Shown: positions 1 through 64,000 of the stretch, one piece after another
Layout: every line of letters begins with the position of its first letter
Numbering within the stretch: position 1 is the stretch's first letter
NCBI GenBank assembly: GCA_018398585.1
Contig: JAGTTD010000022.1
Coordinates: forward strand, 9,215,501-9,279,500
DNA length: 64,000 nt
Source of the DNA: Simmondsia chinensis
Lineage: Eukaryota > Streptophyta > Magnoliopsida > Caryophyllales > Simmondsiaceae
Direction: 5' to 3'
Program-made: the position numbers and the translations under genes
Notes under the pieces: model-generated
Told to the model about the DNA's origin: nothing
What the model saw: only the letters and a program-made list of their open reading frames with translations
The model's database searches: none

Positions 1-812
1 AATTAAATTTCTATTTTGTATAGCACAGATCTTGGTTCAAGTGCCAGATCAAACTTTGGTCGGATCTAACTCATGTCAGGTCATTTAGGATTTCGAGTCA
101 ACTCGAGTTTGGTCAAGTTCAGGTCGGGCCTAATTGAGGTCAATTCATTTTGGATTCAAATCCTAATAAATTTTAAAGTTGAGGTTAGAATCTGATCAAG
201 TAGCTAGTCAAATCAGTCAGACTCATTTTGCCAATTTTACCATCTGCATAATTGATGAAAAGGGAGGCTCCCACTTAAGGCCAACAAATGTGTCATCTTA
301 TATTGTGTCCATGGTATCTAAAGGGTCATAGAAAAGGGCCTAAACTCAATGACTCGTTAATGAAATGGATTAGTAACCCTCAACCATTAACCAACCCAAT
401 AAGTGTTACCATTTAATTATATGGGAGGCGTCTTTTGTTATATGTTAGTTCATCAACTTATAAACACACAAAAAATACATCCTTGCACAATATATTTTTT
501 GACTGTTAAAATTAAATTATCAAACATAATCCAAGATATTTCAAATTATAATTTTAGCATAGACTACAAAATATATATACAATAGGAGCAATATACAACT
601 CAACTCAACATAACCATATAACATGGTTGACATGTTAAAAACTTTCAAACCCAATTACTTTGATGGGTTAAACATGCCAACCCAAACACAATCCGGCTCA
701 AAAATCCCAACTCAAACCCACTTGCATCGTGGTGTTGGTGTGTCACCCTGTTGCGTTAGATTTTGCCATATTCACACATTCTGAATCACAGGGCTAGGAT
801 GGTCCATAAAAA
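1..812. other. 3' flank of the host gene, no gene seen
   Basis: AT-rich sequence downstream of the minus-strand stop codon. Around 60-230 and 640-720 it holds short degenerate repeats rich in TCAACTC and AACCCA, like diverged MITE ends. I see no coding region, RNA gene or clear poly(A) signal. Confidence 0.5.
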
Positions 813-938
813 TCAGAGCAGAAAGAAGTCATCGTCTTTCGGTGGGCCTTTTCGGATCATTTTTTGTAGCTTCTGTTGCTTTGGCAATACAAGTTCGGTT
901 TCCTCGCCTGAGGTTGAGAAATATCGCTCAAGCACCAT
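813..938 (-). CDS. YqgF/RuvX-like gene, exon 6 (last exon and stop)
   Basis: A 126-nt terminal exon from acceptor gacgcag|ATG to TGA. It encodes [20 protein letters not shown], a Gln/Lys-rich segment, and a short C-terminal tail ending DDDFFLL. The YFSxSG and LPKQ features are typical of plant members of the family. Confidence 0.92.
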   Translation of the reverse strand: MVLERYFSTSGEETELVLPKQQKLQKMIRKGPPKDDDFFLL

Positions 939-3900
939 CTGCGTCACCCAATTACACACCCAAGCACCGATCAATCATAAATATGTATGAGTGATTTAAA
1001 ACATGCTATTGCATTAAAAACGAGGCTAATATACCTTAGATGGGGTGATATGTATGAGAAAAGGATAAAAGGACAAAATATTTATCATTATATACAAGAA
1101 CATGCGGTAGGTTAAGAACAAGATGGCAATTAACATCACCATAGATGACTAAAACGATGACATGTCAATAAAAACAATGTTGTGGCAACCAAAAAGATTA
1201 TACGAAAATGAGAAAGATGATGTGACTGATAATATGACAACTGAAAAAATAACATGATAGTATTGGTTTAGTAAACATCCTTGTTATTCTTTTTTCCAAA
1301 AGATATTGCCTTTATCTTCTTAGGCTTGACAGCAACTCCAATACCCCATTAAAAACCAAACATAACCAAATATTTTACTGTAAGATTGACCTGATGTATA
1401 CAGCTAAAAAAATTTTAGCTGAAAAAAGAAAGGTAAAACCAAATGCACCTTAGATCAAGGTCACTCACACCACTCACTACCGCTAGGGGTGTAAACGAAT
1501 CAAACATTCAATAAACTACTCGTGATTGAAATTGATTGCGGCTCCTTCGTGTTTAGTTTGGGGGGTAAGATAGCTCATTGAACCAAGTTCAAGCAGACTC
1601 AATAAGCTTAACAAGCCAAGTTCAAACATAAGGGTGTTCTGCTCATTAACAGTTGCGAATAGTCTAATAAGAGCTCATTCAAAGCTCATCAAGGGCTTAT
1701 TAACAATTGGTATAAGCTCAAAAACAACCAATGATGGCTAAATAACAACCTGAATAGCTCAATGGGTAGCCAGCTTGACTAAATAGCGTAGCCAGCTCGA
1801 CTAAATAGCAAGCTTGGCTCAGTAACAAGCTCAAATCGACTCAATAACGAGCTCAAATTGACTCGATTAGGCGAACAAGCTGCGTATTGAATGCACCAAA
1901 ATCTTATCAAAATGAATTCAAACAAAGGGCCGAAAACTCGATAAGAGCTCGGCTCGGACTCGAGTTGATTAAGGCTAATGAAGCTTAAGTTCGAACATTA
2001 GTTAAGGCTAATGAAGCTTAATTCCAAACAAGGAGGTGCTCGACATGTTTACACCCCTAGCATAAGATCAACGTAACAACTACTAAAATAGTCTCTAGAA
2101 TATTCTACAACACCAGGGTTTCTCATGTATTTACTATTATGTCCTCCTAGTAGTGTAAACCCTAAGGGTCAAGATGTCATTTAAATTACTCATTATATTA
2201 TCATTCAATAATATAACTTCTCCTTTTATTCACATGGTATCAAAGCCATAATTCCTAACCCTACACTTCCCTCTTCAAACCCTAACCCTAGCCGCCTGTG
2301 CCGCCCTCTGTAAGCCGCCATAAGCTGCCCCCCCTGTCGGTGCCCAACCTCGGCGCACCTAGTACCCCCCGGCTCCACCCTCTCTCTCTCTCTACCGGTG
2401 CACCCAGTACCGGTTTCACCCTCTCTCTTCGACACCAAGGTGCCGTTAGTCCCTGCAGGTGTCTCTCTCACCCGACAGCCCAGGGCTACTGTCACTCTCT
2501 CTCCGGCGTCTCTCCCTCTGGTGCGCACAGGACTCGTTGTCGCCTCTCCCCCACCTGGCGCGACGAATTCCTCACTGCCGGTAGTGTCCAACGCCACCCT
2601 TGTCGGTCACATCACCGCGCCTCATACTCTCCTAGGGTCGATTGATACCAATGTCGCCATCTCCAATAATCTACCACCAAATGGGCGGCCTTTAGTGAAC
2701 CCGACATTTAACTTGGGCATCCCCCTCTCCCTCCCAAATCCTGATTATCCCAACACTGGTTACCACCGTGGCAGTGTCAGTACCCCACTTGCTGTCCCTA
2801 CAACGGCTGTCACCTCTCTCTCCCCCATCCAGAATGCCTTCCCCAATCACAATTATATAAACACTAATACATATCTCCCACCCCCCTCCCCGTTCTACTT
2901 CCTCTTTCGAGTATTATGAGCATAATCACTATTAAATTAGAAACAAGCACTGACCATCCTGCATGGCAAGAACAATTTAATATGCTCTTACTTGCTCACC
3001 AACTACAAAGGTTTATTGATGGATCTCATCCATGTCCCCCCACCCACATCACTCTACAGGTCGGCCCCCCTTAACCCGATTACCTCACGTGGCTCCGCAC
3101 GAATCAAAGTCTTCGACCCTGCATAGCTGCTACCCTCTCTCATTCCCTAATAAATGACATAGTCCGCCATCCAACCTCAAAATCCATGTGGAATACCCTA
3201 GCTAAGTGCTTTCGAGATCACTCCATGGCCAAGGAGTGTGATCTCGGAACCCAACTTATGAATCACCGTAAAGATGGCAAAACAATGCACATTTACCTCT
3301 CTAAATTAATAGCAATTATTGATGACTTAGCTGCCATTGACTCACCCGTGTCTAGTAGAGAATTTCAATGCTATGTCCTCTACGGCTTACCCCCTGAGTA
3401 TACCACCTCTGCCACTTTCACTCGTCAAATGCCAAAACACTACACCTATGAGGAGCTCAAAACTGCCTTCCTGAATGAAGCCATCGCCCTAGCCCGATAT
3501 TCTGGTCATGCCCCAACTGCTCCACACATGCTATCATTGCCTCCAGTCAACCCACCCCTAGCTCCCATTTCAACTATGGGGGGCGTGGTGGACGTGTTTG
3601 TAGCTGACGCAGGCATGTTAGGTTGCGGTGGTCGCCACAATCACCAGACTTCTTCTGTCCTGCCTACTCCTAAGGATAGCGCGCCTCCAGCCGCAGCTCC
3701 CTTCCCGGTTCGACCTTCTTTTGGTTCTTCCTCTTAACTCTTACGCAGGTGTGCTCAAGCCCGAACCTCAATACTGTCAAATTTGCTCTCAACCTAGTCA
3801 ATTGTTGTTGCTTGTCCCCATTGCTCTGATGGCACTTCCTTCCCTGACCCGTCTCACTCACTGGTTGCCATGACTATTGGAGAACCACATGACTACAACT

Positions 3901-6900
3901 GGTATCCAGACTCGAGAGCTTCTAACCACATGACGCCTCATTTGGGTATTCTCACTAACCTTCTTCCCTATTCTAGTCATAAAAGTGTTCTTGTTGGTAA
4001 TGGAACATTGTTGCCTGTAACCCATGTTGGGTCTGCCTCTCTCACTACTTGCGCAAAACCCCCAAGCTTACCTAATATCATGCTTGTCCCTAAACTCACT
4101 CATAACTTACTTAATCTGTATTAAACAACTATGTCACGATAACAACTTTAGAGTTGAATTTGACTCTCACTCTTTCTGTGCCAAGGACAACACTATGGGG
4201 ACGTTGCTTCTACGAGTACCCAATAAAGGACCTCTCTATAGTTTCTCATTGCACGACGTTGGACTTGTAGCTCAAGTCAAACATGGAGATATGTGACATC
4301 AGTGTTAAGGACATTTAGGTAGTTCTGTTCTAGATTTTTTATGCAAGAAACATTCGCTTCCAGTTGTTAAATATTTGAATAAATGTAAGTCTTGTTGCTT
4401 GGGTAAATCTAGAAAATTGCCTTTTGAACGTGCACAACATAATACTACTATGCTGCTTCAGTTAATACATTCGAATGTTTGGCAATCACCTATTTTCTCC
4501 ACATCAAATTACAAACACTATGACCTTTTTATCGACGATTTTTCAAGATATACATGGCTCTATCCGATGCAGTGAAAATCAGAGCTCTATGAAATTTTCA
4601 CCTTTTTTAAAACCCTTGTTGAAAATCAATTTAAAACAAAATTAAAATTTTCCAAAGCGATGGTAGGGGCAAATTCAACCATCGGCACATGAATGCGTTG
4701 TGTCGCGAGTTTGGAATTCACTTTCGCCAATTTTGTCTTGATACCCTAGAACAAAATGGGATGGTGAAACGCAAGCATTGACACTTATCTGAAATGGCAC
4801 GGACGCTCCTAATTCACTCAAAACTTTCTTACAAATTTTGGGATGACGCCTTTTGTACTGTCTGTTTTACTATAAAATGTCTCCCTACCCCACTTCTTTC
4901 AAATGCATCACCTTTTGAAAAACTTTTCAAAACCAAGCCAAACCATAACCGTTTTAGCGTCTTTGGATGTGCTTGTTATCCCAACCTCACATCCCATGCC
5001 ACTCATAAACTTGTCCTGCACTCAACAAAATGCATTTTCTTAGGCTATGCAGCACGATACATAGGATATAGGTGTCTTGATCCCATAACTAATTGAATGT
5101 ATACAAGTCGTCATGTAGTATTTGATGAATCATGTTTTCCCTACACTAAACTAACTCCTCCTCCAATGTCTACGAGTGATGCCCCAGTTCCATCACCCCT
5201 TGTTCTCCAATCCCCTCCAGTTGTCCCATCTCTGGCCTTATCTAACTGACCGGCAGTTGGTCTAAACAATGCCAGCGTGGCCCATGCTGCTGGGTTGTCA
5301 ACGCCGCTCACTGAGTCGGCTCCCACTTCGGGCAAGGCCTTGGTCGATGGACCAGGACCCCTTGTCCCCCGCCCCTCTACCCTTGGACACATCCGGGGAT
5401 GAACCAAACCCACCTGAACCCCTGCCTCGTCCCTCAGCTATCCCTACACCCTCGCCCTCCGGGGTTCGTAAACTTACATCGGGTATTCGTAAAACCAGTT
5501 ACCCCCTCTCCCTTTCATCCACACTTGTCATACAGGAACCCACGTGTTACTCACAGGCTGTGAAAAATCCTAAATGGTAGGAAGCCATGACGGATGAATT
5601 GAGTGCTCTCATTACTAACAACACTTGGGATTTGGTCGCATATGACCCACGGCATAACCTCATAGGAAGCACGTGGAAGTACAAGGTCAAATATAAAGTG
5701 AATGGTTCTGTTGAGCGCTTTAAGGCTTGCCTTATCGCTCAAGGCTTCCATCAACAAGAAGATCTTGACTTCAAGGAAACCTTTAGCCTCATTGTCAAAC
5801 CCTCCAACATACGCTTTATACTTAGCCTTGCAAGCACATACAACTGGCCCATACGACAGTTGGATGTCAAAAACGCTTTCCTACATGGTCAGCTGCAAGA
5901 AGAAGTGCATATGAGACAACCTCAAGGCTTTATACACCCAAAGTTTCCAAAACATGTGTGTCGCCTCGAGAAGGCTCTATATGGACTCAAACAAGCCCCC
6001 CGGGCATGGTTCCAACGGTTCAGTGCTTTTGTCTTTAGTCAAGGCTTTCAGTGTTGTCGAGCTGACCCATCCTTCTTTATCCACAAAACTGCCTCACACC
6101 TTACATGCCTGCTTCTCTACGTAGATTACATTATACTCACTGGCACCGATGCTGACGCCTCACGAGTCTAATTCGGTCCCTCTCTACCCAGTTTGTTATG
6201 AAAGACCTTGGACCCCTACACTTTTTCCTAGGGATAGAGGCAAAACATGACCACCAAGGACTATTCCTTTCCCAACATAAGTACACAGAGGACCTTCTAA
6301 CAAAACATGACCTCCATAAGCCAAACCGATTAAAACCCCCTACCCACCCGAGCACATGTGTCTCTGAGTGAAGGTGAGCCTCTTGAAGATCCTACTGAGT
6401 ATCGAAGTGCGGTGGGTGCCCTCCAATACTTGACCATGACCCGTCTTGATATTAGCTATGCTATCAACTTGGTCTCTCAGTTCATGCATGCTCCCCGTAC
6501 ACATCATTGGCAGCGCATCCTCAGATACTTAAAGTCCACCTTTGATCACGGTCTCACTATCACTCCCGCTTCTTCCCCCACAGTCACAGCCTTTGCTGAT
6601 GCTGACTGGGGTGGCTGTCCTGACACCCGTCGCTCTATAATAGGCTATGCTCTATATCTAGGTCCTAACCTCATCTTGTGGCGGGCTAAGAAACAAGCCA
6701 ATGTATCCAAATCCACCACTGAGTCAGAATACCGTGCTATCGCTTAAGCTGTTGCTAAAAGTGATTAGATTCGCTGCCTCATGAATGATCTGGGACTTCA
6801 ACACCCGGGACCGATAACTATCTAATGTGACAATGTCTCTGCTTCTTGCCTTGCCGCCAATCCCGTGTCTAATGACAGAAGCAAGCATGTTGATGTTGAC

Positions 6901-9900
6901 TTCCAATATGTGAATGAGAAAGTGCTAAAGGGTGACCTACAAGTTCACTACACTCTCACTACCCAACAGATTGCTGACATCCTAACCAAGGGATTACCTA
7001 CAAATCGGTTTCATCAACACAAGGCCAATCTTCACGTGCTTCCCCCCACTCAGATTGAGGGGGTGTATTAGAATAGTCTTTAGAATATTCTACAACACTA
7101 GGGTTTCTCATGTATTTACTATTATGTCCTCCTAGTAGTGCAAACCCTAGGGGCAAAGATGTCATCTGTACTAGTTCTTGTGTTTATATATAGGCATCAC
7201 TTGTACTCATTATATTATCATTCAATAATATAACTTCTCTCTTTATTCACAACAACTGCTACTCATCGCAATGAAAGGCTACCATCACTACTAGTTACTA
7301 TCCCTCGCCAACGACAGAACATCACCACCACCCCACCCACCAAGGCCAACAAGACCATCACCGCAATCACATAGCACCGCCATCACTAACCACAGCTGCT
7401 AATAAAAGACAAAGACCACAGCATTTATCACTAAGAAAAGCCTGCCATCATCATCCCCATCACCTATAAAAGACAAGGACCACCAAGATTGATCACAGTA
7501 GGATGCACACCATTCTCCACCATCACCAACCCGCTTTCACCTTCATGGATTCACGACTGTTGGAAAAATAGAGAGTAATCAAAGTACACTACAATGGTAA
7601 ACATCATGTTAACTCAAAGGCCAGAGTGCCAATTAGTTTCATATGTACCAACGTGGAGGCATAAATGACTTTAGGACCGTGATGAACTCCACTAGACTAT
7701 AACAATTTCGTCTTTTTCAAATAGGTTCTAGTTACTCTTCCCTTATTTTTCCAACCACCTACAAATAAGCATGTGAAGTCCCTCTAACATCTCCACCAGT
7801 CTACCAGCCACCATCTTCCATACTACAACTCTAGCAATGTCCAATACTGCAAATAATTTGAATCCTTTCTATCTTATAGTGATCAAAGCAATGTGCAAAT
7901 GCGTGTAACTAGAGCTACTAGACTTTTCTAATGTATTATGAGCAAGAAAAAACAAATCCATACCACAGCCGCATAAGCATCAACCGTTCCTTGGCGAGCA
8001 GACTTGCGGACACCCCTGAAGTAGTACAACACAAAATTAGCAACTACTTTGAACTTTGCTACTCCATGAAGAACTTTAAACTTTGCAACTCAATGAAGAC
8101 AAGGAAGAAAAATAGCATAAAAGGTTTATCGCTATAGATCACAAGTTCTAGATGATGTTTCCTTTAGTGTTAAAAAGCTTCACATTTTATACTAATTACT
8201 CTTTTCATTTAACGTCACCGTGAAGTTTCTTTCACTACTGGTTTCTTCATTTGATTTTCCTACAACCAGGGTGCGCAAGTCATCTTACAAGCACCTCAAC
8301 TTTTACCTAGGTTGCATGCATCAATTACTCAAAAATTTTCTTATGTGCAATAGGGTAAGATGGAGTTGCAAACCATGGGCCTCCAACATGAGCGTAACAA
8401 GGTATGAATAATGATAAAAGAAAAGAATAACAAAAAGATTAACAAGCAAAAGAAAAGAGATAAGATTTACGTTGTTCGACTAGAGATTTTTCACTATTGC
8501 TGGAGAAGTACAAGACAAGTCTTTTCCTCTCCCATCACACCTTACAAACCTTAGGTAGGAATTTATATAAACTAGACAAAACTCTAGTGCACCTAAAAAT
8601 ATCCTCAAACAGGCCAAGGTCCAACACAAGACCAAAAGTAACTCATTACACAATAAAAGTCAGGCTCCACCCTGGAAGTCCAAAACTACAACAAGATTTA
8701 AACCCTAAACCTAGTGTTTTATAATGGGCATGAGATCACATGAACGGAAAATCCAATTAGAGTTTTAACCCAAAGATTGAGATGTTGGCCTTTTCCAACT
8801 CCAAATAGTGAACATAAGCCACAGTTATTTGACTTATGTCCCACTTCTATAATAGTATTTTTGAAGCAAAATACAGATGTACTTAAGCACCTGTTTGGTA
8901 TCTGGTAGTAGCTTTTCGTTTTTAAGAATCTAAAGATGAAGTATTGAAAACAAATTTTTTTTTTTTTTCTAGTTTTTGGTTTTATGTTTTTAGTTTATAA
9001 TCAAAGAAGGAAAAACTAAAAATAAGAAATCAAAAACCAGAAAAAAAAAAAAAAAAAATTTCATTTCCAAGATATGGTATTTATTTTCTAAAAAACAAAA
9101 AACTACGAACAAAAAAATGAGACCAAACGGGACCAAAATAATAAAGCGAAATTTCTCTTCTCAGCGATCACAACTTCCTCCCACTATGTTCATGGTAAAT
9201 GAAAGGGCCGGATACTATGACATGGAAAAAGTTAAGATTAATCATCATTTCCATGAACTGCAAGTAGAAGAATAGTTCCAAGAGACCAAAATTTAAAAGG
9301 CGATTGCAGTAAAAGACAATGACGACAACAACAATCCTAGTGTAAGAGCAAGGCGATAGCAATAAAAGAATAGTTCACAATTCTTCAGGCGAAAATGGTT
9401 TCTAGAATGACTTCTAAAAGATCAACTTTGATTCAAATTAGATGGTGAAAAATTGTGTTTCAAGCATCTTCTATAAGCAAACATGGTTCCTAAACCACTA
9501 AACAAGTTAAGAAGGAAAAAAAAAACCCCTTACAAGTTTATCATTCGATTCATGGCATCGACTGATGTTCCATGCTCATCCTGCAAATATACTCTCCAGC
9601 CCCTTGAGAACATACAGTTAAAAATGAATCACTAACAATGAAGGAATTAATCTATACACGCAGTGCACACAAAATCGGTTATCATCAAGCAATTTCCACT
9701 AATAATTGGAAAGTATTTGGGGGTGTAAACTAACCAAATGGTCGATGATACTACTCGTGCCCGAAATGGATTATGATTTTTTCTGTTTGTTTCATGGTCT
9801 CGGTACCTTACTGAGTCGAGCTCGCGTAGACTCGGTAAGGTAAAAGAGTTCAAAAGGGAATACTTGGCTCGTTAACATATACAAACAATTTGATAAAGAC

Positions 9901-12900
9901 TCGCTAAGATCTCAATAAGGGCTCGTTAATGACTCACTAATGCCATTATTAGCTCAAAAATGGTTCGATAAGCACCCAACACGGGCTCTCGGCTTGACTC
10001 GCCTCGTTTATATCCTAAAAGCAATAATGCAAGCAACAAATTATAGTGATGCAGCACAGTTTTATTTAATTTCGTTTTTTATCTTATTTTATATTTAGGA
10101 GATTAGTTTTCTACTAGATTTAGGATTTATCTCATCTAATATTATTTTAGGGTTTCGTTTCTATAAATAGAGCTTTGTAATTCATTATTTGAAAGTTTTG
10201 ATGAAATAAAATTGAGTTATATTTTGATTAGCAACTTGTGCTACATCAATTTTGTATCAAAGCTCAAGTTCTGGACCGCTGCCATAGCCACCGCTTTTTT
10301 GGGCAATACTACCGCACAGTAGTATCTTTTCCCCACCACTGCCGCTGTGAAGTGGTACCCATACCTAAATACTAACACTTACCAAAGGAAAAAAATAAAA
10401 ATAAAAATAAAGGACCCTAGCCGTCTCAAAAGGAGGGGGGGGAAAAAAAAAGAAAAACCCTGGCCTCAAAAAGGAGCAGCTGTGAAACCCCCTAACCATG
10501 CCACTACCATCCTCGCTGCACAAAGCCACCGTGCTGCCTATGTTCAACCTCCACAACTCAACCCTCCACCACCCTAAAAATCCATAGCGATCGTCCCACA
10601 AAACCCTAACCCTCATTCGTAGCTTCAAAAACCCTAGAGTTTGAAACCCTAAGAACTCGAAACCTATCCTAGAACCCTGATTTGTCTTCGATTTGTTCCC
10701 CAATCCTAAAAAAACCCTAATTCAAACCACATCCCTAAACCAATTTGAGTTTTTAGCATCATATTGACCCTTAATCGATTTGAGTTCATGCCCACACGAA
10801 ACCCTAAATCCCTAGTATGAAAACTCTAATTCAAAAACCCTAATTCAAAATCCCCACCTTCGTGCCCTAATTCGACCATTCTACATCCACAATCCTAGTT
10901 CGATTCAATTTCTATCACCTTATCAATGTTCATATGTCTACTACGTCCAGTGTCACGCTTACATCCAATTACTTTTCAACCTCAAAGTTGGATCATCCGA
11001 GTCAAATAAGCATGGACCATAGTAGGGGTAACTTTTCACATCCCTATCATTGGTGGAAATTTGTTTGGCATCCGGTTTTCTTCATGATGGATCATATACC
11101 TGATGCCCATTATGTTTCTAGACTTAAGGGTAAGTTGTATGTGCTTCCACTAAACAAGCCTGGAGCGTATCTTAGGGCTTATCATGACACAACTTCCCCA
11201 ATTTCTTCCCTTGTACCCACTTATGAGCTTCCTTATGATCCAGATACAATATATTGTCTTCTTCCTAAGTTACCAACATCCAAAGAAGTTCAAGGAACAA
11301 AAACTAAAATCAAAGATAAAGAAGAAGAAGATGAAGCCAAAGAAGAAAAAGAGGAGGAGAACAAAGTGAAAGAAGAAGAGGAAGAGACGAAAAATAAAGC
11401 GAAAGAAGAACATTGCAAAGCGTCACAACATATCCAATTGCTTGGAAATATGGATGAGGCGTGTTCCGAAAATTTTATCAATTTCATCATTTCTGAAGAG
11501 CTTGTTAAGTCAACATCCCCAAAAGTGAAAATTTTGCACTTCATCCAAAATGGGCCTTGCACGCAGAAGGATGTTTGCTACAACTTCTTTTTCCTACTTT
11601 TGTTTAAAACTCATGGTCGACTATTTTTGAACAAAGGGGGAACTGATGCAACACGGATGAAGATGATTAATGATTATAGAAGATTCGAATTTTATTGGAT
11701 TCTAATAGAGTAATTGATAGGATTATATTAGAATATATCTTTTTAGCCAATAGGACATTTAAGTTATTATTTGTTGTTTTTATTTAGAGAAGTAGTTTCT
11801 TAGTTTATATCATATTTATCTTAATAGTTCTCAAGTTTAATATTTATCGTATCTAATATCCTTTTAGGATTTAGTTTTCAATAAATAGAGCTTTGTAATT
11901 CATTATTTAAAAGTTCTAGATGAAATAAAAATTGAGTCGTGTTTTTGATTAGCAAGTTGTGCTACATCAATTTGGTATCAGAGCCTAACTCATCAAGTGA
12001 TATGGCATCAGCTAAAGCTAATGGAGATGAAACAAGTGAATTAAAGGAATAGATAGTTGAGGCAATTAAGTATTCAGGATCGGAAGACAAGACTAGCAAA
12101 GATAAGCTGATTATTTGTGTTGCTACTCCTCACCACCCTAAGTCCAAGAATAGGGATCGTAGACCTCCTAGACCACATAGTGCTATTTTTAAACATGTTG
12201 GTGCAATAGCTTGGCGTGGACATGAAACACCCGTACATGTTAACACGGGGGCTGCTTTTAATTTGATCTCTCGACGAGTAGCACAAGAATTGGGGGTACC
12301 ACAGGAACGTTCCCGTCCTATTCGACTCTTTGGTTTCCAAAATGACAATGTTGGGAAGACTGTGCTGTCACCTGCCGCTTATTTTAGTAGTACTTTACTT
12401 TGATTTTCTTCACCTTGTACTTTTATGTCAATGTACTAGTAGATGCTAGAGTGTACTAGTGTAATTTAGAAGGATCTAGAATGGTGTGGAACGTGACCCT
12501 TGGGGAGGAGGTGCACTTAGTGCACGGTTTCCATAAGGGGCGTGTTCCCTAGGAGAGTAGAAGAGCCTAGACTAATCTAGAAGGGTGGGGAGCCGTGGAG
12601 CATTAACACACGGCTGGGAGTAGGAGTAGTGGGAAGTGTGTAATTAATTGTAGTTCTAGAATGTTCTTGACTTGAAGAGCCTTGTACATATTTTGCCTAT
12701 AAATAAGAGAGGTGGGCATTCCCACCGGATGACCAACTCATCCAACCAAAACTCTCTCTCTTTGTTCAAGTGTTCCTTTACAATTGTGTGCATCATATTT
12801 TCCTCTCTTTCCATGCTTCCGTGTGTGTCTAAATTCAGCATATTAGCACTTGGTGCGTGGAGGAGCCTAACTTAACGAGGGACTTTCGGAGTGAAGTTAA

Positions 12901-15900
12901 GTGGCATCACGGGCCGGGACTAGGCTCAAGTGTCATCCCGTGACAGCGTGGTATCAGAGCAGATTTTGTGTATGGCTGGGAGCGTGGTGATGGAAGAAGG
13001 AAAAGTGGGCACATCACAAGTGGCGGAAGAATAACTGAGAGGAAGGCCTGAGACGCTCAACAAAAAGACCACCAAGGGTAAGGACTCGTCCGTTTCACGG
13101 GAAGCGCTTACCGGGTTGGATGTGCGTGTGGCAAAGTTGGAGTTGGCTATGGGTGAGGTCCACGAGACCCTTGACACCGTTGATACTTTGGGTGAAAGTG
13201 TCACGGGGCTGGAGGGCAAGGTGCTCGACATGTTGGACATTGTCAAGGCTGCGGTGGAGGAGCAGCTTGACCAACTAAGGGCTGCGGTGTTTGGGCTTAG
13301 GGAGGAGCTTGACACTGTCAAGGCAGATTGCGTGCTGTGTAGAGCTGCCACTGCGGGAGGCATTGGCATGAGTGGGGTGTCACGTGTCAGGGTTCCAGAT
13401 CCGCCTTTGTTTGGTGGAAAACGCAAAGCCAAGGAGGTTGACAACTTCCTATGGAGTCTTGAGAGGTACTTCAAGGCATTGCACATTCGTGATGAGGCTT
13501 CCAAGATCAACACGGCTACCTTATACTTAGGGAACGATGCTGCGCTATGGTGGAGGAGGCGCCATGGTGACATAGCAAAGGGGCTTTGCACCATGGACAT
13601 GTGGGAGGACTTTGTCCAAGAGTTCAAAAGACAGTTCTTCCCGGAGAATGCCGAGGCATTGGCCATGAAGAGGCTTCGTGGGTTAAAGCACACCGGGACA
13701 ATACGAGACTACGTTGAGGAGTTCAAATCCCTTATCCTTGAGGTTCCAAATTTTCCTGAGACGATCCGACTATTCTACTTCTTGGATGGCCTACAACCAT
13801 GGGCCGAATTGGAGTTGAAGAGGAGGGGAGTCCGAGATCTTGCAAGTGGTATTTCCGAGGCCGAGAACTTAGTGGAGTATAACGACTTTACAAAGAGAAA
13901 GGAGAACAAGGAGAATGGTGCGGGAGAGCAACCCCACGATCCTCCAACACCCAAAGACAAAGGAAGACTGCACGAGGGAAGGCAAGACAAAGAGAAGCAT
14001 CGCAGCTATTTCTAGTGTGATGGGCCACAGTAAGTCCAAGAGTGCCCTCAGCAGAAGGCACTAAACGCATTGGTGGCTGCACAGGAACAGGAAGCAGAAT
14101 CGAAATAAGAGGATGCTTGCATGGGGTCCATGCGCTTCCTGGGAGCCATGTCCCAGGGGGGCGCTGGGCTCCTAAGCCAGTACGCAGCAATGTACCCAGA
14201 CGCAGCAAGGTGCGCAGGGTGCACGGGTCCCAAGAACCAGCAGAAGCAGTACGTATGTCATGGATGGTGTGCGTGGGGCTACACAGGACAGTGCGCAAGC
14301 CCGAAGACAGGTGCACGTGGCTACGCATGATTAGCAGATCAAGGCTCATGGGTGCGCGGAGGTCCGGAAGGGTGCACAGGTCACGGGGGCCAAGGCACAT
14401 GAGTTGGCTATGCTGGCGCAGGGTGCACAGGCCAAAGGGACTCACAAAACTGAGGCACAGGTACATGCGGAGGTTCAGCAGGGTGCACAGGGAGGTGCGC
14501 GTGGGTTTGCCATAGGTGCGCGAGGTGCGCAAGCCACGGGAGTCCACAAGGCTGGGGCACAAGGGTGTGTCCAGGTCCGAAGAGGTGTGCATGTCCAAAG
14601 GACGTAGGCGCAGGGGTGCACAAGTGTCCAAAAGGATGTGCAGGTGACACGAACCGAGGCGCGGGTGTGCGCACAGGTCCAAAATGGTGCGCATGCGGGT
14701 GCGCAAGGCTCAGCAACAAAGGTACACTCGAGACAAGGACTCATGTTTGTCAACGCAAGGGTGAATGGTGCAGAGACAAGGACACTTCTTGACACCGGTG
14801 CCACGCACAACTTCATTTCAAAGTAGGAAGCGCCACGACTCGGGTTGAGATATGCCCAAGGGGTGGGGTGGATGAATGAAGTAAACTCTTCATCCAAGCC
14901 CATCTATGGTATTGCTTATGGGATGCCAATTCAGTTGGGGGACTGGCATGGCACTTTGGATCTAACAGTGATCACAATGGACGACTTCAAGATGGCGTTG
15001 GAGATGGACTTCTTCGATGCCATGAGACCCCTATCATTTCTAGGGGACAATGTGATAGAATTTACACACGCCCGAGAGACTTATGCAGTGCCTTTACTTC
15101 GGGAACAAGTACGGGCCAAGGCAATCTCAGCCATACAACTCAAGGAAGTGAAGGGAGGACTTGAAGCTGACAAGGGTGTGATCCTACCAAAACAACCAGA
15201 ACCTAGGATCGAGGACAATGCCAGTACTGCGCAGGACTCGGCCAAGGCTGCTCCCGGGGTGCGCTAGGACGCGCATTGTGCCTGAATGCGCAAGGCTTGA
15301 GCATGGATTTGCACGATAAACGCATGACCGCACATGACTCTCTAGTGCTGAACATGTTGAAAATTCAACCAAACACGAAGACGCAAAAGCTTGGGACAGG
15401 CAGTGGGCTGTCACATACCGTGAGCAATAGAGTTCCAGGATGGGAAGGCGTGAGGTAGGAACAGATGAGGAAGTGTCATGACTTAGATGGGGCTGGACAT
15501 TCAGGAACCGAGAAGATAGGGCCATTGACAAAGGATGCACGTCAGTGGCCACGGCTGGTGGGACCCCCGCGGAGCTGGACCAAATCGAATTTGAGGCACT
15601 TGGTGGGTACCAACACGAAGGACCTTGCTAAACAAGACATGGGATGCAGGGGAAGGACTAAGTGCATGAAGTACTTAGTTCATTGGAAGGGACATCCAAA
15701 TGTTGAAATTTCGGAAGGCTTTGGAGACATTCAAGACCACTTGATATTGATGAGGGCGTCAATGGCTTGGGTGGGGGAGAGTGTCACCCGCCGCATATTT
15801 TAGTAGTACTTTACTTTGATTTTCTCTACCTTGTACTTTTACTTCAATGTACTAGTAGATGCTAGAGTGTACTAGTGTGATCTAGAAGGATATAGAATGA

Positions 15901-18900
15901 TGTGGAACATGACCCTTGGGGAGGAGGTGCACTTAGTGCATGGTTTCCATGCGAGGCGTGTTCCCTAGGAGAGTAGAAGAGCCTAGATTAATCTAGAAGA
16001 GTGGGGAACCGTGGACCATTAACACACAATTGGGAGTAGGAGTAGTGGGACGCATGTAATTAATTGTAGTTCTAGAATGTTCTTGACTTGAAGAGCCTTG
16101 TACATATTTTGCCTATAAATAAGAGCGGTGGGCATTCCCACCGGATGACCAACTCATCCAACCAAAACTCTCTCTCTTTGTTCAAGTGTTCCTTTAGAAT
16201 TGTGTGCATCATATTTTCCTCTCTTTCCATACTTGCTTCCATGTGTGTCTAAATTCCGCATATTAGCACTTGGTGCATGTTTTTGGGGGGGGCGCGCTTG
16301 ACTTAACGAGGGACTTTCAGAATGAAGTTAAGTGGCATCACGGGCCGGGACTAGGTTCAAGTGTCATCCCGTGACAGTGCGCTCTACAGTGAAGATTGAT
16401 TTGAGACTTGGGAATTTGCCCTTTCCCACACACTTTTTCGTGTGCGACCTTCTTGATTGTGAATCATTTTAGGACGTCCTCGGCAATTCGATCATTGCAT
16501 GACCTATAATGGATTTGACAACTCTATGACGATTCCTGTTGATGGAGCTTATAATACTCTGAAGCCTCAATTGCCACATACCCAGGCCCACTTCACCACG
16601 TTGTTCGTGCAGCCCTTCTTCTCGTTCGAGGAACGAACTATTCTGTTTCAACACGGGGAGAATGATGCAGCTTAATTTTATTTAATTTAGTTTTTATCAT
16701 TTTATATTTAGGAGATTGGTTTTCCATTAGATTTAGGATTTATTTTATCGAGTATTACTTTAGGGTTTAGCTTTCTATAAATAGAACTTTGTAATTCATT
16801 ATTTGAAAGTTTTGATGAAACAAAAATTGTGTTGTGTTTTGATTAGCTATTTGTGCTCCATCATATAGTCACGAAAAGACAAGGCAATGAACAACCAAAC
16901 AGCTCAAACTCATCCCGTCCTTTGAAGTTCCACTGGGGACAATCAGTGAACGCTCGAATGTAAAGTCGGTAACACAAGTGTCATGAAGCCAGCAATCAGG
17001 TCACCTCCATATGCACGCAAATGGAGTGGATTGCATGTAGATTCATGCATTATTTTGGGTATTAACATTTGTCTACCCATTCGTGATTTGAGTTAAGTGG
17101 CATTGGGAGTGGATCACTAAAATAACCAAAAGTTAAACCAGTCAAAAGCCAAGTATGGATAACATGGACTCAAATTGGATTTTCAGACACATCATGGTCA
17201 CGATTGTCTCGCGAAAGTGTTGTGTAGTAGATGTTACTTATGGGTCAAGGCAATTGCTTGGGTTTTCTAAGGGAATGTAAGGTGCTTTTAAGCCTTATAT
17301 TTGCATAAATTTGATAAACAACAAGAATCATAAATTCTTACACCCTTTTGATAGTTTATGACTTAAAATACACCTAAAATATGTTTTAAGTAATTAAAGA
17401 ATAATATATATGCATTATGAGGATTATTACAAAAGTAACTTTACATAATGGTCAATTGCATAACGGCTAGCCTGTTATGCCCTGTTATGTGATGGCATTT
17501 CTTTGATTCTGTGAAGGAAAGGGATGTAGATTAGGAAGGTCTCATGCCTCGCATATAAGGCGAGTAATTCTGTCCAGTTTGAAATTTAAGTGCCAAACTC
17601 AATCCTTCAGCTATAAATTTGACATTTGTCAAAGTTTCATCATACATCGAGAAATAACACTCCTCTACAATTTCATTCCCTTGCATTATAATTTCTATCT
17701 TAAGTTTCCGCAAGTTACATTGCAGTTACTTACATCAGTCCCTTCAATTTTATTTGATCACATTCAGTTACTTATTTTCGAATATGTTACAGTAAGAATG
17801 ACAAAGAACTTTGAAAGAGAGGATTAACAACAGATTACGCATACTAGATAAGAATGATAATCAGATGGCCATGGTCATTCAATCTAATAAGACAACATGC
17901 AGAAAGGGTTCAACAAGCACGGTTAAAAAGGACGTCAGCAGAAAACAAGCTCGTCTGTGAGTGTTAAAAAAAGGGGAATTTATCACTTAGCTATCCCAAG
18001 TTTTGGTCCTTTATCAACTAGATATCTTGATGTTTTAATACATATAATGTGATATCCCAGAGGCTAGGAAGCATTGATACTCCTTTTTGCCCAAAGTATC
18101 AGTGTCCGACACTTATCCGACACCGACACGCTTCCGATATGTCCTGATACATGTCCAATACGTGAAAAAAGTATCCGATACTTCTTTTTTTAAATTTTGA
18201 ACCTCCAACACGTTTCCAATACGTTTCCAACACGCTTCCAATCAGCGGCGGATCCACGTTAGGGTGAGGGGGGGCTTAAGCCCCCCTGAATTTTAAAATA
18301 AATTTTAGTAGGCATATACATAAATCACATGTGACACTTTGGCTTGATGGTTTTTACCCCTATAAGTAAGTAGGGGTGCCTGAGTTCGAATCCCTTGGAT
18401 TTCATCCTTTTTTTTTTATGGCATTTTTATCTTTTTTTTTTAATAAAAACAAAATTAATTTAAATCTAATAAAATAACCTACCCACCCCTAAAACGAAAC
18501 CCCACCCCACGTCGCCCCCACCACCCCCGCCACCTGGCCACCGATTCTCCGGCGCCTCCACTCCGCTGCCAATCAGATCCTCCTCTCGCACCCACAACCA
18601 AGCATCAGCCATATTAAATGTAAGTTTTGTTAATTTTTTGTCCTATTTAATAATAATATACAATACTTTTAGGTTTTCATCTCATATATCTCTAATTAAA
18701 ATTCTAATTTTATAAATTTTAGTAAGAGATATCAAATTTCTCCTTAATTAGAGAATAATTACTTGTCTCTAAGTTCAAATCCTTTATCGAGTTTGGAATA
18801 ATATGGTCTTTGTTACTTTGCTTGATATTTGTTATTAGTATATAAATTAGTTGACAATTATTCTTGTTTTATAACAGAGTTAACTATGTTCAAGTACTTT

Positions 18901-21900
18901 AAAAGAAAATCGCATTTGCAAGGAGATGATAATCCTTGTCCTACTAGTACTAAACAAAGTCAACAAGAAATCAATCTAGAGGACCTTTCTGCAGATCCAG
19001 GAAATCGAATTCGAATTATCGACTATCATCCTAATATTCGTGATCAAGTTCGTAGAGCATATTTGCAAAGGGGTCCTTGCCAACCTCGAAACCACAACTT
19101 TCCGTTAACAAAATATGGACAACAACAAAGGCGATTCAATCAGGATTGGTTTGATGAGTTTCATTGGTTAGAATATAGTATATCGAAAGATGCTGCTTAT
19201 TGCTTGTGTTGTTATCTCTTTAAGAACGATATCGGAGGTCAAGGGGGTGGTGATCATTTTGTTAATGAAGGATTTTCAAATTGGAAGAAAAGAGAGAAAC
19301 TCTCTCTTCATGTAGGAGGTGCAAATAGTTCTCACAATAAAGCTTGAGGAAAATGTGAAGATTTAATGAATCAAAAGCGACACATTGAGACTAGCATTCA
19401 TAAGCAAACAAATGAAGCTCGAGCCAATTATAGAAAACATTTGACTGCTACTATTGAGGCTATCCGATATCTTTCATTGCAATCACTTGCATTCCGTGGT
19501 CATGATGAAAGTGAAGATTCTTCAAATCCAGGAAATTTTATCCGATTGTTGAGAACTTTTGGTAGAATTAGTTTGGATGTCGATGCAGTCACCTTAAGAA
19601 ATGCTCCAAAGAATCAAAAGCTAATAGCTCCCCAAATTCAAAAAGAAATAGTAAGTGCATGTGCAACGGAAGTTGTCAATGTAATAATTAGCGAGCTTGG
19701 GGATGCCCCCTTTTCTCTTCTTGTTGATGAAGCTCGTGATATGTCAATAAAGGAGCAAATGGCCTTTGTGATACGCTATGTGGATGACAAAGGAAATGTA
19801 ATTGAGCGCTTTTTAGGCGTAGAGCATGTAACCGATACAAGTGCTCATACATTGAAGAGCACCATTGATGATGTGTTATGTAGATATGGCCTTAGTATGT
19901 CGAGATTGCGAGGTCAAGGTTATGATGGAGAAAGTAATATGCGAGGTCAATTTAATGGCTTGAAAGCACTTATTATGAAAGAGAATCCTTATGCATATTA
20001 AGTCCATTGCTTTGCTCATCAATTGCAACTAGCTCTAGTAGCTGTTGCAAGAAACCATAACCATATATCTTCATTGTTTGTGTTTATAAGCCGATTGTTG
20101 AGTGTTGTTGGATCTTCATGTAAACATCGAGATATGCTAAGGGAGAAACAAGCTAAAAAGATTACTAAAGCACTTGATAATGGGGAGCTTTCAAGTGGAC
20201 GCGGTTTGAATCAAGAGACTAGTCTCAAACGTTCGGGTGATACTCGTTGGGGCTCACATTATAGAACATTAGTGAGCCTGGTTCATACGTTTGATGCAGT
20301 AGTCGATGTGCTAGAATTCATTGGTAAAGATGCAAAACTCGATGTTCATCGAACAGAAGCACGAAATATAGTGGAGAGACTTCTATCTTTTGATTTTGTT
20401 TTTAGTCTCTTTTTAATGCAAAAACTATTGGCAATTACGAACGAATTGTCAAAAGCACTGCAAAGTAAAGACCAAGATATTGTTAACGCGATGGCTTTAG
20501 TGAAATTGTCAAAAGATCGACTCCAAGTGATGAAAGAAAGCGGATGGACTTCATTATTGGACGATGTCTCCTCATTTTGTGAAAGTCATGGCATTGTTTT
20601 TCTTGATATGAATGGTGTTTATATAGCTAGAGGACAAAGACGAAGACGTGGAGAAGAGGAAATGACAAACATGTATCACTATCACTGTTATTGACATGCA
20701 ACTTCAAGAATTGAATGCCCGTTTCACCGAGTCTAACACTGAGTTGCTCCTTTGTGTGGCATGCCTTAATCCATTAAATGCATTTATCCACTTCAACAAA
20801 GATAGATTGATACAATTTGCTAGCTTCTATCCGAAAGACTTTACTTCATTTGATGTATGGAAGCTTGAAGATCAACTCGATACCTATATTGCTGACATGC
20901 ATGCTAGTATGGGTTTCTCAAAGTTGACTAGCATTGGTGAGCTTGCACGGAAAATGGTGGAATGTGGTGAATATAAGTTGTATCCACAAGTTTATTTGCT
21001 CTTGACTTCGGCATTGACTTTACCAGTTGCAACTGCCACAGTTGAGAGAGTATTTCAAGCTACGAATGCCATTAAGACCAAATGGCGCAACCGAATGGGT
21101 GATGAATAGCTTAGTGATAGTTTGATTCTCTTTGTTGAAAAAGGTATTTTTGAAGATGTTAGTGTTGAAACAATTATGGAACGACTCCAAAACATGAAAA
21201 CTCGACGGGGTTGTTTGTAAATGCTTAGTGCTATTTTAGTTTATATTGGTAATAATAATTTTTGTTCATAATATGTTTATTTTATAGTAATTTAAGATAT
21301 AGAAATATTATTTTCTGTTATTTTTTTAATTTTTATAGTACTTTCCTAGTTTGATCAGATGCGTTTTCTCTATTTTTTTTAAGTCGTGAACTATTAAAAA
21401 AATATCGATTGTGAATTTTTTAATAATTTTTATTATGTAATTTATTATTTTTTATTCAAGCCCCCCCCCCCCCCCGGACCAAAATCCTGGATCCGCCGCT
21501 GCTTCCAATGCGTATCCGATACGTGAAAAAAAGTATCCTATTCTTTTTATTTTTCTAATTTTGAATTTCCGACACGCTTCCGATACATTCCGACACGTTT
21601 TTGTTGGTTTGACTTTAAAAACATAATATTATAATATATTATTATATCAAATGACAATATGCATATTAAATAGTTAAATTATGCTATATAAATTTTAATA
21701 TGATTATATTTAAAAATAAACTAATATTTTCAAATGTTCTATAGTTGTTTTGGTTAAAAAAAAAATATTGTATACACTTGAAAGAGAGAGAGTGTGATGA
21801 AAAAAGGAGAAAGGAGAAGTCAAGGAGAGAGAGAGAGAGAGAGACAGCAACGATTTTACTTTTTCTTAAGTTATTATAATTTTTTTTTTTTCTGTTTTTT

Positions 21901-24900
21901 AAGTTTATAACTCATGTTTCTTCATCAATTACATCGATACATATCTAAGAAAATACTTAATTTTTAAGTAACGTGTCCCAAAGATGTCGTATCCTAGTTT
22001 TTTGAAACTTTCTGTGTCGGCATATCGATATCGTGTGGTATCTCGTATCCGTATCCATGTCCGTGCTTCCTAGCCTAGAGGTTAAAATTTAAATCACTCA
22101 TATACTCTAAAGTTTAAAAATTTTATAAATTAGGCACCCTCTACCAAAATTTGGTAGATTTTCTTTGGGTGATGCAAACATAAAACATTAACTTTGATAA
22201 CGTATAGGTATCCTTCGGCAAAATTTGATGATTTTTTGGCTGAACATATAAACGTGACATATGATTTTGGCAATATATTGGTAGCTTCCATCAAAACGTG
22301 GTGAAGTTTTATCTTCATTTTTTTTTTTTTTTGTTTTTTTTTTTTTTTTTTTTTTTTTTGCCAGAAACATTGGCATGGCACGCATATGTTATTGTCATCA
22401 CAGCATTTTTTGGTGACACTTGGCTAATCTAAGGCAAATTCACCAGATTCTAACAAAATATATTTCAATTGATGAAATTTTCAAACATTAGGGTACCTCA
22501 ATGTATTTTTATTTTTTTTTAACATATAGTAAGGAAGTCATGTGAGCTGCACAAGGAGGCAGCTATCCTCATATCCCCTTAATCCATCTCTCCATGATGA
22601 AGGCGGGATTCAATCCCAGGTCTCAGGCACCACCTCCCAAAGCCTTTACCAGCTGAGCTAGCTAGCATCTTCACCTCATTGCATATATTGACACATTATA
22701 GTACCTAGGTGTTGGTACCTAATTGATAAATTCCCTAACAAAATATTTGTGCACCCTTTAATCAAAAACTGATACACAACCTCTCCTCCACAATACCAGA
22801 GTACTAGAGAGAGGGAATACCAAGCATTACAGGAGTCTTTAAAAGTTATCTGATATCATAAATGATAAGACTTCCAGAATTAGTGATGCCAAAGCAACGC
22901 ATCAAGCAGCTATTTGCAATTTTAATCCCCTAAAACTTGCACTGGTGGATTAATCTATAAACTAAATAATGCAGTACAAGGATAACATAAAACATGGAAT
23001 TCATGGGGATATTTGGACAAGGAATCTAAATATATTTGTAACATATATATTCTAGACACTAATTTTTCTTTTAGGATTTATTATTTTTAGGAAGTTTTCA
23101 TATTTTGAAGTTTTGAATATTTTAGAGAGTTTCTATATTGTAGGAAGTTTCCATATTTTTAGTTTTGTCTATTCAGCCTCAATGGGAAAAAATGGAGCAT
23201 CTGACAACACATCTTCATAGACCAAAGGTCTCTTGCAGTTCAAATAGCCGTTTGCTGACCTGCCCTGCTGGCCCTTTGGCTTTATGGTGTAGCAAATTCC
23301 TATATTTTTGAGATTTTGGCTAATTTCCATATTTCAAATTATTAGTATCCTACTGTCTACTCTAGGGATGCCTATTCAAACTAGTATAAAATCTCATTAA
23401 AGGAAGATGCATGATACAATTGAATTAAATGTTACGTTTCCAAACTCCTCCTCCTCCTTCTGATTGTATATGCTTCTCTCCCTTCCCTCTAAGCCTTTTC
23501 TATCTAATTCTCCCCTCTTCTCCCTTTTCTCTATCTTTTCTCCCCTTTCCCTTCGCTTGTCCTACATCAATTTGGTATCAAAGCTCAAACCAAGATCACC
23601 ACAATCCGCCATCAAGCTTCATCCACGAAACCCTAAAAGCGAAAGATGTCCACTATTGTCTAGCAATGGAGGTATCAAAGAAGCTGGAGAAGTTGTTGGA
23701 AGCCAGGAATCAAACTGGCGGCTTCTATGAATGAACTTGCCCACTTGCTTGACACAGCGGAAATGTGTGTGATTAGAGTGGAACAATCACTATCCGAGTC
23801 AAAGAAAAATGCGCTTTCACCATATATAAAACCATTAGTCACTAATGGACTTCTAGAACACAAGAATCATGGTATAAAATTGGTTGTAGCTGCCTGCATC
23901 AATGAGATTACACGGATTATTGCACCAAATATATCGTATATTACGATGACCAAATGAAGGTAGTCTTTAAGTTGATTATACTGTCTTTTGAGCAACTGTA
24001 TGACCAATCCAGCAAGTCATACAACAAGAGGGTCTCAATTCTTGAAACTGTGGCTAAAGCTAGGTCACAAGTCATGATGTTAGTGTTAAAAAAAATCGAC
24101 GAAGATATTCAAGCATAGCAATGAAGAAAAGAGCAATTAGAAATATCTTACAAAAGAATGATACCGAGCCGTGGTAAGAACCACTGTCCTAAAAGACGAT
24201 TTCATCGCTGCTCCGGCACACACAGTTTAACTGGCGGCCGTCCTCCAGGATTAACACAATCCGACTCCTAACATGCACTCATACAGGTAGGAATACCTTG
24301 AACTTTGCCCGGATTTTGAGGAGAGAGGAAAAACTGGCCAGAGCTTGAAGAAGGAGAATGAGTGGAAATAGTGAAGAACCTTCCACCACCCACAACGCCA
24401 TTAAACCCAACCCTCTTAATTGAATTCACTAGCATCTCTCTCTCTCTCTCTCTCTCTCTACAACCCCATTGTTACCCACCCACTTCGATTCCGAGCCCAA
24501 ATTCCCCGGAAAAATGACCGGCAGAGTTGGAGAGAGAGAGCGGAGGGTGTGGAAGCACAGGTGGAGGTGATGACGGCATAAGTGGTTTTGGTGAGCCTGG
24601 TGGTGGTGCACTTGGCAACCATTAACGAACATGAAAAGAGAGAGATAGAGAAAGGGGAGAATTTTACAGAGATCTGGATCTGAGAAATTGAGGAGTGTTT
24701 TTTGGTTTTTATAGACAATCTCTGTACAAAGCCAACCCTTATATATACACTAATGATCAACAATGAATTAAACCCCAACGGTAAAGAACGGCTGAAGCAA
24801 TGAATGATAACCCCAGCAGTCAAAAAGTCTGAACTGCAACAGCTAAATTTTACTTAATTTCCAACGGTCACAATTTTAATGACGTTAACTAGCTACGGTA

Positions 24901-27900
24901 AACGGCCAGTAACGGTTCTTGAAAAATTATTTCCGAAAAATAAACGTACCTGTTAAGAAAAGGATCATCCGCACTATTTTACCAATGTGGTATACAATTC
25001 CCCCATAAAACTAAAGATTAGCTAGTATCATTTTTCCAACAATCCCCACAAATGATACAAGTGGAAGAGAAGAAAGAAGAATAGATTGGGCAAAGGGAGT
25101 TCAGTTTTTCAGTGCCGATGTCTCGCGACTTGAATCATCACCTAGTATAACCCAAGTTTAAGACCAACAGCTTGCGAAGATGACTTTCGTCTTGAACCTC
25201 ACAAGGGGTTGTATAGTTTGCCACTTAGACACATACTAAACTCCAGATCTCGACAACTCCTCCAGTTTGGCACGTTTTATTGGAGATTCGCTCGTCCTGG
25301 ATATTCATAGGCGCTCTAGAAGGCAAGTCTTAAACCTTCATAAGGAACAGCCACACTCCCACACCTACATAGGTGGATCCCATCAAGTGTGTGTTACCGC
25401 ACACCACCAAACATATGGTTATAGATCCATTAAAAGCTAAAGCTCAACCTTACCCCTTGATAACATAACGACAATGTCCATTAAGTGCAAGCCTCGCTTA
25501 CACCACCAAACATATGGCTATGGACTCGTCTCCACACTGTCACACCATAAGGATGGACAACATAAAATACAATGCACTCCTTGAATAAAACTATGATTTT
25601 TCATATTGAACCTGTTAAAACCAGGTTAAATACATCACAGTTCATTCATATATAGACTTCAGTCCCATCCCCCTCGATGTTTCCACAACCATTTTTTCCG
25701 ACATAGTGTCTTTATTAATGGATCCACAAGGTTCTTTTCAGACCTTACACAATTTAGTGATATACCAAAGCGGGCACCAACACGCTGTCACCCGATCCCA
25801 TTAGAACTCCGAAGTTAAGCATGCTTAAGCGAGAGTAGTACCAGGATGGGTGACCTCCTGGGAAGTCCTCACCCTCAGGTTGGGTGCGTAGGGAAACAGC
25901 CTCTCTTCAGGTTAACACCCTGAAGGGGAAAGGCTGCATACATCAGCGCCCCCCAGACCCTGCGTAGGCAGGAGCCCTTGAGGCACTGGGTATGTTCCTT
26001 GTACACAATTTAGTGATATCACTGTCTTTCGAATAGAGGGCTCATTTACCAGGCAGTAATGCATCGAATCCTATTAGAACTCCGAAGTTAAGCGTTCTTG
26101 GGCGAGAGTAGTACCAGGATGAGTAACCTCATGGAAAGTCCTCGTGCTGCCAACCCTATAAGGTTGGGGGTCCTCGGAAACAGCCTCTCAGCAGGGTTAC
26201 ACCCTGAAGGGGTAAAGCTGCATACATCCACCCCCCTCAGACCACGCTTAGGCGGGAGCCCTTGAGGCACTGGGTCTGTTGTTGTTGTACTTTCTTCCAA
26301 GTAGATTGTTTCTGATCTTAATCCTAAGGCGCACAAGTCTCCTCTTACCAAACCCATCAAGTGTGCAGTGTCCACACCACCCGTTACGGACTATGGGTTA
26401 GGTTAAAGCATCTAGCTCAACCATCATAACTGGCATTTCAACACTATATTGGAATAAAGCGATACTTGAGAGTTGACCATCGCCAACATCAATCACAAGT
26501 TGCTCTTACCCCCCACATTAAGGTATCTGCAACGAGCTGTTAAACAACTAGTTCTATCGCCTACCAACTTCAACAAGAGTCAGTATAACACAATAGTGGA
26601 GCAAATATCATATCAATAAAATCATAACTCCACCCCAAGTACTCATATAATACACATATCGTATGTATATCGTACATACAGTTGGCACGAAAGACATATA
26701 TCGCAAGATTGGTCAATTCCAAATATCATCGCAATTGTGAAACATTATCATCTCAAATTAATTGGATCTCCACCAATTTAGGTCACAAGAGACCATATAC
26801 CCATTCTCGTCGTACTTAGAGTACCTGCATTATCAATATTAAGGGTAGTCCATGTATTACCAATATTATGTCAAATTTTGGTGACATCAAGAGAAAGAGG
26901 CACAGAAGATCATAATTCACAAAGTGCCTTTACAATTCAACTTAAGGCAACTCAAGCCTCTGCAAGGCTCTCAAGCCCAAGTGCTAGCATCATCAAGCTA
27001 TTCACACTGACTTTGGACAGTCACCAAAATAATATTTCCACCATAATCAATTTCCAAAAGCTAGCTATAACTAGCACACATTGTCAAAAACACAATAATC
27101 ATAAAAGATTATGATCAGACAACATCTCATAGGCTATTGGGTGCTCTTACAACCCCCACAATGGAATGTCTCACACTACATTCCTAAGACATTCATTTTT
27201 TCTACCTGCCAACTCAATCTTTAAGGACAACTAAACAATGCAGGTTTTAGTGGGGTGTCACAAAATATAACTCACAAACGACCCTGAATACATTGTCATT
27301 AGTAGAATATCTCTCATTGATATCAGACACCCAACACGACAAGGAGTCTATTATAATGTAAACCCTATTCATAGTACTTCACTAGTACCTCAACAATTTA
27401 ATTAGAGCACTTCAGTATTCATTATTTGGATCAATGTATATAGACTAGATCTACCACTGACATATGATATAGTAGGAAGAGTGTTATGTTATTCATCAAA
27501 AGATAATGCTATCAATCACCTTAGCGTATTTAGCTTGGGATGCCACGTTTTTTTTCCTCACCAGGTGAACACTAGGGTCATATAGTATGTCATCCAAATA
27601 ACCAAAGTCCCTAAAAATTTTATCCACATAATCATGAGTTAAACCCTTCAGACGTTCTCATGGTTTTCACAGTAAGTATTACAATTGCCTCACACAGATC
27701 TTTCACATCATATATGGACTCAAGAAGTGCTACAATATTCACACTCTTGCCAAAAGGGGCGTATTATCAACATAACCTTAATCTCTCCTATAACATCAAG
27801 AAGATCATCGTTTAGTACATATGTTTCTTCTGATCTAACACTATCCACCAGCTGATAGGCCCAAATGCTAAGAACCATGACTGAGGAGGCCAGATCGAAA

Positions 27901-30900
27901 ATCTCGGCTCAACCTACGCAGCGTTGAGTCTTAGATTCGCAGAGCGACCCTGTTAGGCAGTCAATCTGTGTACTCTAATTGCTTTGCTAATTTCTTGCTA
28001 CTGTTGTTAATAATCTATGTGCTTCCCCAAACCATTCCCATTTTTCCCCCTTATTCTCTCACTTCAATCTTTCTTTCTCTCTACAATTTCATGGCAAAAA
28101 TCCCAACTTTTTTTAATTGTATAGCTGCAAATATGAGATACCATTTTAATATCCATATTACATGTTCTTATTTAGATGTATTGAAAACCTCAAGAAAAAG
28201 GTATAAATACTTGAATGTCTTTTTCAGATTTATTAAACATCATTTCCTGATCTATCAAATGTCCTAATTTCTCGTTTAAACGACTTTAGACTGCAATGAA
28301 AAGGAATCCTTGATTGATTACCCAAATTGTCTTTTAGATTGTCAAAGAAATTGACAAAGATATTCAAGCATAGGAATGAAGGAGAGAGCAATTAGAAAGA
28401 TCTTACAAAAGGATGATAACGCCGTGGTAAGAACCATTGTCCTAAAAGACAATTTCACCGCTGCTCTGGCGCACATAGTACTGCTCTGGCGCACATAGTA
28501 TAACCGGCAGCCGTCCTCCAGGATTAACGTGATCTAATTCTTAACGTACACTCGTTAATTGCCGAGTAGGAGTACCTTGAACTTTGCCCAAATTTTGAGG
28601 AGAGAAGGAAAACTGGCCAGAGCTTGAAGAAGGAGAATGAGTGGAAATAGCGAAGAACCTTCCACCACCCACAACGCCATTAAACCCAACCCTCTTAATT
28701 GAATTCACCAGTATCTCTCTCTCTACAAGCCCATTGTTACCCACCCACTTTGATTCCGAGCCCAAATTCCCCGGAAAAATGACCGGCGGAGTTGGAGAGA
28801 GAGAAAGCTGAGGGTATGGAAGCGCGGGTGGCGGTGACGACGGCATAAGTGGTTCTGGTGAGCCCGGTGGAGGTGGACTTGGCGGCAATTAACGAATATG
28901 CAGAGAAAAAGACAGAGAAAGGGGAGAATTTTACAGAGATCTGGATCTGAGAAATTGAGGAGTGTTTTTTTGGTTTTTAAAGACAATCTCTGTACAAAGC
29001 CAACCCTTATATATACACTAATGATCAACAATGAATTAAACCCCAACCGTAAAGAACAGCTAAAGCAATGAATGGTAACCCCAACAGTCAAAACGTATGA
29101 ACTACAAAAGCTAAATTTTAATTAATTCCCAACTGTCACAATTTTGATGACGTTAACTCGCTACAGGTAAACGGCTAGTAATGGTTCTTGAAAAATATTT
29201 TCTGAAAAATAAACATATCTATTAAGAAAAGGATCATCCACACTATTTTACCAATGTAGGATACAGTTCCCCCCATAAAACTAAAGGTTAGTTTGTATCA
29301 TTTTTCCAACAGTTAGATTTTAAATGCAACGCAATGATTCTTCAAATGTTCCATCATTTCCTCGAGTCAATTAGGGATAATAACCTTAATAATGTCTTTT
29401 CCTCCAGGGAGACAATCATGATGCTAATCTTCGATGAAGGTGACGACATATCAACATAATTTTTATAATCGATCCTCAAGGTTCTAAAAAAAGACAATAA
29501 GGAAGTTTTTCCTATTATTCGGATACTTGAAGTGATTTTTGAAAGGGCTACCCAAAGATTCAATTCAAACCCACTGAAGATTTTTTGAATTGCAAGGAGC
29601 TAGCTATGATAGATTATGAGTCCGCGTGCATAGAAGAAGCTTGAATTGTCGAATAGGGACATGACATCCAACAAGTCAACTTAGATGATATCAACAACGA
29701 TGACTTCGTTATTCCTCCAAGATTTGACATTTATTTTGACAAGCCTTACAACATGCATCTAGTACTATTTTTGGGACATCCTCACAAGTTCTACTTCAAA
29801 CTTGGGATATGGCATGTGATTTTGTTTTTCATCCTTCCCTTCAACAAAAACTCGAGGCCGAGTTTTTCCTAACTACAGGAGAATGATGCAGCAAAAGAGT
29901 AAGGTAAAATATGGGATTTGTGGGAGATATCTAGACAAGAAGGAATTTAAATATATTTGAAACTTGTATATTCCCTAGAATAGATATTAATTTATCTTTT
30001 AGAATTTATTATCTTTAGGAAGTTTTCATAGTTTAAAGTCTTGAAAATTTAAGAAAGTTTCTTATTCTAGGAAGTTTCCAAATCTTTAGATTTTGTCTAT
30101 TTTAGTAAGCTCCTATATTTTTGAGATTTTGACTAGTTTCTACATTTTAGATTATTTAGTTTCCTAATTTCTACTCTAGGAATGCCTATTTAAACTAGTG
30201 TAAGTTCTCATTAATGGAAGATGCATGATACAATTGAATTAAATGTTATGTTTCTAAACTCCCTCTCCCCCTTCTCATGATTCTCTATACTTCTTTCCCT
30301 TCCCACTAAGTCTTTTCTCTCTAATTATCTCCTCCTCTCTCTTTCTCTATCTTTTCTCCCCTTCCCCTTCCCCTTCCCCTTCCCCTTCCCTCGCCTAAGT
30401 AATGGATTTGAACATAGAACTACTAGTCTTAAAGCCTCAACATGGTCTTGTTAGGCTTCTTGTGTGGAGCCTAGTTTTATTCTATACTTGTCCAAGAAGC
30501 ATATGGGGCGACAGGCCAAGTTTGGAGTGGTAATGGACTAGTTGGTGCTTATGGATGGATTTTTTGGGGATCCAAGGGCATAGTCCCCATGAAAGTTTTT
30601 AGGCTTGATATAGCCCCATGGCCAACTAAGGGTGCTCTAGCCACACTAAAGTTTTTATGTCACTATATATATTTTTTCATCTAAGTTTAAGAAGTGCTAT
30701 GCAAGAGAAGATCAATTTTCTTGTACTTTTCCCAAAAATAGTGAAAAATCTTTGCAACTTTGTGAATGTAGGCAGAATTGGCCGAGCTATGTAAATCTTG
30801 CATCTTGAGTTCTTTGTCTCATTGATGTTTTTGTTGTTTGTTTGTGTCATTTCCTTTTTACCAATTGACCAAGACTTCTCATGCAATATTATTCTCCAAA

Positions 30901-33900
30901 CGCATAAGAAAAGCAAACGAATAGTTCCAATGCATTAAAAGTTTATGCTAAGCCAGACACTAGAATACTACCCCGAGTCCATAGAAACATGTTCTTTCTA
31001 CACAATAACAATGACGAACACAAATTCTAAAAGGAAGCGCACCTCTCAGCAGCACGCACAGCAAGTCGTCCTGCGACGCTACGAACTTTATTTGATTGAG
31101 GGGTCTCCTTACCATCACTTGACTTAGGCAGCCCTATTATAAATTCATCAGCCTCCTATACTTTGAAAAGTTACCATACAAAATTGGATTAGCCAACATA
31201 ATACAAGATGGATAATTATGCATACACTAAAGATTTTCCATATATACATAGTAAGTAATGAATCTATGCTGCAAATGTATGTAGAGAAGCAAAATGCAGA
31301 TCAAGCATGTGGAATCTCTTCTTGTTTCTTCATGTACTTTGTTTCTTTTTATCAGGAAAAAAATGCACTTAAGTCATGAAATTAATCCCTGCTGGCACAA
31401 ATTTTTATACTCCTATTTCTCTTCCATCACTTTTACTTTTTTTTCTTTTTTCAAATTTAGTTTTTATCGGTCAATATCATAAAAATCCTTCAGTCAGTGC
31501 TTAAAATCAAAGAGACCCCCTCGACTTTTGATTTCATACACACCTCGAGTTCAATTTGTATCAATTAGATGCCTTCTTGTAAATTGGTCCTAATTTTTTA
31601 TTCTTTCAAAAAACAGAATCACTTGCACTCACTTAGTTTAAATTAAACCCTCTGCATTACATCGTGTACTATTCAAGTAAAATTGGTAGTTGATAGAGTT
31701 AAAATATATGGAAGGAATTACATTAGACAAAGTAATTTAAACAAAATGATAGTTCAGGCTATTTTTGATAAAACTGAAAGTTATGGAGGACTCCTTAATT
31801 TTGAGTAATAATTCAGGAAGTCTCTTTGATAACTAATTATGTTTAAATTGTAATGTTCTGAGGGAAAGAAGGGCCAACCTCCTTTTCTGCAATCTCAATA
31901 ATCCGAAGTTCAAGCTTTTGCCCTCGCATCTCCAACACCTAATCAGCAACAACAATCAGTTGATATAACCACACATATTGCTAGGGACGTGTGTGACCCT
32001 AGTTGTCACTTCAATTTTAGGCACATGACACACTAAGGTTTAGTGTATGGCTGTATGTATACACTAAGGTTGTCATATTGAATTAGGGTTGTAACCTTGA
32101 GAAATCTCATATAATATTCCTCGTATAGTGAAATTACTGCGCTCCCCTCCATGGATATAAGCTTTAACCATACCACGTAAATTTAGTGTCTCATATTTTC
32201 TCCCTTCCTCCTGTAGTGTGCTTGCTCATATTCCATTTCGGATGCCAATGTATGTAGGCGTGACTAGGGGTGTAAATAGAACAATGAACTACTCATGCTC
32301 GAAATTGATTAGGCTCATTTGATAGCTTATCGAGCGAAGTTTAGGAAAGTTCCATAAACTTAACGAGCCGACTTCGAACAAAGGAGTGCTCAACTCATTA
32401 ACATTCTCCAACAGATAAGGACTCGTTTAAGAATTTGTTAGCGGCTCAATATTAGCTCAAAAATAATTCAATAATGGTTGATAATAACTTGAATAGCTAG
32501 ATCTTATAGCGAGCTCAACTCAATAGCAAGCTCCATTCATTCATGAGCTCAACTCGGATTGACAAGTAGCTCCCGTCAGCTTAATATTATGCTCACCTCG
32601 GGTTGATAACGAGCTTGGTTAGGCTAACGAGTCAAGTATTGAACATATTAATATCTTATTGAATCAAGTTCAGAAAAGGTTATAAAGCTTAATAAAGGCT
32701 CAGCTACAACCCATGCTTGATAAACCTTATCGAGCTCAAATTCGAACAGGAGGTGCTCAACTTGACTCAACTCCTTTATAACCAAGGTGTAGCCCTAACA
32801 CAAATTAACCATTTAAGGCTTCAAACACACACAATTTAAACAAATGGGCAATCAGAAATCGAAAATCAAAGTTTACATTGTTGGTCTCTGAAGTTCATAA
32901 GTTTATTCAAATTTGTCACTCATCCCTTTTTTTGTTTAAAATAGTCCATCTTTTTGTCACGATGACAATGACCCTCTAAAACCGAAGTCAAGAGAATATT
33001 GAAAAGGGATAGATTTTGGAGAGTTTAGATGAGAAAAGAAGGTGAATTAGAGTTAAGATGAAAAGAGAATTAGAATTACACTTAGATGAGAAGAGAGAGT
33101 GAAAGACTAGATGAGAAAGAGATAGAAATTCAAGATGAGAAAAATAGAGAAGTTTCATTCATAATATTTGTTGGATGATTTCATTACATAAATACCACCC
33201 CTATTTATAGATTGCCAATACATGGAAAATGTGCAAGGGAAGGCTCTAGAATCACCCATCTTCCCAACAGCCTCATTGAATGCACGGTTAGAGCAAGGCT
33301 TGACTAGATACATTTGCACATGTGCTCCCCTAGGGACACGTCCCTTGGTCATCCATGCACCAAGGCACCTCTTCCCAAGTGACTATCCTTACATAATATT
33401 CTAGAATAATCCTTAAGTAATTACTACTACTTAGCTACTATTACATGCAAGGACTATTCAAGAAGCTTCTAAAAAATTCCGAAAAACATTGTAAATTAAA
33501 ATAAAATATAAAAGTACTACTAAAATATGCGTCGGTTCAAGATCAGAACAAGGTCACGGTCTAGGATCGTGATAAAGCCTTCCCCTTGAGAGCATCCTTT
33601 TCCTCAAGGATGTCATGTGGGTTGATCTCCTTGTGCAAATTCCGGTTCTTGAAAACCGCTCCCATACCCTTGCTTTGACCTTGATCTTCTTGATGTCTTG
33701 CCTTGTGATCTTAGGCTTGAGATAGTAAGCTTGACACACTCTTGCACGGAAATAGGATGCGGAAGCCTTCCCTTGGGTGGTCTTCCCTTTTTGAGGCCCC
33801 TTGGCACCACGCTGTTGCTGCACGGTTCGCTTCTTCATCCAGGCCCGAGTGCGCGGCTGGCTGTACAGATCATCTTGCTTCTGTGCGGCCTCTCGTCTAG

Positions 33901-36072
33901 CATCCTGAGGTCTGTCAACCGACTACAATTGTTCGGCAGTGTGAAGGCCCAGCTGTGGTACGTCAATCACTTGCAGTGCTGCTATTGTCTCGTCCATGGT
34001 CTCCTCGATGATGTCAACGCCGGTGTCCCCTGCGCATGTGTCATCTATTGTCACAGCCTCTTCAACGGTTACTATATCTATGTCATCATCAAGGCCGTCT
34101 TTGAGCTCCACATTGTTTCCTCCCGTGCCTCCCACAGTTATGGTGTCAACGCTAGTGTTCTTTTCACATCTCTTCAATTTTTCGAACAAGGAGTCCACGG
34201 TTGCTATTCGAGAAGCTAACGTCCTCATCTTTGCTTCGGCGCGATCGAAGACCTCCTGAGCTATCCTCAAAGCCTCTTGGGCTGCTTAAGGAAAGAGTTG
34301 GACTCATTGCGTTCCTCCTCTTGCTTCTTCTTGAATGAACACATTGTTGCACCGGCTTGCCCCTTGGCTATGTCTTCTTTGTATGCCATGGAGATTTTGA
34401 ATGTCCATCTTACAACAATAGTTGAAAATATCCTTTCCATGCAAATACTTGCAAGCATTCTCGGCATCCTTTCTCAAGGTGAAAGTCACTTGAACTTCAA
34501 CTCTTAAGGAAGTCACTAAGGTGTACTTAATTTCCTTAATACAACCAAAGGGAGAGAAAACTTCGAGGAGCACTTCTTCGGTGATAGGATAAAGAGTCTC
34601 CGAGACCATAACAAGAAACGTGGCCATGACGAGAGTGCAGCGAATTTTTTTTTTTAAATTCAGTAATTGAGTTCCTTAGATCTCAAGGGAAATAAAATTT
34701 GCAGTGGATTTTTTTTTTTTTTTTTTTTTGATACGGTAGTGATGAACGAACATAAAGGATAGTTTGAGGCTCCGATCGAAAGATGGTTCTGATACCACTT
34801 TGTCACGATCCAAAGGCGCGCATCTAAAACCGAAGTCAAGAGAATCTTGAAAAGGGATAGATTTTGGAGAGTTTAGATGAGAAAATAAGGTGAATTAGAG
34901 TTAAGATGACAAAAGAATTAGAATTACACTTAGATGAGAAGAGAAAGTGAAAGCCTAGATGAGAAAGAGATAGAAATTCAAGATGAAAAAAATAGAGAAG
35001 TGTCATTCATAATATTTGTTGGATGATTTCATTACATAACTACTACCCCTATTTATAGATTGCCAATACATGAAAAATGTGCAAGTGAAGGCTCTAGAAT
35101 CACCCATCTTCCCAACAGCCCCATTGAATGCACGGCTAGAGCAAGGCTTGACTAGATACATTTGCACATGTGCTCCCCTAGGGACACGTCCTATCCATGC
35201 ACCAAGGCACCCCTTCCCAAGTGATTGTCCTTACATAATATTCTAGAATAATCCTTAAGTAATTACTACTACTTAGCTACTGTTACATGCAAGGACTATT
35301 CAAGAAGCTTTTAGAGCATTCTAAAATATTCCGGAAAAAATTGTAAATTAAAATAAAATAGAAAAGTACTACTAAATTATGCGTCGATTCGGGATCAGGA
35401 CAAGGTCACGGTCTAGGATCGTGACACTTTTTTATTGGACAAAATTGATACTTCATCTAGGACTAGTAGAACTTCAAAAAAGATAAGACAATTTGTCATA
35501 AAATAAAACATAGGCACTATTTTCAAAAAAAAAAGAAAGCATACCAGTTTGAACAAACGTATAAACATTAGAGATTATTTCAAATAACTGAAAAAAATGA
35601 GAGATCAATTCGAACAAATTTACAGACATTAGAGACTATTTTGAGTAAACAAACCCAAACTAAACAAATATCAGTGACTAACTTGAGCAAATGGAAGAGA
35701 CACTAATTTGAACTAACGTACAAAAATCGAGGCCAATTAAGTAAACTAAATACTCACCGTAAGAGGGCGGAAGGAGAAGCCCTTGCTAAGGGCAACACCG
35801 GTGCGGGACAAACCCAAGTCCAACCCTAAGCTGAACCCTCCCCCACTCCAAAGTAGGTCCCACTTCCGGCGAAGTGCATTTGGGGCAATCGCATCGTCCA
35901 AGGACCCTATCCTGAAATTTGCCCCATTGATTATCCTCGTCCTTGAGGAACCCCACGGGGCTGAAATTGGGGCCGTACTGCCCTTACATAGGGAAGGGCC
36001 AAGGTTTGAAGTTCCGAAATGGAGGGCTAGAAGGTGTCCATTTGCAACCAGCTGCAGCTTTCCCAGCGCCAT
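813..36072 (-). CDS. YqgF/RuvX-family nuclease gene, six exons over 35 kb (complete locus)
   Basis: Join of 36072-35758, 31938-31879, 31155-31043, 9602-9534, 8015-7964 and 938-813: 735 nt, 244 residues plus stop, in frame throughout. The family has an RNase H-like fold; the bacterial member matures 16S rRNA ends and was earlier called a Holliday-junction resolvase. Plant copies are usually organellar. Residues 1-80 are Ser/Arg-rich and fit a transit peptide. The conserved motifs are [13 protein letters not shown] (D85), [17 protein letters not shown] (about 130-146), LQDEHGTS (E172) and [10 protein letters not shown] (D198). All introns are GT-AG: donors GTGAGT, GTTGGC, GTGCGC, GTAAGG, GTATGG. 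Start: ATG in AAAAATGGCG, with an in-frame TGA 33 nt upstream. Introns are 3.8, 0.7, 21.4, 1.5 and 7.0 kb and hold every transposon between 1.5 and 35.4 kb. The frame looks intact; expression was not tested. No accepted plant symbol is known to me. Confidence 0.94.
1483..2060. repeat. MITE with CTAGGGGTGTAAAC terminal inverted repeats, copy 1
   Basis: The ends CTAGGGGTGTAAAC (1483-1496) and GTTTACACCCCTAG (2047-2060) are a perfect 14-bp inverted repeat. The interior has no ORF and is full of GAGCTC/AATAGCAAGCTC-like short motifs. TIRs of the form TAGGGGTGT are common in plant hAT-type MITEs. I found no convincing 8-bp TSD. Related copies occur at 9717-10017 and 32264-32797, so three introns of one gene carry this family. 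Confidence 0.7.
2081..2234 (+). repeat. copia 5' LTR (154 bp, internally deleted)
   Basis: Matches the 3' LTR except for a 32-bp deletion near 2181-2186, which removes the TATATATAGG box still present in the 3' copy (about 7187-7196). It starts TACTAAAATAG rather than the canonical TG. Confidence 0.9.
2235..2246 (+). other. Primer binding site of the copia element
   Basis: TGGTATCAAAGC directly abuts the 5' LTR. It differs at one base from the usual initiator-methionine tRNA site TGGTATCAGAGC. Confidence 0.85.
2398..3873 (+). pseudogene. copia gag remnant
   Basis: The UBN2-type gag core lies at about 2918-3737 (for example [19 protein letters not shown] and [19 protein letters not shown]), with one TAA near 3072. 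A frameshifted relic of the zinc knuckle (CQICSQPSQ) appears at about 3760-3800; its His and last Cys are lost. A Pro-rich leader precedes the core. Not functional. Confidence 0.8.
3870..4124 (+). pseudogene. copia aspartic protease remnant
   Basis: [14 protein letters not shown] corresponds to the copia D-S/T-G-A-(S/T)-x-H-M active site. The catalytic-loop Gly is replaced by Arg (DSR), which should abolish activity. The following [14 protein letters not shown] is also typical. The frame ends early at TAA 4122-4124. Confidence 0.82.
4297..5097 (+). pseudogene. copia integrase remnant
   Basis: Fragments of GAG-pre-integrase ([18 protein letters not shown] then [14 protein letters not shown], the C-x2-C half of the zinc site) and of the rve core ([17 protein letters not shown], then NGMVKR and [20 protein letters not shown]). 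Broken by stops at about 4290, 4573 and 4780 and by frameshifts. Confidence 0.8.
5587..6330 (+). pseudogene. copia reverse transcriptase remnant
   Basis: RVT_2-type [52 protein letters not shown]. The catalytic YVDD box reads [11 protein letters not shown], so the second Asp is Tyr. A frameshift near 6170 precedes [17 protein letters not shown]. Confidence 0.9.
6358..7071 (+). pseudogene. copia RNase H remnant
   Basis: Typical C-terminus: [33 protein letters not shown], then [15 protein letters not shown] and [14 protein letters not shown]. Stops lie at 6745-6747, about 6765 and 6824. One is DWIR changed to D-stop-IR, a TGG-to-TAG change. Confidence 0.88.
7066..7251 (+). repeat. copia 3' LTR (186 bp)
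   Basis: Full-length LTR ending TTATTCACA, followed by TSD ACAAC (7252-7256). It retains the TATATATAGG promoter box missing from the 5' copy. Confidence 0.92.
7257..7963. other. Intron 5 sequence, no gene seen
   Basis: Non-coding sequence between the copia element and exon 5. It begins with a CA/CCACC-rich stretch (7260-7540) and then is ordinary AT-rich intron. No repeat boundary or RNA gene was recognised. Confidence 0.6.
7964..8015 (-). CDS. YqgF/RuvX-like gene, exon 5
   Basis: A 52-nt exon encoding [17 protein letters not shown], containing the last catalytic Asp (D198) in the VDAYAA helix. Acceptor cttcag|GGG restores Leu186; donor GTG|GTATGG, phase 0. It lies just beyond the 7.0-kb intron that holds the copia element. 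Confidence 0.92.
8890..9131. repeat. MITE-like element with GTTTGGT inverted ends, intron 4
   Basis: Starts CCTGTTTGGTATC and ends GAGACCAAACGGG, an imperfect 13-bp inverted repeat. The interior folds on itself (T-rich arm at 8960-8995, A-rich arm at 9040-9060) and has no ORF. Such GTTTGG/CCAAAC hairpin elements are frequent in plant introns. TSD unclear. Confidence 0.55.
9534..9602 (-). CDS. YqgF/RuvX-like gene, exon 4
   Basis: A 69-nt exon encoding (R)[17 protein letters not shown] and on to NRMIN. It carries the conserved D-E-x-x-(S/T) motif (DEHGTS, Glu172). Acceptor ctcaag|GGG completes the AG|G arginine codon; donor TT|GTAAGG leaves two bases of Leu186. Phases match both neighbours. 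Confidence 0.92.
9717..10017. repeat. MITE of the TAGGGGTGTAAAC family, copy 2
   Basis: Begins TTGGGGGTGTAAAC and ends GTTTATATCCTA, a decayed version of the ends of copy 1. The interior shares short GAGCTCG and AATAAGGGCTC motifs. It lies in intron 3, next to the TSD of the 10047-16863 element. Confidence 0.6.
10047..10248 (+). repeat. 5' LTR of the compound element
   Basis: 202 bp, TGATGCAGC to GCTACATCA, with a TATAAATAGAG box near 10163. About 85% similar by eye to the 3' LTR. Confidence 0.85.
10934..11713 (+). CDS. Unrecognised 259-residue ORF in the compound LTR element
   Basis: Intact from ATG 10934 to TAA 11711-11713. Residues 1-115 are a mixed globular-looking region rich in His/Tyr/Pro (for example [18 protein letters not shown] and [16 protein letters not shown]). 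Residues about 120-165 are a Lys/Glu-rich charged stretch, probably coiled coil. Residues 170-259 are again mixed, with a Phe-rich patch. I see no gag zinc knuckle, protease or known domain. The stop codon lies one base before the internal LTR. It may be a captured or element-specific protein; the function is unknown. Confidence 0.55.
   Translation: MSTTSSVTLTSNYFSTSKLDHPSQISMDHSRGNFSHPYHWWKFVWHPVFFMMDHIPDAHYVSRLKGKLYVLPLNKPGAYLRAYHDTTSPISSLVPTYELPYDPDTIYCLLPKLPTSKEVQGTKTKIKDKEEEDEAKEEKEEENKVKEEEEETKNKAKEEHCKASQHIQLLGNMDEACSENFINFIISEELVKSTSPKVKILHFIQNGPCTQKDVCYNFFFLLLFKTHGRLFLNKGGTDATRMKMINDYRRFEFYWILIE
11715..11969 (+). repeat. Internal LTR of a related subfamily
   Basis: 255 bp, TGATAGGATTA to GCTACATCA. 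The 3' half (TATA box AATAAATAGAGC, AATTGAGT, GCTACATCA) is close to the outer LTRs; the 5' half differs. It is followed at 11973-11984 by a perfect primer site TGGTATCAGAGC. That makes it a true 5' LTR joined inside the element, not a simple solo insertion; no TSD flanks it. Confidence 0.8.
12002..12365 (+). pseudogene. Retropepsin-like fragment, first part
   Basis: Starts with ATG after the internal primer site; TAG at about 12050. Reads [19 protein letters not shown], then [20 protein letters not shown], a retropepsin-like segment with Asp replaced by Asn (NTGA), then [15 protein letters not shown]. It is broken at 12365 by the nested gypsy element and resumes at 16381 in the same frame. 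Confidence 0.65.
12366..12945 (+). repeat. 5' LTR of the nested gypsy element
   Basis: 580 bp; TATA-like CCTATAAATAAGAG near 12699. Over 90% identical by eye to the 3' LTR. Confidence 0.88.
12972..14093 (+). pseudogene. Ty3/gypsy gag, nearly full length
   Basis: Starts [10 protein letters not shown] at 12972, 11 bp after the primer site, with a TAA near 13032. It is then open from 13035 to 14015. A coiled-coil N-terminus ([20 protein letters not shown]) precedes the gag core ([47 protein letters not shown]). After stops at 14013-14015 and 14031-14033, in the same frame, lies a zinc-knuckle relic: the first Cys is lost, CDGPQ stands where CDGPH is usual, then [15 protein letters not shown]. 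Confidence 0.85.
14100..14740 (+). repeat. Degenerate GC-rich tandem repeats encoding Gln-Gly-Ala-rich linker
   Basis: Multiple imperfect copies of GGTGCRCAGGSCAMRG-like units. In the frame of the protease (14404-14826) they read [37 protein letters not shown] and so on, with one TAG at 14605. Because the repeat is GC-rich, ORFs appear in several frames of both strands; I regard those as shadows. Confidence 0.75.
14741..15267 (+). pseudogene. gypsy retropepsin-like protease
   Basis: Reads [20 protein letters not shown]: catalytic DTGA present, then HNFISK, a TAG at 14824, and [20 protein letters not shown] with [15 protein letters not shown] (the family D-F-x-x-x-L-G-x-D/E segment). This is the usual gypsy protease continuing into the pre-RT linker. 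It ends at 15267 with no RT after it. Confidence 0.83.
15465..15803 (+). pseudogene. Chromodomain-like tail of the RT-less gypsy element
   Basis: About 112 residues. [20 protein letters not shown] resembles the chromodomain signature (YLVxWKG-x(3-4)-(E/D)-x-(S/T)WE), which chromoviruses carry at the integrase C-terminus. The frame runs into the 3' LTR. The integrase upstream is missing, so the internal deletion spans RT to integrase. Confidence 0.6.
15782..16376 (+). repeat. 3' LTR of the nested gypsy element
   Basis: 595 bp, ending CATCCCGTGACA. Differs from the 5' copy by scattered substitutions and an added G-rich stretch near 16281-16299. Confidence 0.88.
16381..16662 (+). pseudogene. 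Retropepsin-like fragment, second part
   Basis: With the nested element and one copy of GTGC removed, the frame continues ...[18 protein letters not shown] and [15 protein letters not shown] before stops at about 16472 and 16501. A second frame near 16500-16660 ends at the purine tract ACACGGGGAGAA before the 3' LTR. Confidence 0.6.
16663..16863 (+). repeat. 3' LTR of the compound element
   Basis: 201 bp, TGATGCAGC to GCTCCATCA, followed by TSD TATAG (16864-16868). Confidence 0.85.
16869..18055. other. Intron 3 sequence, no gene seen
   Basis: AT-rich non-coding sequence between the compound element and the hAT complex. No ORF of note, RNA gene or paired repeat was found. Confidence 0.55.
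18340..18410 (+). repeat. Possible tRNA-derived sequence inside the hAT element
   Basis: TTTGGCTTGATGGT (A-box-like) lies 39 nt before GAGTTCGAATCCC, a good RNA polymerase III B box, and a T-rich stretch follows. It may be a short tRNA-derived insertion or a chance match in the 5' non-coding part of the transposon. Confidence 0.35.
18886..21220 (+). pseudogene. hAT transposase (TTF-type zinc finger, hAT dimerisation domain)
   Basis: About 775 codons from MFKYFKRK. The TTF-type zinc-finger region is near residues 80-110 ([19 protein letters not shown]). Catalytic-core motifs are [28 protein letters not shown] and [12 protein letters not shown] (C-x2-H). The C-terminal dimerisation motif is [13 protein letters not shown] with the conserved Glu. 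Lesions are few: TGA 19345-19347 and TAG 21107-21109 (both where Trp is expected), TAA 19999-20001 just before VHCFAH, and a frameshift near 20690. So the copy is recently inactivated. Confidence 0.93.
22507..22667 (-). repeat. tRNA-derived SINE
   Basis: On the minus strand it starts with A box TAGCTCAGCTGG and B box GGGATTGAATCCC at tRNA-like spacing. About 90 bp of body follows, ending in an A-rich tail (plus strand 22507-22520). Flanks ACCTCAATGTAT and ACCTCATTGCAT are a 12-bp TSD with two mismatches. Inserted in host intron 3. Confidence 0.72.
22967..23569 (+). repeat. 5' LTR of the PDS5-carrying element
   Basis: 603 bp, AATGCAG to CCTACATCA. It contains about 115 bp (23171-23286) with no counterpart in the 3' LTR. 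Confidence 0.82.
23665..24083 (+). pseudogene. Captured PDS5 (cohesin cofactor) fragment, first part
   Basis: PDS5 is a HEAT-repeat regulator of cohesin. The fragment starts about 80 bp after the primer site ([16 protein letters not shown]), shifts frame at about 23725 ([55 protein letters not shown]) and again at about 23941 ([39 protein letters not shown]). These are the family's diagnostic plant N-terminal HEAT segments. No introns are visible over about 140 residues, which suggests capture from spliced RNA. The reading direction is that of the element. Confidence 0.88.
24084..25041 (-). repeat. 3' LTR of the minus-strand copia element
   Basis: 958 bp; contains TATATATAAGG (minus, near 24741) and a (CT)n tract at 24435-24460. 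Confidence 0.87.
25640..25763 (-). pseudogene. copia RNase H C-terminal remnant
   Basis: On the minus strand reads [20 protein letters not shown] followed by [12 protein letters not shown], the usual copia polyprotein end (EKNLADPLTK then the GMGLK tail). SINE copy 1 is inserted just upstream of it. Confidence 0.75.
25764..26001 (+). mobile_element. 5S rRNA-headed SINE, copy 1
   Basis: 238 bp with a perfect 18-bp TSD TACACAATTTAGTGATAT (25746-25763, 26002-26019). The first about 105 bp resemble plant 5S rRNA, including the internal promoter: GAACTCCGAAGTTAAGC, GAGAGTAGTA and GGATGGGTGACCTCCTGGGA. The next about 125 bp match the 3' end of the RTE LINE at 38571-39840: GGAAACAGCCTCTC, AAGGCTGCATACATC, GAGCCCTTGAGGCACTGGG, TATGTT. 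It is a retroposed chimera, not a 5S gene. Confidence 0.9.
26035..26289 (+). mobile_element. 5S rRNA-headed SINE, copy 2
   Basis: Same architecture. 5S-like head from GGGCTCATTTACCAGGCAG to GAAAGTCCTCGTGCTGCC, with the C box mutated (GATGAGTAACCTCATGG). LINE-like tail from GGTTGGGGGTCCTCGG to CTGTTGTTGTTGTA. A degenerate TSD-like pair flanks it (ACTGTCTTTCGAATAG and ACTTTCTTCCAAGTAG). It looks older than copy 1, which inserted next to it. Confidence 0.85.
28340..29311 (-). repeat. 5' LTR of the minus-strand copia element
   Basis: 972 bp, about 90% similar to the other LTR. It has a 20-bp tandem duplication (CTGCTCTGGCGCACATAGTA, twice, at about 28461-28500) absent from the 3' copy. Confidence 0.87.
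29312..29580 (+). pseudogene. Captured PDS5 fragment, second part
   Basis: Removing the copia insertion and one GTTAG copy restores the codons of ...[15 protein letters not shown]. The frame goes on through [19 protein letters not shown] and [15 protein letters not shown] to a TAA at about 29458, then a decayed continuation ([16 protein letters not shown]). These follow PDS5 order exactly. Confidence 0.88.
29884..30402 (+). repeat. 3' LTR of the PDS5-carrying element
   Basis: About 519 bp starting TGATGCAGC. It has a (CCCCTT)n tract near its end at 30356-30390. The terminal bases do not match the 5' LTR well. Confidence 0.7.
30403..31042. other. Intron 3 sequence, no gene seen
   Basis: Non-coding sequence between the PDS5-carrying element and exon 3. 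It includes the polypyrimidine-rich region upstream (in gene sense) of nothing recognisable. No repeats were paired. Confidence 0.5.
31043..31155 (-). CDS. YqgF/RuvX-like gene, exon 3
   Basis: Encodes [18 protein letters not shown] and on to LAVRAAE plus two bases of an Arg codon: the conserved GLP(K/L)xxDG and PQSxxV segment. Acceptor tatag|GAG, donor AG|GTGCGC. The next exon is 21.4 kb away, beyond three transposon complexes. Confidence 0.92.
31156..31878. other. Intron 2, transposon-free
   Basis: A 723-bp intron with ordinary AT-rich sequence. It is the only intron of the gene in which I found no repeat. Confidence 0.6.
31879..31938 (-). CDS. YqgF/RuvX-like gene, exon 2
   Basis: A 60-nt exon, phase 0 at both ends, encoding [14 protein letters not shown]... 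(20 residues), the helix after the first beta-hairpin of the fold. Acceptor is attag|GTG. The donor GAG|GTTGGC is weak at +3 to +5, but it joins exactly to EADEF of exon 3, as expected for the family. Confidence 0.9.
32264..32797. repeat. MITE of the TAGGGGTGTAAAC family, copy 3
   Basis: Starts CTAGGGGTGTAAATAG and ends near AAGGTGTAGCCCTAA, a decayed inverted end. The interior has the same AGCTCAACTC and ATAACGAGCTTG motifs as copy 1. Intron 1. Confidence 0.62.
32955..33574 (-). repeat. 3' LTR of the RRM element
   Basis: 620 bp; TATA-like CTATAAATAGGGG on the minus strand near 33200-33210. About 93% similar to the 5' LTR. Confidence 0.88.
33554..34627 (-). pseudogene. PTB-like RRM protein ORF of the LTR element
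   Basis: One frame of about 357 codons with TGA and TAA at about 34304 and 34286 and a TAG or TGA at 33923-33925. Residues 1-80 resemble an RRM of polypyrimidine-tract-binding proteins: [20 protein letters not shown], then [20 protein letters not shown] and [15 protein letters not shown] (PTB RRM2 order: YPVT...VF.P.G, A..A...L.G..IYDGCCQLDIQ). After it come a helical Ala/Glu segment ([20 protein letters not shown]), an acidic Asp/Thr-rich stretch, and a basic Lys/Arg/Gln tail. Whether the RRM is a captured host exon or a long-standing part of this element family cannot be told here. Confidence 0.78.
34801..35426 (-). repeat. 5' LTR of the RRM element
   Basis: 626 bp; CTATAAATAGGGG on the minus strand near 35050-35060. 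Directly followed on the minus strand by AAG and the primer site. Confidence 0.88.
35758..36072 (-). CDS. YqgF/RuvX-like gene, exon 1
   Basis: Encodes residues 1-105: a presumed organellar transit peptide, then the first catalytic motif [13 protein letters not shown] with Asp85. It ends after RPLT, phase 0, at donor ACG|GTGAGT. Without splicing the frame would run only three codons further before a stop, which supports the donor. Confidence 0.93.
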
Positions 36073-37621
36073 TTTTGCTTCTGCAGGGGCTGGATGAATC
36101 TGTCAAAGCCCAAAATTTTTCAAAAATAGATACTGACTTTGAAAAGGGGGTTTAAGCTGGTCTTTTTTAATTAAAAGAATCTTTAATATTTATAAGTTTG
36201 TTTAAATTATCCATCATCTTTTTTAGTTTAAAATAGCCCTATTTTATTTTATCATAAAAGTAGTTATTTATTTATACTTTAATTTTGAGATAGAATTGGT
36301 CATAAAATTGGAAACTAATTTTGTCATAAAATAAAATATAAGAGAATTATTTTAAAGAAGAACAACAATGAGGAACCAATTTACGTAAACTTATAAACAT
36401 TGGGGGATCATTTAAACAAAATATAAGAACCAATTTGAATAAACTTACAATCATTATAACGATCAAAGAGTTAATAACTCAAGATACTGCCATTGAACAT
36501 TGCCTATAAGCACAATTCTCGTGCTTTTGTACTTAAATGAATGGATAATTTATCACTTAAAGCTACCCACCAGGGCCTTTCCTCAATGGTATGAGGCAAG
36601 TGAAGAATAGAGTGTTGCTTTAGCCAAGAGGTTTGGAATTCAATTCCCCCTTTGAATCTCTCACTGAGAAATCATTGACTTAATGACTCTTGTGGTGTAT
36701 GGGTTGCCGCATGGAATGGGGTTTACCAGTAACCGGATTCTTCATTGGCAAATTTATCACTTGATGCTTTAAAGTTTTATATTTATTATTTAGGTATTAT
36801 CATACTTTATTATACATAATAAGATGATTGTAAATTTACAAATATTACCATTAAGGCACTATCAACTACAATTCGGAGAATTTTTGCCAAAAATGCTAAC
36901 ACTGTGACACGGAATGTCATGAAGATTGGATAGAATTTAATTAGTTTAGTTTTAGCCAGATTTAATAATGTTAGGATTTATCAGTACATTTATCAATTAG
37001 GATTTAATTTATCTTTATATTTACATTTATGAAGTAGAGTTTAACTATCAATATGTTTATCTTTTTATGATTTATTCTGACAGAATCTTCAATTATAAAT
37101 AGTCCTAGGATTGAGCCATTTAAGTAAGTGATTCTTGAGCTTCAACTTATGAATAAAATTGAGGGTTCCTCTTTTCTATTTCTCTCTAGGATTGAGAATT
37201 ATTTTATTCTTAACCTTATCAATCAGGTTGGTAAAATAGACAATTGCTGTAATGGAGTTATAACCTCACCACAATCAGCAACCTATTTATATCCTTCGCC
37301 CAGCCAAACAGGTTGGTGAAAACGGCTGTCTCTCTATATCCTTGGCCTTGCCTACCAAGGTTGTGAATTTGGCTATGTTGTAGTCGGATTTTTAATCTCG
37401 CCAAGATCAACAACCTATCAATTATTATAGTAGGGTTTCTAACCTCACCACAACTGGTACCTATCAATTTGCCGTCGTACATTCCTACGTCACATTAAAT
37501 ATGTTTCTAGTAATATATAGGTGGCCTCCATTCCCCACCAAAGTCAAGGTGATTCTTTTCCAAAAAAAAAAAAATTTGCTTACAAAGGGTGTGATTCTGA
37601 CAATGTATAGTTACCTTCAAC
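36073..37621. other. Upstream flank of the host gene
   Basis: 5' side of the YqgF-like gene. No ORF of note. Around 36914-37500 there is LTR-like sequence (TGTCATGAAG start, TTATAAATAGTCC, short CAACCTAT repeats) that I could not bound. The host promoter should lie in 36073-36600, but I cannot place a TATA box with confidence. Confidence 0.4.
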
Positions 37622-38350
37622 CAATGGTGGAACTAGAATTTTGGTTCAGGAGAGCTTGAAAAAAAATAATAATAATACAGGTCTTAAATTTGTATAATTA
37701 AAATCATCACAAGAAGCAATAAACATATTTTTTATGATTTCACAACTCAAAAGGATGGAGCAATTACACTCAATCAAACTAAACACAAAAGTATTGGAAA
37801 ATGAAAAAAATACAAAATAATATTTCTGTCATAAGTTACTATAAAATAAACATAAATCACAAAAGTCATAGTTTATATTAAAAAAAGGATATCATTAAAA
37901 TCAAATTTATTATTACCAGTACAAAGTAAAACACAACTAAATAAATAACATTCAAAACAATCCCTTCGAGTTTTCTTGTTTTGGAATCTTTTCATAACTA
38001 TTTCAATATTAATGTCCTCAAAAATGTCTCTCTCAATAAAGATAATCAAGCTAGCACTAAGCCTTGCCATTTGATCTTAATGATATTCAAAGCTAAAAAT
38101 ACTCTCAATCGTACGAGTTGCAACTGGTAAAGTCAACGCCAAAGAGCCTAACCATTTGATCTTAATGGTATTCAAAGCTGAAAATACTCTCTCAATCGAA
38201 CCAGTTGCAACTGGTAAAGTCAATGCCAAACTCAAGAGCAAATACATTCCACCAATTTTCATGCAAGCTCACCAATGCGAGAATCCCACGCTAAAACGCA
38301 TATCAACAATATAGGTATTGAGCTAATCTCCAAGCTTCAATACATAAAAC
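37622..38350 (-). mobile_element. hAT transposon remnant, 3' end only
   Basis: Begins CAATGGTGGAACTAGAAT, a diverged version of the right end of the hAT at 18243-21501. The minus strand encodes the transposase C-terminus: [20 protein letters not shown], then FIERDIFEDINIEIVMKRF and KKTRRDC. An 85-bp piece spanning the dimerisation motif is tandemly duplicated (38067-38151, 38152-38236). The rest is missing. Confidence 0.8.
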
Positions 38351-38570
38351 TGGGAGCAAAATCTTCCGGATAAATGTTAAGTGTGGAGATTGTTTGTTTC
38401 CGTGGCCAAATTTATTAGGGCTAGTGTTAATGGCATGAGTCTTGAGTTTCAAGCAGTTAGAATTGTAAGAGATTTATTTATAGATGGTCTTGGCTGGATT
38501 ATAATGTGCATAAGAGCAAATCGAAATATTGTAATCCTCAGTTTAATAGTGCATATTATTGCTCCCCCTC

Positions 38571-39518
38571 GACATGTATGAGGATGCACAAACTAATGTG
38601 CGTACACGGGAGAAGGAGACAGAAACATTCCCAATAACAGTTGGGGTATACCAAGGTTCTGCCTTGAGCCCCTTTCCGTTCATTTTAGTCATGGATGAGC
38701 TCACCAGGAACATCCAAGAAGATGTACCTTGGTGTATGCTGTTTGCAGATGACATAGTATTAGTGGGGGACTCTTGAGTCGACATAAGGGAGAAGCTAGA
38801 ATTGTAGAGAAGGGCTTTGGAACCGAAGGGCCTACGAATCAGTAGATCCAAGACCAAGTACTTGGAACTCAAGTTCGGTCACTCTACCGTGCCTAGTACA
38901 GAAAATGTCAAGATAGGGTCTAAGACCCTACCGAGAAAGGAGAGTTTCAGATACTTGGGTTCCATAGTACAGCAGAATGGTGAGGTTGACGAGGATGTCA
39001 ACAACAGGATTAAGGTAGGCTGGCAGAAATGGAGGATGGCTTCCGGGGTACTTTGGGATAGAAAGGTCCCGCTAAAGCTAAAGGGAAAATACTATAAGAC
39101 AGTAGTGAGACCGGCTATATTGTATGGGGCAGAGTGTCGCTCAATGAAACAACAGCACACCCAGAAGATGAAGGTGGCAGAGATGAGGATGCTGCGATGG
39201 ATGTGTGGGCACACAAGGAAGGATAGGGTCAGAAACGACGCTATAAGAGGAAAGTTTTGCGTAGCCTCGATCGAGGACAAATTGAGGGAGCAACGCTTGA
39301 GATAGTTTGGACACGTCAGGAGGAGACCGACCACAACTCTAGTCAGGAGATGTGAACATCTACATACGACGCTAGGAAGAAGAGAGAGAGGTAGGCCTAA
39401 GAAGAGTTGGATGGAGACGATCCGACATGACCTGACCCACCTAAACCTAAGTGAGGAGATGGCCTTGGATAGAGCTCGTTGGAGAGTGAGCATAGGGGTA
39501 GTCGATGTAGCGGCCTAG
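38571..39518 (+). pseudogene. RTE LINE reverse transcriptase C-terminal part
   Basis: A single reading frame through three nonsense codons to TAG at about 39518. Motifs run from RT block B' (GSALSPF) and C (FADD) through the thumb (EPKGLRISRSKTKYLELKFG) to the RTE C-terminal segment ending LSEEMALDRARWRVSIGVVD. Confidence 0.92.
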
Positions 39519-39840
39519 AGGAATGCTACGTATTGCTGCTAGCATAGGGTTTATAACGCGGATTTACCCCATGTGGTGTGCTTATGTGCGTATGCGTATG
39601 TGTGTATGGATGTGGTCTATTTGCCTTATTATGTGCCATGGATGTGTCTTTGACATGACCTAACCCTTTTCAGGATGCCTTGCTTCCAGGACGGCAAAAT
39701 CTTCAGGTTGGGGGTTCTCGGAAACTGTCTCTCTTCCACTCGAAAGGGTTAAGGCTGCATGCATCCACCCCCCCCCCCCCCCCGACCCTGCTTTTGCAAG
39801 AGCCCGTGAGGCACTAGGAATGTTGTTGTTGTTGTTGTTG
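38571..39840 (+). mobile_element. RTE-clade LINE, 5'-truncated, young insertion
   Basis: 1,270 bp with a perfect 17-bp TSD TATTATTGCTCCCCCTC (38554-38570, 39841-39857) and a (TTG)n tail. It encodes the RT C-terminal half (ITVGVYQGSALSPFPFILVM, WCMLFADDIVLVGDS with the catalytic ADD) and the C-terminal domain (ESFRYLGSIVQQNGEVDEDV, AEMRMLRWMCGHTRKDR, RGRPKKSWMETIRHDL). Stops: TGA 38775, TAG about 38804, TAG about 39303; two sit where Trp is expected. The 3' UTR carries a C16 run and the tail shared with the 5S SINEs. Confidence 0.95.
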
Positions 39841-39912
39841 TATTATTGCTCCCCCTCATTGGCTACTTTGTTCTGCTCTCTAGGGATATGGTCAAACTAC
39901 ACACCATCGAAC

Positions 39913-40329
39913 TTATTCAAAAGCTTTTGCACTTGAAAAGTATTTGTTCGAGGTATTGCTTAAACATTGAAATTCCTCTTTTATTTGGCAAATCACCAAC
40001 TTGTAATCCCCTTTAATAACGACATTGAGGACTCGCATTTCTAAGAGGATCTGTAGGCCTATTATCAGTGTCTCATACTCTGCCATGTTGTTGAAGCATT
40101 TGCCAACTAAAGTAACAGCTAATTTAGTTATAATCCTAGCGGAGGATTCTATGACGACTCCAACTCCAACACTTGAATTGGTCCTTAATCCACCAAGGTA
40201 GAGTTTCCAAAGGACCATTTCCACCACTAGGAGATGGTCTGACTCGTAATCCAAGCCAGTATGAATGTTCGGGTGGTCAGCTAAAAAATCTGCTTGACCC
40301 TTGACTGACTTTTGTAATACATAGATCAA
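39913..40329 (-). pseudogene. gypsy RNase H remnant
   Basis: KLYLGGLRTNSSVGVGVVIE corresponds to (Y/F)xDGA-x(3)-G-x-G-x-G; CFNNMAEYETLIIGLQILLE carries the conserved N-N-x-A-E-Y-E-A block, and GDYKLVICQI the G-D-S-x-L motif. Asp and Gly changes at DGA (here LGG) argue for inactivity. Confidence 0.85.
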
Positions 40330-40671
40330 CTCAAATTGATGTAGAGCAATACTCTACTTGTTCAATCTTCTCCTCATCAAAGGCCTATCTAGCATATATT
40401 CAAGAACATTTGTCTGAGCAACCATCTATAGGGTAAATGCTACGAGTAATGTCTCAGTTTTACTGATGCGTAGAACAGAGATAGACACAATTTCTCAATT
40501 GAGGAGTATTTTATTTCACATTCATTCAAGAACGGCTAAGGTAGAATATAGCATGTTCAAACCCTTGCTCATTGTTTTGTATAAGCAAGCAACCAATATA
40601 TTTCTCAAAAGCAAAGACATAAGTCTTCAAAGGTTTACCTTGCTTTGGTGGAATGAGAATTGGTGGCCTAA

Positions 40672-41115
40672 TCAAGTACTCCTTGATGGCCTCAAAAGCT
40701 GCTTGATGTGGATCCTCCCACTTGAAGTCCTTCTCGATATGAAACGTCTTAGGAAATTAACCTGCCCTAGGAAGCGTTGGAGCTCCTTTTTAGTTGAAGG
40801 CGGTTTGGCTTGCTGAATGGCCTTAGTCTTATTAACGTCCACCTCAGTGCCCCTCTGGTGTACTAGGAAACTACGAAAGTTCCCAGTGCGCACACCAAAA
40901 ACACAATTTGATGGATTCATCTTGATGTTGTGGGTCCTCATTCTAAGGAACGCCCCCCTCAAGTCCTTCAAGTGTTTGACTTGGGACTTTGATTTGACTA
41001 CCATATCGTCGATGTAGACTTCCATGGTCTTGCCAATGAGGTCATAGAAAATCATGTTCATAGCTCTGTGGTAGGTGGCGCTAGATTTTTCAAACCAAAC
41101 AGCATAGCCACCCAC
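40672..41115 (-). pseudogene. gypsy reverse transcriptase remnant
   Basis: ATYHRAMNMIFYDLIGKTME, then VYIDDMVVKSK (catalytic YIDD), MNPSNCVFGV, KELQRFLGQVNFLRRFIS: RT blocks from the palm to the connection domain. The N-terminal RT blocks are missing; only about 190 bp separate this from the linker at the insertion site of the Athila-like element. Confidence 0.88.
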
Positions 41116-41888
41116 TCAAAGATTTCTATTGACCCACAATAGATAGGCAGGTCTCAGTTCTTATGTTGAGCCCAAGTTAACCTCGAGGAGGGGCCCTTGA
41201 ACTTCAGCCCTCAAATGCTACTCTTAAGTCAGAGAGTTACGGCTCTTTTTCTCGCTTCACCTAGACCTCAAAGCCATTGAATGGCTGCTCAGCCCAAAGT
41301 TGATCCTCAGCATGCCACGCCACAAGTGATGCGTCTTATATTTACACATCTTTTCATTGATGTTTTAGATCTTTTGCACATGTTTAATTATGGTTATATC
41401 CTTATTTTGGCAATTTTTATATTTTATAACTCCGAAGATTAAAGTTTCATAAATTTTCAAATTTTGGTGCAAACAAGACAAAATTCGGTATGTGGGCAAT
41501 TAAATCAAATCAATCAGGATTAGGATGAAGATGTATAATCCCAGAAGCCAAGCCCGGCCTCCAGTTTAGCCCACCACCCTGTGTCATGCTCACAGCCTTA
41601 CATCGAAAAGCACTGAGCCCAGTTCTGCGTCTGGCCCACCAGCACCCAGTTTTGATCAGACCACCGCCTCTGCGTAGGCCCATCGTCAACCTCAGCCCAT
41701 CAACTGCAACGGCCCACGCATCTCTGTCCAGCCCACTGTCCTAGACCAACCACCAGCAACGTCCAAACTCCGGCCCACACCTGTGCACGTTGACACCTCA
41801 AATCTCAGCCCAACAATGCAACCCTCAAGTGTTGATTCTCTGGTGGGAATTTAAGCGGGTTTTTGGCTCTAATTTGGGGTCTCGGTTT

Positions 41889-43874
41889 TGTTGGGAAGAA
41901 TTTCAAAAATTTTCCCTAATTTAATAAAGTTAACGCCGCAGAAGGGTTTAAAAGTCTTAATTTTAGACATAGAGTTGATTTAAAATTTCTAATTTTAAAT
42001 CACAGATTTAAATTCCTTATTTAAATCTACAAGCCTCTACTCTAATACATTAATTATAATGACATGAATAAAAACTAGCATAACAAGAATTACAGTAAAT
42101 AAATAGAAAAGCGAAAAAAACTTAAAAGAGAAGAAAAGAAGAATACCTGGAATTGCTCCAATTAAAGAAAACCAGAACAATAATAACCCCTAGACAGCCG
42201 AGACCCAGAAGTCTTCTACGCAATAACCTCAAAATGCCTGCAGAGTAAACTCCGAAAAATATTGAACTGGGGAAAGGAAAATTTCAAAGAAAAATTTTCT
42301 CTCCAACTAGGTCTCTGAAAGTCTAACACTTTCAGAAACATTTTATTTTAAAATTGATTGAATACCAAACCATAAAATCAATACCTCTATTTATAGTAGG
42401 ATACCAGAGCAAAAAAAAAAAGCTGAAATTTCATTGTGGGACGGGCAGGTTTAAAACCAAACACAGCATTTAACGCAAAAACTAAGCCAAAACATCGTGT
42501 TTCAAAGCACAGCTCAAATTGTGTTATTGTGACCATTAAACACGTGCCACATGTGCCGTGTGAGCGGGCGGATTGTCAAGATTGATGTCCCAGCGCGCGA
42601 CATGTGTCTTGCATTGGTTCATCTGATTCAAAACACATGGATCACACCCCTGTGTGCAAATTTTTGGTTTTTTTTTTCTTTGTTTCTTTTTTTCGACATG
42701 TAAAAATTTATCTTATAAATTTTAATTTTTAAAAAGTATTTTATTTTATAATTTTCAACTTTATTCATCTAATGAATAATGTTTAGCAAAATTAAATTTA
42801 CTCATCTCATGAATTCTTTAATATTTTTTCGATGGCAATAAAACAGAGGCTTGCGTAGGGACTTCGGGGAAAATTTAAATCTAGCTCCAAATGGATAAAA
42901 GTTTTTACCATTTCATGATAAAATTTAATTACCATTTAATGAGACTTAATTCCACTAAATAAATCTCGCTGCACTCTAAACTTAAATCATATATTCGATA
43001 ATTCCTAAATAGACTAATCTTGCAACATCAACCCCTCTATTAGATGTCCATGATGAAAAATAACTATAACTACTACCATTATGTTTCTCATAGCTTTTCC
43101 ATTAGTTATCAACTCGCTCTTTACTGAATAATTCATTTATACTTGAACATATTCACAGTGTAAATTCCAAATGTCAAGCACTTGGAACATTTTAACCAAA
43201 GATTCTGAATAAAATCAAATGCTTGCGAAAAGGGGACATCTGTATCTTGTAAGAGACTATAGATTCCCTATTGAATACTTAATCCTAGTCACACTTCACG
43301 CTACTACCCAGTGTACGTGGGAATTCAGTCGTTTATCAAGACCTTACTTATAGTACACCAAAGTAACTAGCATTCCATGCACAAGTCTAGAATACTCTTA
43401 GCATTTAGAGTCACTGTTTAGATAGTGCAACATGAATCACTCATTTTCGATAGTAGTATAGAAACAAGTAATCCACATGGTCCAATTAAGTGTGTCAATC
43501 TTATTAAACAAATGAACCTAACACTTTTGGATCACTATCCACATGACCAAAACAAGTCATCTAAAGTGTCACATTATAGTCTTAGCATATAAGTGGTCCA
43601 AACTTGCCTTTGACTACGGGTTTTTCAAACAACAATCCATACCGTTTGTTTCAAGTCTATCTGTGGGTTACTCTCATAAACCACTTAGAACAAACATGTA
43701 CATTGTAGTATGAGGACTAACCCATATCATGGATGTTACTAAAAGAAAATCACATGCACTATATATGCTCAATTACACAAATTTAACAAGGCAAGAACTG
43801 GAACTTCAATTTTATTTATTAACAAAGTAATATTTACAAAATAAATTTAGATTTTCAGGATACTATTCCTAACA
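41889..43874 (-). mobile_element. Solo LTR, about 2 kb
   Basis: TGTTAGGAATAGTATCC to GAAATTCTTCCCAACA on the minus strand. The ends are inverted TGTTrGGAA. The promoter-like CTATAAATAGAGG lies near 42390-42402 (minus). Its limits are fixed because the 3' LTR of the host element lacks it. It sits in a T-run, so the TSD is unclear (GGTTT/TTTTT). No internal region or primer site. Confidence 0.78.
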
Positions 43875-44462
43875 TTTTTTGTCTGGAATAGGGACACTAT
43901 CTATTTCTCAATTTCTCTTTCTCAATTCAATTGGTTTTTTTTTTTTTCCATTCAATTGAACGTGAGTGAAATTAGCATGAAGACCGATATAGGTTTGTTC
44001 ACCTCCTCCTGCATCGGTTCATCATTGATGAAGAGTTAACTTGCTCTCAAGGGTTAGATGATATCTTAGTCTTTTTATTCTTGTATTACTTTTAATTTTC
44101 GAATTATTAGTTTGTTTACATGAGTTGCTTGATTGTGAGAAATACTTTAAAATATTTTGTTTTTATCGATTATTCAATTGAGATGATTATTGAGTTTGTA
44201 ACCTTTGATCATTGATGTTGATATTTGTAAATTAATTCTTTGCACTTGTAGTCTTAGGATTAATTAATCAAGTAATAGTATTCACAGAATTATTAATAGT
44301 GCTTATCTTCCCTATGTTTAGTTAGATACAGTCAATATGTGATAATTAACAATACGTTCAGTAGAGCCTATTTTCTTATGCTTTAGTTAGATATGGTTGA
44401 TACTTGATACTAATAACATAACCTTAGTTAGTTGAAACTTGTAACTTGAACCACTACCGTGT

Positions 44463-44755
44463 ACAACAACAACAACAAACCCAGTGCCTGCAAGGGCTCC
44501 CACAAAAGCAGGGTCTGGGGGGGTAGATGTACGCAGCCTTCCCCCTTCAGGGGGCTACCCCGAAGAGAGGCTGTTTCCGAGGACCCCCGGCCCGAGAAGC
44601 TGGTCCGCAGCATAGAGCATGTGACCTGGTAGCAAGAGAGCATCAAAGCATGAATAGGGCAAAACACAGGGCAAGCAAAACAACAAACTCAAAGCAAGCC
44701 ACATCAAGCAAAAATCAAAGGATAGGTAGGCAAGTAGCAGCTCATGAGAGCATTA
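44463..44755 (-). mobile_element. LINE 3'-end insertion (RTE type)
   Basis: 293 bp with 14-bp TSD AACCACTACCGTGT (44449-44462, 44756-44769). On the minus strand it ends GAGCCCTTGCAGGCACTGGG plus (TTG)n and contains GGAAACAGCCTCTC and AAGGCTGCGTACATC, the tail of the RTE LINE and the 5S SINEs. The 5' part is LINE-UTR-like and not 5S. Confidence 0.88.
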
Positions 44756-45080
44756 AACCACTACCGTGTGACAATCAATAATCCCAATTCAAGAGTTAAC
44801 GCAAGAAAATTTTGGCTAATGATGGATTCAAAACCTTAAGTTCCCGTTCCAAATTCTTTTCCCCTTTACAAGTAAAATACTTAGTTTAATTTTCGTTTCC
44901 TTAGATTAATCAATACAAAATCTCATGATTTTCCTCAAATCAATTTAGGTCATAGAATAAATTCAAGCACTCTTAGTCGCTGTGGTTTGACACTCTCACC
45001 CCAGACTCAATTTTAGATGTGTTTAGTGGATAAGGTTTTATATTAAATTTTGATAGACATAGAAAAATACATCAAGATTT

Positions 45081-45098
45081 TGGCGCCGTTGCCGGGAC
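45081..45098 (+). other. Primer binding site of the Athila-like element
   Basis: TGGCGCCGTTGCCGGGAC, the usual plant Athila/Tat primer site (tRNA-Asp type), six bases after the 5' LTR. Confidence 0.9.
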
Positions 45099-45408
45099 TA
45101 GGCAACATTCGTGGCTTATTTGTGATTTTCTTCAATTTTTAACCAATTAATTTTTATTCTTAACGTCAGATTTTAGTTGTGATTTTGATCACCTTGAATT
45201 TTTCTTTGATTTTGATTTGTCTAGTAGGCATTTTAGATTTTCTTACTCGTGTGCTATTTATTTTGTGTTTTACAATATTTTGTTTTGTTAGTTTAGTTTT
45301 AAGTGTTCTAGTTTTAAGTATTTTTGCTAGTTTTACTCTTGTTTTACTTGAGTATTGTTTAGTTTTACGTCGTTCTGTTACTTGCTTCTCGTGATTGTTT
45401 TTTTATTA

Positions 45409-46610
45409 TGCATGGTGGTCGCTCTTTGTCTCTTGACATTACTATCCTTGACCTTGAAATTGAAAGGATCTTAAGAGACCTCACGGTCCAACACCGAGCA
45501 CAAACCGCAATGGCTAACGAATGACAACCATGCGCACTTATGGAGCATTTTACTCCCACCACATACACATCACCTTCATGCATTAGGTTGCCACCTATAG
45601 CCCATCAGTTGGAGCTTAAGCCACATACCATACAAATGCTTCCTTCACTCCATGGCTTAGGCAATGAGAACCTATATACACATTTGGATAGTTTCATGGA
45701 GGTTTGCTCAACCTGCGGGATTCTTTACGTTAGTTATGACGCCATCTTACTTCATCTTTTTTCATTTCTTTTTTAAGGATAAGGCTAAGTATTGGTTAGG
45801 CACCTTCATAGTGGGAAGATTAGTACTTAGACTCAAATGCAACAAGAACTTCTTAAGAAATTCTATCACATTAGTAATATCAACACTGCTAGGAGAGCTA
45901 TTAACACTTTCTCCCAATTGCCTAGTGAAGAGTTCCATGAGAGTTGGGATAGATTTAGGGAACTTTTACGCGCTTGTCCACATCATTCTATCCTTAAATG
46001 GCAACTGGTCCATAATTTTTATTATGGGTTGAATGAAAAGGTCAACAAACTGTTGATGCCTCTTGTGGTGGTCAATTCCTTAGAAAGAATGAGGGTGACG
46101 CGTGGGAACTTTTTGAACATCTAAATGAGAACTCACAACAATCTACCACATATGCACGTTCGAATGCTACTATGTTAAATAAAGGAGTCCATGAAATTGC
46201 ACATACTTCCATCTTAGATAAGAAAATAGATTCTCTTACATCTTCTATGGAGCTCCTCACTTCCTTATTTAAGATGAGATTGACTCCCTCCACTTTGGCT
46301 AATGTGTTCGATGTTCTAAACATGCATGATGCCTATTCTATATTTTATAGTGTTTCTTATTCCACACTTAATTGCCGCTCTGCTTCATCTTTTGTTAAGA
46401 GGCCGTAGGAGCAAGTTAATGCAGTCCAGGGATTCTCAAGGAACGATCCATACTCGAATACATACAATCCGGGCTGGAGAAACCATCCGAACTTCTCCTG
46501 GAGGCAAGGAGGTGAAGGGAAATTTGTGCAACAACAACCAAATCCACGATCACTTGGTTTTCAACCACAAGGGTATGCTTCTAACTACTCTTAACCTTCT
46601 AATTTGAGCT
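45409..46610 (+). pseudogene. Athila-like gag remnant
   Basis: MHGGRSLSLDITILDLEIER leader, then LPSLHGLGNENLYTHLDSFM, a frameshift, LPSEEFHESWDRFRELLRAC with PHHSILKWQLVHNFYYGLNE, and further on PYSNTYNPGWRNHPNFSW, a segment typical of Athila gag C-termini. At least three frameshifts and several stops. Confidence 0.85.
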
Positions 46611-47014
46611 CCAATTTGCTGAATGAGGAGAAGGTCTTCAGTGTGCTAAAGGATTTAGAAGCCAATTCCCAACTCCTCCACTCCCATACACAATCAATCT
46701 CCAAGCTAGAGACCCAAATAAGTCATCTAGCTAATGCTCTGAGTTGGAGAGATGAGGGGAAGACTCCCTAGGAATCATGTGAGGTAAGACAACTATCCTC
46801 CCCATCAAGAGCAAGCAAAGTCCATTTTAGTGTTGAGAACTGGGAAGGAAGTTTACAATAAGGTGAGTGCTGAGAGAAGTACCCATGAGTGGTAAGGGAG
46901 AAGAAAACAGTGAGGAAATAGAGAATGATACCGATAAGGTCATGCACCTTTCTTCCATTCCTAAAGCCTCTGATCATACTTCCTCATATGAACCTAGAGT
47001 GCCTTTTCCCCAAG

Positions 47015-47420
47015 ATTTAGTTGCACCATATCCAAATGGCAAGGATAAGAAGTGGGAAGATACTTTGGAGAATTTTAGGCAAGATTAACATTCCCCTTCT
47101 TGATGCGATCAAACAAATCCTGGCCCATGCGAAGTTCATTAAGGACCAGCTGAACCAAAAGAGGCAATCTAGTGCACATCTGCCTAGGAAAGTGTTTTTA
47201 GTCGAGCAAGTGAGCTCCATTTTGAAGTGTTACACTCTGATTAAGTACAAAGACCTTGGTGTCCTCATCATCTCTTGTTCACTTGGAGACTACTCGATTG
47301 ATAGGGCTTTACTAGACTTGGAAGCGATTGTTAACCTTATTCCTTATTCAGTTTATGTGAAGTTAGGCTTGGGAGAGCTCCACCCTACCATGGTGACCTT
47401 GCAATTAGTGGATAGATTTA
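47015..47420 (+). pseudogene. Athila-like protease remnant
   Basis: LGDYSIDRALLDLEAIVNLI with PYSVYVKLGLGELHPT: the Athila/Tat protease block, with DLEA in place of the usual DLGA. Interrupted at 47421 by a MITE-like element. Confidence 0.85.
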
Positions 47421-48190
47421 GGGGCGTTCAAATACTGCTCCGAACAGAAAAATCGGACCAAACCGGCCATTCGGTCCAAGACTGGACTGGACCGGACCGG
47501 ACTGATTCAATGTCGGCCCTCGTCCTCAAGTTAACCTGATTTCAGGTTTCAGTGCGGTTCGGTCTAAACTTGAAAATCCCAAACCGAACCAAAAACCCAA
47601 ATGATGTTGTTGGGTCTCCTATATATTTTATTAGATTATAAGTAAACTATTTTAAACTAATAAAATTTGGGCCTAAAATTAGTTTTAAATAGCCCGTAAA
47701 CACCTATATTAAATTATCTTATTTGTTTTAATTATAACTATTACATTTTGTATATTTCTACGATTTATATGTATAATTATTTCAAGTTAATTTATGAAGA
47801 ATTGCGCTGGTTATTATTGAAGAATCAAGCAATATGAGAATCAAATCAAGGGGGGCCACATTGTCGGGGTTGAGTTTAGTAAACACAAGTTGTTATGATG
47901 AGTCGTGGTATTTATGGGTGATCATGTGTATTTTTATGTTTTCTGTTATTTTTATTGTTTATGTTTATTTTTTTCCTATTAGTTGCCTTTAAAGTTGATC
48001 AAATTTGACAAAATGTGCTAACTTCAACTCATATTAAAAAATAAAGAAATGATAATCGATCCAAATCAGATCGGTCCGGTCCGGTCCGGTCCTATCCATG
48101 AAGTAATTGGTCCGATCTTCGGTCTTCAAAAGAGGCCAATTTCTGTCTTCGGTCCGGTCCAGTCCGGGTTTGGACCGATGAACACCCCCC
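47421..48190. repeat. MITE-like element between protease and RT
   Basis: Ends GGGGCGTTCA and TGAACACCCCCC are imperfect inverted repeats. The subterminal regions are rich in GGTCCGGTCC/GGACCGGACC, and the interior has no ORF. The protein reads on across it (LQLVDRF then GELVNVLVKVDKALFPANF). The flanks share ATAGA, but no clear 8-bp TSD. Confidence 0.7.
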
Positions 48191-48194
48191 AAAT

Positions 48195-49510
48195 AGAGCT
48201 ACTAGGGTCCCGAGTGGTGAGCTTGTTAATGTGCTAGTGAAGGTAGACAAAGCCTTGTTTCCTGCTAATTTTCTTATGCATGATACGGAACCTTCTAGTC
48301 ATTCGAAAACCTATATCCTTATCATTCTAGATTGGCCTTTTAGCAATGGCCAATGCTGCCATCAACCGTAGATCTGGGGTAGTGGATGTTCGTTTTGCAA
48401 ACAGGACTATTAAGTTGAACATTTTTAAGGCTTTGTTTTCACCCAGTACTAAGGATGAATCAAAATGTTTCTGTGTGGATGTTATTAATGACCTAGTAGA
48501 CCAAACATTTCCCTCTGTCCTAGTTGATGAATCCCTTGAGAGAGCGCTAGCATATGACTGTTTTGATGATTTTGAAGTTGAGAACCACATTAGGAAGACG
48601 AATGATTTGCTTGAGTTTTGTGCTTCCTTAGAGACTTGTCAATGGTTTTCAAAAGTGGAACCCTTACCTATGCTTTCTGTTTCCCCTACTTTGTTTTCAT
48701 AGTTTCACCATCCAAACTTGAACTTAAGTCCTTGCCATCTACTCTTAAGTATGCTTTCTTAGGATCCTATGAGACTTTACCTGTGATTATCTCTTCTTAG
48801 TTGTCTACGGAACAGGAGGAAGCATTTATGGTAGTGCTTAGTGATCATAAGAGTGCCTTTGGGTGGTCTATGGCTAATTTGAAGGCTATAGATCCTTCCA
48901 TTTGCATGCATCGAATTTTTCTTAATGAGAATGCTAGAACCATTAGAGAGATCCAAAGAAGGTTGAACCTTAACATGAAGGAAGTGGTAAAGAAAGAGAT
49001 TGTAAAATTGCTTGATACGGGTATCATTTACTTAATTTCTGATAGTAGATGGGTTAGTCCTGTTCAAATAGTCCCAAAGAAGTCGGGTGTTACTGTGGTT
49101 AGGAATAGTGATGGAGAGTTAGTTCGTACTAGAGAGACCATGGGCTAGAGAGTTTGTATTGACTATAGGAAGCTTAAATCTGCCACTAGAAAGGAGCATT
49201 TTCCGCTACCATTCATTAACCAGATTTCAAAGAGGTGAGCTGGTTAAAGCTTTCACTGTTTTCTTGATGGATATTCAGGATATAACTAGGTAGCAGTCTA
49301 CCCAAAGGATCAGAAGAAAATGACCTTTATGTGCCCCTTTGTCACATTTGCCTATCATAAGATGCCATTTGGTTTATATAATGCACCCGCTACATTTCAG
49401 AAATGCATGATGTCTATCTTTTCTGACATGGTAGATAGATTTCTTGAGGTTTTTATGGATGACGTCTCTGTTTTTGCAGAATTTGACGCTTGTGTTGAAA
49501 AGATGTGAAG
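48195..49510 (+). pseudogene. Athila-like pre-RT linker and reverse transcriptase remnant
   Basis: Linker: VDVRFANRTIKLNIFKAL and CFCVDVINDLVDQ. RT: LLDTGIIYLISDSRWVSPVQ, VPKKSGVTVV, a TAG in TMG-stop-RVCIDYRKL (Trp expected), then AYHKMPFGLYNAPATFQKCM and FMDDVSVF (catalytic FMDD). Frameshifts near 49230-49310. Confidence 0.88.
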
Positions 49511-49566
49511 AAACCAATCTTGTTTTAAGTTGGGAGAAGAGTTTATGGTAATAAGAGGGAATTGTA

Positions 49567-50274
49567 TTGGGTCATAGGGCGTCCAAGAAGGGGATTGAGG
49601 TTGATAAGGCTAAGGTGGATTTGATTGTTAACTTACCCCCTCCCTCAAATGTGAAGCAAGTTAGATCCTTTCTACGTCAAGCGGGTTTCTATAGGAGATT
49701 CATTAAGGCCTTTGGAGAGTTAGCCAGACCATTGACTAGCTTGCTAGTTAATAAAATATCATTTGAGATTGATGAGTCTTGCTTAGAAGCTTTCCAACAG
49801 CTTAGATCATTACTTGTTTTGGCCCCTATTATGCAGCCGCTCGATTACTCTTTCCCTTTTGAAATTATGCGTGATGCTTTTGATTTTGTTATAGGTGCTA
49901 TCCTAGGTCCAAGAGTGAAGAAAGTGCCACATGTCATTTACTATTCAAGTAAAATTCTTAATGATGCCCAATGCCATTAAACCACTACTGAGAAGGAGTT
50001 GCTAGCTGTTGTGTTTGCTCTTGAGAAGTTTCATTCCTATCTTTTGAGGTCAAAGGTCATTATCTATTCTGACCATGTTGCATTGAAATATTTCCTCTTA
50101 AAGAAAGAAATGAAACCTAGGTTCATTAGATGGATTCTTCTACTTCAAGAGTTTGACATTGAGATAACAGACAAAAAAGGTGCAGAGAATGTGGTAGCTG
50201 ACCAGCTTTATAGAATTTACTTTGAACATCATGATCCATCTGTTACATTGTATGACTCATTTGCTGATGAGTAG
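49567..50274 (+). pseudogene. Athila-like RT connection and RNase H remnant
   Basis: GHRASKKGIEVDKAKVDLIV, FLRQAGFYRRFIKAFGELAR, then VIYYSSKILNDAQCH, a TAA (Tyr expected) and TTTEKELLAVVFALEKFHSY with YSDHVALKYFL. Close to a single open frame apart from this stop. Confidence 0.88.
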
Positions 50275-50289
50275 TTTTTTGTTGTCTTC

Positions 50290-51606
50290 CATTCACGTGG
50301 TCCTTGGTTTGCAAATATTGTTAACTTCCTCGCTACAGATAAGATACCATCTACTTGGTCCAAGCAAGAAAAGGATACATTTTACTCTCAGGTCAAGCAC
50401 TTTTACTGGGATGACCCTGACTTGTTTAAACATTGTGCTCACTAGGTAATTCACAGACGTGTTCCAGAGTGTGAGTATCATAGCATTTTATCTTTTTGTC
50501 ACTTATATGCACGTGGCCAACACTTTGGAGGTCGTAGGACTGCAGTAAAAGTCCTACAATGTGGTTTTTATTAGCCTACTCTGTTTAAGGATGCTCACGA
50601 GTTTTGTCTTGCATGTGAGTGTTGTCAGCGCACAGGTGCATTGACAAGTCGAGACAAGATGCCTTTGAACCCCATTTTGATTGTGGAGATATTTGATGTT
50701 TGGGTTATTGACTTCATGGATCCATTTCCTCCGTCCTTTGGGTTTGTTTACATACTTGTAGGGGTTGACTATGTGTCTAAGTGAATTCAGGCTATACCTA
50801 CTCGAATAAATGACCATAAGGTAGTCATGCAATTTGTCAAAGACCACATCTTTAACTGTTTTGGTACCCCTAGAGCACTCATTAGTGACGGTGGTATTCA
50901 CTTTATTCACAGGTCATTTGAAGCACTTTTTAGGAAGTACTCAGTGCATCATAAGACTTCTACCCCATATCATCCCCAAACTAGTGGTCAAGTAGAGCTT
51001 TCAAACCAAGAGATCAAGTCTATACTTGAGAAAACGGTTCGTCCTGATAGGAAAGATTGGTCACTTAGGTTTAATTATGCACTTTGGAATACCGCAATGT
51101 CCATAAGACCCCACTTGGTATGCCACCCTATAGCTTGGTCTTTGGTGAGGCATGTCATTTACCAGATGAGTTGGAACACTATGCTTGTTAGGCCACTAGA
51201 GCTTTGAATTTTGACTTAGACCAAGCTGGATCTAATCAAAAGCTTCAATTGAGTGAACTTGAGGAGTTGAGGAATGAAGCTTACGAGAATGCAGATTTAT
51301 AAAGCTAAAACCAAGGCTTTTCACGACAAACATATTTTGAGGAAAACATTTGTTTCTAGTCAAAAGGTTTGGCTTTTTAACTCTAAATTTTGTCTCTTTC
51401 CTGGTAAGTTGAGGTCTTGGTCGAATGGTCCTTTTATGGTTAAGCAAGTGTACCCCTTGGGTGACAGTGAAATATACCATCCAAAAGATGGTCATGTGTT
51501 CACTATAAATGGTCAAAAGCTTAAACTTGTAGTTCAGTTGGATGGCATTGATGATCGACAGCTTATTGAAATTGTCTCTTTGGTTAACACCATGACTGAT
51601 ACTTGA
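50290..51606 (+). pseudogene. Athila-like integrase remnant
   Basis: HHCC zinc region around 50410-50640 (CLACECCQRTGALTSRDKMP). The core has VWVIDFMDPFPPSFGFVYIL, a TGA at a Trp position (VSK-stop-IQAIP), HIFNCFGTPRALISDGGIHF and HPQTSGQVELSNQEIKSILE (D-D-E residues present). The C-terminal YKAKTKAFHDKHI... piece is in another frame. Confidence 0.88.
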
Positions 51607-51609
51607 TCT

Positions 51610-52914
51610 TTGCTGGACCCATTGCACCTGGCTGAAGGCGTAAAACTCAGCGCTACTAGGAGGCAACCGAGGTTTGTTATTTCTTGTTTTTAGTTTAGGT
51701 TTTGAACTAATTAGTTGCTTGGAGGCTTGTTTTTTTCTTTTTAAGTTCTTGTCCTGTGCTGGAGGAATCATAAATACTTGTTTACGCCCTTTCACGATCA
51801 TTGCCTTGTCAAGTTGCATCGCTCCATCTCACCTCTTTCTTGTGCTTTAATGCTTTAAATTGTCGTATTGAGGACAATGCTTGATTTAGCTGTGGGGATG
51901 AGGTTCATTTACATGTGCTCATTTTTGTCAAATTTTTAACATTTTTTGTGCATTTTGAGCATGCGTTATAACCATTTAGCCAAGTTTTTCCTTGATCGAT
52001 GTAAATGTTATGATAATGGTGGGATTAATTTTCTATTTCATTCCCTTGATTCCATGAAATTAAATGATTCTACTCTATACTTGTTAGTGAGTATTGTCGA
52101 TTATATTGATATTAATGGGTTCTATTCATGCCGCTCACATATTCATTATGCACAGGACTTTCGTGTCGAGGGAAATCTGAAAATTTTGAGTAAACAATCC
52201 TATATATCTTAAGTTTTGTAGGCTTGCCTTATTGGTTTATCCTAATCCTTATCTCTTAATGTTATGTAAACTACTTGTTGATCAATATCAATTGCAATGT
52301 TGAGGTACTTGTTATGCAAAAGTCCAAAAATTGGACCAAAAAAAGAGGAAACGAAAGAAAAAATTGGAAAAAAAATGAAAAGAAAGAAAGGAAAAAAAGT
52401 TTCCTCTTAAGAAAAAAAAAAAAAAGAAAGAAAAAGAAGAAAGTGAAAATGGATGTGCATTCATGATTAAGTTTTTCTTCTTTTATGCTATATTGAGGTC
52501 AAAATGTTGTAAAGTGGTCACTCATATGCCACTCAGAATTCTCAATGTATGGGCATGTGTTTAGGTGATTCAATGGTATGGGTGTGCAAAACCTTGGTAT
52601 ATTTGGGTGGATAGGAGAATTTGAGGAGATTCTATGGCATTAGATCCCATTCACTTTCACTTGTGTACTTAAATTGCTTGAATAGTTTCTATTAGTTTAT
52701 ACATGGTTAATGAAATTCTTTAATGCGTTTTGAAGTTGAATCATTTGAATTCATGGAATTGGAGAATGCTCTAGATGATTGAATCTTGTCTTGAATTCTA
52801 ATGTATGTGTTAATTTTGGAAAACTTAGTGAAGGTTGGGATAATTGGTCGCTTGAGTCTTTATATCTATCCTATGCTTTGCTCGAGAACTAGTAAAGGGT
52901 AGGTGTGGGGGTGT
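51610..52914. other. Long 3' non-coding region of the Athila-like element
   Basis: About 1.3 kb between the integrase stop and the purine tract, as usual in Athila elements. Contains an A-rich GAAAGAAA tract at 52330-52450. No third ORF (env-like) is recognisable. Confidence 0.65.
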
Positions 52915-54427
52915 TCATGCATCTTATTTTGAAGCACATTTTTATTGATATTTAAGCTCTTTTTCACATATTAAATTATCGTTATATCATCACTTTGGTA
53001 ATTTTTATGTTTTAAAGGTCCAAAAATTAAAGTCTCGTAAATTGTCAAATTTTGGTGCAAATGAGACAAAATTCAGTACATAGGCAATTAAATTAAGTCA
53101 ATTGGGATTCTATACAAAGACGTATAAGCCCGGAAGCCAAGCCCGACCTCCAGTTCAACCTACCACCCTCAGTCCAGCAGCGCCCTGTGCATAGGCCCAT
53201 TGTCATGCCCATGGCCCAATGTCACGACCCTTACACTAGCACCAAGCCCAATTCTGCGTCTGGTCCACCAGCACTGATCGAACCACTGCCTCTGCACAAG
53301 CCCATTGTTAACCTCAGCCCAGCAGCCCATGCATTTCCTCTGTCCAGCCCACCATCCCAAGCCAACCATTAGCAACGTCCAAACTTCAGCCCACACCTGC
53401 CCACATCAACACCTTAAAGCTTAGCCCAACGACGCAACCCTCAAGTATCGATTCTCTGGTGGGGATTTAAGAGGGTTTTCGGCTCTGATTTGGGTCTCGG
53501 TTTTTCATCTAGAACGAGGGCATCGTCTCTATTTCTCAAGTTCTCTTTCTAAATTCAATTGGTTTTTTTATTCCCGTTAAATTGGAACGTGAGCGTAATT
53601 AGCGTGAAGACCGATATGGGTTCGTTCATCTCCTCCTTCACGGATTCATCATTGATGGAGAGCTAAGTCGCTTTCTAGGGTTAGATGAAATCTTAGTCTT
53701 TTTATACTTGTATTACTTTTAATTTTGGGATTATTTATTCGTTTACATGAATTGCTTGATTATGAGAAACATTTTAAAGTACTACGTTTTTATCAATTAT
53801 TCGATTGAGATGATTATTGAGTTTGTAACATTTGATTGTCGATGTTGATATTTATAAATTAATTCTTTGCACTTGTAGCCTTATGATTAATTAATCGAGT
53901 AATAGTATTCACCGAATTGTTCATTAGAGCCTATCTTCCCTATGCTTAGATAGGGTCAATACATGATAATTAACATTACGTTAGATAGAGCCTATTTTCC
54001 TTATACTTTAGTTAGATAGGATCAATACGCAATACTAACAACATAACCTTAGCAGGTTGAAACTTGTAGCCTAAACCACTACCCCTGTGACAATTAACAA
54101 TCCCAATTTAAGAGTTAACGCAGGAACAATTGGCTAATGATGGATTCAAAACCCTAGGTTCCATTTCCAAATTCATTTCCCCTTTAGAAGTAGAATACTT
54201 AGTTTAATTTTTGTTTCTTTAGGTTAGTTCATTAGTTTAATTTTTGTTTCTTTAGGTTAGTTCACACAAAATACCGTAATTTTCCTCAAATTAATTTAGG
54301 TCATAGAATAAATTCATTAACTCTTAGTTCTTGTAGTTCGACGCCCTCTCGCCCTAAACTTCAATTTAGATGTGTTTAGTGGATATATTTATATATTAAA
54401 TTTTGATCGACGTAGGAAATCACATTA
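52915..54427 (+). repeat. 3' LTR of the Athila-like element
   Basis: 1,513 bp, starting TCATGCATCTTATTTT and ending CACATTA before TSD ACAAG. Contains a 29-bp tandem duplication (TTAGTTTAATTTTTGTTTCT unit) at about 54196-54260. Confidence 0.88.
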
Positions 54428-54641
54428 ACAAGTTTTGCTAGTGCTACGGAAATGGCCTCTTGGGCCATTAGTGGGAGGTCTTGGCTCCCTCGCATAATGG
54501 TTCTGGCATGCCTTGGAGTTCTCCTTCTACAAGAAGGGCCCTCATGCATCCCCAAAAATCATAGTCCTCAGACTCTACCTCAATCTGACCAACTTCAGCC
54601 TCAGTGAGTGGGTTGTCAAGGATGGTCATTGTGTCTTGTTG

Positions 54642-55471
54642 TTAGGCAAATTGTGGAGTGACCCTTTTGACATCAAGTGGTCCCACGCCATCTTCGTAAA
54701 ATATTTCCTCAGCATAGTTGGAGCACGCCATAAATGGCCTATTATCAGCCATAACAATCTCATACTTGACATGGTTCAAAAAATTATCAACTGGTGCAAT
54801 GAAGAAGGGATGCAATAATTGGCATGAAACCAATCTCTCCGAGCAAAGCATTGTAGCTTGATGTAGTTTCCACTATGAAGAAAGTTGTCAGCTTGCTTAA
54901 GCTGCCAACAGTCAACTCAATTAGGATGACCCCTTTTAGACTTAGTAGTAGCTCCGAAAAAGCCACAAATTGCAACATCTAAAGCAATTAGGGCATCTCA
55001 AGATTTACCAATGACCCCCAACATATAAGAAGGCAGGACCTTGATAGCCCCGCCATTATCCACCAAGACGCTATCCACTAGAATGCCATCGACTTTGACC
55101 TTGATGTATAGGGGCTTGATGTGTTTATTGGCAGTATTAGACCCATCAAACATCATCTTCTTTATGTTGGGTGAATCATCAGGTAATTTGGATGTTGGGG
55201 TATTAAGTTCAAAAGACAATGGATTGGAGTTACCTTTGGTGGCTGCTATTTCCGCCACAAGTTCCACTTGGGGATCCTCGTCTAGTGCTATAACATTTGC
55301 TTTAAGGCCTTCTTGAGTGCTAGCTGCCATAAACTCCAAAAAAAGGAGCAGAAGTTCTAACATCAACTTTTTCATGGAGCGCCCCGAATTGTGTCTACAC
55401 CCTTGGATTTGTTTCCTTTCTAGGGATGCCATCCGTGGGCACGTCCTAATCATGCCCTTGAGGACTACCAT
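54642..55471 (-). pseudogene. gypsy protease and linker remnant (old element)
   Basis: Protease: HIKPLYIKVKVDGILVDSVL then VDNGGAIKVLPSYML (the DNGAA-type active site of this lineage). Then LTTFFIVETTSSYNALLGEI (xxxxAYNxLLGRxWI block) and EIVMADNRPFMACSNYAEEI. Spread over three frames. Confidence 0.83.
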
Positions 55472-56175
55472 TAGTTAGCATGTTCTGCGATAAAGGTTGG
55501 TCCTTTGGATCAAATGCAGGGGCTTGAGACTCCTCCATAGGCTGGGGGCAGTCTTCATCGTGGAAGTCATTCTTCACATCAGGCCATGTGGGGTTAACAT
55601 GGCCTTGAGGTTCCACTACATCGATGCTGAGGGGGAAATACTCCTCTTCATAATCAACAGAATTTTGAGCTAGTGAACTCTTGGCAAGCTGATCCCGCCA
55701 AGATTCTTGTTCTGTAGAAGATGAGTGACTAGTCCATCCCTCAAACTTTTTTTGTAGTTGCCCTTTTTGGGTAGCAGCGACAAGTTTGGACCCTGTTGTT
55801 GGATCTTCAAGATCCATAGGCTCAGCTTGCTTGCCCTTATGGACCCTTGCTTCTTGAGAGGGCTTAGTTAAGCAAGTATTAAGTAGTGTCCTTCACTAAG
55901 CTGCCTTTTTCCTTAGTTGCCTCCTCTTCTAGACTGGAGGGACCAACCTCCTCTTGATCGAGGTGGCACCTTCTCCAAACATTGCCGAATCTTACCCCAG
56001 AAGGCTGATTTCCTAACTATTGTGGTCCTTGACTGGTGTCCACGTCCAGTAAATGGTATTTTGGATTTCTCCTTGGATGTCCAATCCTTATAATGATTTG
56101 GCCTTTTGGAGGAGGTCCCTCATTGGGCTCATATCTACGGGACTTCTCTATTGACATCCTCAGTTCCAACTGGGG
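55472..56175 (-). pseudogene. gypsy gag/protease spacer of the old element
   Basis: A 123-codon stretch at 55817-55446 (Pro/Gln/Asp-rich) and a shorter piece at 56217-56017. There is no recognisable domain; by position it links gag and protease. Confidence 0.5.
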
Positions 56176-56629
56176 TGTCATGATTGTGATATGTAAGATA
56201 AAGTAGTAATAATTCATTAGTAATAATCAAGTAGTAATCAAGTAGTCCATTCAATTGTATTAGCTCTAGTAGTTCTATTGGTCCTGTAGTTGTTAGCCGT
56301 GTATTAGGGAATGTAATAGGGACGTCTAAGTAAGTGCTTGTTAGATATTTTTTGGGGGAAATGTCGGTTAGTTTGTTAGTTAGGAATCTAGATATTTCTT
56401 TAGTTGTTTCTAGATATTTTGTTAGCTTTTTCCACCTCTCTTGTTAAGAGTATAAGTAGTTGTTCTTACTTTGTAATAATCATTCATGGAAAAAGAAAAT
56501 ATCTTCTTTCTCTCAATTCTCTCTACTTCTCATCTCTATTCTCTCTAATTCTCGTCTAATTTCATCTTCTCAACTCAAACTCTATCTCACTCCTAGGTTA
56601 TGATCCAAGATTAATCTTGAATCATGACA
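56176..56629 (+). repeat. 5' LTR of the 380-residue-ORF element
   Basis: 454 bp; a TAAGAGTATAAGTAGTTG promoter-like segment near 56446, and a CT-rich downstream part. Confidence 0.88.
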
Positions 56630-56728
56630 ATTGGTATCAGAGCTTTGATTCTTGGAGCCAAAGCTTGCTGAATTTTTGCATTAGCCTTGCTGAAATTACA
56701 TTGGAACTAACTGATTTTGCATCTAATC

Positions 56729-57871
56729 ATGGCAACCATGGCTGGAGATTCATACCATGAGTCGTTTCAGAGGATGCTGCAGCTAGCTCAAAACATTATG
56801 GCGACATTATCGAGTATGCAGCAATCACAGGTAAAGATTCAAGCGCAACCTGATGTGCATAAAGGATTGGTGCCACCGTTCGTAGCAACAATGAAATCAA
56901 AGGCTCGTATTGAAGTCAGGAACTGCAGGTCATTAAGAGTGAAGCGTTTAGCACAGCCAAATTTGGTGATCAAGCTGCATCCTAGTCGCAAGAAATGTGG
57001 TTCTAGCAAGAGAACTAAAGCAAGAACAGGCTGGAGGCAGTCCAAGGTAGTGTTTGAACCTACAAGAATGCAAGAACAATTTCGTAGGCCAAATGCACCT
57101 TCTGATTCCTTACCAGATGTTGCAACATTAGACACCAAGCAAATCTTTAAAATTCAATACAAGATTTATCAAGCAGCAACTAGGGAGCATACTACAGCAC
57201 TACAACCTGTTGTTTCGAATGAATTGTTGCAACTAAATGAATCTGCGGCAGCATTTCAATCCACATTTCAATATGATCAAGCAATCCTAGAAGAACAAAA
57301 TTGTCCGCACCCAGTGGGAATTCGGGATCAGTTCTGTAAATCGACAAATTCACTTGGGGGAAGAGCAATGTCAATCTTGCATTATAGTGGTAGGCCTTCT
57401 GATGTCCTACTTCCTAAGTTGAACGAAGGGAAGATTAAAGGAGTAGCGTACAACAAAAGTAAAGGCGTTAGGAAGCCTAAAGTGCTAAGAAGGGTTGGAA
57501 TTGATGATCTAAGGAAGGCTGATATTATACCAAATTCAGCAATGATGCAAGGCTATAATGCAGCTCTACCATCGGTTGTTCATGATGAATTGGTGATTGC
57601 ATTTAATTTTAGGAAGCAGCATAAAAGGCTTATGAGGGAGTTAGCATTAGTTGATTCAATTGGGTGTTGCAAGGAAAGGATGAAGGAACCCTATGGCGAT
57701 TGGTCTCAAGGACACGAGCAAGAAATTGTGACTTATGGTTCAGCCAATACTGCAAAACAAATTGCTTGGATAGGAAAGGTTTGTGAATCTATAAAGTTAA
57801 TAAATCGGTTCAAGAACGCATCACATTTTGGGTTAGCAATAAGCTTAATGTGCTTGATTTACATAGATTAA
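56729..57871 (+). CDS. Unrecognised 380-residue ORF of the non-autonomous LTR element
   Basis: ATG at 56729 (MATMAGDSYHESF) lies 85 bp after the primer site and fits the context best. The frame is open to TAA 57869-57871. Residues 1-40 are a helical Met/Gln-rich start. Residues 55-110 are strongly basic (SRKKCGSSKRTKART), possibly nucleic-acid binding. The remainder is mixed, with another basic stretch (NKSKGVRKPKVLRRVG). No zinc knuckle or known domain. The intact frame suggests recent mobility; the protein could replace gag or be a capture. Confidence 0.65.
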   Translation: MATMAGDSYHESFQRMLQLAQNIMATLSSMQQSQVKIQAQPDVHKGLVPPFVATMKSKARIEVRNCRSLRVKRLAQPNLVIKLHPSRKKCGSSKRTKARTGWRQSKVVFEPTRMQEQFRRPNAPSDSLPDVATLDTKQIFKIQYKIYQAATREHTTALQPVVSNELLQLNESAAAFQSTFQYDQAILEEQNCPHPVGIRDQFCKSTNSLGGRAMSILHYSGRPSDVLLPKLNEGKIKGVAYNKSKGVRKPKVLRRVGIDDLRKADIIPNSAMMQGYNAALPSVVHDELVIAFNFRKQHKRLMRELALVDSIGCCKERMKEPYGDWSQGHEQEIVTYGSANTAKQIAWIGKVCESIKLINRFKNASHFGLAISLMCLIYID

Positions 57872-58184
57872 ACTTCTTGTGGGATATCCTAACAAGAGAT
57901 CAATTGCATATACAGCTGAATGATGTTCAAGGGCAGCTAAAGGATCAATTAGTTCACGATTAGTGCAAGGAAATGTCAAGATCTAAACCTGCAGCTATGA
58001 TGTCTAGTGTGTGTCATTTTGAATTCACAAGTTGTACGACAGATATCGTGAAGATGAAACAAGCATTGATTCAAGAGGTCCAATTCTTCACAGTACATTC
58101 TTGCAGTGCAAATGCAATTTGACAACCCTGAAGTTCATCCAAGTTATACATTCCTTAATAAGATTCTTGAGGACAAGAATCTCC

Positions 58185-58189
<5 letters not shown>

Positions 58190-58225
<36 letters not shown>
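58190..58225 (+). repeat. Homopolymer G36 at the polypurine-tract position
   Basis: An uninterrupted run of 36 G just before the 3' LTR. A normal purine tract is 8-15 bases. It may be genuine slippage or a sequencing artefact. Confidence 0.85.
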
Positions 58226-58226
<1 letters not shown>

Positions 58227-58227
<1 letters not shown>

Positions 58228-58690
58228 GTCATGATTGTGATATGTAGAATAAAGTAGTAATAATTCATTAGTAATAATCAAGTAGTAATTAAGTAGTCCA
58301 TTCAGTTGTATTAGATTGTATTAGCTCTAGTAATTCTATTGGTCTTATAGTTGTTGGCCATGTATTAGGGAATGTAATAGGGAAGTCTAAGTAAGCACTT
58401 GTTAGATATTTTTGGGGGGAAATGTCGGTTAGTTTGTTAGTTAGGAATCTAGATATTTCTTTAGTTGTTTCTAGATATTTTGTTAGCTTTTTCCACCTCT
58501 CTTGTTAAGAGTATAAGTAGTTGTTCTTACTTTGTAATAATCATTCATGGAAAAAGAAAATATCTTCTTTCTCTCAATTCTCTCTACTTCTCATCTCTAT
58601 TCTCTCTAATTCTCGTCTAATTTCTTCTTCTCAACTCAAATTCTATCTCACTCCTAGGTTATGATCCAAGATTAATCTTGAATCATGACA
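58227..58690 (+). repeat. 3' LTR of the 380-residue-ORF element
   Basis: 464 bp. Differs from the 5' LTR by a 10-bp ATTAGATTGT duplication near 58310 and a few substitutions. Confidence 0.88.
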
Positions 58691-58776
58691 GCGGGTTAGC
58701 TGGGGAAATATATTGAGGAAGCAGTCTGAGTTTTCTCATCGCTGCTTGTATTTTCCCACAACATTGCTAGCATGCC

Positions 58777-60207
58777 TTATCGGACCCCCCCCTCCATGTC
58801 TCGAGATATTCTTTCTAGGCTTGCAAGGCCTAGCATGGGCCCTTGATTACTGCTGATATCTATAGCTAACTCCTCAGCCACTTTCAATGCAATGGCAGAG
58901 TCATTGCAGAGTTTGATCAGTAAGTTCTTAAGAACTGCACACTTACTTGTGGGACGAAGTTCGGTGATATGCCATCGATAGATTCCATCATCCAATGTGC
59001 GCGCCAGTCTCGAGAAGCCTACTATCCCCTCAATGACCAACCCTTCAAATAGGTGGTTTTCCACCTTTGCCTTCTGAATGTCAGTGAAGACCTTTTTTCT
59101 TCTGTAAAGGGGAAAAGGGTTAGTTTGGAAACAACAGGGATTAGTTGGGGGCAAAAATGTCAACAACATTAATTTAAAGAGGACTAGAGAAGGGGTTGTT
59201 ATCAATGCAACTATGTCCTTCTCCTAAGAAGATCAATTCCCTTACGTCTGTGGCACTTGAACCACATTCCTGAAGATAACACAGTTCTTCATTGAATGTG
59301 TGAATGATTCGTACCATTTACAATATACCTTCCCTTTTAGTAGAATTTGGGTTAGGCTTTCTATGTTTACCCCTAATCTTGAGTTTGTCATTTTCTTCTA
59401 GCCAATCGAATATCACATTAGCTCTTGAGAGGTCAAAGGAGTATTTTCTTATGTCGTGGGATTGATAAGACTTCCTGACTTTAATATTCTTTTTAACCAA
59501 AGGATTGCAAACCATAGGAGGTCCCATGACGTATTCAGCGATGTCAATCTCGCATGGAGGACCTTCATCCTCTCCGATTAGATCGTGAACGTAAGTCCCA
59601 TACATTCTATTTTTCTTTAGGCTTTCTTCTTTTAAGACAACCTCATACCTAGCGTTACATTCTGCTTCCTATAAGAGTGTCGTAAAGTTAGAGCCTTCGA
59701 ATTTCTTCCTAAACTCAATATCCAAGCCATTCAAGGCTAGCTTGGCATATTCAACTTTAGAAGGGGTTATAGTACATTTTAACCTAGCTTTTTTTTGTAC
59801 TGGTTAATATAATCTTCTGCAGATTCTCCTGGGTTTTGTCTCATTGGAGCTAAATCAGACATGGAAGGTCCTAGTTCCATTGTTGGGAACTGAGCCTCAA
59901 ATTGCCTTGCCATGTCATCCCAACCATAGATGGAACTAGGTGGCAGGCTAATGTACCACTAAAAAGTGGTCCCAATTAAGGAGCTGGGTAATAGCCTCAG
60001 CTTGAGATACTGGTTATCAACTGCTTTTCTACACTGGCAATTGAATCTTGCCAAGTGCTCGAGGACAAACACAGTCCCTTCTCTCGAGAAGAGGGTAACC
60101 TCGGGGATTTTGTATCCTCGAAGAAAAGGGTAGTCCCTATCTATGAAATCAGTGTAAGGTTTACCGTACAAGGGTCTATCGACCCTTCTGAGGCCTGGCC
60201 CGTACAT
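58777..60207 (-). pseudogene. gypsy gag remnant (old element)
   Basis: Minus strand: GKPYTDFIDRDYPFLRGYKI and LEHLARFNCQCRKAVDNQYL with LKLRLLPSSLIGTTF, the gag core of Tat/Ogre-like elements. Then the HDIRKYSFDLSRANVIFDWL segment (59605-59318) and IYRWHITELRPTSKCAVLKN (59205-58777). Three frames with gaps. Confidence 0.8.
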
Positions 60208-60862
60208 CTGTTATATGAGGCAGCCAATTGGTCCTGGAAGGGTTAGTTAGGCACATGGTTATGCGCCCGCTATTGCCTCCCAAGTGGATGAGGATCATGA
60301 GGGGGGTCTGCAAAATACCCCTGAGCACTCATAACAATTGGGTGTGGGAATGGTTGTTGCTCCCCAAACCCGAGGTAACCCCCTTGATCAACTTAGCCAT
60401 GCGCTTGGTTGGCTACAAAGTATGTCCCAGCAGGCCCTTAGTCATACGGCATGCTTGGGAGCGCACCAATATTAGCAGGTTGTTAATTCATCCTTGCTTG
60501 ATCAATCCCCAAGCTGTGGTCTTGAGGAAGTGGGTGATTAACTTGCCCCCCAATGTTATAAGGATGGAGAGGACTACGAAGGAGAGGTTTGTTCCTAGGA
60601 GTGGCTACTTGAGGAGGGTATGAATAGTTTTGCCCCCTATCTCGAGGTCAGGTAACATTGGCACATTGGCATTGAGATCCCTCGAGGCCAGAGAAAAACT
60701 CTAATTCGAAGGCCAGCAACCCCATGGGACACATTGTTCCTATGGCTGGATTTCAAGTGTGTGACACTCGGGTTAGCCATAACTGGGTTTTCCAATCTCT
60801 CTGGGACAATATAGTCAACTTGAGTCACTGGTAATCATGAGCCCGACGGAGCCTCACGAGGG
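60208..60862 (-). other. 5' part of the old gypsy element, no clear coding
   Basis: Between the gag core and the next insertion. Short minus-strand frames only (60828-60637). By position the gag N-terminus; I cannot support a product. Confidence 0.4.
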
Positions 60863-60867
60863 TATTA

Positions 60868-61339
60868 TGTTAAGGTTTCGAAGATTAGGTCTTGAAACTT
60901 AACCTAGGTTGGGATAGAAAGAGTATGAGATGAGAAAGAATATAGAGTTTAGATGACAGAAAGAAGGGAAAGGAGATGAGAAAATAGAGAGAGTTAGATG
61001 AGAGAGAGAATATTGATCTCAAAATGAGATTGTATTTGATATTTCATTGAATGCCCAACATTACAGCAGTTTCACTTATTTATAACAAGCTAACAAGTAA
61101 ATGCAATGTATCTAACCATCTTTAGAACAATCTAGAACATATTCTAACTAACTAATAATTGTGCGTGTTATTATTGGCGCCAAAAACCAGATATCAGCAA
61201 CTCAACAACAGCAGCAGCGTCACACCAGCAGCACTAGCAGGTCAAGATGCAGGACAGATTTACTTAACAGATTTTAACTACCACAATATTCCCGCCATTT
61301 CCAATTTAAGTCTATGCCTCGGAATCTCGGTTTGTAACA
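60868..61339 (-). repeat. 3' LTR of the 900-codon element
   Basis: 472 bp; TTATAAATAAGTG promoter box on the minus strand near 61075-61090, followed by a CTCATCT-rich leader like those of the elements at 32955 and 56176. Confidence 0.78.
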
Positions 61340-62986
61340 TTCCCTTCCCCTTGAAAACATTCTTGTCCTCAAGAATAGAAGAGAGTGAGACTTGAAATCA
61401 TTTCTTGATGTAGAGGTAGAAATTGAAGTTGATGGTGATGAACTCCAAAAAACTTCTGAGATTGCATACTTGCAGCTGGATTTGTAATGCAGCAGGTGCC
61501 TGAGGACCGTATTGATCAACCACATATCAACAACACACCCACAACTCCTCTCATTGCCCTTAACACAGCTCAAAAGCCAATCTTGCTGTAGGGACTCACA
61601 GCGTGCTTCAATATTTCTGTATTTCTGCATGTAAAGAATTGCACAACTGATTTTGTATATCTTTAGCTCAATAAAACTGCATACGAAGTCTTTTGACATC
61701 TCGGGAGGCCTTCCGAACTCAAACCAAAAGAACCCAACAACACAATTTTCTTGTAGGCATTCCCAAAACAGCATTATTTCATTTCGAACTTGCCGATCGG
61801 CATGCCGAAAGTGCTTATCAGCTATTGAAACTTGATTCTTTGCTGGTTTAACGTGTTCTGTCACCAAGATGCTCAACTTATTCAGCTCACACAACCACCT
61901 ACTAACCCAACTCATGACATACTCAATAAATCCAAGATTGCTTTCCAATTGCACCAAAAATGCTGCAGAGTCCAGTACTCCAGCATTGTGAACTTGATGC
62001 AGATCATAATGATATATTGCAGCGGGTTTCTTGTTCAAATGGAAGCTCATTGATGTGAAGAAGTGATTACACCTTCCAAAATACATAATAACATCAAATA
62101 AACTCATTCTGAACCGCACATTCAAAACTGACAGCAAGGATATTCCCAAAAATTGATCTGCATCTTCCAAAACTTCCCTTGAGGGAATATTGAGAGTAAA
62201 CTTGTGAGATCTCAAAATTTTAGCCACCTTTTTCCAAATTCTTGCATTGATCATTTCTACCAACACATGAAGGACATATTGGAGCTTATGCCTATGATTT
62301 TTCCATTCAAAGCAACCACAACAGATCACCCAAAGCTCAGCCTGATTTTGCGCCAACACAGCAGCGTCCATTTGCATTCTGTCTTGATTTTCAAATGCTA
62401 TCACTGTTGGCTTTTCTTGATCTTGAGCATCAGTCATGAGGTCACACCCGAGGCCTAATACCTCCTCTAACCAACCACAGCTCCTCAAACCACTAACAAC
62501 AATTATCATCTTTTCAAGTAAGTGCTTTTGTGTGAACCGAAACAACACGAATTCCGGAGCAATGGAAACTTCGTTGTCACTTGCATTATACGGCTTGTAA
62601 AATGTAAACTTCCGGTCTCCAATACTTGCTTTGATGTTATATTCGTGATGACCCACTGTCTCTGCCATTTTTACATCAATACATGTACTGACATTGCCAT
62701 CTTCAACATCAAACAGCAGCCCCGAATGTGTAGCTCCTCCAAATACTTGTAATTCATTTTTTCCCGGATCGAAGGGACTTCCCATATCAGTTTCACCAGC
62801 TAAAACCTCTGTTGGACAGCTTCTGGACTGATCTGAATTTAGCCTCAGCATGCTACAGCAATAATACACATCTAACAACTCAATCGCTTGTTCAACCGCA
62901 TTGCCTCTCCTTTGTTGGGCTTTGAAACGTACTCTCGCAGCTCGAGTGCTTCTTTTCAACAAAAATTCGACTCCTCTCAACTTCAT
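61274..62986 (-). CDS. Second ORF of the 900-codon element (570 residues)
   Basis: ATG 62986 lies two codons after the UAA that ends the first ORF, in the same frame. Cys- and Trp-rich, for example LWVICCGCFEWKNHRHKLQY, FRHADRQVRNEIMLFWECLQ and LLSCVKGNERSCGCVVDMWL. The tail (SSPSTSISTSTSRNDFKSHS) runs through the purine tract 65 nt into the LTR. I find no RT, protease or integrase motif. Intact over 1.7 kb, so either recently mobile or under constraint. Confidence 0.6.
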   Translation of the reverse strand: MKLRGVEFLLKRSTRAARVRFKAQQRRGNAVEQAIELLDVYYCCSMLRLNSDQSRSCPTEVLAGETDMGSPFDPGKNELQVFGGATHSGLLFDVEDGNVSTCIDVKMAETVGHHEYNIKASIGDRKFTFYKPYNASDNEVSIAPEFVLFRFTQKHLLEKMIIVVSGLRSCGWLEEVLGLGCDLMTDAQDQEKPTVIAFENQDRMQMDAAVLAQNQAELWVICCGCFEWKNHRHKLQYVLHVLVEMINARIWKKVAKILRSHKFTLNIPSREVLEDADQFLGISLLSVLNVRFRMSLFDVIMYFGRCNHFFTSMSFHLNKKPAAIYHYDLHQVHNAGVLDSAAFLVQLESNLGFIEYVMSWVSRWLCELNKLSILVTEHVKPAKNQVSIADKHFRHADRQVRNEIMLFWECLQENCVVGFFWFEFGRPPEMSKDFVCSFIELKIYKISCAILYMQKYRNIEARCESLQQDWLLSCVKGNERSCGCVVDMWLINTVLRHLLHYKSSCKYAISEVFWSSSPSTSISTSTSRNDFKSHSLLFLRTRMFSRGRECYKPRFRGIDLNWKWREYCGS

Positions 62987-62992
62987 ATAGTC

Positions 62993-63979
62993 TTAAGAGC
63001 CTTTACCCGGATCCGGAGGCAGCTTATCACAAGACTTTGCACTTGGATAAGTCACAATTCTACTTAAATGAAGGAATGGGTCATGCCGAACTTGCCGATC
63101 GGCATGCTGATAGCACATTTCAGCCACTGTACACTCGTAATCTCTCACCCAACACAAAAGACCTTGCTCAACCTCCAAGCTGATGATGTTCTGGACCCAA
63201 GTTAACACTCCAGCATGCCCACAAGTGAACTTAAGTATACCTTGGTCGGTATTTGAAGGTACTGCAGCAGCAACAACTGAATTTTCAACAGAACCACATT
63301 GCTCAGTGATGAAAATGCTTCCATTCTGCATATAAGCTTGCCAAGGAGTAATACTTAACAAATTTGGGGATGTTCTAAGTAATTTCTCAGCAATGGCATC
63401 AACTTTTTCGGTCGGTTTCGCAGATTCTGCTGCAACCAGCTCGTGAATATCCACAAACATATCTAATTCTTGTATACCAGCATAGACATCAGTAAGGGCA
63501 GCAACTTGAGTTGGTTCTTGTTGATCATCAAGCGTATTAGGTTGAACCACAACCACATGCTTCAATTTTGGCTTGAACAACTTCTTTTTGCCCACAAAAT
63601 CTCCCAATGCTTCACTTAGGCGATTCCTCTTCGACTTACTCTTTGCTCTCTTAATCAATCCTCGGACATGTGAATCATACTCCCAATCCGGATGCACGTC
63701 ATATTGTATCTCCACATCGTCAAGAGACTCTAACTCTCGCATAGAGTCTTCGTAAGAATCCTCTTGTTCACATTCAAATTCTTCTGGCTTGTTTTCTACA
63801 GTTTCGGCATTGTCGTGATCAAGTTCATCTTCAACCACAACAGGTTGTGCCTCCTCTCTCTGCTCAGCAATGAACTCTTGCGGTAGAACCACTTCCGTAG
63901 GTGGAACAATCTCAATTTGTTGCATCCGACCTTGCCCCTTTGCATCTTTTCCCAACAACACTGATAGAATTCGATCCAT
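62993..63979 (-). CDS. First ORF of the 900-codon element (at least 328 residues)
   Basis: ATG 63979 is shown, but the frame is open upstream to the window edge (QKSIDQK), so the true start may be outside. The N-terminal part is acidic and Glu-rich (EPEEFECEQEDSYEDS-like composition, residues 30-95). A basic patch follows (RAKSKSKRNRLSEAL, then GKKKLFKPKLKH). The rest is mixed. CYQHADRQVRHDPF near its end recurs in the second ORF. Ends TCT-TAA-GAC. No known domain seen. Confidence 0.6.
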   Translation of the reverse strand: MDRILSVLLGKDAKGQGRMQQIEIVPPTEVVLPQEFIAEQREEAQPVVVEDELDHDNAETVENKPEEFECEQEDSYEDSMRELESLDDVEIQYDVHPDWEYDSHVRGLIKRAKSKSKRNRLSEALGDFVGKKKLFKPKLKHVVVVQPNTLDDQQEPTQVAALTDVYAGIQELDMFVDIHELVAAESAKPTEKVDAIAEKLLRTSPNLLSITPWQAYMQNGSIFITEQCGSVENSVVAAAVPSNTDQGILKFTCGHAGVLTWVQNIISLEVEQGLLCWVRDYECTVAEMCYQHADRQVRHDPFLHLSRIVTYPSAKSCDKLPPDPGKGS

Positions 63980-64000
63980 CTTTTGATCAATGCTTTTCTG

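What the first reader, a model, noticed from the sequence alone, without database searches (positions are those of the whole stretch)
25746..26019. Chimeric SINE: 5S rRNA head, RTE-LINE tail, perfect 18-bp TSD
Copy 1 has a 5S-like head with intact internal promoter boxes, then about 125 bp that match the 3' end of the RTE LINE found in this same window (38571-39840), and a TSD of 18 bp. Most plant SINEs I know of are tRNA-headed. 5S-headed (SINE3-type) elements are established in fish. This looks like an independent plant 5S-SINE that uses RTE machinery; I cannot tell whether it has been described.
Basis: partly seen in the sequence, partly recalled or inferred. Interest (0 to 1): 0.87.

Follow-up and report, generated by a model that had tools for sequence, protein, structure and literature searches.

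The report
Plant 5S-headed SINE family, RTE tail
A short "parasite" DNA element in a plant genome has joined a copied 5S ribosomal RNA gene, as its likely on-switch, to the tail of a larger mobile element that probably copies it, and thousands of copies are scattered through the genome; plant elements of this class have been described as starting from transfer RNA.

Summary
Window 25764-26001 is one copy of a dispersed 5S-headed SINE in an 831-Mb plant assembly (species not identified). The neighbour at 26037-26288 belongs to a second subfamily; a third was found genome-wide. Junctions are constant: 2,695 exact 25-mers for subfamily 1, 823 for subfamily 2. A head-only 22-mer without tail letters gave 708 matches; of 20 sampled, 19 carry the tail by BLAST and the last carries part of it. 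Of 60 subfamily-1 copies not ranked by similarity, 44 reach the 5S start, 57 the 3' end, and 35 have TSDs scoring 14 or more, against 3 of 1,200 controls. A T stands 10 nt upstream of the TSD in 37 of 49, as reported for plant RTE LINEs and their SINEs. All 20 aligned RTE 3' ends carry an internal TTTT, lost there in the three SINE consensuses. Best reading: a Pol III SINE with a 5S promoter, moved in trans by a plant RTE. 5S+RTE SINEs are published for springhare and moths; nine full-text searches showed none for plants. Repbase, Dfam and preprints could not be checked.

The parts
25746..25763 (+). 5' target-site duplication of copy 1
   Evidence: perfect 18-bp repeat; TTTT at -11 to -8 upstream of it
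25764..26001 (+). copy 1: 5S-headed SINE, subfamily 1
   Evidence: 92-95% to 39 other scored genome copies with nearly constant ends
25764..25870 (+). 5S-derived head of copy 1 (5S up to GTCCTC)
   Evidence: Rfam RF00001 53.4 bits; two consensus-like copies 68.5 and 72.2 bits
25814..25828 (+). box A of copy 1, three substitutions from the family consensus
   Evidence: sequence against consensus; box positions recalled from plant 5S genes
25844..25861 (+). box C of copy 1, identical to consensus
   Evidence: sequence against consensus; box positions recalled
25877..26001 (+). RTE-derived tail of copy 1, starting AGGTTGGG, ending TTCCTTG
   Evidence: aligned to 20 RTE 3' ends
26002..26019 (+). 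3' target-site duplication of copy 1
26021..26037 (+). candidate degraded 5' TSD of copy 2 (13 of 17 match; not above controls)
   Evidence: locus L071
26037..26288 (+). copy 2: 5S-headed SINE, subfamily 2; in the consensus a 120-nt head, then ATA, then RTE tail ending (TTG)n
   Evidence: 88-91% to 39 other scored genome copies with nearly constant ends
26289..26305 (+). candidate degraded 3' TSD of copy 2
   Evidence: locus L071
38571..39840 (+). 5'-truncated RTE LINE (A type), with stops; 17-bp TSD at 38554-38570 and 39841-39857
   Evidence: related copy L059 has an RVT_1 domain
44463..44755 (-). short insertion with an RTE-type 3' end (B type) and a 14-bp repeat at 44756-44769 and 44449-44462; its tail shares the longer middle hairpin of the SINE tails

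Best explanation
This is a plant SINE family of the 5S (SINE3) type. A 5S rRNA-derived head of about 107-120 nt supplies an internal Pol III type-1 promoter; transcripts should start at 5S +1, which is where full-length copies start. The head is joined to about 115-130 nt from the 3' end of a plant RTE-clade LINE. The RTE protein, supplied in trans, recognises that tail and inserts copies by target-primed reverse transcription, leaving TSDs of 14-25 bp (mean 18) with a T about 10 nt upstream. At least three subfamilies are best explained by one fusion. Subfamily 1 (most frequent by junction count) lost 7-9 nt at the end of the 5S part and ends in a T-rich run; subfamily 2 keeps a 120-nt 5S head and a (TTG)n end; subfamily 3 keeps the end of the 5S part, stops in TTGC plus a T-run and has the most diverged copies sampled. 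Shown: family, junctions, TSDs, T signature, tail homology, loss of the RTE's internal TTTT. Inferred: Pol III transcription, RTE dependence, a single fusion.
For: Copy number and constant junction: 1,359+1,336 exact 25-mers for subfamily 1, 432+391 for subfamily 2, reversed-pattern controls 0. Nearly constant ends in the 40 scored copies of each search, window copy included. Head-only pattern: 333+375 matches, control 0; of 20 sampled, 19 carry the RTE-like tail by BLAST at E 1e-5, and L176 matches the subfamily 3 consensus to position 163, so has part of the tail. TSDs: 26 of 39 above the control's 99th percentile, 21 of 30 at 12 or more against a control maximum of 10 in 600, 35 of 60 at 14 or more against 3 of 1,200, 12 of 20 at 10 or more against 3 of 600. 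T at -10: 37 of 49 pooled, p 9e-9 uncorrected, background 0.35; 26 of 35 in the 60-copy sample, which overlaps the pooled set. Tail against the RTE-A 3' consensus: 98/121, 112/129 and 101/120 columns. TTTT at one site in 20 of 20 aligned RTE ends, window RTE included; GCTTTTG in 0 of 60 subfamily-1 and 0 of 20 subfamily-3 copies; any TTTT in 1 of 30 subfamily-2 bodies. RTE: RVT_1 E 9e-35 in L059, relatives of 57-64% in records named Malus, Cajanus, Nicotiana, Glycine.
Against: No transcript or retrotransposition data. The host's tandem 5S genes were not found, so the head was not compared with its source. No intact full-length RTE was shown (L068 has stops between its pieces). The best-scoring relative of the RTE frame is a record labelled as a catfish (51%). 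TSD starts are ambiguous next to T-rich tails, and in the 60-copy sample the first TSD base is T in only 18 of 35. 25 of 60 copies lack a TSD at score 14, and the control maximum there was 21. The 60 and 20 samples were found by exact patterns, so they lean towards better-kept copies. New TTTT runs occur in 7 of 60 subfamily-1 and 4 of 20 subfamily-3 bodies. Promoter boxes are not clearly better kept than the rest among copies. Two of 39 copies end in A-runs. RTE TSDs were sought without a control, and 10 of 19 fetched copies could not be scored.
Confidence: 0.9

Rival explanations
1. Sporadic chimeras: 5S RNA joined to RTE RNA by template switching on separate occasions, with no family.
For: The two window copies differ at the junction (about 11 nt of gaps), and template switching is a proposed origin of such fusions (HaSE3 passage).
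Against: 2,695 and 823 exact junction 25-mers, nearly constant ends, clear subfamily consensuses.
Confidence: 0.02
2. The 5S head replaced the tRNA head of an older tRNA-headed SINE that already had this RTE tail (as proposed for HaSE3), so the tail came through a SINE rather than directly from an RTE.
For: Tobacco TS SINE has a tRNA head and an RTE tail ending in TTG (passage). All three SINE consensus tails share a 7-nt longer hairpin that the RTE-A consensus lacks.
Against: The RTE-type element at 44463-44755 has the longer hairpin too, so an RTE-B source would explain it. Whether tRNA-headed SINEs with this tail exist here was asked three times, and RTE-B copies were asked for once; none was answered.
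Confidence: 0.35
3. Cassandra-type elements: 5S sequence inside LTRs of a small LTR retrotransposon.
For: Cassandra carries 5S promoter sequence and is widespread in plants (passages).
Against: The element ends directly at its TSDs, with an RTE-type 3' end, and starts at 5S +1; the only direct repeats found at 25500-26400 are the two SINE copies and the TSD.
Confidence: 0.01
4. The family is real but already catalogued (Repbase, Dfam, a preprint or a subscription journal), only not in the library searched.
For: Most subscription papers and all preprints are missing; repeat libraries for this plant may hold it.
Against: [quoted passage not shown] a 2024 paper on 5S-related plant elements gives SINEs in animals as its example of such promoter capture (passage); nine full-text searches on the subject listed no plant 5S SINE (capped listings).
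Confidence: 0.25

Closest known systems
HaSE3 (5S rRNA-derived SINE of moths, PMC3272025, passages seen)
   Same: 5S head with box A, IE, C; 3' tail shared with an RTE LINE; TSDs in some copies (19 and 8 bp reported for two)
   Different: Insect; its RTE ends in TGA repeats; body and tail shared with tRNA-headed HaSE1; reported as much less abundant than HaSE1
Ped-1 of springhare (listed in PMC3747384 Table 1, passage seen)
   Same: 5S head, RTE-clade (BovB) tail
   Different: Mammal; BovB partner; sequence not compared here
Tobacco TS SINE and legume SINEs with RTE tails (PMC3747384, PMC13295347, passages seen)
   Same: Tail from a plant RTE, ending in TTG repeats or Tn; split T-stretch TSD signature reported for legume SINEs and LINEs
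   Different: tRNA head in TS; here the head is 5S
Angio-domain / Au-like SINEs (PMC9033089 passage; motif resemblance recalled)
   Same: Plant SINEs with a conserved 37-bp 3' domain; the GACCCTGC...GGGAGCC...GCACTGGG stretch looks alike from memory
SINE3 / DeuSINEs of vertebrates (listed in PMC3747384 Table 1, passage seen)
   Same: 5S-derived head
   Different: CR1-type or RSg-1 tail, vertebrates
Cassandra TRIM (PMC10853983, PMC10886601, passages seen)
   Same: Plant mobile element using the 5S promoter
   Different: LTR retrotransposon with 5S sequence in its LTRs; no RTE tail

Membership tests
SINE | Short, non-coding, dispersed in many copies with constant ends | tested here: met
   consensuses of about 237-252 nt; 2,695 and 823 exact junctions; nearly constant ends in 40 scored copies each
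SINE | Target-site duplications of LINE type | tested here: met
   35 of 60 at score 14 or more against 3 of 1,200 controls; lengths 14-25, mean 18, in 49
SINE | Transcription by RNA polymerase III | not testable with these tools
   Promoter boxes present in the consensus and start at 5S +1; no transcripts seen
SINE3 (5S-headed SINE) | Head derived from 5S rRNA covering box A, IE and C | tested here: met
   RF00001 above gathering score in both window copies and in the two other copies tried; 120-nt head in the subfamily 2 consensus
RTE-mobilised SINE | 3' end shared with an RTE LINE of the same genome | tested here: met
   98/121, 112/129, 101/120 columns identical to the RTE-A 3' end consensus
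RTE-mobilised SINE | Plant RTE insertion signature: T-stretch about 10 nt upstream of TSD | tested here: met
   T at -10 in 37 of 49, 26 of 35 in an overlapping larger sample, 7 of 12 in subfamily 3
RTE-mobilised SINE | TSD starting with T | tested here: inconclusive
   33 of 49 but 18 of 35 in the 60-copy sample; first base ambiguous beside T tails
RTE-mobilised SINE | Moves with RTE protein in trans | not testable with these tools
   needs an assay
Angio-domain SINE superfamily | 37-bp 3' Angio-domain | not tested
   domain sequence not seen in the passages read; resemblance is recalled
Cassandra TRIM | 5S sequence within paired LTRs | tested here: not met
   element ends abut the TSDs and the 3' end is RTE-like

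The most novel reading that the evidence does not exclude
Plants evolved their own 5S-headed SINE class on RTE machinery, with thousands of copies in three subfamilies. After the fusion it lost the TTTT that would stop Pol III inside the captured RTE tail and, in two subfamilies, gained a terminal T-run. Such elements could be the kind of donor that Cassandra's proposed origin (a SINE3 landing in an LTR) requires and that the papers I saw do not report from plants.
Probability: 0.6. Interest if true: 0.8.

Novelty: new variant of a known kind. Interest (0 to 1): 0.7.

Why it matters
Plant SINEs are described as tRNA-derived (review passage). A high-copy 5S-headed plant family would show that promoter capture from 5S genes happened in plant SINEs too, apart from the animal cases. 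It pairs with a plant RTE in the same genome, so the rules of RTE trans-mobilisation (tail, T-stretch target, TTG or T end) can be tested directly. It would make the proposed SINE3 origin of Cassandra (speculation reported in PMC10886601, passage) more concrete, and it warns annotators that dispersed 5S hits may be SINEs rather than 5S genes.

Tried and rejected
Sporadic template switching and Cassandra were tested and rejected (see rivals). The host was sought through a hAT-like ORF: best named hit Tripterygium wilfordii at 68%, too weak to name a family; a literature search for Euonymus gave nothing usable. The yerba mate genome paper was looked at for 5S and SINE passages only and did not help. 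The window RTE frame 38808-39305 had no Pfam hit at 0.001; a longer copy, L059, did. ARAGORN found no tRNA in the window. The host's tandem 5S genes were sought with Rfam RF00001 (six requests, none answered) and with a head-only pattern, which instead showed dispersed SINE heads; the 100 of 708 places listed are dispersed, so the arrays were not seen. The promoter boxes are not clearly better conserved among copies than the rest. The first TTTT count in the 20-copy sample (7 of 20) included flanks of truncated copies; recounted within alignments it was 6 of 20, and 7 of 60 in the larger sample. One search failed after the subfamily 3 consensus, which was clipped at its start; one search repeats it. 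That consensus was made from 16 of the 20 loci; L166, L167, L176 and L181 (truncated or interrupted) were left out of it but counted. In one search no control was run, 10 of 19 fetched RTE copies had no 3' end found by the script and L059 gave no repeat.

Full report
The window. The finding is confirmed. Rfam calls two 5S rRNA matches, 25764-25881 and 26036-26155, both above the gathering score. Copy 1 is flanked by a perfect 18-bp direct repeat. Both copies match the 3' end of the window's RTE fragment (copy 1: 70% over 129 columns, E 8e-12; copy 2: 73%, E 2e-19), and both match better a second RTE-type 3' end at 44463-44588 on the minus strand (85%). The RTE at 38571-39840 is a 5'-truncated insertion with a perfect 17-bp TSD; the element at 44463-44755 is a short insertion with a perfect 14-bp repeat. 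The TSD candidate of copy 2 (13 of 17, score 5) is not above the controls.

A family, not a pair. The window lies in an assembly of 831 Mb in 35 contigs. A search with copy 1 gave 4,281 first-look candidates, of which 40 were scored; the 39 other than the window copy are 92-95% identical, and 38 of these start at query positions 15-24 and end at 251-266 (one starts at 5), that is, the element almost without the TSDs. One further row (77%) is a subfamily-2 copy next to one of them. I fetched the 39. Their alignment with copy 1 gives one consensus; the head-tail junction GTCCTCA-CCCTCAGGTTGGG stands at the same place without indels in all 40 rows, with scattered substitutions. A search with copy 2 gave 5,294 candidates, 40 scored, the 39 others 88-91% identical, again with nearly constant ends; 30 loci, copy 2 included, were aligned.

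Genome counts. The exact 25-nt junction of subfamily 1 occurs 1,359 times on one strand and 1,336 on the other, control 0. That of subfamily 2 occurs 432 and 391 times, control 0. A 22-nt pattern wholly inside the 5S head, with no tail letters, meant to find ordinary 5S genes, occurs 333 and 375 times, control 0; the 100 places listed are dispersed. I fetched the first 20, all on contig 1. BLAST with the subfamily 1 and 2 tails finds the tail in 19 of 20 at E 1e-5; L176 shows its start and an early 3' end, and matches the subfamily 3 consensus to position 163 of 242. L181 is also cut short (to 194). These 20 define a third subfamily. The counts are of exact matches, so true copy numbers are higher; I make no precise estimate, and some of the 708 could be ordinary 5S genes elsewhere.

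Anatomy. The consensus head of subfamily 2 is 120 nt, the length of a 5S gene, with box A GTTAAGCGTGCTTGG at 50-64, IE GAGAGT at 67-72 and box C GGATGGGTGACCTCCTGG at 80-97 (box positions recalled from plant 5S genes). Full-length copies start at or next to 5S +1. The tail starts AGGTTGGG in all three consensuses and follows the RTE 3' end to the start of its TTG repeats. Subfamily 1 lacks 7-9 nt at the end of the 5S part and ends TTCCTT plus a T-run; its 5' end aligns with that of subfamily 3 (212 of 244 columns over the whole element) but not with that of subfamily 2. Subfamilies 2 and 3 share 209 of 235 columns. Subfamily 2 ends in (TTG)n. Between the consensuses of subfamilies 1 and 2 the 82-nt core from CACCGG to GTCCTC is identical, while 109 of the other 125 ungapped columns are, which suggests constraint on the source copies, or exchange of heads; subfamily 3 has one difference in that core. 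Among the copies themselves the boxes are not clearly better kept.

Target-site duplications. Each locus was compared with controls in which its left flank was replaced by that of another locus. Subfamily 1, best-matching copies: 26 of 39 above the control's 99th percentile of 9, control maximum 12 in 780. Subfamily 2: 21 of 30 at 12 or more, control maximum 10 in 600. Because these sets were picked by similarity to the window copies, I also took the first 60 listed places: 44 reach the 5' end, 16 start later, 57 reach the 3' end, 35 have TSDs at 14 or more (30 of 44 full-length, 5 of 16 others) against 3 of 1,200 controls (maximum 21), and identity to the consensus averages 91%. This sample still requires an intact junction, so it leans towards better-kept copies. 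Subfamily 3: 12 of 20 at 10 or more against 3 of 600, mean identity 87%. 5' truncation and long variable TSDs are the marks of target-primed reverse transcription (established knowledge).

RTE signature. A 2026 paper (PMC13295347, passages) reports that plant RTE LINEs and the SINEs sharing their tails have a T-stretch about ten nucleotides upstream of a TSD that starts with T, with SINEs ending in Tn and LINEs in (GTT)n. Here, in 49 copies with TSD score 14 or more (23 of 40, 16 of 30, 10 of 20 from the three sets then in hand), T stands at -10 in 37 of 49 against a background of 0.35 (p 9e-9, uncorrected for 22 positions looked at), and the first TSD base is T in 33 of 49. In the 60-copy sample, which contains the last of those sets, 26 of 35 have T at -10 but only 18 of 35 start with T; in subfamily 3 it is 7 of 12 and 10 of 12. 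The first base is ambiguous beside T-rich tails; I lean on the -10 position.

The partner. RTE 3' ends are abundant (10,280 first-look candidates; the 40 scored, window RTE included, are 89-100% identical). Copy L059 has an open 498-aa frame with a reverse transcriptase domain (RVT_1, E 9e-35), with relatives of 57-64% identity in records named Malus, Cajanus, Nicotiana, Glycine and others; the best-scoring record is labelled as the catfish Hemibagrus guttatus, 51%. Copy L068 has, by eye, endonuclease-like and RT pieces in one frame separated by stops. No intact RTE was shown. Among 19 fetched RTE copies, 5 gave TSD candidates at 14 or more, 3 weaker ones, 10 could not be scored and 1 gave none; both window elements gave perfect repeats; no control was run.

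Loss of an internal terminator. The shared RTE tail contains TTTT at one site (mostly GCTTTTGC) in 20 of 20 aligned RTE 3' ends, window RTE included, and in the element at 44463-44755. Pol III stops at such runs (established knowledge). The three SINE consensuses read CTTAGG or CGTAGG there; GCTTTTG is in 0 of 60 subfamily-1 and 0 of 20 subfamily-3 copies, and any TTTT in 1 of 30 subfamily-2 bodies. This fits a change from Pol II to Pol III transcription after capture of the tail. It is not absolute: 7 of 60 and 4 of 20 copies carry a TTTT elsewhere in the body, six of the seven in subfamily 1 at one place (CTCTTTT), perhaps a minor variant.

What is known. 5S heads with RTE tails are published for springhare Ped-1 and moth HaSE3 (passages). 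Plant SINEs with RTE tails are published: TS SINE with a tRNA head and legume SINEs. [quoted passage not shown] Searches on the subject listed no plant 5S SINE (listings capped at 20-30 papers); in one plant paper a repeat table has an entry of 68 labelled 5S-Deu-L2, probably a library label. I saw search listings and passages, no whole paper. Repbase, Dfam, SINEBase, preprints and most subscription papers were not available.

Verdict. The family and its structure are as good as certain; mobilisation by RTE and Pol III transcription are well-supported inferences. It is a new variant of a known kind: a 5S-headed, RTE-tailed SINE in a plant, in at least three subfamilies.

Noticed in passing
L031 and L046: Two of 39 subfamily-1 copies end in a long A-run instead of T; L031 has a perfect 19-bp TSD, which hints at occasional use of another (L1-type) machinery or a polyadenylated transcript.
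   Followed up: no
L019, 281-960, and window 25746-26305: In both places a subfamily-1 copy lies just upstream of a subfamily-2 copy in the same orientation, and BLAST shows no shared flanks; perhaps repeated use of T-rich targets.
   Followed up: partly
L102, L103, L109, L111, L112, L148: Six of 60 subfamily-1 copies share a C-to-T change giving CTCTTTT in the tail; a minor subfamily or a mutation hot spot.
   Followed up: no
window 44463-44755, minus strand: Short insertion with an RTE-type 3' end and a perfect 14-bp repeat; upstream of the shared tail it does not resemble the RTE-A 3' end, so it may be a second RTE lineage or another non-autonomous element. A genome search with it did not complete.
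   Followed up: partly
window 18826-20694: hAT-like transposase frame in three pieces separated by two in-frame stops (by eye); best relative of the last piece from Tripterygium wilfordii at 68%.
   Followed up: partly
window 3075-6171: ORFs that look like Copia gag and polymerase pieces (by eye).
   Followed up: no
L048-L067, RTE 3' ends: The C-run in the RTE tail varies widely in length between copies.
   Followed up: no
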